The notes below the pieces were generated by a model that saw nothing but the letters and a program-made list of their open reading frames with translations, ran no database searches and was not told where the DNA came from. A DNA stretch of 64,000 bases, from assembly GCF_008831285.2 (NCBI RefSeq), contig NC_045139.1, positions 27,744,808 to 27,808,807 of the forward strand. The letters run 5' to 3'. Within the stretch, counting starts at the first letter, position 1; each line of letters starts with the position of its first letter. Source of the DNA: Nymphaea colorata (taxonomy: Eukaryota > Streptophyta > Magnoliopsida > Nymphaeales > Nymphaeaceae). This document shows positions 1 to 64,000 of this stretch, one piece after another. Both the position numbers and the translations under genes were made by a program.

Positions 1-2159
1 AGACACATGAACCTAATTTAGCTTTTCATATACATTTCATGGATCTAGTAGGCCTGAGCTCATGCTCAACCTACCCCAGCACCTAGGCTGATCCTATGCC
101 CAACCTAGGTCTAAACCAAATTTTTCAAAACTGAACCTAACCCAGGTCCAATCCATGTCATGCAGTTTGAACCCACCTAGCCTAGCTCGAGCCAGGTCTA
201 GGTCCATTCTATTTTCAGATCTCCATTTCATATCTTTGATTTAAACCATATATCCAAGTCTTATTTCCATGTATGGATCTCATATCAAAGTCTCAAATCA
301 TAATCCAAATTTCAATACCATATCCAAATCCATCTTTTAGAATTTTCCTTAGATATGGACTTGGATCTAGGTCTTAGCATCAAACCCAGATCATCGATCC
401 ATATGTGAGCTTAATGCACATTATATCCCAAAAATTTATCCTAATTTTCTCATTCCATGTTTAATGTCAATTCTTACGTGAACACTTGAAATCGGTATCC
501 ATATGTGGTCGGAATGAACATTTTTCTAATTTATATCAAGTTTTAGGATAAGGTTTAAAAGTTTGTTTTCACCCCTTCATATTATTGTATCATTCGTCCT
601 CTATACTCAATGTCAATCTAAATACTTTAGTAAGAATCAATCGACACTTCTTTGTGCACACATGGCTTTTCGTGGTTTTTGTGGAATTGAATTTGGAGTC
701 CATAGGAGATCGCAATGAGCAAAATCCAATTGAAATCATGACTTTAGCCTAGTTTTGAGTTGAGAAGTCCCCTTCTCACGTCTACACACTTGAGCTATTC
801 CTAAAGAAGTCCAAAAAATGGTAAAATTCCAATTGGGAACTCAAGAAAGGGTTTAGCTCAATACACAGAGTGTTGGTTCAGGCTGCATTAGCACTCAACT
901 TAGACCTAACCAAGCTCAGTATGGGAGTCAGGGGAGAAGGTTTAGTAAGGTGCCAGCTTCATGTAATTTATTTTCCCTCTTCTTTCTTTTTTTTTTTAAT
1001 TTTTAATTTAGTGTCTTTCTTTATGCATGTTTAGTTTAATTTTCTTTTTGCTTTTAGAATGCTTAGATTAGTTTTCTTTTCGGTTTTATCATGTCTAGCA
1101 TACTTTATTTTTCTAACTTGCTTTAATAATGTTGTAGCTTAGCATGTTCATTTTCTATATTAGATTTATTTTAAAGTTCTTTAGGGTAGGAATAGAGATC
1201 AGGTATGTCCCTCACTTCCTTGTCTCTTCCTTTTAATTTCATCTTTTTGCTTATGTAGTTTTACTTACATCATGCTTAATATAGTTCTCTTTTACACTTT
1301 CTTTATCATGCATTGGGCTTATGTTTTAATATGCATCGAACCATCTTGAACCCACATGCACCTCTTCTCTAAAACCAGACTAGGTCAGCCCAGTAGCATA
1401 CCCTGTGCTGTGTGCATCAGTCCGGATATGTGAAATCCTAAATCCAGCTTGATCCTTATGCAACAATCATCTCTAATCATAGTTTTTTTCTAAAATGTTT
1501 TAAAATTTAATCTCTTTAAATTATTTCAAAAACCCTAGGTTGTATAGGCAGAGAATCCAATCCTAGTTCAATTCTCTAAGACCTACCTCAGGCTAATATT
1601 GGAGCATATTACTTATAAATATAGTCCCACAGCCTAGGTCTAGTCTAACTTCCTTAAAACCTCATTCATATAAAATGAATGAAGTATATATCCTATGTCA
1701 CACAGATTGACTGAGACCAAACACACTTGTTAGAGTCAAACCCTTCCCAAGTGGGTTCAAATCCAGTATTAGGACAGGGGGATTGTCATCGGTGAATTGG
1801 ATTTTGTTTCTGTTCGATGATTTTTTATGGCATCTGTGCGATTGTTCCGTACCCTTGAAATTTATGTTTTGCCTTGTCTATTTGTGTCTCTTGTTTTTCT
1901 AAGTTAGCATTTGGGGTTTTGAAGGCACAAAATGAAGTGATCAACACAAGAGAGTAATAGCTTAATTAATGTCTTAGAGTCGTAAACCATACACTATAAA
2001 CATTTACGACCTAAGGCAACCGAGTCACAAAGTCAACTTGCTAACCCAGCAACCCATGCCTCAGCCAAGTGGCCAACTATGGATGTATACTAACCCTCCA
2101 ACCTATATCCCATCCCTCCTCGTGTTTCCCATTCTTACTTAATCTTCCTTCTGTTAGCA
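1..2159. other. AT-rich intergenic DNA, no gene recognised
   Basis: I see no coding region here. The first 450 bases are rich in short variants of CCTAGGC, CCTAACC and AGGTCTAGG, a texture also seen around 10.0-10.4 kb. This is typical of old LTR or MITE remnants, but no terminal repeat or target duplication could be found. The remainder is T-rich and contains no reading frame resembling a known protein. Confidence 0.5.
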
Positions 2160-2169
2160 TGAGTTGACT

Positions 2170-2527
2170 CTCCAAACATGGGAGGGCTCAAGATGCATTC
2201 GCCATGTTCGATGGAATGATTGATCAAGGATTAGAGCCAAGGTTGACCAGTTACAGTACAATGGTTCATGGAGAAGGATGGATGATGCAATTAGTCTTTG
2301 TCATCAGATGAAAGTGAATCGTTTCGGGGATTATTTACAATTAATTGGTTTATGAGTTTTGCAATATTCTCAAGATTGATGAAGCCATGAAAAATTTTCA
2401 AGAAATCATAGAAAAAGGTTCTAAATCTGATGCAGTTACTTTAAACATATTGATGAATGAGTTTTGCAAGGCTGGGGAGATTGGCACTACCAGAAGGCTC
2501 TTCCTTGACATGAAAGAACAAGTTTGA
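2170..2527 (+). pseudogene. Pentatricopeptide repeat (PPR) protein fragment, decayed
   Basis: Conceptual translation gives pieces of about three 35-residue PPR motifs. One is AFAMFDGMIDQGLEP followed by a TSYSTMVHG-like helix. A second, in another frame, reads RMDDAISLCHQMKVN. A third begins LVYEFCNILKIDEAMKNF and runs into SDAVTLNILMNEFCKAGEI. PPR proteins bind organellar RNA; this remnant cannot. The frame is broken by at least one shift near 2275-2335, by TAA at 2342-2344 and by TGA just after 2524. No start, targeting peptide or long repeat array is present, whereas intact family members usually have ten or more repeats. It may be the tail of a dead P-class PPR gene, and decayed sequence may continue toward 3000. 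Confidence 0.72.
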
Positions 2528-3398
2528 CATATTCAGGCAAATTTGGAGATTTAGTCAAGCCTTCCCCAAAGGTAGAACAACACTCAATAACCAGTTTCCA
2601 GAAAGGAATGTTTATATACATGCGTAAGGCATATGAGATGTTGAAGCTAGTGAGAGTAAGATTTAGTGGAAATAATCTGCAAGCAAGTTCTTTGTTTCCA
2701 TGTTTGTTGTAGACTACTTTATGCTGCTGATGGACAACTTTTTTTTTTCCCCTTGATTTGGATATGAATTTCGAAAAGCGGTACAGGAATTTTTCAGAGA
2801 TTAGGGAGGGTACACGAATGAATATCTATCAAGTAAGAAGCTCGTATTGCAAGGGGATTGTCCATCAAATGGTGAATGTTTGCTGCTGCCATTTTACATC
2901 AAGGGATTGCAAAACTGGTGCTTCTGAAGTTTTCTGCTGCCATTTTCTGTTTAGACACTTGATTCGCGTCGGCAAGTTGTTTGGTGAATGTAATATAAAT
3001 GGCTTATGATCTCCTGTATATTGTTTGAATAGAAGGATGATAAAATGTGTATACTGTATAGTGTTGCTTATTCTCCTCTTACTGTTGACCTGAACATGAC
3101 CCGATTACTTGGGAAAGTTATGCTGAAAGCGGCAAGATATGTGGTGGCAAAATATATCTTTTATTTGGATAAATTTTTGTGGCCTTCACAAGTTAAATTT
3201 TGAATGAAGAAAAGAATTTCTCTCTTTCATTATTCCAATAAATTCATTTAAATAAAAAAAGTACTGAAATTTTTGTTTTGGTCACCAAGGGACCCCTTAT
3301 ATTTAACCATGGTTTATCTAAGGGTGGTGAATATAAGACATATGAAATATACGGAAAATATTGGCCGTGATTTGAGAAAGTCTTCGACACTTGAGCGT

Positions 3399-3556
3399 GT
3401 CCCTCTCTCGCTCTTACTGTTCTCTCTCTCTTCCTCTTAGACCATAAAGCTTGAGAGAGAGAAACCCTAACCCTCGAGCTGAACCGAGATCCGGTCCCCG
3501 ACAGCTTTCCTCCGCCTTACCTATCTCTTTCTCTCTCTCAACCACAAACAAGGAAA
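3399..3556 (+). promoter_or_regulatory. CT-rich leader with telo-box, 5' region of the P3 gene
   Basis: A pyrimidine-rich stretch (about 3399-3440, mostly CTCTCTC) precedes the P3 start codon by about 120 bases, followed by AAACCCTAACCCT at 3462-3474. This telo-box motif (AAACCCTA) is known to be enriched just downstream of transcription starts of plant ribosomal-protein genes. No convincing TATA box was found at the usual distance. The transcription start itself is inferred, not seen. Confidence 0.6.
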
Positions 3557-6168
3557 ATGGGAGTCTTCACGTTTGTGTGCAGAAGCAACGGCGGCGACTG
3601 GAGCGCCAAGCAGCTCTCTGGCGACCTAGAGGGATCCGCCTCCTCTACTTTTGACCTCCAGAGGAGGCTCGTCCAGGCTGCCCTTTCTTGCGACTCATCC
3701 GGGCCCGTCCAATCCTCCTTCTCCCTCATCACGCCTTCATCTGCTGTCTTTCAGGTATCATCTCCACCACTAGTTTTCGTTTTATTTGTTGTTTTGCTTT
3801 TCGGCATTTGTGGAGCTTCATCGATCGTTGTAGGCTGCGATTTCTTTCTTCATGGTAGTATTCCTCTTCGTTTTCTTTTGGATTAGCATGTACGGAAAAA
3901 ATCACTCTTTTTTTGAGTTTTATGGATCTTTTTCATGATGTAATGGAAAAATTACAACTTTTTGAGGTTTTGACGATAATTTTTCCCTTATATTTATGGT
4001 GGCAATCTTTTTATAAGTACGCTTGAATCGGCGTCTGTAGGTAATTTGCATTAATTGTGTTTTCGTTGATTTTGCTTCTGTTTTTCTGGACTCTTCATCT
4101 CTTTTCCTTCCGTTATTTTATACAATTGAGTCGATCTTATCAGGTTTCGATGAAATTCCTTTCTTATATCCGTGTTTCTGGATTGTTCTTTTATACTAGT
4201 GTTGCTATTTGGTATATGCACAATAGTTCATTCCCTTAAGTGTTAGGTACCCAACGGATAATCCGAAAACCCTAGTGAGATTTTTTGAAGATAGCTGAAG
4301 ATTTATGTCTTTAGCAAGCCTCCAAGTCCTAACACATCGGCCTTAACAGGCGATGTCGTCCCAGGATTAGATGTTTCTTGCTTTTGATTATTTCTTAATC
4401 CAAGAGGCTCCCTAGTATTCTCATTGGGAATCTCCTCTACTGCAATATTACTTTGCTGATTGGCGTATATATAACATTTCAGTGCTTTTTATAGAAAACT
4501 ATGGGGTGATTTGGGTGTCCAACGTAATATTAGGGCCTTACACCACCAGCATCCTAAAAAACTCCCGTTTCCACAGGTGGTGTCCTTGGTCGCCCTTTCC
4601 TGGATGGTTCTTATTTTGGGTGTTTCATCCCAGGATGTATTTATTCTTTTCAATTTTGTGTTGACTAGGCAATGGTGGTTTATGTTGCTGCTACTTTAAT
4701 TTGGTGTTTTGATCCGGAAATTAAGTTATCATTCAAAAATTTTCTCATACACTTGCTCCAATGTTTTTGTTATCCTTATCCGCTGTTAGTGTCGTCTCTT
4801 TAGTAGAACAATCTTCCATTCCCCCTTTGACTTTTTATTTATTTATTTTTTTTATGGTGGGGGTTGGGGGAGGGGAGCGGGGGAATTAAGCGGTACAGGC
4901 TTTATGTGTATGAATTATTTAATCTTTTTTTTTTTATTGCATATTTTTGTTGTTTCGTTGGTTAGGATTGGCCAATCTCTATTGATAAGATATTATTCAA
5001 AATTCTTGTATGACTATCGCAGTTCACAAAATCATAAGGTATTTGGGAATCTGGATTTCCATAGCAACATCTTTAGAGACGAACTGTATGTGAGAATGTA
5101 AACATATGGTGTCGTTTAGAAATATCAGCTTGTGAAATCCAATGATAAATTTGCTATCATAATATAAATGCGCTAACCATGAGTCAGTTTTACAGCAAAG
5201 CCACGTCTGCTATGTGATTCTCAAAAAATGGACCATGATCTGATAAAGCTAAAGTTTACATGTCTTCACTGGGGCATACTTCGATTGAATGTACCAAATA
5301 TGATCTTTTTAGTTGTTATCTCACTTGAACTAACGGAGGTTCTGATTAATTGCATCGGGTCTCAGCTCACGTGATCATTTGGCTTTGAGATCCTTGGGAT
5401 TAAGATCAGACTTTTTCCCTTTGATCTTATATCACACCTTTTGTCAGTGGTAAATGGTAAAGGGGGAATCTTGAATGTATATCATAGATCAGACCTGAGA
5501 TCTTCGTTTTATGAACTGTGGATTTTGGTGCAGATTACTTGACACATTAGCTATGGCTCATCGGATTTATGAGTGTAATAGTAACAGAAAATGTGGTTTT
5601 TATAAAAAAAAACTTGAAAAAAAAACGCGATAAATTAAATGGCAGTTTAAAACTAAAAAAAGCGTTTTTCTGAAAAAAACGTTAAAAACGAAAATAACAC
5701 GTTTTTTTGTGTTTTTTCAGTTTTTCAGTTTTTTTAATGCAAAGCAGTTTTTTTTTTATTTGTTGGAAATCTACTTATATTTTGATGTTTGTGGTATTAG
5801 TTTCTCACTTATTTTATTTTTCTTTCATTTTTAGATTTTAAAATTTTACCGTATTTGCCCGCTTTTTTTTAAGTTCGCCGTATTATACCCGAGAAAAAGA
5901 TGTTATTTGTGACTATTAAGTTCCTTGTTCTTTCAAACAACCTATGGATGCATGAATGATCATTTAACTGCAGTTTTAGTAAATTAAGGTTTTGATCTTG
6001 TGCTAGGTGGTCATTGGAGGTGGTGGTGGAGGGGCTTTCGTTGGAGGAGGAGCAGTAGCAGCGGGTGGATCTAGTGCTCCAGCTGCTGCACCGGAGCCTG
6101 CAGCAGAAGAGAAAAAGGAAGAGAAGGAAGAAAGTGATGAGGATATGGGTTTCTCTCTTTTTGATTAG
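3557..6168 (+). CDS. RPP3: 60S acidic ribosomal protein P3, two exons
   Basis: Exon 1 is 3557-3754 (66 codons) and exon 2 is 6007-6168 (53 codons plus TAG), giving a 119-residue protein, the normal length for this plant-specific stalk protein. The intron (3755-6006, 2252 bases) is GT-AG in phase 0. The N-terminus MGVFTFVCRSNGGDWSAKQL is diagnostic of P3. It is followed by the dimerisation half ending SSAVFQ, a glycine/alanine-rich hinge (VVIGGGGGGAFVGGG), a charged EEKKEEKEESDEDM stretch and the conserved acidic-protein tail MGFSLFD, which in P proteins contacts elongation-factor GTPases. P3 works with P0, P1 and P2 in the lateral stalk of the cytosolic large ribosomal subunit. An intron after the VFQ residues is also what I recall for the Arabidopsis gene. 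No frame damage is seen. The intron contains AT-rich low-complexity sequence around 5590-5760. Confidence 0.95.
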
Positions 6169-6343
6169 TCTGCATTTAAGTTCTGGGACTGCTTTACGTC
6201 CGTGTTATTTCTTTTGTCGGTGGTGAAAATTTTGGAATAGGGAATGGTAATCTCTTAAGCATTGTAGACAGGATTTCTGGAAATTATCTGCATTTTGAAC
6301 TGATTGTTATTACTCCAAACTTGCTATAAAATTCTCTAAGTTT

Positions 6344-6429
6344 CATTACATTGTTCTTTTTGCAGAAATGTGGGGTAAGTTGTGTTCATTACATTGTTCC
6401 TTTTGCAGAAATATGGGGTAAGTTGTGTT
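6344..6429 (+). repeat. Two tandem 43-bp units, each with splice-site-like signals
   Basis: Units 6344-6386 and 6387-6429 differ at two positions. Each holds TTTTGCAG, then AAATRTGGG and then GTAAGT, so each looks like an acceptor, a tiny exon and a donor in a row. They lie in the 3' flank of the P3 gene, about 180 bases after its stop codon. Confidence 0.85.
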
Positions 6430-8750
6430 GTTTTATTGTGTTTTAGGATGCTGATATACCACTTGTCATGAATTGTGGATAAACATCTCTGAATTCAAAG
6501 AGGGTGGTGTTAATATCTTGACTTTACCCGTTTATTTAGATTTCCAGTTGCATCAAACTCTGGAGCGTAAGAAATGAATCCTTAATGTCGACCTCCAAAC
6601 TCCATTTTGTCTTTTGCCGGTGAATATGGTCAGACTTCTCTGTTAATTGAAGTTATCACTATAAATTGGTCGGTATCGCTTTGTACGGAATGTCTTCTTG
6701 TGGAGTCTAAGATTCATTTTTAGGTAATGAACACAAAATTAAACTAAAGTAGTAGGAAAAGCTGTTTAATTTGTGAGATGAATCTGACTATGAATTAAAT
6801 ATGGATGTATTTTCCATTTGAAAAATTCCAAATATGTGTCAATTTATTTTTTATGAATGACATGAGAAGAGATTTTCCATTTGAAGCATAATCCTTGCAG
6901 CTGTTTTCTGGGAAGAATTTGGAAGCATATTTGTCCACCCTATGTTGTTCTTTGTTTGTAACTTCTGAGAGATCGATTGTATTGTCATCTATTGATCCAG
7001 TACTAGCATGGCAAGCCTTAGCAAGGAAGCAATTGAAGTGATAATCGCCAAGGCATCACCAAAGTGCAGAAAACTAGGAATTTTGAAATGCTTCAAGTAC
7101 GTCTTCCCAATGGCCAACTTCAAAATCATATCCATGTAAGGTTACTAGATTTAATTTGATACTTGGATACTGAATATTTGGATAGTTAATGACAAACAAA
7201 TGCCATAACCGTTTGGTAATAAAAACAAGTGTCCTTGTCATATCTGTCTTTGGAATACGTGTCCTAAAGGAGTTTTTGTCTATGTGGACAAGTGTATGCT
7301 TGGCCATAGGTAGCCAGTAGACAACATGCTCAACTTGTTTTTCGCGGAATTTGTTTAAATCATGGGATGGACATATGCAAACCAAGTTTGCATTTTTTGC
7401 GGTTTGCCATTGGGGTTCCTTTATTGGGGTTTTGGGGATTTTATTTGGGATTTGGAGATGGTGTTTGACGTTGGCGCATCCATTGGGGTTTGCTTAGTGG
7501 GTTTTGTCGCTAGGTCTTGCTAATGTCGCCATTTGTTTTTGTCATTCGGTGTTCCCACTTCCCAGTAATAGTTGTTGGGCTCTGCTGTTGAGATTCCATG
7601 TTGCTGCTATTGGATTTTGAGTTGGTCCTTCTGTCGTCACTGTTGGGCGTTGCCGTGCCCGTCAGATTTCTCCATTGGGGTTTTGCCTCTCCTGCACATT
7701 CTACCGATGGTGTTCTGCTTTGTCGTTGGGCCATTGGGACTTCCGGTTCGTTCATTTCCGCCGTTCGGTTCTGGGTTTTTCCACTCTTCTTAATGGCTTT
7801 CGCCTCTGTCCCGGTGCTTTCTGCTGTGTGGTTCTACCACTACTGCTTGTTTTTCGGATGTTGAGGTTCTGATGTTGGGTTGCCACCCAAGGTTATATTG
7901 CTGCCATCGTATATCCTGCTGTCTAGGTATACTTCCAAAGTGCAGTCTAGGTTTACTTGATTCTATCCCTTGATGCATTTACATAATTATTTTAGAACCC
8001 AGATTAAGCCTCATCGCGCCACTCCCCGTCAGCATGGGCACCCTTGGAAAGAGCTCAATCATGGCTAACTGATGCTTTTAAGTGGGACATGAAACTGACA
8101 TCCAAACACGCCTACAAATTAGACCTGGCCCTATGCCTGAAACCGGAGCCCAAGCTGGATACCCAATAACCCAGCCCGGGTTTTGCTTGGCCTGATTAAA
8201 ATAAAAAAACATTTTTCAAATATAAAATAATTTTTTTAAATATAAAAGATATTTTAATGATAATATATATTATTATTAAATAAAAATAAAAAAAATAAAA
8301 AATTTAATTAGGCTGACCTAGACCCAGGCCCAATCGAACCAAGTACTGTGTACCCATCGGGTACTTAGGCCCGTTGCCTACCTTAGTAGAAGATCACAAA
8401 GATATGTGGCTTGGGAGAGCAAGGGTGATTTGGGAATTAGAGGTGGCATGGCTTTAAATTCTGGTAGGAACTATGGGTAGATGGTCAAAGGTTAATCCAG
8501 GTCACCATTACCTCTAATTTCCCCATGAATGACGGATTAGGACCCTAATCAAATTAATTTAATTAATTGGGGATTTGTATATGAACAGTATATTATCAGA
8601 TTTAATCAACCAATAGGGGCAAGCTGGGTGCGCCACTAAGGGTGACATCAGCCATGGTGGGCTCCAACCAATTTCTATCAACAAAATGATGGTAAAATAA
8701 TAATAATAATCTATTTATAACTAGCGGCACCCCCATGGGGTGGCAACTTA

Positions 8751-8771
8751 GAGAGAGAGAGAGAGAGAGAA
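8751..8771. repeat. (GA)n microsatellite
   Basis: Perfect GA dinucleotide run of about 20 bases. Confidence 0.9.
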
Positions 8772-9161
8772 AAGGGCCAATGCCCACAGGAACCGTGCAG
8801 GACATAGGGAACAACTGCGCAGGGGTCTGGCAGTCTGATCTTTTAGGTATGATTTAATTTTTCAGACTTTTAGTATGTTAAATTAATGTATTTCGAGTTC
8901 CTGACTTACACATGGGCATTTTGTGTGCATGATGAATGATATGGCCTCTTGTGATTGCTATGTAATAGCAGGCATGGGGCCTAATACCTGATATGTAGTC
9001 CGATACCTGGCTGATTATGTGTCAGGCTTGCTGGTTATTTGAATTCGAGTCAACCCAATAAAAGAAACTTGCTGAATCAGGCTAGCTCAAGCTGGGAAAT
9101 GAAGGCGCGACTTAGCCCGACGATATATACATTTTAAACCCCATGTCTCTACATTGTTTTG

Positions 9162-9182
9162 CTCTCTCTCTCTCTCTCTCTT

Positions 9183-9219
<37 letters not shown>
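9162..9219. repeat. Compound (CT)n-(TA)n microsatellite
   Basis: A CT run (about 9162-9181) is followed after TTTATG by a TA run of about 33 bases (about 9187-9219). Open frames crossing this tract are artefacts of the repeat. Confidence 0.92.
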
Positions 9220-9222
<3 letters not shown>

Positions 9223-12057
9223 GCTCCTAAAGAAATTTTTGGCGTGTTATGGATGGCTTCCTTTAAAAAGTTTTGGTATTTGGTCGAGCATCTCTTTAGA
9301 AACTTTTGATGTGCTGCTGAAAGTTCCCAAGATATTTGAAAAAGAAATATTAAGAGTTTTAAATAAGGATGGACATCAATCTGGATTTCCAACTGTTGTA
9401 AAGATGGCGGTTTGGTCCGGCCCAATAACTAAGTGGGCCTGGCTTGGGCTGCCAAAAGATCCTATGGTCTGCCCAAGCTCAGGTTTGTCTAGCCTCAGTC
9501 CGACTCGGCGTATTCCGGTACCCAGCGCTATTAGCATATGCCTTGAATTTTTAAGTTTGAAGTCTGTTTAGTCAGTTAAATTTTTGTCGATTTTGGTTTT
9601 CGACACCTCCCAAATTGTACTCGTGTGGGTGGTGGGACATGTGACAGAAGTTAGAATATGTGCTTTCACGACTTAGCAAACCTGGTTGCAGCCAGAATGT
9701 GCTGGAAAACGGCCACAATCTTCGGATTTGGCAAGTCGACTGATTGGGATGAGATTATCCGTTCCATAATGCCAAGGGTTATAAACTTAAATGAAATAGG
9801 GGCACAGATTTAATTTCAGACAGGGCAAGGCATAGATAAGTCCATCATTAAGCGGAATGAGGGACACTTTAATGTGAGTTTAAGGCTGGTTAATTATTTG
9901 ATTAGGAGGGGTTAATTAGTGATTAAACTCAGGTTCAACGTAATTAACTAGGGTCAATCGTTTGGATTTGGATATGTGAGAGATTCAAACTTAGATTAGA
10001 ACAGAGATTGGAGTTCAAGTTTTTGGACATGGACCTCAGACCTTGGACATATTCAGCTTGAGTCCAAGAATCGGCTTAGCCCCTTTAGATCCTGATCCTC
10101 GATCTCAAATTAGACTTGGACTGTGTCCAAGATCCAGTGTGCCTTATTGGATCTCGATCATGGAACATGAATGGACCTAGGTTGATTCCAACACCCAGAC
10201 AACCCAAATTGATATAGATCCGGATACTAGATCCGGATTAGGTTTGATTTTGGATCTAATATCCAGTCCAATTGGATCTGGGTCTCAGACCCTGAACAAA
10301 ATTGTATCAGATCCATGGTCCAGTCAATTCTAATGGATCTGGGCTTTGAACTTGGAATGGACTTATACTGGATCTAAGATCCAAATCGAGCTTTATTTTG
10401 GATCAAGCCCAGTTGGGGCCGGCTAGGCCGGGGCTGGGTGACCATGAGCCCACCCTCTATCCGCCCCTTGTGAGTACTAGTAACATGCTAGATCAATTTA
10501 ATCAAAACGTGCTTAGGGTGTTCAAAGTAGTAAACAGCCTGTGAGGCCCCTACCCTGAGTTTGTAAGTATAACCAAACGAACTAGGATTTTGAGGAATCG
10601 TCCTCACCACTAACTTTGACTAGACCTCTATAGCGTGCGGCAAGATTACGCCAACACCCGAGAGCCCAGAAATGGCAATTGCTAATTTAAGCTGCATACG
10701 GATATGGGTCATCGGTCAGCTAATTAAATAAAAGGTTAAGACTCGCAGTGCATTCCTGACACCTAATATGTCGTCCACCCTTGCATTTATGCAGCCACCC
10801 ATTGTCCTATGACTAACGAATGGTATGATGGCTTGGAATGAGGGCCCAGATGGGGCATGGACAAATTCTGCAGTTGAGCAGCATTTGTCAGTGAACTAAG
10901 GTCCAAAGCGGGTGCATGTATCCGCTGCTGCTACTGCTGAGCAGCTTTGTGATTGAGACAAAAACCAAGGAGGCGCACATAACTACTACCGATGAACAAC
11001 AAGGTAATTTGATGGGCATGATTTAGTTTGATTTGCAAAGGGCACATAAACAGTTGATGTGAAAGGCCAATGGCTGAGCTATGAGGTGTTATAGAATTCT
11101 TGACAAGATGAATCACATTCTAATTGTCACAATATAAAACATACTTTTGTTAAGCAAAACCAAGTTTCTGCTTAAACTTTTTCATCTATAACAAGCCTCT
11201 ATCACTACAATAAACTCTGCGTCTATAGTAGAAAGTATCAGCATCACCTGTCATATCTGAATCTTTGTAACCTACCAAAGTAAGTTTCTGTCCACCAAAA
11301 TATGAACACATATTACTAGTGTCTTGAAGATATCTCAAAATCCATTTCACAACATTCTAATGCTCTTTACTAGGATTTGAGAGAAATTTGTTGACACTCC
11401 AACTCAATATCTGACCTCGTATATACCATAACATGTATTAAACTACCAACAGCTGAAGCATATGTAATCTTATGCATGCCTTCTTTCTCTTTATCTGTAG
11501 AAAGACTCTACTTCATACTCAGCTTAAATTGTGCTCCAAGTAGAGTACTCATGGCTTTAGCCTTGTTCGTATTGAATCTTTGAAGTACATTTTCAACTTA
11601 TTTTTCTTGTTATAACCACAACCTTTTTGCTTTTCTACCACGAACAACTTTCAAGCTAAAATTTGATTTGCAAGTCTAAAATCTTTCATGGCAAATGTTT
11701 TGCTCAATTCTTTCTTAAAGTTAGCAATGCTTGAAGTATTCTTACCAACAATGAGTATACCATCAACATAGAGCAACAAAATAACAAAGTCATCATCTGA
11801 AAATTTCTTAACAAAAACACAGTGGTCTGAAGTAGTCCTTTTGTAACTATGCTCATTCATATCAGACTCAAACTTTCTATACTACTATCTAGGAGTTTGC
11901 TTTAAACCATACAAGTTTTTTCTCAATCTACAAACATAGTCATGTATATTTCTTCTTTTAAGTTCATAATGGGGAAAGGTTGTCTTCACATCCATCTGTA
12001 CAACTTCTAGATTTAAACTTGTTGCCACACTTAAGGCAACTCTAATGGAAGACATTT

Positions 12058-12172
12058 TAACAAGAAGTGAAAATATTTCTTTAAAATCAACACATTTCTT
12101 TTGAAAAAAACCTTCCACAACCAACCTATCATTATATAGTGGGTGACAAGAGTTTTCATCATTTTTTACTCT
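12058..12172 (-). repeat. Duplicated copia RT segment, copy 1 of 2
   Basis: This 115-base RT stretch (DRLVVEGFFQKKCVDFKEI) recurs at about 13287-13402 as ARLVVEGFSQKKCVDFNEI, with roughly ten base differences by eye. The two copies flank the gypsy 5' end. The protein context VVKLPSIRV / VVKMSSIRV suggests a tandem duplication of about 126 bases within RT. Confidence 0.7.
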
Positions 12173-12229
12173 AATGGAAGGCAATTTAACAACTCTAATG
12201 AGCATTTTCAACTCAAATCATGTTGATTG

Positions 12230-13288
12230 GAAGGGGAATCCGAAGACACCAATATCCCAGATCACATAGAGAATTCACTGGCCGATCGATGAAGATTTCG
12301 TCCATCGCATCCCCCAATTCCTCCTCGGTCTTGGGAAATCTTAGTAATCCGATGACACATTCTCCCTTCTACATCTGTTAATCATTTAACTATGGAATTC
12401 TGAATTGGTGTGAACTCTGCATACCGGAACTCCCGCAAGAGACCCGCTGGAGAAGAAGTCGTGTTTGAATGCTGGGCTGAGTTTCGCATCTTGCTGTTCA
12501 CCTGTGAGGATTAGCCGACGCTAACTCTAGTGCCACAAGAGATTGCAGTGACGCTTTCAGCTGTTAGAGATAGTGTCCTCCAACCAACCTTACAAATGCA
12601 GTTCATCTGAGACATATCAGCTGTTTACAGCACTGCATCCCCGATTTCAATTACGGAAATTGGGCTGGAAATTTCTCTGCTTGGACTCTCATTGTCTCCA
12701 TATGCTCAAGCATGCTATCTAACCAGTTTAGGTGTGTGAGTTTCCCTGAACTTGTCCCAACTCATGTCTGACCGCCGTCATCTCCTGTCGCACCTCTGCA
12801 TTTGCCCTCTCGAAATTTGTAGCAAGTACATACTGTCCACGTCGGTCTGTTGTCTCCTCATCAGACTCGATCAGTTTGCTTCCACCACGAGCCATAATCA
12901 TCATGCAGGCTCTGATACCAACTGATATGTCTCCACTAGATCATTCGGCGAGGTGGCTAACGATATCACTCTCCTATCAGCTATACAAAGTATTACCCTA
13001 CCGGACAGCAACCTCAGCTAAATATTGCACTAGGATGAGGTACACAGATGGGGTTAAACCCTCCCAAACTCTCCATGACAATTACAACACAGTACTAGAA
13101 GGCTGTAAACATGCGTTTGATATAATATAGCGCTCAGCCTAACTCAACAAACCATGCTGTCATCACACATTCAAACACAATGACCAAACCACGTATGCAA
13201 TCCCTAACGAGCAAACCACACTCGTTCCCTGGGTAGGCTAAACAAGTGTAGAAGTCAGGACTCAACCTTCAACTATAGGAGTCTAACA
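12230..13288 (-). mobile_element. 5' end of a Ty3/gypsy element: LTR, primer site and gag start
   Basis: On the minus strand a 366-base LTR runs from TGTTAGACTCC (13288) to GACATATCA (12923), so it has the expected TG...CA ends. It is followed two bases on by TGGTATCAGAGCCTGC (12920-12905), an exact initiator-methionine-tRNA primer-binding site. A gag-like frame then begins with ATGGCTCGTGG near 12893, reading MARGGSKLIESDEETTDRRG, and soon decays. The rest of the element, including gag-pol and the 3' LTR, is missing: copia RT resumes at about 12230. This insertion sits inside copia copy A. Confidence 0.75.
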
Positions 13289-13402
13289 ACAAGTGAACAT
13301 ATTTCATTAAAATCAACACATTTCTTTTGAGAAAAACCTTCCACAACCAACCTAGCATTATATAGTGGGTCACAAGATTTTTCATCATATTTTACTCTAA
13401 AA
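13287..13402 (-). repeat. Duplicated copia RT segment, copy 2 of 2
   Basis: Partner of 12058-12172. The gypsy LTR starts exactly where this copy stops (residues VDFNEICSLV), so the gypsy element appears to have inserted into one of two tandem RT copies. Confidence 0.7.
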
Positions 13403-14649
13403 ACCTAACGATTCTTGAAAGCCCCTTTACTTTTAGCAACTACACAAGCTCAAAGGTATGATTGTTAGATAAAGATTGCATCTCATCTTCCATGGGTTCA
13501 ATCGACTTTTTTTTGTTGCATATCCTACATAGCTTCTTTATAGCTCTCTGGTTCTTTACCATTTGTCAACAAAACATGCTCATGTGTAGGATATCAAATA
13601 GATGGTCATCTCTTCCTAGTGAATCTACAAACTGACTTTGTATCTGAAGAAGAACCAACTTCAAACTGTCTACTGTCATCAACATCAGACACATCTAATT
13701 AATCAATATTATGCTGCGATCTTCAACATCCTCATGTGTATCATCTTCAACCAAATTTGCGAATGCATACAAAAGAGCATAATCTATATCAATTGTCTTG
13801 CCTTTACATTGACATGTCTTATCAATTGTTTTATCAATATCTTCAATATTCTAATTCTCAACAAAAACTACATCTCTGATTCTAACAAATTTCTTTTCAA
13901 TAGAATCATACACTCTGTACCCAAACTCATCTTGACCATACCTCAAAAATACATACTGATGTGTCTTTGCTTCCAACTTAGATCTTTCAACTTTTGAAAC
14001 ATGTACAAATGCTTTGCATCTAAAAACACATGAATGATCATATAACACATTCTTGCTAGATCAAAGTCTATTTGGAACATTACTATTCAAATAAATGTGA
14101 GGAGACAAATTAACTATATGTGCAACATTGTATAAAGCTTCGCCTGAAAAAGAATTAGGCAATTATGTGTCAGATATCATACATCTCACTTTTTTAATAA
14201 GAGTTCTATTCATCCTCTCAGTTACATCACTTAACTGAAGAGTTTTAAAATGAGTCTTTTGATGTCTTATGTCATCAATCCTATAGTATTCATCAAAGGG
14301 ACCTAAATACTCACCTCTATAGTCACTACGTATGTACTTCAATTTTCTTTGAGTTTGACTCTCAACAATAACATGAACTTGTTTGAATGTATCAAGCGGT
14401 TGTTCATTCCTCTTCAAAGTGTAGGCTCACACATTTCTTGATTGATCATCAATAAAAATGACAAAATAAAATGCACCACCATATGTACTAGCATTCAATG
14501 GGCTACAAACATATAAATGAACAAGCTCTAACAATTTCTCTCTTTTAAATCTCTCTAATGGCTTCAAGAATCAATGAAAAACAAGAATTCTCTTTTTATT
14601 TTTTTCTCTTTCCTCAAGAACAACTCACAAGGAAGAACTAGAAAACCCA

Positions 14650-15572
14650 AAAGCCCCAACGTGCACAAAAAAAAAAGTGGGCGTCCTTCTCTTTAAGCCA
14701 TTTTAAAAAAAAAAAATCAGATTTAGTCCACCAAATTTTTAAATATGCTCCTTTTCATTTTTTTTGTGAAGTATGGAGGATCTTCTTTTTCCTTTTATCA
14801 TGAATCTAGATCCTCTAAATGGAGGGGATCCAACCCAACAGCACAAGGGCCCAAGAACCAAGAATAGCATTACCGAGAATAGGCATTATATATATCAAAA
14901 GTGCTCTGCCCGCAACTAATGAGAATCCCATTCTTGACATGAGGCTGCGATGTGTTATGTGGTGCTACTATTGAGCTATAGCTAAGCTAAGCTCTTCGAA
15001 CTTAGAGTTACAACAATTGTTACTCTTTGCGTTTCTTGGGTGATTCAGTATTTGGCATTGTAAACTGCATGACTGTCTGCCCTAAACACTTGAGGCAGGG
15101 GTAGTACCATTTGTTCATGAAATATGGCCATGCATTGTTGTGTTTACTATTATTACACTAGGGCATGACGTCGATGTCTAATGCATTCCTTTTGAATGAC
15201 GCACTCGCTATGGGACACAAATGTGTAGTTTGGTAGGAAGGCCAACGTAGGCCAAATGCCTAAATATGATGATCTGATAACTGGCAGAAGGCTAGGTGCA
15301 TTGAGAAATGATAATTGGCAAGGGGCAGTATGGGTAAAGAGTCCTAGTTATGTTGCATATGAGACTCAGCATAAAACCAGCTTAGATCAAGAAGGATGAA
15401 AATGTAACTCGAAGCATGCTTATATTGAGCAATTTGATGTTATCGGGTAGTATACTACCACTACAGGGGGTGCATGCACCCACTGTACTAAATATTCATA
15501 ACGTTGCACATTTGGAACAAAACAAAACATGAGACATCAAGAAAATAAAGAGGGATTAAGAAATTGAGGCTG
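14650..15572. other. Intergenic spacer between copia copies A and B
   Basis: No gene or terminal repeat was recognised. The left part has several homopolymer runs, and the right part is the insertion site of the downstream copia element. Confidence 0.5.
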
Positions 15573-15577
15573 CACGG

Positions 15578-15854
15578 TTTAAGATAAAAGGAAATCACAA
15601 TAAAATCTCTCGTGATAAACTTGACAAAAATAGTGATGAACAAGATAAAGAAAGAAGAGATATGCTTGCCAAATCAAAAGCTAAAAATCAGCTATTATGT
15701 AGGCAACCATATCTATCCAAATGTAATCCCACGTGATTAAATAGTGGAACTTGCATATCTCAAGAAATCGAGAGAAGTTGCAGAGTCGTGGTCGTAAGCA
15801 TAATGCTGAACCATGTTAAAAAATTGTTCTTCCTTCTTATTCCAAGTTTTGACT
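15578..15854 (+). repeat. 5' LTR of copia copy B
   Basis: It matches 20506-20783 along its whole length with about 19 substitutions and no large gaps. It contains TCTCTCGTGATAAACTTGAC and CCCACGTGATTAAATAG, shared by both copies. It abuts the primer-binding site. Confidence 0.92.
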
Positions 15855-15866
15855 TGGTATCAGAAT
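15855..15866 (+). other. Primer-binding site of copia copy B
   Basis: TGGTATCAGAAT immediately follows the 5' LTR. The plant copia consensus complementary to the 3' end of initiator-methionine tRNA is TGGTATCAGAGC, so ten of twelve positions are kept. Confidence 0.85.
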
Positions 15867-16594
15867 TACCTATGTGTTTCTATATGCAGCCTCAATTCCT
15901 CTATACTGTCATCACAGAGGCCTCTTTTATCTAGCAAGTTCTGGTCACCCTTTTGTTCAGCCATAGATAACTTGACGTATTGCCCTTCTTCCAGCCACTG
16001 TTTTCCCACGTCCCTGTTCATCTACACATCGTCACTGGCACCGGCCTTCGTTGGCCCCCTACTGCTCAAGCAACACCCCTTGCTCGTTGTAGTTCCAAGG
16101 AGCCCATCATTGCCCAGAATTGTCACTTGAGCTGGCCGAAATCTCCTAATTTTTGACCGCCTCTCCTGCAGCTTCTTCACCTTCAGCGCATGAAACAGGG
16201 GAAACCCATGTTCACCCTCCACTTCAAAAATCCAGCGTTGTTTCCACGCTCGTCCATTCACCTCGAGGTTGCATAGGGAGCATTGCCAGGGAGTTCTCTT
16301 TCCAATGGACCGGTGCTCTACCAGATCTGGCGTGGGAGTTGGACGGCATCAGGTAGTTTTCAGCCAACTATCTGCAGCTCCCCTGCTTGCGGCACTCTGT
16401 TTTCGACGTTATATTGATGAGATATTGCCGACTAATGACTCCCATCATGGTATTCTGATATTTGATCAACTTTTGCTGGCGTTTGAGTCTCCATGGCAGC
16501 AGCAAATCCTTCCTCGTCGTTACCAAACACAGGTTCCATCTCTCTTTTGTCTCTGTCCATGTTTTAGTGGAATACCTTTTCTAGTCTTCTTTTA

Positions 16595-17380
16595 GTGAAG
16601 CTAGATAGTTCCAACTATTTGCTATGGAGATTGCAAATAGAATCTATCATGTTCAACCAAGATCTAATTAAATTTGTGGATGCTTCTGAGTTTATTATGT
16701 GGAAGCGAGCAGATCAGTTAGCCTTGAGCTGGATCAAGGCTACTGTAGATAACTCTGTTTTGGGTCAAATCATTAGATCCCTCATGTCTAAAGATGCATG
16801 GATTCAATTGGAAAATTCTTACGCATCACAATCCAGTATGCGGATTTTACATCTAAAACGAGATCTTCAAGACGTGCGAAAGGGAGATCTCCCCATGGTC
16901 GAATACTTGAATAAAGTCAGATTTCTTGTTGTTGCTTTATGTGTTGCACGTAAATTTATTTATGATGATACTATTGTACACCGTGCTCTTAATGGGTTGT
17001 CTACTGAATATGAAAGTTTCATAACTTCGATCACTACCATGAAGAACCTACCTACATTTGCTGAAATATATGATCTCTTGTTAAATCATGAGAAAAGGCT
17101 TCAAAATATGAATCGCCATTCCTCTCAACAAGTTGAAAATTTTGTGGCCTTCTTTAGCCAGCGAGGACATGGGCGTAGTCGTTTCCATAGAGGCCGAGGT
17201 AGGGGCAGACAGCAATATCCTCAACATAATGGAAATCAGCCAAAAAGTTCTTATCAAAATCAAGGTAATCGTGGGTTTAAGGACTCTAACTCGACAAATC
17301 AACCTGTAGTATGTCAATTTTGTGGTAGGAAAAACCACACAACTCGCCAATGTTATGATATTCCTAAGGCATTTGCTGTA
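16595..17380 (+). pseudogene. copia copy B gag region
   Basis: The frame gives a UBN2-type copia capsid protein beginning around LDSSNYLLWRLQIESIM, with SWIKATVDNSVLGQI and the LPMVEYLNKVRFL helix. An RGRGRGRQQ basic patch and a CX2CX4HX4C zinc knuckle (CQFCGRKNHTTRQC, about residues 239-252) follow. The first residues open without an ATG at 16595, so the true start is upstream or lost. Gag forms the cytoplasmic particle and the knuckle packages RNA. Confidence 0.88.
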
Positions 17381-17385
17381 TTGCC

Positions 17386-20300
17386 TTGGGACAGCAACCT
17401 ACGGATACAATGTGGTACCTGGATACAGGTGCTTCTCATCATTTGACTGCACAAGAAGACATTCTCTCAAATAAATCTGATTGTATGGGTACAGATGGTG
17501 TGATGGTCGCCAATGGATCTAATGCTCGTATCTCCCATATTGGTAATGCCTCTATCTCTACTAATGGGACAAAATTTAATTTGCCTCATGTTCTCTATGT
17601 TCTTGGAATTGCTAAAACTCTGGTATCTGTAGCAAAATTCACTAGAGACAATCACTGCTTCTTTGAATTTTATCATCATAAATTCTTGGTTAAAGATATG
17701 CAGACCAAATGCACGCTTCATCAGGGACTGAATAGGCATGGACTTTATGTTTGGACCACATCGTTGGACTCTCATAGTGGGAAATGGGCTGGTGTGCAGC
17801 AGACACGAGAACAATCCTCAAGATATCAAGCATTGTCTACTTTAGCAAGGAATAAAGATGCCATGGTTTGGCACTGTCGCCTTGGTCATCCTAGCTCTAA
17901 ATTATTGAATCTTTTGAATCAGACATCTTCTCTGTTTAAACATTTTCAATATGTTGATTTTTCTTCTAGTTTTGTGGTTGAAAAAATGCATTGCTTACCA
18001 TTTGCAAATTCCAATAAAGTTGCTAGTTTTTCTTTTGAAATTGTGTATGCGGATCTATGGGGGCGAGCTCATCAAGTCTCTAGAGAGGGGTATTGTTATT
18101 ATTTGTTGCTTGTTGATGATTATTCCAAATTCTCATGAATCTTTCCTCTCACCAAGAAGTCAAACACTTTCCAATGTTTCAAAAACTTCAAATATAGTTG
18201 AAAATCAGATTGGATGGAAATTTAAAAAATTTTCAGAGTGATGGTGGGGGAGAGTTCATGAGCCATGAGTTCTCTCAATTTCTCAATGATCATTGGAATT
18301 AAAAAGAGAATATCTTGCCCACATACTCATCAACAGAACAGTGTTGTCGAGCATAAACATCGACATGTGGTTGAAACTGACCTTATCATGATGTCTTATA
18401 CTTCACTAGTATGGTATGATGCCTTCAAGACTGCAGTACATGTTATCAATCGTATTCCTTCTTTTCAACTTGGAAAGAAGTCTCCATATGAAATGTTATA
18501 ACATCTCAGTGTGTTTGGATGTACATGCTATCCTGCCTTACTAGTTGAACAAGCTAGCTCCAAAATCCAAGGTCTGCGTTTTTATTGGATATGAAATTTG
18601 CTACAAAGGTTATCTCTGTTATGGTACAATCTCTAGAAAGACTATCTTCTCTCATCATGTAGTATTTGATGAAAATCATTTTCTATTTTCAAAGAAGAAT
18701 TTTTGCGCTCCAAATATAGCTAAATGGTTGCTAGAGGAAAAACCATCTCTAACAAACGTGTCACATAAATGAAATCATTGAGCTGCCAAATCCTCTTAAC
18801 GGCACACTTCCTGGACAAGAAGATGACTAGGTGATCCCTCAGCAAGATTTGCATGAGACATCCAATGGTGCAGAAATTGAAAATCAAGTGCCTCAACACA
18901 CTCACCACATGGTGACCAGATCACAAGTTGGCACTAGATGTCGTCCCAAAATTCCTTTCTCTTTTCTAGCATCTCATTCTACTAGAGCAAGTCATGTAGA
19001 CGAGGAACCTCACACCTTTCAGCAAGCTCAGCACAATGCCCAATGGATGAATGCCATAAATGAGGAGATGTCTGCTCTACATCAAAATCAAACTTGGGAC
19101 TTAGTTCCACCTCCAATCGACAAAAATATTATTGGGTGCAAATGGATCTATAAACTCAAACGCAATGCTGATGAATCAATTGCTCATCACAAGGCTAGAT
19201 TAGTTGCTAAGGGCTATAGTCAATAGGAATGGGTAGACTACTTTGAGACATATAGTCCTGTGGTCAAACCTACTACCATTCGACTAATTCTCTCTATTGC
19301 TGCAAGTCGTGGGTGGACCATTCGATAACTAGATGTCAACAACACCTTTCTTCATGGAACACTGCAAGAGGATGTATATATGATGCAACCTCCAGGATTT
19401 GAAGATAAACATATACTACATTATGGCTCTACGAACATGATATGACAAATTGAGGATATATCTAGAAAAATCAGGATTTCACAAGTCCAAGGTAGATTCC
19501 TCTTTATTTATTGCTAATGGCAATAATCAAACTACACTCGTACTTATTTATATTGATGATATTATTATCACAGGAAGCTCCAATGATTATATTCACAATC
19601 TTATAACTGCCTTTGCATCAGAGTTCTCTTTTAAAGATCTTGAATCCATTCATTACATTCTTGGTATTGAAATTGGTACAATAGAAAATGGGTTAGTTCT
19701 ATCTCAGTGCAAATATATTAAAGATTTACTTCACCGGTCCAATATAGAAAAAGCAAAACCAACGGTTACTCGTGCAATAGTTAACTCCACACCATAAAAA
19801 TACAACAAACATCCTTTCAAAGAACCTTCTACTTATAAGAGTATAGTTGGGGGCTGTTATATGCCACATTTACAAGGCCTGACATTTCTTTTGCACTAAA
19901 TAAAGCTTGTCAATTTATGCATGATCTGACTGAGGAGCATTGGAGCTATGTCAAACGAATCTTGAGATACCTTAAAGGCACTCTAAATCTTGGCGTTCAT
20001 ACTACTAAGAGTGACTTTAAGTTATCTGGGTATACTGGTGCTGATTGGGCAGGGTGTCCAGATGACCACCGATCCACTGGTGGGTATCTTACCTTTCTTG
20101 GAGCTAATCTTACCTCATGGAATTTATCCAAACAACGAACAGTTGCTAAATCTAGTATGGAGGCTGAATATAAAGCCATGGCGAAAGTCGTTGCTGAAAT
20201 TAGTTAGCTACAACAAATCCTTCATGAGTTGTACATGCCTAATTCTTTCACCCCAAAAATATGGTGTGATACTTGGGTGCAACTTACCTTGCAGCAAATC

Positions 20301-20470
20301 CAGTGTTTCACACTCGTACAAAGCATGTAGAAGTTGATTTTGATTTCGTCCAGGAGAAGGTAGGAAGGAAAGAAATTCAAATCAACTTCATTCCTTCTAA
20401 TGAACAGCTTGCAGACATTTTAATGAAGTCTCTGTCAGGACCTCGATTCACATTTCTTCCAGACAAGCTC
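17386..20470 (+). pseudogene. copia copy B pol region (PR-IN-RT-RNase H), broken
   Basis: Protease has the catalytic motif WYLDTGASHHLT near 17411. The pre-integrase/HHCC region includes WHCRLGHPSS at about 17870, and the integrase core includes the YADLWG and LLLVDDYSKF motifs before a frameshift near 18130. RT starts near 19020 (WMNAINEEMSALHQNQTWDL), loses frame at a TAG near 19225 and again near 19325, and keeps the YIDDIIITGSS catalytic box near 19550. RNase H has SGYTGADWAGCPDDHRSTGG (about 20030) and KSSMEAEYKAM, then a TAG near 20205 and a frameshift before HVEVDFDFVQEKV. At least five lesions rule out a functional polyprotein. Confidence 0.9.
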
Positions 20471-20505
20471 AACCTCCTTCTCATGGAGATTAGCTTGTGG
20501 GGGCA

Positions 20506-20783
20506 TATTAAGATAAAAGTAAATCACGATCAAATCTCTCGTGATAAACTTGACAAAAACAATGATGAACAAGATAAAGAAAGGAGAGATATGCTTGCCA
20601 AATCAAAAGCTGAAAATCAGCTATTATGTAGGCAACCATATCTATCCAAATGTAATCCCACGTGATTAAATAGTGGAATCTGCATCTCTCAAGAAATCGA
20701 GAGAAGTTGCAGAGTCGTGGATGTAAGCATAAGGCTAAACCACGTTAAAAAATTGTTCTTTCTTCTTATTCTAAGTTTTGACA
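20506..20783 (+). repeat. 3' LTR of copia copy B
   Basis: It is preceded by the purine-rich GTGGGGGC (polypurine tract, 20498-20504), where plus-strand synthesis primes. It ends GACA directly before the CACGG target duplication. Confidence 0.9.
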
Positions 20784-20788
20784 CACGG

Positions 20789-21282
20789 AAAAAGGCTACT
20801 TTAGAGAGTCAAAAATTCAATTTAGATCAGAAAACTAAGCTGATGTTTTCAAGAGGAAAAGCATGCTTCTACATCAAAATGAAAAGAAAAAAAAAATGTT
20901 TTATCTAATATTGAATCTGTTACAAGAATCACAGTGTTGTTGTTACCAAACGCCCTCATATACAAATCTCCTTGTTCTACTTGGACAAGAATTGCATGAG
21001 TATGACTTTATGACAAAGTTTAGTTAAGAACTTTTGCAGTGCCATTTTGTGTTTCGGAATTATTTGATGCAGTCAAAATTGCCCCTTACTCTTGTTCGCA
21101 AATGGTACAGCAATACCCTGTAATAAGTAAATAGAAAGGTCTAAATTTCAGTAATTTTTGACACATACCATTTGGACGGCAGTTTGTACCTGAAGATACA
21201 TAATAAAACATTTAATTATAGAGTGTCCATTGCCTTGGAAATTACCGTGTTGTTTTATGATAATTGTCACAGCGTAGAAAGC

Positions 21283-21322
<40 letters not shown>

Positions 21323-21776
21323 AAAGTTGTGCTGCTGAGGGTCCACTGTGTAGTAGATATCCTTATTTGTCTGAGACAAAATGAGTGTTTGAAAGAATTG
21401 AATGGACTGAAGCAAGTTTCCTGTATGCTTAAAGTGATGAGAGAAGGCACAAACATGCGTTCGTGGCCTTTGCATCCCACAGTCTAGAAACAATACATTT
21501 TCCACATGACATTGTTAGGCAAAAACTGCATTATCCATCAGCACGACCAACTTCACGAGCTTTCTACACATTCATTTCAGGCCATGAACTTGATCACAAA
21601 TATGATGGCAGCTAGCCTTAATTTATAATTCACTTTAGCTTTCCGTTACAAGTTTGAGGATTTTCTATTGAAGCAGAAGTAATGTAAATTATGCATACAA
21701 CATGCTTATTGCATTCTTACTTATCATTTGAACACCAATGATGGATTAAGGTGTTGCGCCTGAATGCTCGTCTATG
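20789..21776. other. Spacer with a 37-base poly(A) tract, 3' flank of the DUF3537 gene
   Basis: No gene was seen. An uninterrupted A37 run lies at 21284-21320. It could be the tail of a retroposed sequence, but no clear body or target duplication could be identified. The right end would hold the 3' untranslated region of the minus-strand DUF3537 gene. Confidence 0.55.
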
Positions 21777-24700
21777 TCATTCTGCTGCACTAGAGATAAC
21801 CACAACCTTGCTCAAAATCCAGAGTACCAGTGAGAACTGGAATGCAAATACCGTGTGGAGAAGCCCGCGGTCGAGTGTGAACCCATAGACTGTGACCCCC
21901 CCACTGTTGTAGTGCAGGTAGGTAACTGCAAAAAAAGATGGGGGAGAGAGAGAGATCAACAGCATCCCTTAAAAACTTTATGGCCTTCTTTGTTAAACAG
22001 AATAATTTGTAACTGTTTCATAAAATTGAGGCAAATTCATGAAACACTTATCAACATATTCCATGATTCAACCCTAGTCATAGAGCTATATTCATAGAAC
22101 AGTTACATGCTGTTCCATTCACCAAATGGACCCTAGTTGTATTTCAAAATGTACTACTTAATTTTCATGTGTTTTTGGCAATACTTAGAAGGGCAATCCA
22201 GGCAAGAACCCTTTTAAACACAAGGGCAGAACTTGTTGGTGTGCTCCGGCCTTCACCCAGCACAGGTTGTAAATCTAAGACAGGAAGACATGGATTTCTT
22301 TATTGGTTTGCTGAAAAACAATTTGTGATCAACTTTGATCATACAACGTCGAATTAGCGTGTGTTTGCATCGTCCAAGACGATGGATAAAATGGTACCCT
22401 GCATCTGAAAAGTCCAGAATCTAAAACAGATGCTTGCTCAGATCTAACCTGATTATCGGTCCCAAAGCATCCGTAGAACCTGAACTTTATGTGAATCCAG
22501 ATATTACCTCTAGAGTTGTTGTAGCTTCTTTCCATTAGACTACAACTGAGATTCAGTTGTGATTGAATGAAGAGCAAATCAGGATTGTGAATGTCAAGCC
22601 ACCAGTAAGGATGAGATCGAGTTGTGTGCAGAGGGATGTGCACACACAGATATACAGTGCACGGAAAACAGAAGGGGGTTGGGGTATTTGGGAGATTTCT
22701 TTTGAACAAAAGTATATTTTTGACTTTTGATGTTGTCATAATCTCCTTTTGTCCTTTCTTTTTTTTTTTGTATTTATTTAGAGAGAGAGACTTTGATATC
22801 ACACACTTGTGCGCATAATGTTTTCGTTCAATTTTTGGTGTAGGGGGGTGTGACAGTGTACATAACTAAGACCAGTTCCTCGTTGGTTATGTCGAATCAG
22901 GAACAGGCTATAACATAACCATGAACGCCTGCGGTCTGTGACTCCATCGTAGTGATTGAGTGACGCGCGGCGCTAATGGGGTTGAATTAACGCCTGTTTA
23001 AATTGAATAGGGTTTAATCCAACTTACCGAGGGCTTGCCGGGCATCGAAGCTCGACGCATGCTCCGAGGGGAAGAGTGCGAAGACTTCCGATGACTCCGA
23101 GTCGCTTTCGCAATTTGTTGGCGGAAAATCATCAGCTTGGTCAGCCGGAGTCTCTGGTTTTCCTGCCCGTGAGTCGGGTCCCGTCGTCGACATGCAGGAC
23201 AACATGGCATGCCATTTACTGGCAACTGAAGCAACGGCCTGAGCCCTGTGGGTGATCCTTGCTGCCCCCAATATGCATAGAAGAAAGCCGCTCAGTTGGA
23301 CCACTGAGCCCACCTACTCAAGTCATCCAAACAAAAGCATTAGTATCATTATTAAATTGTTTTTATATTTTAAACCTACATAGATCTGCCGCCAGTTTAT
23401 ATATATATATATATATATACATACTATTTTGGAGACGCCAGCTCTTAAAGAAATTCTAAAATGCATTCAACAGAAACCCACTTTAACTTAATCTAACCTT
23501 ATATTGCATTCATTACTGTTAATTATTCTAGTTAACAATGCTGGCTTTACTATACGAAAAAGCTTAGTTTTTAAGTTTTGGTGTCATATGAGTTACTAAC
23601 TTTTTTTTGTTTGATTAATGAAAATTATATTCAAGCATGATTATGATATTTTTAGTTATTTTTTTCTTAAATTCATTTTAGAATAATAAATGTTTTAATT
23701 ATGTATACATTTGAAATTAATATATATGGGCCAACATCTGCTCTATTTATTTGAGGGTATAAATATTAAAAGTTAAATGATAGTAATTGTAAAATAAGAA
23801 ACCAATGTCTGTCCTTTTAAAAGCTTGTGAACTCAAAAACCATATCACAAACACATGCTTAGGGGTGTCAATATATCTGATTTGAGTTGAATATCTGACC
23901 AAACCGTGAAAATCAGATACAAAAAAAAAAGGTATCCTACTAAGAAATTGGATCATATTTGGATTTAAGAAATTTGACATCTGATTGTATTCGGATTTTA
24001 ATTTGGATTCAGATATAAATAATCATATGATCAGATTGAGGATTGGATTTAATTTTAAATAAATATCCTATAACCAATGTCTTATATTTTGAAAATCGGT
24101 CGGATTTGGTTCAAATTTTATATTCAGATTTAGATATAAATGTAAAAATTAGATTCAGATTGTGAAATTGGATTTCGGATTGAGATTCAAATATGACTTT
24201 TCTTCATTTATATTCCAATATGAATAGATGAATATATAAAAAAAAAAAGAGATATGGTGAAGACTACATCTGATTAAATCTGATCCATTGACATCCCTAT
24301 GCTCACCTATCAACATGTTGCTAGGAAGAGGAACTGTATTACATTTGATAAAGACAAATTATTGGATTTGAAAAAGGCCCAAGCACATATGCATCACAAA
24401 TTTCGTTTTATCTAAAACTGAATATGATGAAAAACATGTCAATATTCTATCTGAAAACGCAATAAGTACTTAAGAATCCACTTTAAACTCCAAATTAGAT
24501 TAAATTATCAGATCCGGATTATTTTGTGCTGCATCTAGCTATTTTAACAGTACTTTGAAAACTTCTCGATTTTTTTCTCCATTTATAGTTTGAGGATAGA
24601 TAGACTCTTATGCCACATTGCTCCATATGGATCTCCCACATATCACTTTGGCTTTCTTGCCTTTTGGTTGAGAGCGAGACGACGTCACGGGAAAGCTAAA

Positions 24701-26611
24701 CAACCAGGAGTTCGACCTCGCAGCAATTTTCTTGAATTTAATTCATGCATGTTTGAATCAACGAGTTCATGCACGTAAGCTCAAGTTTAAAAATTCTGAA
24801 AGAACGCGCCTAACAAATAGTACTATAAAAAAATATACGCTCAAGTATTGGAACCTCACACTTTGCCACCTAACTTCATGTTGAGCCGTAAAGACAACCG
24901 AAAGGGCCACAACGTGGTGGCGACGAAAAGCACTGGAGGACATCCTCCTCGTTGTTTCTGTGCTTCGCATGGAGTTTCTTACCGTATCTGGACACAACTG
25001 TTGTCCTAAACCTATCTTGGATGCTTTAATTTTGATCAACTTTTTTTTTTTTATCACATCTTAAGTTAAATTGATCATATTTCTCTTGTCAAGGGACTAA
25101 TAAGGCCAAGTTTATTTAATATATGAAATTACCAACAAGCCTTTTAAGGACTAGACAATCTAATAAATAAGCTTGCCTTCACACCCATAACCATGCTAGT
25201 TAGCCCACCATGTTTTGTGCGAAACAGGTTACATGCACACTCCTATATATGAAAAAATTGTGCACCTAAACAATTCTCCTTGACAAGTTTAAGAAAGAGG
25301 TTTGTAAAATGACAAAAAATGATTATGAAAAAAAGTTAAACATCTAAAATGTACATTTCAAACCATTTTTTAAATACCCCAACCCCCTTTCCTTTTTTAT
25401 CTAGTATAATTAACATTAAATTTTAGATGTACTTTTCATTTATTTTTTGCAGGTAATGACTAGGTTGACACGGAGTGGAATTCTTTTTTCTATTTAATGT
25501 ATAAGTTCACAACAGGGTTTTGAGGCAAATATATATAGATGTTCTTTGATCTTTCGTCTTTGCATGCTAGTAGCAATGAACTTTCAAACGGAATAAGAAG
25601 AAGAATAAGGAACGGGTATAGGACGAGTTGAACGAAATGAGGAGTTGATTTGGGGGCATGCATTGGAAGTTTAAGGGGTTTTGTGCTCACCGCAAGGTCC
25701 CCCGAGTTGAGGAAGCTCTTCTCCCACCGGGTGGAGAGGACGACGAGAAGCGCGCCTAATTGGCTCACCGATATCACCACCAGGCTCGCGACAATAAACC
25801 CCCTGAACCGGTGGCTTGTCACGTGCAGTTCTCTTCTTATCTGGACGTGCCACCGGAAAATGTCGCCAGCATCAGCCGCCTCAGACCCACACCCCTCCAT
25901 TGCCCGCCGGAAGCCCTCGAGCCTCAAGATCTGCAGCTCGCACGTCAGGCGGAACACTGCACACGCCATCATGAACACCCCCGTTCTATAAATCCACGAC
26001 GCCGCAACGGCCGTGAACACCACGGATGTCGCCGCCATCCCCCTGGATACACCCGGAATCCTGACCTCGGCCCTCCAGAACCAGAGCACCTCGTGCGCGA
26101 GCTCCGCAGCCATGGAAGGCACAGCAATCCATGCCGCGCGCCGGGCAGCCCGGCCAATCTCTGCCGCGTATCGCCAGCGAAGGTCCAACGGGTCGTCGGA
26201 AAGGCGATCGAGGGAGAGGAGGCGGCGGAGTCCATGCCGTCGGAGAGGGCCCGCGAGGGAGACGAAGGATACGGCCGCGAGGGCGGAGGACGGGATTTGA
26301 GCTAAGCGCCCATCAAGCGGCGCATCGTCCTCTGCAGAAGGGTCGAGACGGACCCAGAGGGAGCCCAGGAGAGGGACGACGACGGCGAAGAGGAAGAAGA
26401 CGGAGAAGGAGAGGACACGGGCAGCGTGCGACGTTTGTTCGAGGGCCCACCACCTCAGCCCTAGCCGGAAGAGACGGAGCTCCTCGATGGTGACGAACTT
26501 CGGTTCGGCCACGAAGTCCCGTCGCCGGAGAAGTGGAGCGCCGGGCGACGAGCTGTCCGCGAATTGCCCGACTCTGGTGGGGTCTCCGAGATCGACGGGG
26601 ATTTCGTCCAT
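21777..26611 (-). CDS. DUF3537 seven-transmembrane protein (gustatory-receptor-like), three exons
   Basis: Minus-strand exons are 26611-25691 (307 codons), 23313-23028 (286 nt) and 21925-21777 (149 nt, stop TGA), together 1356 nt or 451 residues. Both introns (2377 and 1102 bases) are GT-AG and the phases join without a break; the second junction rebuilds a Val codon (G|TT). Hydrophobic segments lie near residues 64-84, 104-121, 156-177, 191-217, 271-293, 308-328 and 424-446, i.e. seven membrane spans with a long acidic-serine loop (about 345-390, CESDSESSEVF) before the last. Family hallmarks include ASWIYRTGVFMMACAVF, LTCELQILRLEGF, SHRFRGFIVASLVVISVSQ, ARITHRAQAVASVASKWH and VTVYGFTLDRGLLHTVFAF. 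They match my memory of Arabidopsis AT4G22270-type DUF3537 proteins, which structural studies group with insect gustatory/odorant receptors. The ligand and function are unknown. Exon 1 is very GC-rich, unlike its surroundings. Confidence 0.93.
23398..23420. repeat. (TA)n microsatellite in intron 1 of the DUF3537 gene
   Basis: Run of about eleven TA units, about 85 bases from the acceptor of exon 2 on the transcribed strand. Confidence 0.85.
23860..24299. mobile_element. hAT-like MITE inside intron 1 of the DUF3537 gene
   Basis: The left end TAGGGGTGTCAAT and the right end ATTGACATCCCTA form a 13-bp inverted repeat with one mismatch; the matching ATCTGAT / ATCAGAT extends it. The interior is an AT-rich array of GATTTGGATT-like words, typical of short non-autonomous hAT elements. 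The expected 8-bp target duplication is not visible; only ATGCT is repeated at both borders, if the last A is counted as host sequence. Confidence 0.65.
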
Positions 26612-28731
26612 ATCGTGGGAGAAGCCCGAGCGGCGGGAAGGAAGATCCAGGCGTTCCGTTTAAATGGAAGAACCCCAAACCATTAGACTTGCAAAATTGC
26701 CCTCAACACTATCTCAAAATACCTGCAAGACTTCAACCAAGGAAACCGGCTCACTCTTTGACCAGAAACTTGATCGACTTCGAGGGTTAAGTCTAGTCAA
26801 GGCCTAACCCCACTTGACCACAATTCGGGTCCTCAAATGGGTTTATCGTTCCATGAATGGCTTGGTCAATGCCAAACCCAGTTGGTTAAGTATGGGTCCT
26901 AGGTCGGTCTGAGTTCTTACCGGGGACATGGGTGTCATTATGGGACCGGCAAAAAGTTAGCTGAAAGATGAAAGGGCAGCCATTTGTTCCCCGTGACAAG
27001 AACCCATTCTTTTACAAAGGAATGGATCGGATCGTCGGAGAGGGACCTGCAAAAGTGAGTCAACCCGTTTCTGGGTCCCGTCTCTCCACGTCCTCCGGCT
27101 ACATTTTTGCAACTCGCGAGTACCCAGACAGTGACGTTAAGGGCCGGGTCCGGACTGGATCTCCGCGGGATTGAGTGAATGTGGACTAATAGTTGAATTA
27201 ACTTGAATTTTTTGGATCTGGACCTGGAGAGACCTGGCTTCGGCTCACCTATAAAAGGAGTGAACCGCCGGTTTTACATTCTAATATCACTTATTCTAAA
27301 TAATAAAAATGACTTTTTTTGGTGTTCAAAGTAAAAAGGCAGACGTTAAAAAAAAAAAAAATTAATCGCTCGTACTATGCAAAGAACTTGACAGTTAAAA
27401 TTAAACCCTATTTTGTTCCTAAAATTTTTCTGAAACAAAGGTGCGCGCTAACTGCACGTATCGGGCATGGTTAATGTTTTGGAAACTGGAAATTTTAAAA
27501 TTAACAAGAAAATATCACTTTCTGGCCTACTTTTGCCTCTAATTTAAAATGGCGACAACATCTTGCCTATTTTTTAAATAAAAACTCATTCTTTTCATGA
27601 AAGTTGTCTAATAAGTACTTGAAGTGAACTTGTTTAACCTAAACTACGAGAATGACATTCTCCTTATAATTTTAGGTCATACAGTTCCTTTTTTCAGGTT
27701 AACAACAATTTACTTCAACTCTCTATTTGACAGTTCTTATGAAAAATGTGATGCATATTAGAAAAAGTACAAAAAATTGGCATTTTTCTAAATCATAGGC
27801 AATAGGCGGGCCTACAATGAAAGAAAATTTCAAAGAATCTAGAAAACGGCTTTGGCAGTTTGGGGGTCCTTTTAATGTTCATGAAATAATAATTGCACAA
27901 ACATCATTCTTGTTAATCTAGGATATTTTTATACCGTGGTTAACGTCCTAAACTTTTTGTTTGGGAAACCTTTTTCCGCTACAGGATGTAGGATTTTTGG
28001 AACGGTTGATAACAGTATGTGGCAGATTATATGTTGTGCTTTTAACAAAAAAAAAAACATGTGTTCTGGGTTCAAAATGACCAAAAAAGTCTATGTTTGT
28101 TAAATAGAAGACCCTCCCCTTATAAAGGCAAAAGTAAAATCTGAAAAATTTCATCCAAAATGCGCATCTTGTAAAATGTGTCAACATGCCTTCCTTTTTT
28201 TTTTTTTCAAGGTGATAGGATCTTTTTTCACTGCGCCATTGCTCCCTACACCCCTTTTACCCTCAGAGATGCAGAACTTGCTTTGGGACATTTTTCAGGT
28301 TTAGAATGAAAGAGTGCACATGGATGAAGTGATGTGATGACCACAGTTTTCCAATTTCTTATATCATTCTTGAACATTATTTTCTAAAAATTAAATATAC
28401 CACTACATAGTAGAACAAAAGGTCAAAGCGAACATTACTGCAGCGTACCTTGACGATCAAACCCCTGGAATGTCAAGCACACTCATGTTATGTTACAACA
28501 TGAGTGTGTAGCAAGAATCTACTTGATAATTCCATGAAAGATGCTAAGCTTTATCTCCAGCAGTCTGCAAGAAATTTCAACATTTTTTCTTTTTACTTTT
28601 AGAAATTCAAATCAATCATACGCTGGATGTTACTAAATGACAAAATATTAATAATTTATCATTAAAAAACGTCAGCCATCAATCCACTATAAAGTTTGAG
28701 CTCAGAATCAAATCCTTGTTATATATTACTA
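26612..28731. other. Upstream flank of the DUF3537 gene; no second gene seen
   Basis: The first 600 bases are moderately GC-rich and would contain the minus-strand promoter. I see no TATA box or clear element. From 27180 on the sequence is AT-rich with homopolymer runs and no supportable frame. Confidence 0.5.
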
Positions 28732-28830
28732 TATATAATCAGGGGCGGAGCCAAGAATTTTTCATGAACGAGGTCGAATTATAGTTTCAAAATTAAAATT
28801 TTTATATAGGATAAATAAATGTTTTTTAAT

Positions 28831-31800
28831 AGATGGTTGAGATGAATCTGGTCACCTCATTTATGCACATTCTACACTTCAAGATTCATTCTCATGATAG
28901 ATTTTAACTATTTTAACTCTATGGAAGACTAGAAGGTCTTACAGACTTGAAAAAGCAATTTTGGTTCTAAAATAAGTTCATTTTGTGATAAAATGTTTCA
29001 TTACCTATGCAATATGTGTATAAAATATGTTGTTTAGACATGTAGTTATATAGGTTAGTGTTTTTCAATGTATATAGGAGATTGAGAAGTTTGTTTTTTT
29101 CTACATAATTACAAATTTTGAGAAATCAAAATCTTTGGTTAACCGATGATCAAAAACCATGATGTTAGGTATGTGAACGCTTTGATATATGTAGAACTAA
29201 AGTCCATTTGAGTTTGACAAAAAATGTTTTCCTGAACAATTTTTGTCCTTATTGTAGGCCTGAGACTCTTGAGCTTTGTTCAAGTGGTTCGAAAATGAGT
29301 TTTGGACTCTTTTCTGGTCTACAGTTAGATAAATAAGTCTAGAATTAGCCCACTAATTTTCAAACATTTTGGAGTTGTCCTTGCAGAGAAAAGAAAAAAT
29401 TCAAATTAAGCACTTATTGTTTCTAATTTCAGAACCAAGATACTAAATTTTTCGAAAAACTACGGTCTCTTGCTCGATAATCATTATCTGTAGAAATTAG
29501 ATTCTTGAAGACATCTTCTTCTACCCATTTCTTTGATTAACATAGTTTCTATTTTGTGTTTTTATGAGATTTGCTATTGATCACCTAGTTAAATTTGAAG
29601 AAACTTTGACCTTGTCTACATGATAGGTTCTGAAACTTCCTAGTGTCAAACTTCTCGAGAAGGCCACTTAAATTTGTTTTATGTTCTGAAATCAGCACAC
29701 TCTCTATTAATTAATTCAAAGTAGGACCATTACCTGCAAGTACCCTTCCCCATGACATTAAACAAAATTTTTTCTCATAGTCAATATGCATGCAAAATGT
29801 TCTCTCTGCTTTTGTCTTAATGATAATATATTGTTAAGATTAAGACTACATGTGCAGACGTGGTCGTCTTGTGCTCTTATTAGATGCAATAGTTATATAT
29901 TGACTATGAGCATTTTATGTATGTTGCTTCGTGGTAGTTTTATATAATGTCAGAATTGTTTGTGCATCTTGTCTCACAGGTTTGTGATTTTGGGCTTTCA
30001 CATATGAAGCATAACACATTTTTATCTTCCAAATCTACTGTTGGAACTATAAGAATCAATAATATAAACTCAAATTACTTGTGCTGAATTTGTCAGTTTG
30101 ATGATTAGACCAAACCGTCCTTTTGTGATGTTGATGGCACCTGAGTTTTTGTGTAATTAACCTTCCAATAAGAAGTGAGTTTCTACATGCAATACATTCC
30201 TAAAATATGTAGGTGGATGGTGCTTGTTTTATCTGAATTATGCTTTTCAATGAAATACAAATCTTGGCCCACCAGTTGAATTATGCTTTTTATGCATTTA
30301 CTTTCTTTGTATGATTGTGACAACTTTAGTGCTTGTAGGAAGGCAAAATTTTTAGTTTTTATCCATTTCCTAATTCCTGGATGTAATTTTAGAAAAACAC
30401 TTTATCTTGTTCCTTTTGTTGAGTGAGGCCCATAACCCATTGACTCGTACTATGGTTTTTTGCTTACTTTTAGAAATAATTTGCATCAAATTTTAAATTT
30501 TGTTTCCACATTAATAGCTGAGTGGACAAAGGATTAGAAAAAATAAATGAGATTAAACTAAATATTGTTGCTATCTATCATTAAAAAATATTTGTTGGTT
30601 ATATATTTTACATAAGTAAAAAATTATTAATGATAATTATTTCAAAAATATATTTTGTTTGGGTAAGGAGGAGGAATATCCCATAGCCTGATTTAGAACT
30701 AACGTTCACTCTTGACCCCAGACTCCAAGGATATGCCCATGCCTTGTATGGGGCCCTCATTATATGTCAGGTAGTGTACTAGTCCCAGCACATTGGCATA
30801 AGAGGGGTTCATGTCCATGCCACTTGAACTAGTGACCTACTGCCTGCCATCCATTGTCCCGAGCTGGTGCATAAACTTCTCACAATTGCAAGAAATAATT
30901 TGTTGAAGTGCAACAGGAAATAAAACTTTTATTACATATTGCTGCACAAATATATTTTTTGATATATACAGTTGATGATTATATATACATAGCTCTACAA
31001 CAATAGGTTTTTTAATCCTTTATGTTGTTTATACCATGCATTTGTAGCTTATATATTATGAAATGACTTTGTGTTTAATTTCCTTTCAATGTTTTAATAT
31101 CCAAATATGGATTATTTTGTCATAAGAAAGATCATAATCAAATTTGTTGAAATCAAGATGGTGTATTGTCATGTGATAAAGAAGGGAGTCATGTGAAAAA
31201 CATGGTATAGACTAGTTCTCTCTATTTTTTACTGCATGTCCTTGTGATTACATGGATGTTTTGGTTTTTTCATTTACATAAATTTGATACTTATTGGCAA
31301 AAAGGTATGAACTGCCATTTTACCTATAGTGGTGCTTTTGTCGTTTGCTGTCTCATTCTAGAGATGCAAAACCATCATCTTCTAGTAGCCTTTGTTTACA
31401 AGTTTTAGATTGCCTTGTGTAACATTTTGTGCTTCTTTTCATTGTCAGGAACACAGTTGTAATCTTTTACATTCTTCTGCCTCTGTTCTCCAATCTCTGT
31501 TGTTGTTTTTGTGTACCTACTAACTTTTGTGACTGCCCACTCAATGCTGGTTAGTAGCTTTACCTTTGGGAGGATTGGATGCTTTGACAGTCAAATATTT
31601 TTGAATAACTGTTTTGTGGAATTAGACCTCATTTATGTGGTGTTTATGGCATCATATCTTTGATTTACTAGTGCAACTATGTTTACAAATAACAATTGCT
31701 ATAAAATGCAGTGATGAAAGCGCAGTGATGCCCTTGAACAGGTTTTGACTATGTTATATTGATTATCTATTATATTAGTAATCCTTTTGGAAGTTATAAT

Positions 31801-32236
31801 ATTTTTAAGGTGTGTTTCTTCTTCGGTTAGCATCATGGATGTTGGTAGACAACAGTCTGCACATGTGCCTTCTTTCAAAAATTACCCAAAATTTTTCATT
31901 TTGTGATTGAAATGTAAGATAGCTTTTGAGAGAGAAAATAATCAATCTCAGCTCCTAGATGTTCATTTGACATGGTATTTAGAAGGAAAAAAGTAGTTGA
32001 GTTAGTTTTGAGTTATCTCTTTTGATGTAGTTGTAAACTATGGAGAGTAGTGAGAATACATATTGTCTCACAGTAGTCCATAATTGCACAATTAAACTAC
32101 TCTTCTAGTAGCTTTCATTATCTCAGAATTTATTGAGACAATTGAGTGCAATATGCTGGTATTACAAATCTCTAACCAGCAAAGCACCTCTGCTTATTTT
32201 CTTGTTTCTGGAAAGTTTGGCTGGTCTGATAATATG
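28831..32236 (+). repeat. 3.4-kb direct duplicate, copy 1 (inside hAT)
   Basis: Sequence from AGATGGTTGAGATGAATCTG to CTGGTCTGATAATATG is nearly the same as 55310-58722, with scattered substitutions and a few small indels. Both borders are abrupt. The copies are 26.5 kb apart in the same orientation. Confidence 0.93.
29980..30176 (+). pseudogene. Raf-like MAPKKK (CTR1/EDR1 type) exon remnants, copy 1
   Basis: After the acceptor CTCACAG (29973-29979) the frame reads VCDFGLSHMKHNTFLSSKST, the activation segment beginning with the DFG motif. A second piece near 30130-30176 reads MAPEFLCN, then TAA, then PSNKK before GTGAG. In CTR1/EDR1-like kinases these two blocks adjoin as ...SSKSTAGT / PEWMAPEVL. 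Here the PEW of the second exon is lost and a stop is present. Earlier kinase exons were not recognised. The remnant cannot encode a kinase. Confidence 0.75.
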
Positions 32237-32376
32237 TCTATATGTAATTTTTTTTTTTTTAAATAGGGGGAACTGGGATCCTTGTCGGCCCCCTTGAATC
32301 TACCCCTGTATATAATGAATGCAAATCAACGAACTTCTCTTCCATATGGCAACTTCAGATATGACTGAGGAAACAT

Positions 32377-34375
32377 CACTACAAAAAACCAAGGATTCAC
32401 CAACGGCTAAAAATGTCAGTAAAACATGGTGACACGTTGGCAAGAGTTTTATCGACATCCAAGGTGGTTGACAGTAAATAAAATGTTGGTGAAAATTATT
32501 ACCGACATTCCAGCACATGCGTCAGCGTAGAGTTCTGCACCGACGCGTAATATGTATAGGTAAGTAAAATTATTATCGACATCCAAGGATGTCGATAATA
32601 ATACTTTAACCAACATGTGATGGGTGTCAGTAAAACTTCTTATCGATTCATTTTCATGCATCGGTGAAGATTTGTTAATTTTTTCTTAATCCACGAACAC
32701 CTGACTTCAGCTAATCCAATTCTCCAGTTTTGATTCTTCCACAAATATCTAAAATCTTCTTCATGCAAGCAGACACAAATCTCGATTGTCTCCACAACCC
32801 CACTCAAATTTGCAAAACTTGATATACCCCACACCGTCACAACCCTACATGGTAAATTAATAATATCAACTTCTACTTTAGTGGTTTGAATGCAACAATA
32901 TGCAGCACACTAAATCATTAATTGATTAAGAAGTGCTTACTGAATTAAGAGTACCTTCTTAAGGAAATAAGTTTGTCGACTTCAAACTCAATAACCTCTA
33001 TATTGTGCATGTTAACAAGTAAATGTATGCCTTCAAGTGGGCATGCATATCCATTCTCTATTTGACAGTCAGTCTGAGTTCTGCAGAAAAAAAGTGGCTT
33101 TGCAAGCCGATGGCTAGGGGCATCTGCTTCACTAACGTAACTAGCTCACCTGCAAAGGATTGTAACAAATACAAATAGGATAAAATCCGTAAGAGGAAAT
33201 GACTCTGTCAAAAGAAATTAGCAAATATCTATGAAAATACCATGGGTCCACCATAACAAGATCCATGTCTTCTATTCCCCTTTTGTTCACGGCTTCCCTG
33301 AAGGTTGGGTAATCCTTAACAACAGCCTCACATTCAGCATATTCCTCTACATCATGTAATCCTAGCTAAAGATGACAGAAATGCAGACCATAAGCAAATA
33401 AATCAGTGAAAGGCCTTGTCATGCAGACGGTTTTGGCCACTCAAAAGCTGATCTTTGCTAACAAACGTGAACCCCATAAAACATGTCTGTTAAGTGGATT
33501 TTAATCATGAAAAGATTAAGGAAAAAGCATTTGCAACTAATTGGATGTACAATCATCTGTGGAATGCAAAAGCACATAAATGACACTGAAAACTTGAAGC
33601 AAAAAACCTAAAATCATTACTTTAGAACAATATCATAACCTAAAATTATTCACAAATAAAAAAAAACTTAACATTAAGTTCAAGTAACCTACCTTTTTAT
33701 TATTTAGATGTCAAAAATTTGATGAAGAACACCTGCAATAGTAAAAAAACTTCAGTAAACACCAACGGGAAGAAGTGAGAGGAGAAAGGAAAAGAGGGAA
33801 AAAGAAGAAAGGAGAAGAAGGGTTTAGGCAGAGTTAAAAAGTCGGGGAACCCTTTAGTGATGCATGGGAGGTGTCAGTAAAGGCATACTTAAAAACATTG
33901 GTAAAATTTGTGTGACAACTTTTATTGACGTTTGACATGTGTATGTGAAAATGACTTTAGTGACACATGTGCAGACGTTGGTTTTCACCAAAAATTAAAA
34001 CAACGTGAACATGACCACGTGTCAGTAAAACTAACTTATTTTTGGTTGATGCCTGCAAAGAGAACGTCGGTAAAAGTGTTTTTACCAACATTCTCTTACA
34101 GAGTCGGTAAAACTAATGTGTTTAGCAACGTTCTTGAGTTGGACGCCAGTAAATGCTCAGCTTCAACGACATCCTAGCGGCACGCATTGGGAAAGTCCAC
34201 TTTTCAACTATGTTTTGTTCCACATGTCTGTAAAAGTGACATGCTTAGCGATGTTGACATACCGAACGTCGGTAAAAGTACATGTTTAGCGATGTTGACA
34301 TGCCAGACGTCGGTAAAAGTAGCCTTTCACCCACATCCTTTTTTCCCATGTGTCGGTGAATCCATCTTTTTTGAG
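32377..34375. mobile_element. CACTA-type DNA transposon (about 2.0 kb), deletion derivative
   Basis: The left end is CACTACAAAAAACC followed by AAGGATTCACCAACGGC. The right end carries the inverse in decayed form, GTCGGTGAATCCATC then TTTTTTGAG, where TTTTTTGTAGTG would be expected. Within 300-500 bases of each end lie many degenerate copies of GTCGGTAAAA and of the inverse TTTTACCGAC, the subterminal array to which CACTA transposases bind. No TNPA/TNPD-like gene is present. The middle is occupied by exons of a copper amine oxidase on the minus strand. A 3-bp target duplication cannot be confirmed because the right terminus is damaged. It starts only 61 bases after the neighbouring hAT target site. 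Confidence 0.78.
32683..33365 (-). pseudogene. Copper amine oxidase exon fragments captured by a CACTA element
   Basis: Three blocks read leftward on the minus strand. Block a (33365-33241) reads [19 protein letters not shown]...[14 protein letters not shown]. Block b (33149-32955) reads [20 protein letters not shown], then [19 protein letters not shown] and [11 protein letters not shown]. Block c (about 32858-32683) has GYIK, a frameshift, then [15 protein letters not shown] and [10 protein letters not shown]. These correspond in order to conserved stretches of plant primary amine oxidases, which oxidise polyamines to aminoaldehydes and hydrogen peroxide in apoplast or peroxisome. Splice signals survive: GT at 33240-33239 and 32954-32953, AG at 33151-33150. 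Block b begins with an in-frame TGA at the exon joint. The topaquinone-bearing exon is absent, as are the exons expected between b and c. It is a captured, dead fragment. Confidence 0.85.
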
Positions 34376-34722
34376 AAAAAATGAGAGCACATGAGCATAA
34401 ATTTTTAAAGTTTGTTAAATGAAAAAGTAGCAATGACTATGAACAAAAATAGGCATATGAAATTATCTTACCTACAAGGCCATCTAACAGCATTTTGATC
34501 AGCATTCAAAACGTGTTACATCAAGCTTCCAAAGCTCAGCAAAAGAATCCCTTTACCCAATGGAGAAAAAATATATGGAAAAAACTAGAACTCGTAAAGA
34601 AAAATTAGATGGAAAAAATAGAACTCGTAAAAACATTCAATCAAAACATGACTAGAAGAAAAAACGGAAAAGAGAAATTGCGATGTGATAAAAATTATGA
34701 AAGAGAGAACGATGCACCAATG
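34376..34722. other. Short spacer between the CACTA and gypsy elements
   Basis: AT-rich sequence with no gene or terminal repeat that I can support. Confidence 0.4.
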
Positions 34723-35199
34723 TGTAATCACCCCAAATTTTCCAAAAGACTACATTATTTTAATTTAGGCGCAAGTTTCAAATCCAAAATCCAACTCTCA
34801 GATCCAAAAACCCAATTTTTGGATCTAAATTAGTCACAACCAAGTTCAGATCCAAATCGAGCATTTCAGACCCCGAAATTGAATCGCGTTCGAAACGACA
34901 AAATTTAAGCGTCGCGCATGCTTGGACCTTCTCTTTTTTTAAAAAACTCATTTCTCACACCAAAATGTGTCTTTAAACCCAAGTCGCACGCTCAAATGAG
35001 TCGACAACCGATTAAAGCGAAATCAGATTTAGAGCGAGTTCGGAGTCACTCAAAATGGAGTCGTCCACCCATTTGTAACAAAAAAATAATAAAAACCATT
35101 TTTACTAACAAAATAATAAATTTATTTTATAAACTATTTACTTTATACCATTTTATTTAAATTTAATTAAAAAAAGAAGTGTCATGCTGTCGCACATTG

Positions 35200-35711
35200 C
35201 TCAACCGCGCGACAGCGTTGTTGCGCAGCGTGCCTGCGTCGACGACCGCGCGGTCGTGCGAGCGACCCTTCGCTTGCGTGGCTGGGGCCTGCTTTCAAAT
35301 AATTTGAATTATAATTTTTTTAAAAAAGAAATAGGTTTTGACTTAATATGATTGGACATTAGGTCTGCAAATCACTTTTTGAGGTGTAAGCAGGGCTAAT
35401 GCCTACTTAAAATGGTAAAAAATGCCCCTAACAGACCAAATTTTTTAAGAAAAATGGGGCCTGCGATGGCAGGCCCGGCCGTGCTTGCAAAGGGTCGCTC
35501 GCGCGACCACGTGGTCGGGCGACGTAGGTATGCAGCGCGCAGGCCACATTTTTCTTCAAAATTTGGTCTGTTAGGGGCATTTTTTACCATTTTAGGTAGG
35601 CATTAGCCCTGCCTACACCTCAAAAGGTGATTTGTAGGCCTAGTGGCCAATCATATTAAGTCAAAACTTATTTTTTTTTCAAAAAAAATTATAATTCAAA
35701 ATTATTTGAAA
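35200..35711. repeat. Interleaved inverted repeats (A-B-A'-B')
   Basis: Arm B (35293-35461) and its inverse B' (35542-35711) are about 170 bases each and about 90% alike; both contain GGGGCATTTTTTACCATTTT or its complement. The 80-base GC-rich loop A' (35462-35541) is itself the inverse of A (about 35235-35292): GCGAGCGACCCTTCGC in A matches the inverse of GCAAAGGGTCGCTCGC in A'. The order is therefore A, B, A', B', not a simple hairpin. GC-rich A segments contrast sharply with AT-rich B arms. Confidence 0.85.
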
Positions 35712-36109
35712 TTCGGATGAAAATATTGTGAAATTAAAAAAAATTAAATTTTGAGTTTTGGCTCCAAAACTCTCTATAAAAACCTCCATTATCCTCTCTC
35801 TTGGGCATGAGCTAACCCTTGGAGAAACTCTTGTGTATTCTTACTTGAGACTTAGAGTTTTTCCATTAGCACTCTCTCTCCATCTCCCTCTTTCTCTTTC
35901 CATTTCTCCCTTCTTCTCCAACTTGGAGCAAGCTACAACTCTTCGAGGAAGCACCAAAGATTTCTTAGAAGCCTCCTCTTCATCATCTTGGAGATTCATT
36001 TAAGATGAGTCTAAGATCATTCCAAGCATGGTTGTTCATTTTCCCTAAGTCATTTCTCATTAGAGGTATGTAATCATCATCTTTCTCATTTCAATCCAAT
36101 TCTCTTTCC

Positions 36110-37410
36110 TCTCTTCTTCATCTCCCTATGGCCATATAAGACAACTCTCATTCTATATTTTGGAGTCAAGAGGCTATGCTCGAGTATATCGGGAGCATGA
36201 GAAGATGAGATGATATTTTATTTTATTATTAATTCATGTTCTTTCATTTCTTGAATATATTCTTGTTGTTGTTGTTCTTTCTTTTTATGAATATATTCTT
36301 ACTGTTATTGTTCTTTCCTTTCTTGAATATATTATTATTGTTGTTGTTCTTTCTCTTCATGAATATATTTTTGTTGTTATTGTTCTTTCCTTTCTTGAAT
36401 ATATTCTTGTTGTTGTTGTCCTTTCTCTTCATGAAAATATTTTTGTTGTTATTGATATTTCTTTTCTTGAATATAGTCTTGTTGTTGTTCTATTGTTTTC
36501 TTCCTTCTTCATTTCCTCATAGTCATACAAGATAGCCCAAAAATCTCTATTTTAGAGTCAAGAGGTTATACTTAAGTGCACCGGGAGCATGAGAATGTGA
36601 AGTAATCTTTCATTTTATGATTAAATCATGCTCTTTCCTTTCTTAAATATATTCTTGTTGTTGTTGTTGTTTCTCTTTTTGAATATATTCTTGTTGTTAT
36701 TGCTATTTCTTTTCTTGAATATAATCTTATTGTGGTTATATTATTTTCTCCCTTCATCATTTCCCCATGGCCATACAAGATACCCCTAAAATCTCTATTT
36801 TAGAGTCAGGAGGTTATTCTTAAGTGCACCGGGAGCAAGAGAAAATGAAGTAATCTTTCATTTTATAATTAAATCATGCTCTTTCTTTTCTTGAATATAG
36901 TCTTGTTCTTTTTACTTTATTTTCTCTGTTCTTCATCTCCCTATGGCCGTATGAGATAACTTTCACTCTCTATTTTAGAGTCAAGAGGCTATGCTCAAGT
37001 GTACCAGGAGCATGAGATGAGATGATCTTCAATTTCATGGTTGAATCATGTTGTTTCTTTTATTAAATGAAGCATTGTTTTGATTTCTTCATTTTCTCCC
37101 CTCATTTCTCCATGGCCATACAAGATAGCCCTAAAATCTCCATTTGAGAGTCAAGAGGCTATTCTTAAGTGCATCGGGAGCATGAAAAAATAAAATGATA
37201 TTTGATTTTATGCGTGAATCATGTAATCTCATTTCTTGAATATAATATTTTTTGCTTCTCCTATTTTCTCTCTTCCTTATTTCCCCATGCCCATTGGAGA
37301 TAGCTCTCAATCTCTATTCTAGAGTCCAGAGGCTATGTTCAAGTGCACTGAGAGCATGAGAAGATGAGATGATATTTCATTTTATGATTGAATCATGCTC
37401 TCTCTTTTTC
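36110..37410 (+). repeat. Six degenerate copies of a 160-400-bp repeat in the putative LTR
   Basis: Copies of the core TATTTTAGAGTCAAGAGGCT, then ATGCTCAAGTGCACCGGGAG and CATGAGAAGATGAGATGAT, begin near 36150, 36545, 36795, 36975, 37137 and 37305. Each is preceded by a CCCCATGGCCATACAAGATA-like stretch and followed by ATTTTATGATTGAATCATGC. Spacing shrinks from about 395 to about 165 bases because the first units carry extra minisatellite copies. Confidence 0.85.
36247..36500 (+). repeat. 36-bp minisatellite, seven units
   Basis: The unit is close to TTCTTGAATATATTCTTG followed by TTGTTGTTGTTCTTTCTC. Seven units run without indels, alternating between two subtypes (TTGAATAT / ATGAATAT), so a 72-bp higher-order period is visible. 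Because 36 is divisible by three, a spurious leucine/phenylalanine-rich frame runs through it; it is not a gene. Confidence 0.88.
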
Positions 37411-38055
37411 CTTGTATATTGCTTTGTTTAAGATATTATCCATGCATAGTTATTTGATTTTTCCTATCTATACGTGAATGCACAGTGAGAATGAAAGTGT
37501 GGTTTGGGACTTTTTTTTTATGCTAATTTTTTAGGATGAGGCTTGTCCAACCCGAGAAAAATCCTCACGAATATGTACATATTAATATGCATTTGCATGT
37601 TATTTTGTATTAGTTTCCTTTTAATCATCCCATTAAGAATCCAAATGAGCACCTTATTGTGTGGTTTGAGTTTCTTTCATACCCAACGGCGAAATAAACA
37701 TATTCCCTTGCAACCAATGAAATAACTATGTTTTATGTTTATAATCATGTTTTTCAAAATATTTTCAAAAAAACCCTTTCTAATATGGTTTTGGGGACTT
37801 AGCTTAGACTCTTGCATGGGTCCAACCTTCCCTCCGGCCTACATCAAACTTGAGGTCGGTTATTTTTTATTTCTTGATTTCTAATCTCATGAAGACACGT
37901 ATGTATATACATGTTATATACATATACGTCCACATGGTGATTCCCCTCATTTTTCTCTCTCTATGCTTCTATGTTTTATTTTAATACATATATGAATGCA
38001 TATATATATGAACGTCTTATTTTCTCTCTCTATTCACGTATATATAAGACAAATT

Positions 38056-38059
<4 letters not shown>

Positions 38060-38087
<28 letters not shown>
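38060..38087. repeat. (TA)n microsatellite
   Basis: Pure TA run of about 14 units inside the putative gypsy LTR. Confidence 0.85.
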
Positions 38088-39000
38088 CTTTTTATTTCAC
38101 TCTCTATTTAATTTATAACTTCATTTTCAAAAGCTTATACAAATATGTATGCATAGATATGGAAAATATATATCTCTTCCTATTTCAAAATCTTCCATTT
38201 AGTGATTTTTGAAGTTTTTTTTTTTTTCTCTCTCTCTTTCTTTTTATAAGAATATTGCATCTCTTCTATTCCTTTAAGCATTTTCTCATGATCTTTTATT
38301 CACCGACTTCATCAAGACCAAAATTTAAGTAATAACTTAATATTTGATTCATTCTTGATAGTTTACAACCCTAATCCATTTTTAAAACTTTTCTTTCTTC
38401 ACAAGCATTTATGTTAACTGTAAAAACAAAAATCTTAGATGTATGTTGTGGTATAAATGTCTTTAGATGAATGTTGTGGTAGGAATACTTTAATCAGATA
38501 GAATCAATGCATTTGTGCATTATATTCATTTAACATCACTTATTATCACAAGCACCACTCTAAAGAACTTAAGCAAGAGGGTATGGAGGTGGTAACCGAA
38601 TTAGGAAAATCTCAAACCTACTTAAAGTCTTAAGAGAACACTAAAATGACTTCAAAATGATTTCCTAAACTTTTCAATTGATATTTATAAAGATTTTTCA
38701 ATTCTAGTTTCTCTAAAATATTTCACATTCTCAAATGATTCTTCAAGAACCTTTTCAAAAGTTTGAAACATCAAACTTTCAATATTTTTCTACACTGCCT
38801 ATAAAATAGAAAAGATGTTTTAAGCCAAAGTAAAATGCATCAATAATAAACATAGCACTTAGGTTAATTACCCCTGGTAAAGGCATCAGGAAAGGTCGAT
38901 CCTCGTACCGACGGGTGAATCCCTTTCTCTCCTATTTTCAAAACAAATCTCATTTTTCTAGAGCATTTTAAAAACCAAAAATTTTGGGGATGCGAACAAA

Positions 39001-39017
39001 TGGAGCCCGTGATAGGA
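39001..39017 (+). other. Possible primer-binding site of the Tat/Ogre element
   Basis: TGGAGCCCGTGATAGGA starts with TGG, as all tRNA-primed sites do, and lies two bases after an ACA end. I could not match it confidently to a specific tRNA. Confidence 0.4.
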
Positions 39018-39794
39018 CCCGTCATCGTTTGGCTATGATTATAATTGATGCATTTCCTCTAACTTGAACATCTCATATATTTTCAATGATAAAGCATGTC
39101 CCCTACTTTGGCCTTGACCCCATCGGCATTTAATTACATTTCTCGGTGATTGTATTTGCTTTCTTGCATATAAGACTAATTGATGAGGATCAATCATGTT
39201 CACTTAGATGTATGATCAAATACAACCCTCCTAAATTTAATATTTGTTTGAAGACAATGCTTGCTCTTCTATTTATTTTAATCATCATCTTATACAACAT
39301 TGCATTAGAGACAACTAATTTTGTATGATTTCTCATATTTCAAAATTCTTTATACCTATTTGCCTCGGTCATCATGTTGTCAGGCTTGGTCTTTGGTGGT
39401 AGCACAAGACTAAGCCTTACAACTAGACCATACTTTGGGCGGAAAAGCTCCCTCGTTAGTACCATAAGTAGTAATTTGTAGTATATTGACTAGTGATCAA
39501 GAAGAAGTTGATGAACCCTACACTTAGTTGCCTAATAAAGAATCTATGTTAGTACTAAGTCATTTGGCTAAAGTATATAAGCATAACTTGTCATTGGATT
39601 ATCGTGAAACAAAATTATCTCAATTAGGTCCCTAGACCCATTTTTCTACAACAAAAATTATTTCAAATGATATGTGGATGTGCATAAAACCTTGTGTGAT
39701 GCTTTACAACCTCATTATGTACCTCTACCTCATATTGTCTTTGTCAACCTAGTCAATCTTTTTCTAATCTTATCTCTACCTTTCAGAGTCATTA

Positions 39795-41100
39795 TTGAAG
39801 ATGTATTCTTTTCAACATGGTGTCACCTTCCCTTATGATTATATCCTCTTCGGGGAAGGACCCGAACGATCTACTTACATCTTTCTTGAGTTTAAACCTT
39901 TGGCTCCCGAATGGTATCGGTCTTGGCTCCCACCTTTTCTCGGATGTTTCCTTCCTACCTTGAAGAATGTGGGCTAGAGACAGAAGCAGCCGGAGGAATG
40001 CAAACCGTTGATGGAAATTTGGTGTATGCAATTGCTAAGTGATGGAACCCAAGGACCTCTTCTTTTTTGTTTTAATGGGGAGAAATGACGATATTATTAG
40101 ATGAATTTGCTGAAATACTAAACCTCTCCACCCCAACTTGTGACCCAAATTAACTATTAGAGAAACAATTCCTCATGAACCCGACCAAGGTTAATGCAAA
40201 TGACCTTATAGCTCACTTTACTGGACGAAAAACTTGGCATCTAGTAAAAACTATGAGAGCCAAAGTATCAACTTGAAAAACTTGTATGAAGAATTTGGAG
40301 CCTATGTTGAACCTTCCACTTTACCTCGAAAAGTCATAGGAAGAATTAAACATTATATGACGCTTTGCACAGTATGAGTGACCCTTTTCACTGATGGAAG
40401 TGACCTCCTAGATGTTCATATTGCTCAACTTTTCTGGATATGGGGACATAGTGGGACTCGACACTTGTCAGTAACATTGATAGCCTTAGCCTTTCTCTAC
40501 TGAGGACTCACCCACTTTGCCATTGGAGATACTGACTTCATAGAACGATGCACATATGCTTTGCAATTGTGGTTTTTTAAGCACGCGAGATCCCAAGCCA
40601 GTCTATTCAAAAAGTCTATTGGAGCATTGACAATCTTAGAACAATATTGTTGTTTGATCGAGCAGTTGGATGGAGATGAGATCTTTTGGAACTATTGTGA
40701 TCGTCATCAGGGCTCCCCTCGATACACTCACCATCATCATGGTCGCACCACACTCTTAGGCCCTTATTTCGTAGTTGATTAATGTGCTGATAGATGCATG
40801 AGACAATTCTCTTAAAGACAGAAGATGGTTTCTTTTCATGCACCAATCAGAGCTATTCTCAAATTTGACCTCAATTCTTCTCAATGGATGGCATTGTTTG
40901 CAGTTGCTTGACAAAAATGAAAGATACAGATATCATACACTTGGTTCTCAGGCCCAATGGTAAAGAAGAAATATGCCGAGTGGTGGGATGCCAACCGACC
41001 ACCATCCATCCTTCCTTAAAAGTTTATGTTGTCAACTTTGTACTCCTTATGTCGTCTTCAGTCGTTGTCATATTTGTTTTCTTTGGATGTAACTTTTAAA
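39795..41100 (+). pseudogene. Upstream extra reading region of the Tat/Ogre element
   Basis: Broken plus-strand frames occur between the primer site and gag. One (39795-39977) contains FGEGPERSTYIFLEFKPLAP. Another (about 40480-40780) contains AIGDTDFIERCTYALQLWFF and SIGALTILEQYCC. Ogre-type elements are known to carry an additional ORF upstream of gag, and the position fits. I do not recognise the sequence with certainty, and stops prevent a continuous product. Confidence 0.4.
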
Positions 41101-41107
41101 ACTCTTC

Positions 41108-42510
41108 GTGCAACATGAACCTTCATTTGGTCATCATTTCCTTCCTATGACTCTTCATTTTCTTGTCTCACAAGGTGAATACTTGAAAGCCAACAAGATG
41201 GTTGAGACCAAAGCACAAACTAAGCAAACTGCTCAGAATGAACCTTCATCTTCCGAACATAGGCCAGAAACACTTGGCATCCTAGCAATCGAGCCAGAAG
41301 GTTACCATAGGTTCTGGTTGTTCATGGAGCGATTCTTGAGGGAACAAGAAGAACAAAAGGCCCTGATGGTTATTCCAGAATCAGAAATTGAAAAAGCTGC
41401 CAAGCAAAAGAGAAAGAAGAAAAACAACAAATTTTCTCCTACAGATCGGGATGAAGATCATCTAGGTTCAGATTCAGTAACTAGTGAGGAGGAAAAACTC
41501 GAACTGCTTCCTATAAAAAAGAAGAAGACAACAAAGATAAGCAAGAAGGGAAAAGAAATTGTGGTGGAAAGCAACTCACCTAGCCCTATCACCACTAAAG
41601 TTCGGAGGATAAACCCTAAAGAAAGAGAAAGCCTACTAGAAAAGGCAAAAAGACAAAGAAGTACATCCCCAGCAGTAGCTCCGACAGTGGGAGTTTTGAA
41701 GAGAAACTAAAGGAGATCAAGGGCAACAAGAAAAAGACAAAGCCAGAATTAGTCGAATCAAGTGATGATGAAAGTCTGACTAAGCACATGTTCTATGAAA
41801 TGGAGAAAAGAATGAACAATCTTGAACTTAGAGGAAAAGAAAAACGCTCACTCATGTGAGGACTACTATCTTGGTATTGAATGGGACAAAGACGTGAAAG
41901 GTTTGCCCAAGGAATTCGTCAGATATGATGGAACTACATGCCCACATGTTCATCTTTCAACATTCTTCAATTATTGCTAACAAATCCGGACAAATAACAG
42001 AGCTTTGTTTTGTTATTTTTCAAGAAGTCTTGAAGGCATCGCCACACAATGGTACAAAGAAAATGTCAACCCAATCAAACTAAAGGAATTTGACAAATTG
42101 ATTAACATGTTTTTTCAAATATTTGAGCAAAATGCTCCCATGGCTCCGACTCTCAGTACCATTTGTAGTCTCTGTCAAAAACAAGGAGAAAAAGCTCAAG
42201 CATTCATCCAAAAATGGAGAATTCATTGTAACAAAATGAAGGAGCCCATTTTTGAAACACAAGCATTGTCACTCATCAGGAAAAATCTTGTCCAGCCCTT
42301 CAAAAGTCTCCTCCGCAATGCCCCGATCAAGACCTTTGTTGAATTGATTGAACAAGAAAATTCAATAGAGTAAGGAATTGAGGAAGGTGATTTTGATGGA
42401 ATCATTGCTCCTAAGTACAAGGAAGAGGGTAAGAAAGGAAGAAGAACACAGTTGTCTGCACACTTCATAACTAATGCTGGCATTCGAAAGGACAACAGTA
42501 ACAACTACAA
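41108..42510 (+). pseudogene. Tat/Ogre gag, 5' part (before the hAT insertion)
   Basis: A frame at 41108-41710 is lysine/glutamate-rich (KQKRKKKNNKFSPTDRDEDH) and gives way to a capsid-type segment at 42005-42373. That segment contains SRSLEGIATQWYKENV, FDKLINMFFQIFEQNAP and AFIQKWRIHCNKM, the usual gypsy retrotransposon gag signature. Stops separate the parts. The frame runs into the hAT target site at 42513-42520. Confidence 0.8.
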
Positions 42511-43009
42511 GCATGACAAGTAGGGCTGCACACGAGCCGAGTCGAGCTCGAGCTCACCCAGCTCGAACTCGACTCGGCTTGAAATGCTCGAGCTCGAACT
42601 CGAGTCGAGTTCCTAACACGAGCTCGAGCTCGAGCTCGGCTCGTTTACCTCGTTTAATGTTTAATTATTAAACCAATAGTCAAGCTCGACTCGTTTAACT
42701 CATTTAGTCGAGCTCGACTCGTTTAACTCGTTTAACGTTTAAGAATTAAACCAATAGTCGAGCTCGACTCATTTAACTCGTTTACTGAATCAAACCAATT
42801 GTATTACTGCTAACAGTTTCATCAAAAAGATATATAAAACCACCTGGCATTAATTATGTTCAGATTGTCAACAATTTTTGGAATACATTATACATACAAG
42901 CAATGACTGTATCAAGTTCGAGATCACAGCAAGAACAATCTGAGGTGCACAGTGGAAAATTTCAAGTTCGTGATAAACTTCTCCAAGTGGAAAAGCCCCT
43001 CGTACAGGA

Positions 43010-43800
43010 CTAAAGGGTCTCACCTGGTTTCCCGAACTCTGTTACCTGCAAACACCACCTCATGTTGATCTTTCTCAAACCTGTCAGGTCACCAAATTCA
43101 TCAGGGAAGCTACTGATGGTTGCACAGTCAAACACATCAAAAAAGGGAGGTAGACGCACCAAATTACTGCAATAGTCAATCTCGAGTTCTGTGAGCTCTG
43201 GAAACATGTCTGCAATATTCAGTCCTGAATGGCAATTGGCCTCATCAGCGTCACAAAAGAACAGTGATAACTTTCTTAAGGCCGGCAGTGGCACTTTAAT
43301 TGTAGAAAGGGAGGAGACCAATATCCTCTCTAACCTAATTCTGCTAAGGTTTTTCAGAGAATCCAACTTTGGCAGACCACTTAGATCTGCAGGGCTCAAG
43401 CTATGATTTGCAACAATTAGACTTGGCAGAATACATGGCCAAGTCTCTTAGTAGATCTTGCTGAAAAACAAACAGGTCATTGAAGATACCATCCTCAACA
43501 GCATCATTCCTACATGAATCACATTCTTATCAGAAATATAACCCAATATGAGGTTTCATTTAGCAATAATGAATGCAAGTTGCTCACCTAGTTCTTTCAA
43601 CAAGAGTCACCAGATATCTGGCAGAAAGTTTTAGCAAAGCCACATAGGCTTCATGCTCACTTAGGCCATATAGTTCAGTCCACATGTCGATCAGGGAAGC
43701 TGCTGGGATCTTTTCATCCTCAGGAAAGCAGCCTAAGTCTGCAAAGCATTTGCGAAGTTGACCATCTAGAGAAGTTAGCATGGTTGATAAGCAGTTGAGT
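43010..43800 (-). pseudogene. ADR1-type helper NLR (RPW8-NB-LRR) fragment captured by hAT
   Basis: The first exon block (about 43800-43588) reads RKCFADLGCFPEDEKIPAAS, then LIDMWTELYGLSEHEAYVAL, the ARC2 end of the NB-ARC domain. A 78-base GT-AG intron (43587-43510) follows. The next block (43509 to about 43010) starts NDAVEDGIFNDLFVFQQDLL, a junction that reads continuously as in ADR1 proteins. It loses some sequence near 43440, then continues through leucine-rich repeats with KNLSRIRLERILVSSLS, LRKLSLFFCDADEANC, FPELTELEIDYCSNLVRLPP and GLRKINMRWC. ADR1 proteins are helper receptors that act with EDS1 complexes at the plasma membrane in immunity. The CC-R domain, P-loop and part of the LRR are absent, so it cannot work as a receptor. 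Confidence 0.87.
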
Positions 43801-44113
43801 AAGTCTTTGTGGTCACATCACAGACATACTGTTTAGGAAAGAAAACAGAAGCAACAAACGGAAAAGCTACCAACCTGAATTTGGACAAACAGGGAGCAAG
43901 CCTCCCAAAGAGCCTGAGCTTCCCATTCTTTTCATGGCTGTGGAAAAGATATATATGGGTGTATATAGTATATATAGTATACTATACAAACATGAATTAC
44001 ATTGAAGGAGGGAACCAAACAAAGGCACCCATGCCATAGAACTTACAAACATTTTCAAACTAGATAATTTTAGAGCTCGTTTAAGGCTCGATTAACATAC
44101 CCTTTTGAAGCAA

Positions 44114-44195
44114 GTTCAATCATGATAATGAGATACTTGAGGTGGGTAGACAAGAATCTCATTCTATTCTGCTCACATGATCACAATCATGCAGC
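44114..44195. repeat. 82-bp direct repeat inside hAT, copy 1
   Basis: GTTCAATCATGATAATGAGA onward is identical to 45686-45767 except for one base (ACAAGAATC versus ACTAGAATC). Confidence 0.92.
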
Positions 44196-44580
44196 CTAGC
44201 CTGCTAGTTAAACTAATAGACACCATTCATTTTGAAAGAATCAATTGAATAAGGAACATGAGGAATATACTAAATGAATGTTTGTAATGCATGTACAGTT
44301 GATATAAGATTGCACTAAATGATCTGAACAGATACCATTTTCAGATATGACCATTAGAAGATATGGTTTGATATACTAAATCATCAGCCAAAAAAATCAA
44401 CCCAGTACATGAAAATCAATCTTGAAGATGGGATAATAAAAAAGTTCTGACAAGCCCCAAGGCCATTATGGTAATCTGAAAATTACAATTGTGGAGAACG
44501 TTAAAAGCAAAAATTAGAAATCAACAATGATCAAATGGACAGGATAGTGCCTATTGATTCTCCATTCTATAAGATACTTC

Positions 44581-44865
44581 AAATGATATTTCTTACTTGA
44601 CTCAGTGGCAATGCATTGGCAAAATCAGCTTCTGTAATTCCAGTAATTTCACTTCTGAAAAATACAAACTTTATCAATCAGTTCATAGAAACCAAACATT
44701 CAGCTGCCCTAACAAAAGACATGCAGTAAGCCAGTACCTATAATCTGAGACAGCAATCTCATGTTGGACATAGGCCTGAAAAAGCACTTCTTTGACTTCA
44801 TCAACAAGACAAATTCCCTGCATAAAGATCCAATGTTCCATCGCTCCCCCCTCCAACCATCTCAC
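44581..44865 (-). pseudogene. Two unidentified exon-like blocks inside the hAT element
   Basis: On the minus strand a block ending near 44741 reads GICLVDEVKEVLFQAYVQHE then IAVSDYR before GTACTGG. A second block (about 44657-44600) reads SEITGITEADFANALPLSQ before GTAAGAA. Both have donor-like ends and protein-like composition. I do not recognise the family. They may be exons of a second captured gene, or of the transposase transcript. Confidence 0.45.
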
Positions 44866-45124
44866 AATCTAAGGCAGCCACTCAACGAAGTTGGTGGTTC
44901 TAGTGCACAAAGATACAAAGAGAACTGATTCCCACTCCCAAAGAAAACACAGCTCGTTGTTGGAACTAGCCAATGGCTAGTCGGCTGATACAAAGGCAGC
45001 AGAAAATAGGGAACAAAAATACAAGAAAAGAATAGAAAAATACAGAGGAAAAAAATAAAAATACACATAAAAAAGATCTACACATGTACATGCTTATGTA
45101 TTCAAAACAATACTATGTGATGGA

Positions 45125-45130
<6 letters not shown>

Positions 45131-45205
<75 letters not shown>

Positions 45206-45206
45206 T
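45131..45206. repeat. (TA)n microsatellite, about 76 bp
   Basis: Nearly pure TA run with a single TG interruption near 45186. It lies between the BED exon and the unidentified exons of the hAT. Confidence 0.93.
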
Positions 45207-45323
45207 TCTAACAAAACCAATGTTTACACTTCTAAGATTCAACAAGGAACAGCAGTCATAGAATCTTTGAAAGTGGAATACAAGATCCACAGCCATGAAG
45301 GCAATTCAGTACACAGTCTGTGT

Positions 45324-45572
45324 TCATTTGATACCATTTATAACAACCTCATCAAAATCATTCCATATTGTAGAAGTCTTTGACCTTGACCTTTTTGCAC
45401 CACTTATACGTACTTCATGAGCATCTATTGAAACCCCTTTATGGTCAGGGTCTTGCGAATCTATAGGAGTTTCATTAGAGGAATGTACTCTGATTGGGAC
45501 ATCATCTGAACTCGGTCTCGAATCACATACTTGTTTTCCCTTATTAATGCTCGAGCTTCCTAAATTTGTCAT
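45324..45572 (-). pseudogene. hAT transposase N-terminus (start of BED zinc finger), truncated
   Basis: ATG at 45572 opens MTNLGSSSINKGKQVCDSRP, a low-complexity N-terminal extension. The frame ends with KRSRSKTSTIWNDFDEVVIN then GIK and a stop. The last 20 residues fit the first half of a BED zinc finger (hydrophobic W..F..V pattern before the first CxxC), which hAT transposases use for DNA binding. The zinc ligands, the catalytic DDE-type core and the hAT dimerisation region are missing. In the minus-strand order it precedes the captured exons. Confidence 0.68.
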
Positions 45573-45685
45573 TATTCAAACTATTAATTTTCCCTCCTGC
45601 TCAAGCTGTTCTCCTATTTGAACATGAAAAGAAACTACTCATCAACAAGCATATTACCAGTTACGTCTAATCAAACAAGAAGATT

Positions 45686-45767
45686 GTTCAATCATGATAA
45701 TGAGATACTTGAGGTGGGTAGACTAGAATCTCATTCTATTCTGCTCACATGATCACAATCATGCAGC
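45686..45767. repeat. 82-bp direct repeat inside hAT, copy 2
   Basis: Partner of 44114-44195, with the same orientation and one mismatch. The copies bracket about 1.5 kb containing the BED exon and the unidentified exon blocks. Confidence 0.92.
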
Positions 45768-46328
45768 ATGGAAGCAAATGGTATGTTATCTGAAAGCATA
45801 AGACATAAACTGAAATAGTGTGACAGACATATATTTAGATGCATCCATGCGACAGAAACTGAAAGAACCTAGTAATGACTGATGCAATGAGATTTGGATT
45901 TTTTATGTAGATTTTTTCTTTATGTAGATCAGACCAAATCCATATTTGTTGAAACATGTTCTATCTTACATAAGCTCCTAGTTGTAAACAAGAATCTAAG
46001 TATATTTATGGAACTGACGTGCATAGTATTCAGTTTGCACTCGATTGATTCCAAGTCAAAAAGGCCTTGAACGAGTCTCTCTTATTAGTCAAATATACAA
46101 GTGCTTTCCATGTTCACTTATGCACAGATGTAATCTCAGTTCCTAAAGTAGTTACAACTTACAATCCACCCAAACCATTGGCTAGGAGCAGAAATGACTT
46201 TGGGAATAAACGATAATCACCAATAATGAAAAAATATAAGAAATACGAATGTTGAAGCTTAGATATGACCTTCATGGATACATACAAAGTTTAACCTTTG
46301 GTAACAGAGAACCTGGTCATGTAACTTA

Positions 46329-46922
46329 TCAACTAGAAAATGGTCCACTTAATTTTCCTTGTACCCTATTTGGTTGATGAAACTGTGAAATGTTCATCGA
46401 AAAAACTGCATAAAATTCATCAACAAAATATATAACAGCAATCATGGAATAACTACATCCATCATTGTTATACCAAGTACTTGTCAACTTATAGCAAATT
46501 ATACACATAGCTACAACATAAAGATCCATTGTACGAACAACCAAAACTTCTAAACACTTACAACAAGAAGTGCCTGGCGATATAGCTTTGCTAGCACATA
46601 TAAGTAGCATGACAGACAAATAACCAAGACCAAAGAAAGAGTAAATCAGAGCATATTTTGGGATTAGGTGAAGGCAGAGAAAGACAAGAGGCCTAACCAG
46701 CAGGTAAATCAGCGCAGCCAGGTATCCCACCCACAAAGTGGTTTCTGAGCCCAAAAGTTGTTTCTCCCTATCAGATGGGGAAGAGAGAGAGAGAGAGAGG
46801 TTCGCTAACTTGGTGAAAAATCCACAACCCAGTAATGAGGCTTCAGTCATCAGGAAGAAGCTTTCAAACACAAACGAGTGAGCAAGCCAGCGTCCTGTGA
46901 GATAAAGTTGTACCGTCTCCAC
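46329..46922 (-). other. 197-codon open frame of unknown meaning inside hAT
   Basis: An unbroken frame from ATG at 46922 with a strongly hydrophobic middle (TLWVGYLAALIYLLVRPLVF and YALIYSFFGLGYLSVMLL). I recognise no family. It lies between the CT-rich leader and the BED exon, where an untranslated leader or intron of the transposase gene would be expected. It could be chance in T-rich intron sequence, so I do not call it a gene. Confidence 0.3.
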
Positions 46923-47649
46923 AGTTTTTCCTTTTCTTCCCTATTTCTCTTTTGCTGCCTAGATCCATTATGAGAACTTTCCGTCACAACACGTTAAACA
47001 ATAAAAATGCATTAGTTATCAAGCTAGCAGCAAATTAACCAACTTCATCATAAGAAACTAGAGTGCCATTTGTAAAAGAAGCCATAAAGGAATCTGTCAA
47101 CAGAAGAATGACATTATCCATAATAGACATAATGGTCCTGCTGCTAATGATGACAACGACAACTATAGGGGAAAAGGAGACTTCAGATGTTCATCAGTAC
47201 TTCCACCTAACACAAACAAGATAAAGCAATAAAAACAAAGAAAACTCTTTAACACAGTTCGGTAAAAGTTACAGAGTCGAGGGAAGTACCCAGAAAAACC
47301 AGACGATAACCTCAGCATAAATCCATAATTCCCAGTTTAACAAACGACCGACCATAGTTCATGAAATAAGCGGCAGATATACGAGCAAGCCAAGCATCAT
47401 ATCACACATATACTCAATTTAAATGATGCATGATACCCTTGGAATCTTAAGTAAGACTCTTTAAATCAAGCACAAACCATGAAAATAATAGGCTACTGTC
47501 AGAATTCACCATAGACATCCGATAGAACAAAGAGAAGGAAAGAGACTTTTGATGCGTCAACGGAACCAACAAAAAGCAGAGATTAAGGCAAACAGAGAAG
47601 GAAAAAAGAGCCACTGAACTTGCTACACTACTGGCAGAACCTCTTCCTT

Positions 47650-47920
47650 GAGAGTTGGATATCACTGACTCACTGGAGAAGCGGAGAGGTGGAGAGCACA
47701 CTGACGCAGCCTCGCAGGGCAGCAGGAGCGCAGAGCACAGGCGGAGAAGAAGCACAGTGAAGCTGGGTGGGAGCACAGGCGAAGAAGGAGGCGAGAGCCG
47801 AGAGGCCAGAGAGGGAGAGTCGGAGTCGGAGAGAGAGAGAGAGAGAACGAAAACAAACCCTAGAACGAAAAAAAACCCTTTCCCGTTCCCGCTTGAGAAG
47901 AAGTGAGTCGTGACTAGTGA
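47650..47920 (-). promoter_or_regulatory. CT-rich leader with telo-box, probable promoter end of the hAT gene
   Basis: On the minus strand this reads as a GC-moderate region with a CT dinucleotide run (47830-47846) and CTAGGGTTT (47863-47855), the telo-box complement common near plant transcription starts. It sits just inside the right subterminal repeats and points toward the BED exon. Confidence 0.5.
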
Positions 47921-48127
47921 ACCGGTTTTTTTAAAATCGGTATGTTAATAGAGCCGAGTCGAGCTTTAACGAGTTCGCAAAGTGAACTCGAGCTTGACTC
48001 GATTAGTTAAACGAGTTGACTCGTGAACTCGAGCTCGACTCGTTTAACTAATGAAGCAGCTCGTTTACACTAATGAGTCGAGTTAAACGAGTCGAGTTCG
48101 AGTAACTCGACTCGTTGTGCACCCCTA

Positions 48128-48551
48128 ATGACAAGGAAGTTAGTCTCAAGAAGTGCACACAGTTTCTCAAAGGTAATGATGAAAGGAAAAACAAACACCC
48201 AAGTTAGAGCTATGACCGGAAATTCACTCCTCTCAGCCAGTCCCGTGAGAAGATCCTGGAATACCTCATTGCCAAAGGAATATAGTCTTGTCAAAAGTAT
48301 TAGAGCCTCCGAAAATGTTGGGAGGAGATAAAGAAAACCTATGTAAGTTTCATCGTGCCCCTGGTCATGACACTAAGGATTGTTTTGTCCTCAAAAACAT
48401 TATTGAAGACTTCATCAACAATGATCTCAAGATTTGTGATGATAGCACCCCCGAGGTATTGAGGAATCTATTTCCTGACCACGGGAAGGCAGCAGTGGCC
48501 ATGATCACCACAGGCATTATACTCCTATATCATCCGCAGGAGCACATCTGA
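48128..48551 (+). pseudogene. Tat/Ogre gag, 3' part with zinc-binding motif
   Basis: The gag frame resumes after the hAT target duplication. The region at about 48320-48430 reads NLCKFHRAPGHDTKDCFVLK, then NIIEDFI. This is the C-x2-H-x4-GH-x4-C-type motif found near the end of gypsy gag proteins of this lineage. Confidence 0.82.
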
Positions 48552-48896
48552 CCTTGTGATATAAACAGTTCACACAAAGTCATGATGACAGATCGAGGTA
48601 AGACACCTCTTGATTTTATTGCAATGATGAACGGCAAGACAGAAAGTTCACCCAAAAAATTTTCCATAATCCCAAAGACTTTTATCCTGCGAGACGGTGA
48701 TGATGATTCTTCAAACGACTCTTCAGACGAAGATTCATGCTACTTGGGAGAGGTCCTCCCTTTGGAAGAACGTATGGTTGAAGGAGATTGGATTCAAGCC
48801 TTTAAGGGTTAGTCAATTTCCTTTTCGGAAAAGTATCTCTCAAAATAGGGTTATTTCCATGAAGATGCTCTTTACATCGTCATTTAGGTCAATGGG

Positions 48897-49166
48897 ATGA
48901 CTGTGCCACATGTATTGATTGATAGAGGAAGTGGCTTAAATATTTGTTCTGATCTCACGGCCAAAGCATTGGGGTTTCGTGAAGACAAATACCGCTCTAA
49001 TGATATCAAAATCTATGGATACAATGGCCGAGGCATGAACAGCAAAGGTACCCTCGACATGAATGTGATCATTGAAAACACCAGTCCTTGCATTTTGTTC
49101 CATGTGGTGGATGTACCACCATCATATAACTTACTCTTAGGACGACCTTGGATCCACCAAGTATGA
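48897..49166 (+). pseudogene. Tat/Ogre retropepsin-like protease
   Basis: The frame reads VPHVLIDRGSGLNICSDLTA at the active site and ends FHVVDVPPSYNLLLGRPWIH, the hallmark of gypsy proteases of this group. The usual active-site triplet after aspartate is G-S/G-G or S-G; here it is DRGSG, with arginine in the first place, which probably disables it. Protease would normally process the gag-pol polyprotein inside the particle. Confidence 0.85.
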
Positions 49167-49340
49167 GGGATCTCATCCGCTCTTCATCAATGCCTCAAAT
49201 GGAATTTTGGCTCATCAGTCATCACCATATATACTGAGGATCCAGCCGAAAGGTTGGTGCAACCAATGCTCCATAGGCCAATTGATTTGGTGGATGTACC
49301 CAGCATAAGAACAGCGAAGGACGGACCTTTGGAAGAATAG

Positions 49341-49586
49341 ATGCAAAACATGGAGATAGGTGAATCATCTGAGAACGCTTATACTGTTTCAAGCAATCGT
49401 GCAAGTTATCAAAAACACTTCTTGTATGTTCATTTCATGAAAAACCCTAAGGGATTTCAGTTGCTTCTAAAAGGTGGTTATCGTCCATTCACTGGCCTCG
49501 GGAAGAACGAAGATGACATCTTACAGCCAATTAGCATCCCTTTTCAGATGAACACCAGAGGACTTGGATATTATGAAGAAATTTGA
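49341..49586 (+). pseudogene. G-patch-like segment of Tat/Ogre pol
   Basis: The frame contains GGYRPFTGLGKNEDDILQPI and ends TRGLGYYEEI. The spaced glycines and GLGKN core resemble the G-patch known downstream of protease in Ogre/Tat elements. Confidence 0.65.
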
Positions 49587-50172
49587 AGAAGATCTTGCAG
49601 GCTAATAGTATTCACTTTTGTTCAAATCCTCCCATGAATTTTGTAATCTTAAACTTTCTTTTGTCTGGTCTCATGAGAGGACCCCTTCTATGAACTAAGA
49701 ACTTTTTTTTTTGACATGGAATGCAAGTAATCTTTTGTTGTCAATTTTAATTTTGACCAATTTTTTTCTTTATCCTCTTTACAAGATGTTAGAACTCAAC
49801 ATGTCTCAGTTTCTTCTTTTTCCTTAGAAGTCTCCCCAGAAAGCATTTATTGAACAAGCAGTTGGTGAAATAGAACCTATGGCAATACCCGACTCAGAAT
49901 TACTAGAATTCACTCAGATTCATAAACAAGAACATCCCTTGTCCTTAGTTAATGATCCAATTGATGAAATTAATATTGGAACCAGTCAGAATCCTAAAAT
50001 CCTTCAAATTGGCACCAGTTTCTTAGTAGATGAGAATAAAAGATTGGTGGACTTTCTTATGAGTAACCAAGAATCTTTCACAAGGACCAATAAAAATATG
50101 CCAGGATTAGACCCCTAGTTGGTTGAACATGTTTTGCCCTTAAATCCTAGTTGCAAGCCAGTTAAGTAAAAG

Positions 50173-51175
50173 TTGAAAAAGCTTGATCCTCAACTAGAAG
50201 GGCCTGTAAAAGGAGGATTAGAAGACCTACTAATGGTAAAATTTATTTGTGTCATCGATTACCGAGAGTGGTTGGTTAATATCATGGTGGTCCCCAAGAA
50301 AAATGGCAAAGTCAGATTATGCATTGACTTTCGATACTTGAACAAAGCCATGCCAAAAGATGATTATCCACTTCCGAACATTGATTTGTTAGTGGACAGT
50401 ATAACAGACCATGCCATGTTATCTTTTATGGATGGATATTTGGGATATAACCAAATGAAATTAGCAGTCAAGGATCAACCTAACACCGCTTTTACTACAC
50501 CCTGGGGCACTTTCTATTATACGGTAATGTCGTTTGGGTTGAAAAATGCTGGAGCAACTTATGAAAGAGCCATGCTACTATTTTTCATGACTAGATGCAC
50601 AAAATCAAGGATGCATATATCGATGACATATTGATTAAGTCTAAGGCAAGAGAAGACCACATTGAGACCCTCGCCCAGGTGTTTGAGAGACTCTTACAGT
50701 ACAAGCCTCGTTTGAATCCTAATGCGTGTTTGGGGTTGAATCGGGCAAACTTTTGGGTTTTCTGCTCAGTAAATGGGCGATCGAGATGGATCTTACCAAA
50801 TCTAAAGTTATCATCGATATGCCACCACCTACCAATATCAAAGAGTTGCGAAGTTTGCAAGGCCGAATCCAGTCCATCAGATGATTCATTTCCAATCTGA
50901 CCATGAGATGGAAACCGTTCAACCAGCTATTGAGGAAAGGTGCCAAGTTTGAATGGGGCTTTGAATGCCAACAATCATTTGAAAAGATCAAGAGATACCT
51001 TCTAAATCCACCAATCTTAAAACTCCCGATGTTGGGGAGACCATTGCTACTTCACATTACAGTGAATGAGTCAGCATGTGGTATATTCAACCAGTTCCAA
51101 TCAAATCGAAAACATAACTACAGTCCCTTGGATCCTTTCATCTATCTAAAAATTATTTTCACAGCTTGTCAGTGA
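50173..51175 (+). pseudogene. Tat/Ogre reverse transcriptase and start of RNase H, frameshifted
   Basis: The first frame (50173 to about 50590) reads IMVVPKKNGKVRLCIDFRYL, then AMPKDDYPLPNIDLLVD and the MSFGLKNAGATYERAM fingers-palm motif. After a shift near 50590 the catalytic box AYIDDILIKSKAREDHIET appears. The thumb/RNase H start follows from 50903 (LLRKGAKFEWGFECQQSFEK, then PPILKLPMLGRPLLLHITV). The sequence ends in early RNase H at about 51175, where copia sequence begins. At least two frameshifts occur. Confidence 0.88.
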
Positions 51176-51177
51176 AG

Positions 51178-54100
51178 TCAGACTGGATTACTTTGGTAGT
51201 GACTAACAAGACCTAAAACAAAACTAATATATGGCATTGTACATAACATGGTGTACATTAAGCTAACAACTGCTTGAGCATATGGAACATTATTTTTAGT
51301 TTCTCCTTCTTTAAGACAACCAACTTTGCTCAAGGTCACTCCTTCTATGACAAGAGTCCAAATTGTTCTACAATCGTGCATTTTGAATTTCTGTAAGATA
51401 TGCACAATATATCTTTCATGGCTAAGGCTCAATAATTTTGTTTTCGTCACATGTGATTTCTATGCCTAAAATATATGAAGCTTCATCCATATCCTTCATC
51501 TCAAAATTCTTATTCAACCAGTATTTTGTTTTTGACATCATTTTATTATCATTTCTAGTCAACAAGATATCATCAACTTAAAGTGATAAAATGAAAAACA
51601 AGTTCTCACTTTTCCAAACATATACACGATGGTCGAGCTTGTTTGCCGCATATCCAATCTTGGTACTTGCCTTATGAAAGTCTAAGTACCACTGTCTAAG
51701 TGACTACTTCAAACCACATAACTTTTTTTTTTAGTTTTTATATTTTGTCTTATGATTTTCATTAACACATCCTTCTCATTGTTGTATGTAAAGTATTTCA
51801 TTCAAATCACCATCTAAGAAGGCAGTTTTTTCATCCATTCGGAGTATATCAACATCATAATATGCTACTATAGCCAATAAAATTTTGACTAAAGGCAATT
51901 TAAAGACTGGTGAACAATTTTCTAAGTAGTATATTCCTTTTTTTTTAGAAAATCCCTTAGCTAGTAATCTCGCTTTATTTTTTGTCGTTAGAACCATCTG
52001 ATTTAAACTTTTTCTTCAACACCCATTTGCAACCAACAAGTTTTCTTCATTTTGCGCAATCAGTCAGTTCACGAACATCATTATTTTCTATTGAATCTAT
52101 TTCTTCATTTTTGCTTTTATCCTTTCTTCAGCGTTTTTTGAATTAATGGCTTCAGTATATGACAAATTATGTGTCATCAATATCCATAGAGTGCCATAAT
52201 TCATTTGTTAAATAGATATAATCATCGTGCAAATAAGATGGAAGGGCTATAATCCTTTTTTGACCAATTAAATAGTGCCTAAATGATGTAGAATGTACAT
52301 CACCAAACTATTACATAATCAGTTAATTGCCTAACTGCTCTACAGTCAGTTCATCGTGTAAATGTTCATTATAATATATCTCATCATCAAGAATATCATA
52401 ATGGTCTTTTATTTGATCATCTGTTTCATTGTTGAGTTTTTCAAGAAATTCAACATCTCATCTTTTAATTAAACCAATATTTAGATGATACAACATGTAT
52501 CCCTTGGACCCTTTCAAATATCCAATGAAAATACATCAAATGGATCTATTGTCCAAATTATCTTTTGAATGATTTAACAACTCTACATGTGCTACCGATC
52601 CCTATCTTTTAAAATTTTCTAGATTTTGTTTCATGCCTTTTCATCTTTCATAAGGAGTAGTTGGCACTGCCTTATATTTCACTCTACCTAATAGATGCAT
52701 TATATATATATATATATATATATAGCTTCATCCTAAATTTCTTCGGTAAAGCACCCCTAGTAAATATGAACCTTACCATATTTAAGAGGGTTTTATATAC
52801 CTCTCAGCAATACCATCCTGTTGTGGTGTCCTAGGCATGGTTCTTTTCCTTTTAATGCCTAGATCTTGGCAATATTATGAGAATTCATTTGACTGATATT
52901 CTCTACCTCTATCTACTCTCAATTTTTTAATATTCTTGCCAAGTTCATTCTCCATTTCACACTTATACTCTTTGAACTTTTTAAATGATTCAAGTTTACT
53001 ATGCATCAAATATGTATATCCATACCTTGAATAATCATCAATAAATGTTATGTAGTACAACGTTCCACTATGGTAGTCACTCTAAATGCTCTGTTTATAT
53101 TAGTATGAACTAATTCAAGCAATTCGCTCTTACAACTTCCTTTAGAAATGACTTTCTTGTCAACTTTCCATATATGCATGGTTCACATCTTTGAAAATTT
53201 GTTTCATTGAAATTATGGATGATTCTTGATTAGCTTAAATTTTCATTTTCTTTATGCTAATATGCTCAAGTCTTTGATGCCAAGAATTTACATCCACATT
53301 TAAAACACAATAAATATAAGCAGAACTATTTAACACTTTATTCACTCCCAAAGAACATAAACATTATCTGGTCCTTGTCAAACTTCCCTTCAAAAAGAAC
53401 CAGACCATGTTTTCCCATAGTGACATTTATATGTACAAAATAGACTTCAAAGCTCTTTCCAGTTAGTGAAAGTGCAAAAATTAAAATTTTCCTCATGGAA
53501 GGTACAAAAAAGTACATCAGTAAGTTGGATGACATTCCCAAATACAATATTTCTCTATGTCCCAACTTCCAAGACATTTGTATAAGAGTTGTTGCCCATG
53601 AAAACTTGTTATTTTATCTGGTACCCCTTCATCTCTATTGCTCCCTCTTTAGTCTTTGTCATATGTCTGCTGGAGAAAGATTCAACCCAGCAGCCTGATA
53701 AATCTTGATCTGCAAAGAGGCACTCAAAAGCAACATAGATAATTTTATCTTTATTTTGCTTGTTCATATGCTCTTGTTCTGTTGCCACTTGTGTGGGTAG
53801 TACAGTCAATTGAAAAGCTCTAGTGCCACCATTCTCCTTGAAGGGGGGAGACTATTCAATATGGTTGATATTTGCATGTTATTAGGTATAATAATACATG
53901 CTATAGCTAAGTCCTTAGCCATCACTAACTTTTTATTCAATGATTTCCAGCATCATCCGACTCCTTCATCATATATGAATTGTACTTCTCAAGGAGCAAT
54001 TGTACTTGAATCTCAAAGGTAATGTCATATTTAGCAGCTATTGCTTCAAACATTTCTTAAGCATTTTTATAATCCTCAAACATTATGATCAAATCATCAT

Positions 54101-54420
54101 CCATATATGTTATCATGATGGTTCTAACTATCAAATCACCTCTTATATTATTATTATATTTCTTCTTGTCACTTTCTGAAGCTAATGTTGAAATAGGTTT
54201 CTCCAATGCACACTTGATGCCTTCAAATGTTAAGAACAACATAATCTTCCTTTTCCAAAAAGTTTCTTCCATTCAATTTCTTGGTTTTAGATAGTTTTGA
54301 AGCACAAATTCTGCTTCACCAACAGTGAGCAACGACACCCCAATGCTCTAGTGACTTCCTACTGAATGGCTGAGATGTACAGATGCCCTTCAATAGTAGG
54401 TGTGTTTCCCCTCTTCTTTT
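51178..54420 (-). mobile_element. Ty1/copia retrotransposon internal region, truncated (copy C)
   Basis: Read leftward on the minus strand. Gag-like IMLFLTFEGIKCALEKPIST is at 54272-54057. The protease area reads CWVESFSSRHMTKTKEG near 53700, where DSGAS is expected. Pre-integrase includes VPSMRKILIF and GKHGLVLFEGKFD at 53577-53338. The integrase core reads YITFIDDYSRYGYTYLMHSK at 53060-52875. RT includes NKARLLAKGFSKKKGIYYLE and DVDILRMDEKTAFLDG at 51997-51776. The RT end reads LSHERYIVHILQKFKMHDCR to LGLVSHYQSNPV at 51450-51178. RNase H and both LTRs are missing. It meets the gypsy element head to head at about 51176 and the CACTA element at 54434. Confidence 0.85.
52700..52724. repeat. 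(TA)n microsatellite
   Basis: TA run of about twelve units within copia copy C. Confidence 0.85.
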
Positions 54421-55309
54421 TTTTGTCTCCCTACACTACACCAAATGCATTTCGGAATAGGTCACTAGGACCGGTTTTTTGACCCATTCCTAAATCCTAA
54501 CTAAAAGTTCAAATTAGGCATTAGGAATGTAAGACTCATCTTTCAATGTAGGTTAGCTGACCCTTTCTTATGCACACATCCTCCCCTTTCTCTCACCTGG
54601 TAGCTGTCGCAGCAAGCATTGCAATTGTTGACTGCATTGGAGTCAATCGGCCAATACACTGATTGCTTCCTTAAGAAGGAGGAGGAAAAGAAAGAAGAGG
54701 ATGTGAAGAAACAGGGTTCCTGACCTCCATTGTTTTCTGCCATAGGCATCTCGGTGTGCCACCATTGATTGGCCTCACTATCTGCCTATTGCTTGTCCAT
54801 CACAATCTGTTGATTCCTCTTGCAAGAAGGAGGTGGAAGAATAGGGGAATAGTTATCTCATGGTAAGAAATATAAATCTTCTCTCTCTTTCTCTCCCAAA
54901 CTCATAACCATGTAGATTTTCTTGAAGGTTCCCTAATTTATGTTGTACTTAGAAGTTGAAGGCATATAATTTCTTTATCTGCATTTCTTTAACTTCTAAT
55001 CAGCCACATGCCTGATCTCAATCGCTTACTCATGGCATCACACTAAATTGAGATTGTCGAGTTGTTCAACATTGAATGCAACCAGATCACCACTGTCATC
55101 AACTCTGCTGCTGATGTGAAGACGTTTGGCATTCTTATGATTTTTAACACTAGTGCTACAATAGGTATTCCTAGTTTGAACTATTATTAATTCAGGTTTA
55201 TTCCCTATTTCTCTACAACAAGATGTGAATGACAAAAAGTCTTTTGGTGTCAGTTTCTACATTAATGAAATCAATGGTATGCTTCAATTATAAATATTTG
55301 TTTTTGAAT

Positions 55310-58300
55310 AGATGGTTGAGATGAATCTGGTCCCCTCAATTATGCGCATTCTACACTTCAAGATTCATTCTCATGATAGATTTTCACTATTTTAACTCTA
55401 TAGAAGACTAGAAGGTCTTATAGACTTGAAAAAGCAATTTTGGTTCTAAAATAAGTTCATTTTGTGATAAAATGTTTCATTACCTATCCAATATGTGTAT
55501 AAAAAATGTTGTTTAGACATGTAGTTATATAGGTTAGTGTTTTTCAATGTATATAGGAGATTGAGAAGTCTGTTTTTTTCTACATAATTATAAATTTTGA
55601 GAAATCAAAATCTTTGGTTAACCGATGATCAAAAATCATGATGTTAGGTATGTGAACACTTCCATATATGTAGAACTAAAGTCCATTTGAGTTTGACAAA
55701 AAATGTTTTCCTGAACAATTTAGTCCTCATTTTAGGTCTGAAACACTTGAGCTTTGTTCAAGTGGTTCAAAAATGAGTTTTGGACTCTTTTCTGGTCTAC
55801 AGTTAGATAAATAAGTCTAGAATTAGCCCACTAATTTTCAAACATTTTGGAGCTGTCCTTGCAGAGAAAAGAAAAAATTCAAATTAAGCACTTATTGTTT
55901 CTAATTTCAGAACCAAGATACTGAATTTTCTGAAAAACTACGGTCTCTTGCTCGATAATCATTATCTGTAGTAATTAGATTCTTGAAGACGTCTTCTTCT
56001 ACCCATTTCTTTGATTAATATAGTTTCTATCTTGTGTTTTTATGAAATTTGAAATTGATCACCTAGTTAAATTTGAAGAAACTTTGACCTTGTCTACATG
56101 ATAGGTTCTGAAACTTCCTAGTGTCAAGCTTCTCGAGAAGGCCACTTAAATTTGTTTTATGTTCTGAAATCAGCACACTCTCTATTAATTAATTCAAAGT
56201 AGGACCATTACCTGCAAGTACCCTTCTCCATGACATTAAACAAAATTATTTCTCATAGTCAATATGCATGCAAAATGTTCTCTCTGCTTTTGTCTTAATG
56301 ATAATATATTGTTAAGATTAAGACTACATGTGCAGACATGGTCGTCTTGTGCTCTTATTAGATGCAATTGCTATATATTGACTATGAGCATTTTATGTAT
56401 GTTGCTTCGTTGTAGTTTTATATAATGTCAGAATTGTCTGTCCATCTTGACTCACAGGTTTATGATTTTGTGCTTTCACATATGAAGCATAACACATTTT
56501 TATCTTCCAAATCTACTGTTGGATCTATAAGAGTCAATAATATAAACTCAAATAGCTTGTGCTGAATTTGTCAGTTTGATGATTAGACCAAACCATACTT
56601 TTGTGACGTTCAGCCAGAGTGGATGGCACCTGAGGTTTTGTGTAATTAACCTTCCAATAAGAAGTGAGTTTCTACATACAATACATTCCTAAAATATGCA
56701 GGTGGATGGTGCTTGTTTTATCTTAATTATGCTCTTCAATGACATACAAATCTTGGCCCACCAGTTGAATTATGCTTTTTATTCATTTACTTTCTTTGTA
56801 TGATTGTGACAACTTTAGTGCTTGTAGGAAGGCAAAATTTTTAGTTTTTATCCATTTCCTAATTCGTGGATGTAATTTTAGAAAAACACTTGATCTTGCT
56901 CCTTTTGTTGAATGAGGCCCATAACCCATTGACTCGTACTATGGTTTTTTGCTTACTTTTAGAAATAATTTGCATCAAATTTTAAATTTTGTTTCCACAT
57001 TAATTCTAGCTGAGTGGACAAAGGATTAGAAAAATTAAATGAGATTAAACTAAATATTGTTGCTATCTATCATTAAAAAATAATTGTTGGTTATATATTT
57101 TACATAAGTAAAAAATTATTAATGATAATTATTTCAAATATATATTTTGTTTGGGTAAGCAGGAGGAATATCCCATAGCCTGATTGAGAACTAACGTTCA
57201 CTCTTGACCCCAGACTCCAAGGCTACGCCCATGCCTTGTATGGGGCCCTCGTTATATGTCAGCTAGTGTACTAGTCCCAGAACATTGGCATAAGAGGGGT
57301 TCATGTCCATGCCACTTGAACTAGTGACCTACTGCCTGCCATCCATTATCCCGAGCTGGTGCATAAACTTCTCACAATCGCGAGAAATAATTTGTTGAAG
57401 TGCAATAGGAAATAAAATTTTGATTACATATTGCTGCACAAATATATTTTTTTATATATACAATTGATTATTATATATACATAGCTCTACAACAATAGTT
57501 TTTTTAATACTTTATGTTGTTTATACCATGCATTTGTAGCTTATATATTATGAAATAACTTTGTGTTTAATTTCCTTTCAATGTTTTAATATCCAAATAT
57601 GGATTATTTTGTCATAAGAAGGATCATAATCAAATTTGTTGAAATCAAGATGGTGTATTGTCATGTGATAAAGAAGGGAGTCATGTGAAAAACATGGTAT
57701 AGACTAGTTCTCTCTATTTTTGAGTGCATGTCCTTGTGATTACATTGATGTTTTGGTTTTTTCATTTACATAAATTTGATACTTATTGGCAAAAAGGTAT
57801 GAACTGCCATTTTACCTATAGTGGTGCTTTTGTCGTTTGCTGTCATGCTGAAGAGTCATTCTAGAGATGCAAAACCATCATCTTCTAGTAGCCTTTGTTT
57901 ACAAGTTTTAGATTGCCTTGTGTAACATTTTGTGCTTCTTTTCATTGTCAGGAACACGGCTGTAATCTTTTACATTCTTCTGCCTCTGTTCTCCAATCTC
58001 TGTTGTTGTTTTTGTGTACCCGCTAACTTTTGTGACTGCCCACTCAATGCTGGTTAGTAGCTTTACCTTTGGGAGGATTAGATGCTTTGATAGTCAAATA
58101 TTTTTGAATAACTGTTTTTTGGAATTAGACCTCATTTATGTGGTGTTTATGGCATCATATCTTTGATTTATTAGTGCAACTATGTTTACAAATAACAATA
58201 ATTGCTATAAAGTGCAGTGATGCCCTTGAACAGGTTTTGACTATGTTATATTGATTATCTATTATATTAGTAATCCTTCTGGAAGTTATAATATTTTTAA

Positions 58301-58722
58301 GGTGTGTTTCTTCTTCGGTCAGCATCATGGATGTTGGTAGACAACAGTCTGCACATGTACCTTCTTTCAAAAATTACCCAAAATTTTTCATTTTGTGATT
58401 GAAATATAAGATAGCTTTTGAGAGAGACAACAGTCAGCTCCTAGATGTTCATTTGACATGGTATTTGGAAGGAAAAAAGTAATTGAGTTAGTTTTGAGTT
58501 ATCTCTTTTGATGTAGTTGTAAACTATGGAGAGTAGTGAGAATACATATTGTCTCACAGTAGTCCATAATTGCACAATTAAACTACTCTTCTAGTAGCTT
58601 TTATTATCTCAGAATTTATTGAGGCAATTGAGTGCAATATGCTGGTATTACAAATCTCTAACCAGCAAAGCACCTCTGCTTTTTTTCTTGTTTCTGGAAA
58701 GTTTGGCTGGTCTGATAATATG
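55310..58722 (+). repeat. 3.4-kb direct duplicate, copy 2 (inside CACTA)
   Basis: Partner of 28831-32236. It lacks the hAT ends found around copy 1. It has an extra CATGCTGAAGAG near 57844 and keeps CAGCCAGAGTGGATGGCACC at about 56611, which copy 1 has lost. Confidence 0.93.
56458..56666 (+). pseudogene. Raf-like MAPKKK exon remnants, copy 2
   Basis: After CTCACAG (56451-56457) the frame reads VYDFVLSHMKHNTFLSSKST; the DFG motif has become DFV. The next exon (56614-56666) reads PEWMAPEVLCN, then TAA, then PSNKK before GTGAG, so the APE motif and the preceding PEW survive. The shared TAA shows the source segment was already inactive before it was duplicated. Confidence 0.77.
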
Positions 58723-59382
58723 AAGAGGCAACTTTTTCCTTTACATTTTTTTTCTTGCATGTGCAAGATTGAGTTTTTGAAATTGTTACCTACTCTAGTT
58801 TTGCCATGAGAGCATGTCATGTCTAAGATAGATGTAGTTCAAGCTTTAAGAGTCAACATGTTTTTTATGGCAATCCATTTTTTAGGTTCCTTAAGAATTC
58901 AGTAGACATTAACATCCAGAATTTTACGCATCAGTTACTAATGTCTCGAAGTCATGATCTACTTATCTGAGGTTATTAGTCAGTTTGTGATCCTATTCTT
59001 TGCTAAAATCACCATCATCTAAAGGAGATTCATGTACGTTAGGTAAAGCCACAAGATGGTGCTATTATACCTTCGTGCTTGGTGATCTTGTATAAGAGAA
59101 GAGGAAGTGAACTATAATCCTTTAGCTTACCTTATATTATGTACTAAAGAAAACTTACCAGCGAATCGTATTCAAGATCAGTTGCAGTTTTATCCTAGGG
59201 GATACTTCTAGCTTGGAGTACCTATGCAGCAAGAGAGTTTTTGAGATAAATCCTGAGCATTAAATCATCAAAGTTTTGAATGTAATCCAAGAAGATTTCA
59301 GTCTTTTGATATAACTCAGCTTGCTTGGTATCTGTGACATTTTCCTTTAATATCCACACCGACCAGTGAAATGAACTTGCAG

Positions 59383-60440
59383 ATGGTAACGTGCTTCCTG
59401 CATCCCACCTCATTGCCTCAGATGAGCAGATGGTTAATGACTACATCAGTTCCACAATGTATGCATGTCATTCTTCTATGCGAATGCCTATGAATTTTCT
59501 TCTTAAACGAAGAAACAAAATAGCTGCAGACAACAAAAGAATTGCTCTATTTTTCTTCCCTTTTTTAATTGAAGATGCAACTGATTATACATATGTTCTA
59601 TTAGGACAGGAAAGCAATTACATATTCAATTTAGAATTTGTCCTGGAGTGTAATGCAACATAACAAAGTACATTATGGATACATGGAGGTCTCCTGTAGC
59701 ATAAATAGCTCCTGCATTCACTAAACTGGACTTGAAACCTTCACCAGTCATGGCTGCCTTCTCATCTCGGGGGCCTAACCTTGTGACCAAAGGAATTCTC
59801 AAAGTTTGTGATCTATGAAACTAATTGAAGGATATGTATTATATTTCCTATGCTTTGGATGTCTTCAATTATGTGACTGATCCTTGCAATTTTGATGATA
59901 GCCTGATATAATGGCAAATGGAGTGAACATCCTTGCAGCCTACACAGAGGCTTCATCACTAACAAATCTTGCATTTGATGAACATCAGGTAAAGTTCAAC
60001 ACCGTCTCTGGTACATCAATGTCATGCCCACATGTGTCCAGCATTGTTGGCTTGGTTAAGAAGGTTCATCCAGATTGGTGTCCAGCTGCACTCAAGTCTG
60101 CAATTATGACCATTGGTGAGAATAACTTTCAGATGCATATCAAAGTTGGTATTTTGAAGAATCCTTCTACCAACTACTTGCAGTGACAAGTCCTAATGCT
60201 CTCCTTTTTATTTTGCAAGCAAGACGATGTGACAACATCAAACAAGCTACCTGTGATGCCGAACTAGAGGAAGCAACACCATTTGCCTATGGAGCTGGTC
60301 ATGTTCATCCAAATAGGGCCTTCCAACCAGTCTTTGTTTACAACATTAGCATCAATGACTATGTAAACTTCTTTTGTGCCCTTGGTTTCAACTCATCCCA
60401 TATCTACCGTTTCACTGGTCATTGTAGAATAAGGCCTTGA
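59383..60440 (+). pseudogene. SBT5-like subtilase exon fragments captured by CACTA
   Basis: Four blocks in order: GNVLPASHLIASDEQMVNDY (59383-59460), the end of the protease-associated domain; [20 protein letters not shown] (about 59705-59800); [14 protein letters not shown], then [20 protein letters not shown] and [14 protein letters not shown] (59904-60115), which holds the catalytic serine region; and EEATPFAYGAGHVHPNRAFQ, then INDYVNFFCALGFNSS (about 60218-60425). Donor-like GTGAG follows the third block. Plant subtilases are secreted serine proteases; the nearest remembered relatives are SBT5.3/5.4. The catalytic Asp and His regions and the C-terminal fibronectin-like domain are absent, and the last block ends in a frameshift. 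Confidence 0.85.
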
Positions 60441-60645
60441 ATTTGAAGAAAAGCCTTCTTCCCATTTGGCCATGGAAGAGGAATACCTAGGAACACCATT
60501 CTGCCAATTAAGGTGGAAGAGAGAAATTTTTGAAAATTTTCGAATGTTATATTTTTTCTTCAGATTCTAATCCCTTTCTCTCTTTGTCTTTGGATATTGA
60601 AAGCATGTGCTAAGAAAAGCGTTTTTTTAATGCTTATATGAAGAC

Positions 60646-60655
<10 letters not shown>

Positions 60656-60718
<63 letters not shown>
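60656..60718. repeat. (TA)n microsatellite, about 62 bp
   Basis: Pure TA run near the right end of the CACTA element. Confidence 0.93.
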
Positions 60719-60721
<3 letters not shown>

Positions 60722-61065
60722 TGGACTTCTCTCTATCTTTCCCTCTCTCCCTTTATATATAGGAACGATCAGGGTGCCATTCCTAAAAGTTATTGCATGA
60801 AGTATTAATAATGGTCACCCCATCCGTTCTTATATGCATATTAAAGTACAATTGTAAATTTAACTTTTACGAATGCACATAGAAAACTGGGCCTAATGAG
60901 TCTTCATTAGGAATGGTCGCAACTGATCTTAAAAGTAATTAGGCACGCTACTTTTAGGAACACTATAAGAATGGTCGTTTGACCATTGTTAATTACTTTT
61001 AGGAAGGAACCCCCACTTTTAGGAACAGTTTTCAGCCGTTCCTAAAAGTATTATGTGTTGTGCTA

Positions 61066-64000
61066 AAAGAACCCTTTGCTGTGCAAAGTCTTGAATTTCT
61101 GTCTCTCCTTTTTTATTGTTGTTTTTTTTTCTTTTTCTTCCACCTGAGTTGCTAGCTGAGCAGCAGAGGACCCAGGGGACCTCTGTCAGCAAAACGACTT
61201 TATAGACATGTCCCCTTTTTCTTTTATTTGCTACCTTTTGTTCCCTTTTTTGTTTGTTTCTTTTTTTTATCGAGCAACCAAAAATATGGAGACCATCTAC
61301 GCAACATAGGGATCTGCCTTTCTAGACTCGTTATTCTCTGTCTATCTTGTTTTTTATTTTGTTTGTCCTTTTTTTTCTTATTATTTGTGTTCACAATATA
61401 ATAGAGAGATAAATATAAACAGAAAAAGTATCAGCAACAACTGCTTTTATTATGGGACAGTTCATAGTATTCATATCGACCAATTATCCACCCTTGTATC
61501 TAGCATTGAGTAGACCCCATACACTGACTGTCCTAGTTATACTGTCTACAAATAACTACATCTATCGCTCTACCACTTTTTTGACTTGAATTTCTTTGGT
61601 TCAAGTTCAAGGGCGGGGAAAGAACCCATGGAACTGAAATAACTGATACTAACATGTCAAAGTGCATGCATGCAAGTAAAACTGCAACAAACAAACAAAC
61701 AAAAGCGATTTTCCCTTCTTTAAAAAATAATCATTTTATATGAACCAAAGGAACATGGCATGACTCACAATTTGTTTCTCATATGATATCCCAAGATTCT
61801 TAGAGATGACATTATTTAATTATGGATACACTAAATGTTTAAGATAGAATGCAAGTAAAATATACAACAATAGCCAAGCAAACTTAAGGTCATATGCATG
61901 CATATTTCTTTATTGTTGAATATGGATCGGGATACAATACATATTCGTAAGTCAAAAAAAGTAGATGGTCTCACTCTATTGAGGTCAACAGTATATGAAC
62001 AAAAATATTCTATGGTTTGTGAGTGTGCACTTTGTATGCTGACGAGCAAAATGAGGCTTCTTGAAGCCTTGTCCAATCTTATTATTTTGAAGTATTTTTG
62101 CAAGCCAAGGACCAATGTCGCAGCAAGCTTTGATGTTACTAATGACACTCAGTATAGAAGCCTGATGGAGTCAAAACTTCTACTGCAGCAGTACAACCTT
62201 CACAAGTGCAGTTGCTTGTGAGGAGAAATTGAAAGGTGCAGAGAGAAAGAGAGGGGAGAGAGAGAGAGTAAAGAAGGATAATAAACAAGTTTGCTTCAAG
62301 GTGGATGTAACCCCAAAGGTCACATGGAATTCAGGCTCATAAATTGTTTCATAGCCCCCTTGGTTTCCCCAAATGAGCCCCAGTAGCAAAGGCCATTTTG
62401 TGGGTTGTTTAGAAAAAAAAAAAAGAGTTCTAATCAAAACAAAAAAGTCAAAAATGAGGAAGGGGCCCTCTCCTAGAGTTGTGATGAGAGAAGAAGGTGG
62501 CACATGGCCACCTTTCAACACTCTTGTTTGATTCCATGAGCATGCAGACACATAAAAGAACTCAATCTACCAAACATTTGTAAGAAAACTAAATTTTCAA
62601 GGAAAATTTGACTTTCTCCATGATTTCACCATTCTCTGTGGGGCTGATCTCAATTCTCACCTATAACAAAATAACAATATTGCCAAATGGGAGAAAGTTG
62701 TAGCTTATCCAATGATTGGGGGAGAGAAGGGGAAGAAAGAGAGAGATATTGATGAATAGAATGAGCATGAAGGAGGGAGTGAGAGAGAGGCAGAGATTGA
62801 GAGAACGAGGTGCATATTGAACATACTGCTAGTGTACCAATTAAAAGAAAGAGTGAATTATAGCATCCTTATACTACAATATGAACATTCAGGGACAGGT
62901 CTCCAACCTGTGTTAGGAAGCCATGCATTCCTAAATCATTTATTGTTGTGGTGTCTCTTTCTCTTCCAAGTTCTCTCATGTTAATTCTTCTTCTTTATCT
63001 ATCCTTAAGAATTCTTACAATATTACAATCATGTACACTAGCTTATATCCTTGTGTCTTTGGCGAAGAACTTTCTTCTTATCATTCTTCCTCGTGTTCTT
63101 GGGCATGTGCAATACTCTTGCTAGACTTGGTGATTCACGTTTTGGGATGTTTGCATGTTAACATTTTGGTGTGAATATGTTAGTTTACATAAGATTGAGT
63201 TTCATGTTTTCTTAGTTAAAGCTTTAGTTTAGAAAAGTTTGTTGTGTCTTTTTAATTGTGAATTTAATATTTATCAATTGAATGATGGGCTCTTTATATT
63301 CATATTAGTCTATTGCAAAGGCCATTGCATGACAACTAGCTCCTTATGTTTGGTAAAAAAGATTCTCTCATGGAGCGGTCAATGATAGTGCCTCCCTTTA
63401 TCCATTTTATTCATCTAATTTTAGCATTTTATATTACCTACATGCATGTAGTTTAGATTTCCCTTGAAGTTCATTTTCATATGCATTTACTCCAAGAAAG
63501 TTCGATAAGTTCCTTAGTATGCAAACCTTATAAACAATCTTACCTAATATAGCAGGACTTGTCTTGTCGTGATATTTCAACACAAATTTAAGACCTTATA
63601 ATGCTCAAACAAAAGAAGATTTTTATGTTCTGCAAAAGAAAGAATTTTTTCACAATCACTAGAATCTTCAAGCTGAATTTTTTTCACAAACTAAGCACAT
63701 TAAGCCACCATTTGCCCCTTCAATTCATACTTATTTTTTGCATAGTACGGAATCGACAAAACAAGTCTTGCTATTTAGTTGACTTTTAGAACCTATACCT
63801 CCATGTTCAGACCTCAAAATTCAACAAACAATAACTTATTAAAAATATTAGAGAACCTCCATCTTCCCCCAAATTTTCATTGAAATCTAAGCCTCTTAGT
63901 TACCCCAACAGATCTTTACTCTATACTATTTTTGGTAGTTTTCCATAAAAAGCTTTGCAAAACCCTAATTTTTGGCTTAGATTTCTAAACGTGTAACTCC
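61066..64000. other. AT-rich intergenic DNA, no gene recognised
   Basis: No reading frame here resembles a known family. A GA-rich stretch (62230-62270) and several oligo-T runs are present. An open frame on the minus strand at 62180-62551 and one on the plus strand at 61898-62221 have no recognisable content. Confidence 0.5.

Follow-up and report, generated by a model that had tools for sequence, protein, structure and literature searches.

The presence of sequences resembling exons of an immune receptor gene between short inverted ends in the genome of Nymphaea colorata raises the question of whether they are the cargo of a DNA transposon, from which gene they were derived and whether they could serve any role at their present location. 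The region that was analysed (assembly GCF_008831285.2, contig NC_045139.1, positions 27,744,808-27,808,807 of the forward strand) is a stretch of 64,000 nt, which we will refer to as the window and whose coordinates are used for the element. The answer that we strongly favor is that this locus is a non-autonomous Pack-hAT belonging to a plant hAT family with recent activity, which carries pieces of an RNL gene and of other host genes as passengers. Its features are listed in Table 1.

Boundaries and Insertion Site of the Element

Positions 42521-48127 constitute a complete hAT insertion in a repeat, with an exact 8-bp duplication. An earlier note on this DNA had described a hAT transposon of 5.6 kb with exact 8-bp target repeats, clear inverted ends and dense subterminal arrays, and all of these characteristics were borne out. 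The ends of the element match at 10 of their 11 positions. Its leftmost 300 bp contain 30 matches to CTCGA, TCGAG, ACTCG or CGAGT and its rightmost 300 bp contain 25, compared with 14 in the middle 5007 bp. The element thus possesses the short TIRs and subterminal repeats of hAT elements, and its relatives encode a hAT transposase (see below). Its ends are of a TAGGG type, which we assume to be different from the Ac/Ds TIR.

Another 39 places were listed for the left flank, and five of them, all relatives of the surrounding repeat, were read as loci; in every one of these the flanks are joined directly and the element is absent. In two of these empty sites (L045 and L049) exactly one copy of ATGACAAG is present at the joint of the flanks, and in L047 the alignment of the right flank starts only at base 20 of that flank. 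Within the hAT family, the 8-bp duplication is exact in 11 of the 12 elements that were read at both ends and matches at 7 of 8 positions in the remaining one (on C10), a count that leaves out three more elements, each read at one end only. The surrounding repeat appears gag-like by eye, but three ORFs of L045 gave no Pfam match, and the surrounding sequence is referred to here only as a repeat. These data show the insertion of a hAT element into this repeat, with duplication of 8 bp. That the locus is instead a decayed NLR locus flanked by repeats that arose by chance is exceedingly improbable, in view of the empty sites in the same genome, the target-site duplication, the copies on other contigs and the location of the parent gene on another contig. 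The empty sites also speak against an alternative raised in the earlier note, in which the NLR exons would adjoin full NLR sequence in syntenic genomes that have no TIRs at these positions.

Table 1. Features of the hAT element and its insertion site (window coordinates).
Feature	Position	Strand	Evidence or remark
Left target-site duplication, ATGACAAG	42513-42520		Present once at the empty sites L045 and L049
Complete hAT element, 5607 bp	42521-48127		TIRs, target-site duplication, empty sites, further copies
Left TIR, TAGGGCTGCAC	42521-42531	+	10/11 positions match right TIR
Left subterminal array	42521-42820		Motif count, 30 matches
Piece of RNL exon 5 (LRR), parent codons ~725-760	43037-43144	-	Alignment to parent, 104/108 identical (4 differences)
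Piece of RNL exon 5 (LRR), parent codons ~575-667	43146-43421	-	Alignment to parent, 266/276 identical (10 differences)
Deletion junction (parent 5367|5694), shifts reading frame	43421-43422		Common to five other copies
Piece of RNL exons 3 and 4 (part of each), parent codons ~388-493	43422-43815	-	Alignment to parent, 383/394 identical (11 differences)
78-bp intron, GT..AG	43510-43587	-	Same place as in parent, 2 differences
89-bp segment	44107-44195		Internal repeat, second copy at 45679-45767 (96%)
Perhaps an RNA-exonuclease (RNase_T/SDN-like) gene piece	44274-44931	-	93-95% to C10:11674614-11675339; 98% to C9:8343079-8343736
Family hAT transposase, codons 1-82 (body absent)	45327-45572	-	Start of the element's own transposase gene
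SBP-box gene locus piece	46142-47646	-	93% to C7:19570939-19573377; by position, SBP exon tail and adjoining intron
Right subterminal array	47828-48127		Motif count, 25 matches
Right TIR, GTGCACCCCTA	48117-48127	-	11-bp ends match at 10/11
Right target-site duplication, ATGACAAG	48128-48135		Exact 8-bp match to left one

The Parent RNL Gene and the Captured Pieces

The three RNL pieces (778 bp in total) are 96.8% identical to a gene on contig C3, which each of them matches at 96-97%; for the 108-bp piece, a neighboring C3 locus (21210976-21211083) matches at 94%, almost equal to the parent. The intact parent that the earlier note had proposed to search for is therefore present elsewhere in the genome, and in a model built from splice signals it comprises 809 codons in five exons and is intact in sequence. 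Its separate exon ORFs matched RPW8 (9e-30), NB-ARC (1.2e-10) and LRR_14 (9.1e-16), and this combination in one gene identifies it as an RNL. Hence, the assignment of the captured sequence to a helper NLR was upheld, but its description as ADR1-type was not. In an unrooted tree based upon six sequences, ADR1, At5g04720 and 8zf0 were separated from the parent, L017 and At5g66900 by a split with a value of 100%, and the parent did not group with the known ADR1 proteins. The distinction between ADR1 and NRG1 rests here upon trees, bit scores alone being ambiguous, and with its few sequences this tree would place the parent in neither the ADR1 clade nor, firmly, the NRG1 clade. The parent is thus an RNL that lies apart from the ADR1 proteins sampled and their clade, and the ADR1-type label is not supported.

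The claim that the captured ARC2 and LRR exons include an intact 78-bp intron across whose junction the protein reads through was found to be correct, as the intron is in place and exons 3 and 4 of the parent join in frame across it. The piece at 43422-43815 is taken by us, from its position, to be ARC2. As the intron was kept, the capture probably occurred from genomic DNA. Capture of a cDNA, which was considered because the three parent blocks are closer together in the element, was rejected on two grounds: the 78-bp intron was retained, and the stretches of the parent that are absent within the capture (4920-5091 and 5368-5693 in L009 coordinates) do not coincide with introns at their borders.

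The two LRR pieces are in frame with each other by means of one extra base and form an ORF of 145 residues, whereas the loss of parent positions 5368-5693 shifts the reading frame and stops follow. The pieces differ from the parent by 13 nonsynonymous, 10 synonymous and two intron substitutions, and the QHD motif of the parent has become QQD by a change at 43458. These substitution counts, together with the frame-shifting junction, are as expected of passenger DNA. It could be proposed that the pieces are being recruited through the retained intron as exons, providing new or decoy NLR parts, and both the in-frame joining of exons 3 and 4 over an intact intron and the 145-residue ORF are in accordance with this. 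However, the shifted frame at 43421/43422 and the stops beyond it argue against a selected protein role, the start and the P-loop region are absent, the QHD motif is altered, and less of the gene has been kept in five relatives with the same junction, making such recruitment highly improbable. The NLR sequence is better viewed as putative decaying passenger DNA without a selected function.

Relatives of the Element and Their Transposase

Other copies with the same TIRs, whose absence the earlier note had named as a refutation, were found. Ten further elements located on several contigs carry pieces of the same C3 gene, bringing the RNL-bearing total to eleven, and each of the ten is flanked by a separate 8-bp duplication, which is exact in nine of them and matches at 7/8 positions in one. 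The junction 5367|5694 is common to the window copy and five relatives, and the later deletions differ among the copies. The shared junction suggests a single capture that was eroded differently in different copies, in which an RNL stretch of at least 1.3 kb would have been acquired once, as DNA. The five relatives sharing the junction retain less of the RNL gene than the window copy, which also exceeds all of the seven others compared with the parent. Similarly, 1517 bases of the SBP-box locus are aligned in the window copy, vs. 919, 919, and 894 in the three other copies having it. This greater retention could reflect either recency or selection.

Two copies of 6750 bp (C13c and its twin on C3) contain a whole transposase ORF of 698 codons, have different target-site duplications and differ from each other by one mismatch. 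This near identity suggests that the family moved very recently and thus points, indirectly, to a recently active hAT family. The ORF of C13c matched PF14372 (2.5e-28) and PF05699 (2.9e-27), i.e., the hAT RNase-H and C-terminal dimerization domains, and a BED finger on it scored 0.028, below its cut-off. A 12.9 kb copy (C13b) with a stop-to-stop frame of 691 codons was also considered as an intact autonomous element, but its frame does not include the ATG present in other copies, and the whole ORF is instead that of C13c and its twin. The window element, with 82 codons kept and the transposase body missing, is non-autonomous and may have been mobilized in trans by transposase from its intact relatives. 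The first 0.6-0.75 kb of the window copy is only 78-83% identical to the same part of six relatives, an observation that would count against such mobilization. In both C13c and its twin, 54 bp of the NLR gene from C3 remain.

Other Host-Gene Pieces

The host-gene pieces with an identifiable parent are those of the RNL gene (C3) and an SBP-box gene (C7) in the window copy, and of NUP50 (C1) in relatives. From the SBP-box parent locus, 960 bp are absent at 46697/46698. The piece at 44274-44931 is perhaps derived from an RNA-exonuclease gene, a weak name, as the best Pfam match of its peptide was an unrelated phage family (0.016); its match on C9 adjoins a related TIR-like end. The SBP-box and exonuclease-like pieces and the start of the transposase gene were not among the contents listed earlier. 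In the NUP50 piece, a 65-bp gap falls within one open frame of the parent locus, which likewise speaks against cDNA capture. Gap repair or template switching that followed excision may have brought in the host pieces.

Potential Effects upon the Parent Gene

The suggestion that the element could supply antisense RNA against its parent is not supported. The NLR pieces run in the same direction as the transposase gene of the element, and all nine elements scanned (9/9) were devoid of 21-mers from the parental coding sequence in the opposite orientation. The broader proposal, that small RNA (or antisense RNA) from the captured pieces acts in trans to dampen the parent helper NLR, can draw upon the existence of eleven RNL-bearing elements and upon the exact occurrence of 265 of the 2410 parent coding 21-nt positions in the window element (338 of the 2410 when the nine scanned elements are taken together). 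However, such matches are expected of any recent capture, every one of them is in the orientation of the transposase gene, and the two whole-ORF copies contain none to the coding sequence (15 to intron sequence). Judged from sequence, this role is very unlikely. It is likewise very unlikely that a hAT family with intact transposase is spreading a helper-NLR fragment in such a manner that small RNAs directed at a single helper NLR arise from as many as eleven loci; if it were true, a selfish element would weaken or buffer a host immune gene while spreading.

Relationship to Known Systems and Significance

The preferred interpretation, a Pack-hAT with putative passenger pieces, represents a known kind of element that is unusually well documented here. 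The gene capture by hAT elements that was called rare in 2011 (PMC3260210) was later surveyed in maize and rice (PMC8903248). The window element resembles the Pack-hATs described in the latter work in its hAT termini, 8-bp duplication, internal host-gene fragments and copy families, and differs in that the captured host gene is an RNL. In that work the definition of Pack-TYPE elements requires them to be non-autonomous, and those with a transposase match are classed as autonomous (PMC8903248); in the present family, in contrast, a remnant of the captured NLR gene is also found in relatives whose transposase ORF is whole. In maize, gene fragments were reported in two Ds2 and nine Ds-l4 elements among 903 elements, and Ds2-22, also of the hAT superfamily, contains two exons with the intervening intron from a gene on another chromosome, for which its authors infer capture from DNA (PMC3260210); the difference is that one capture can be traced here through several descendants by a shared junction. 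Tgm-Express1 of soybean is likewise a single DNA transposon that contains fragments from more than one host gene (five in its case), but it belongs to the CACTA superfamily (PMC2613891). Lastly, NLR sequence was also multiplied by transposons in pepper, where LTR retrotransposons acted via spliced RNA and gave NLRs with fewer introns, whereas here fragments only were copied via DNA with an intron kept (PMC5664825).

The literature searched yielded no account of a hAT element that carries an RNL piece, which does not establish its absence from print. What is new here are the ten further RNL-bearing elements, the shared junction, the near-identical copies with a whole transposase ORF and the additional capture of SBP-box, NUP50 and perhaps exonuclease gene pieces. 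The parent, the shared product of capture, the later deletions and the near-identical whole-ORF copies can all be read in one genome, which makes the order of events testable. If these loci yield small RNAs, they would provide a natural test of the influence of transposons upon an RNL immune gene.

The insertion and its borders

The hAT element in the window is a real insertion. The window itself corresponds to C2:27744808-27808807. The two 11-bp ends agree at 10 of 11 positions, the 8-bp duplication ATGACAAG flanks the element on both sides, and CTCGA-type motifs number 30 in one 300-bp end and 25 in the other, while the 5007 bp between these ends have 14. The surrounding flank belongs to a repeat family, for which at least 40 places were listed in the genome searched (407.8 Mb in 783 contigs; best 40 of 297 candidates scored). 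This repeat appears gag-like by eye, and three ORFs of one copy gave no match in Pfam. In all five relatives of the flanking repeat that were read as loci, the left flank joins the right flank without the element. A single exact ATGACAAG is present at the empty site of L045 and L049, and at that of L047 the alignment of the right flank starts only at base 20. The duplication, the ends and the empty sites bear out the borders assigned in an earlier note, whose description of the anatomy of the element was also right.

Features of the element in the window
Feature	Position	Strand	Remarks
hAT element	42521-48127		5607 bp; 11-bp ends and 8-bp duplication
RNL piece 1	43037-43144	minus	4/108 differences from C3 parent
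RNL piece 2	43146-43421	minus	10/276 differences from C3 parent
RNL piece 3	43422-43815	minus	11/394 differences from C3 parent
78-bp intron between exons 3 and 4	43510-43587		common to element and parent
Transposase start, first 82 codons	45327-45572	minus	body absent from window copy
SBP-box locus piece	46142-47646	minus	93% to C7 locus

Source and class of the captured RNL sequence

The three RNL pieces all map to one locus, C3:21519811-21521086, from which they differ at 25 of 778 positions in total. Other RNL-like places on C3 match less well: three at 68-70% over about 300 bp, two at 83% and 94% over about 100 bp, and two at 92-95% over 38 bp. At the parent locus a gene of five exons is predicted, with 809 codons and no stops; RPW8, NB-ARC and LRR domains were all found in it, and its exons 3, 4 and 5 are each partly represented in the element. 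Two stretches of the parent (coordinates of locus L009) are absent from the element, viz. 5368-5693 (exon 4 end, intron 4 and exon 5 start), whose loss causes a frame shift followed by stops, and 4920-5091, within exon 5, where a single extra base sits at the joint. Both LRR pieces are in one frame, within a 145-residue ORF. The 25 differences, which are unpolarised, comprise 13 nonsynonymous, 10 synonymous and 2 intronic changes, and the element has QQD where the parent has QHD, which we take to be its MHD-equivalent motif. At the left edge of the capture, 36 bp (43010-43045) match C5:17684943-17684977 at 97% and are possibly another small patch at the joint.

The parent can safely be regarded as an RNL. 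Its closest solved structures were 8zf0 (521 bits), ADR1 (461), At5g66900 (presumably NRG1.1; 446) and At5g04720 (which we take to be ADR1-L2; 444). For the first exon alone At5g66900 was nearest (44.8 versus 27.6 and 25 bits), and for the last exon 8zf0 (226) and ADR1 (215) were nearest, with At5g66890 at 212. An unrooted six-sequence tree put ADR1, At5g04720 and 8zf0 on one side of a split with 100% support, and At5g66900, the parent and L017, a neighbouring RNL, on the other; within this small tree the parent paired with L017 (95-96% support). The parent thus stands apart from the ADR1 group in this tree, and the label "ADR1-type" used in the earlier note is not borne out; the existence of ten relatives, the parent gene on C3 and the empty sites all support the NLR capture itself. 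Several RNL-related stretches near the parent gene suggest that C3:21179622-21588958 is an RNL cluster.

Relatives of the element and history of the capture

As the genome searches scored the best candidates only, all element counts are lower bounds. Pieces of the parent gene are present in at least 10 further elements (named by contig: C13a, C13b, C10, C9, C7, C6, C13c, C3, C8 and C10b), and thus in at least 11 with that of the window. Both ends were read in every one of the ten: nine have exact target site duplications (TSDs), and in C10 the duplication agrees at 7/8 positions. A twelfth complete element (C1:22979706-22981797) has an exact TSD, with no RNL match among those listed.

The junction 5367|5694 is common to the window element and C10, C13a, C6, C7 and C9. 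These five copies have two other deletions and their parent sequence ends at 5828, whereas in the window element it runs on to 6087 and the deletion at 4920-5091 is wider than in the five. Smaller RNL parts are retained in C13b and C13c. Since the window form and the five-copy form each hold parent sequence absent from the other, their ancestor would have carried a larger capture, and a single capture followed by differing losses between copies explains these patterns best. The capture may have occurred through faulty repair after excision; a proposal of this kind is cited in PMC3260210. Sequences before and after 44114 are separated in relatives, indicating that the window copy is rearranged. 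An 89-bp segment occurs twice in this copy (44107-44195 and 45679-45767, 96%).

Other host-gene pieces and the transposase

The parent exon of the SBP-box piece, on C7, was identified as SBP by Pfam (1.2e-17). This piece is shorter in C13a, C13b and C6 than in the window element, and none was found in the C10, C7, C9 and C13c elements. Positions 44274-44931 match C10:11674614-11675339 (93-95%) and C9:8343079-8343736 (98%), the latter adjoining a related TIR-like end. They may represent an RNA exonuclease piece: the C10 peptide matched SDN1 (0.0049) and RNase_T (0.067), and the window peptide SDN1 (0.036) and RNase_T (0.098), with an unrelated phage family ranking above (0.016). C13b contains a piece with a Ran_BP1 match (4.4e-12), presumably from NUP50; over 628 bp this piece has 99% identity with an open frame of 473 residues on C1. 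A glutaredoxin-like gene piece is possible in the C7 relative (L020, ~8241-8336; 32-residue peptide, Pfam 0.0017). The minus strand of the window holds the RNL, transposase and SBP-box pieces alike; the NUP50 piece of C13b is oriented opposite to its transposase.

The relatives encode a hAT transposase (PF14372, PF05699). C13c (C13:16590414-16597163; L042 215-6964) is 6750 bp long with a 698-codon ORF from ATG to stop, and the C3 copy (18643934-18650683, L061) has the same ORF and is identical to it at 6749 of 6750 positions. The two are one base apart with different TSDs (CCCGTGTG and CGTCCATC), which argues for very recent transposition. Among nine sources checked, some of them partial loci, the whole ORF was found only in C13c; C11 (L043) gave no exact match to the start anchor, and its longest frame is 273. 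Beyond C13c and the C3 copy, 36 further match rows overlap the ORF (83-98%), some from one element, and the ORF matches at least 30 separate places (best 40 of 2033 candidates scored). L043 (C11:17965600-17971599) contains two copies of part of this gene: positions 3090-3736 of C13b match it twice. C13b (C13:14876149-14889088; L021, L016; 12.9 kb) has a 691-codon transposase frame whose start is out of frame, and also holds remnants of NLR sequence; a copia-like ORF (L021:6684-8687) is nested in it.

Possible significance of the captured pieces

Transcription running on from the element's transposase gene would yield sense NLR RNA. Of 2410 21-nt positions in the parent coding sequence, 265 are present in the window element, and every one of them has the same orientation as the transposase gene; these matches leave room for small-RNA matching, but are not evidence of it. 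In the same scan, neither copy with the whole ORF matched the parent coding sequence. This absence, together with the broken frame and the unequal losses among copies, points to the NLR pieces being decaying passenger DNA. The window element is a Pack-hAT, which is a known kind; its added interest is that the history of one capture can be read in a family in which some copies are very recent and a whole transposase ORF is present.
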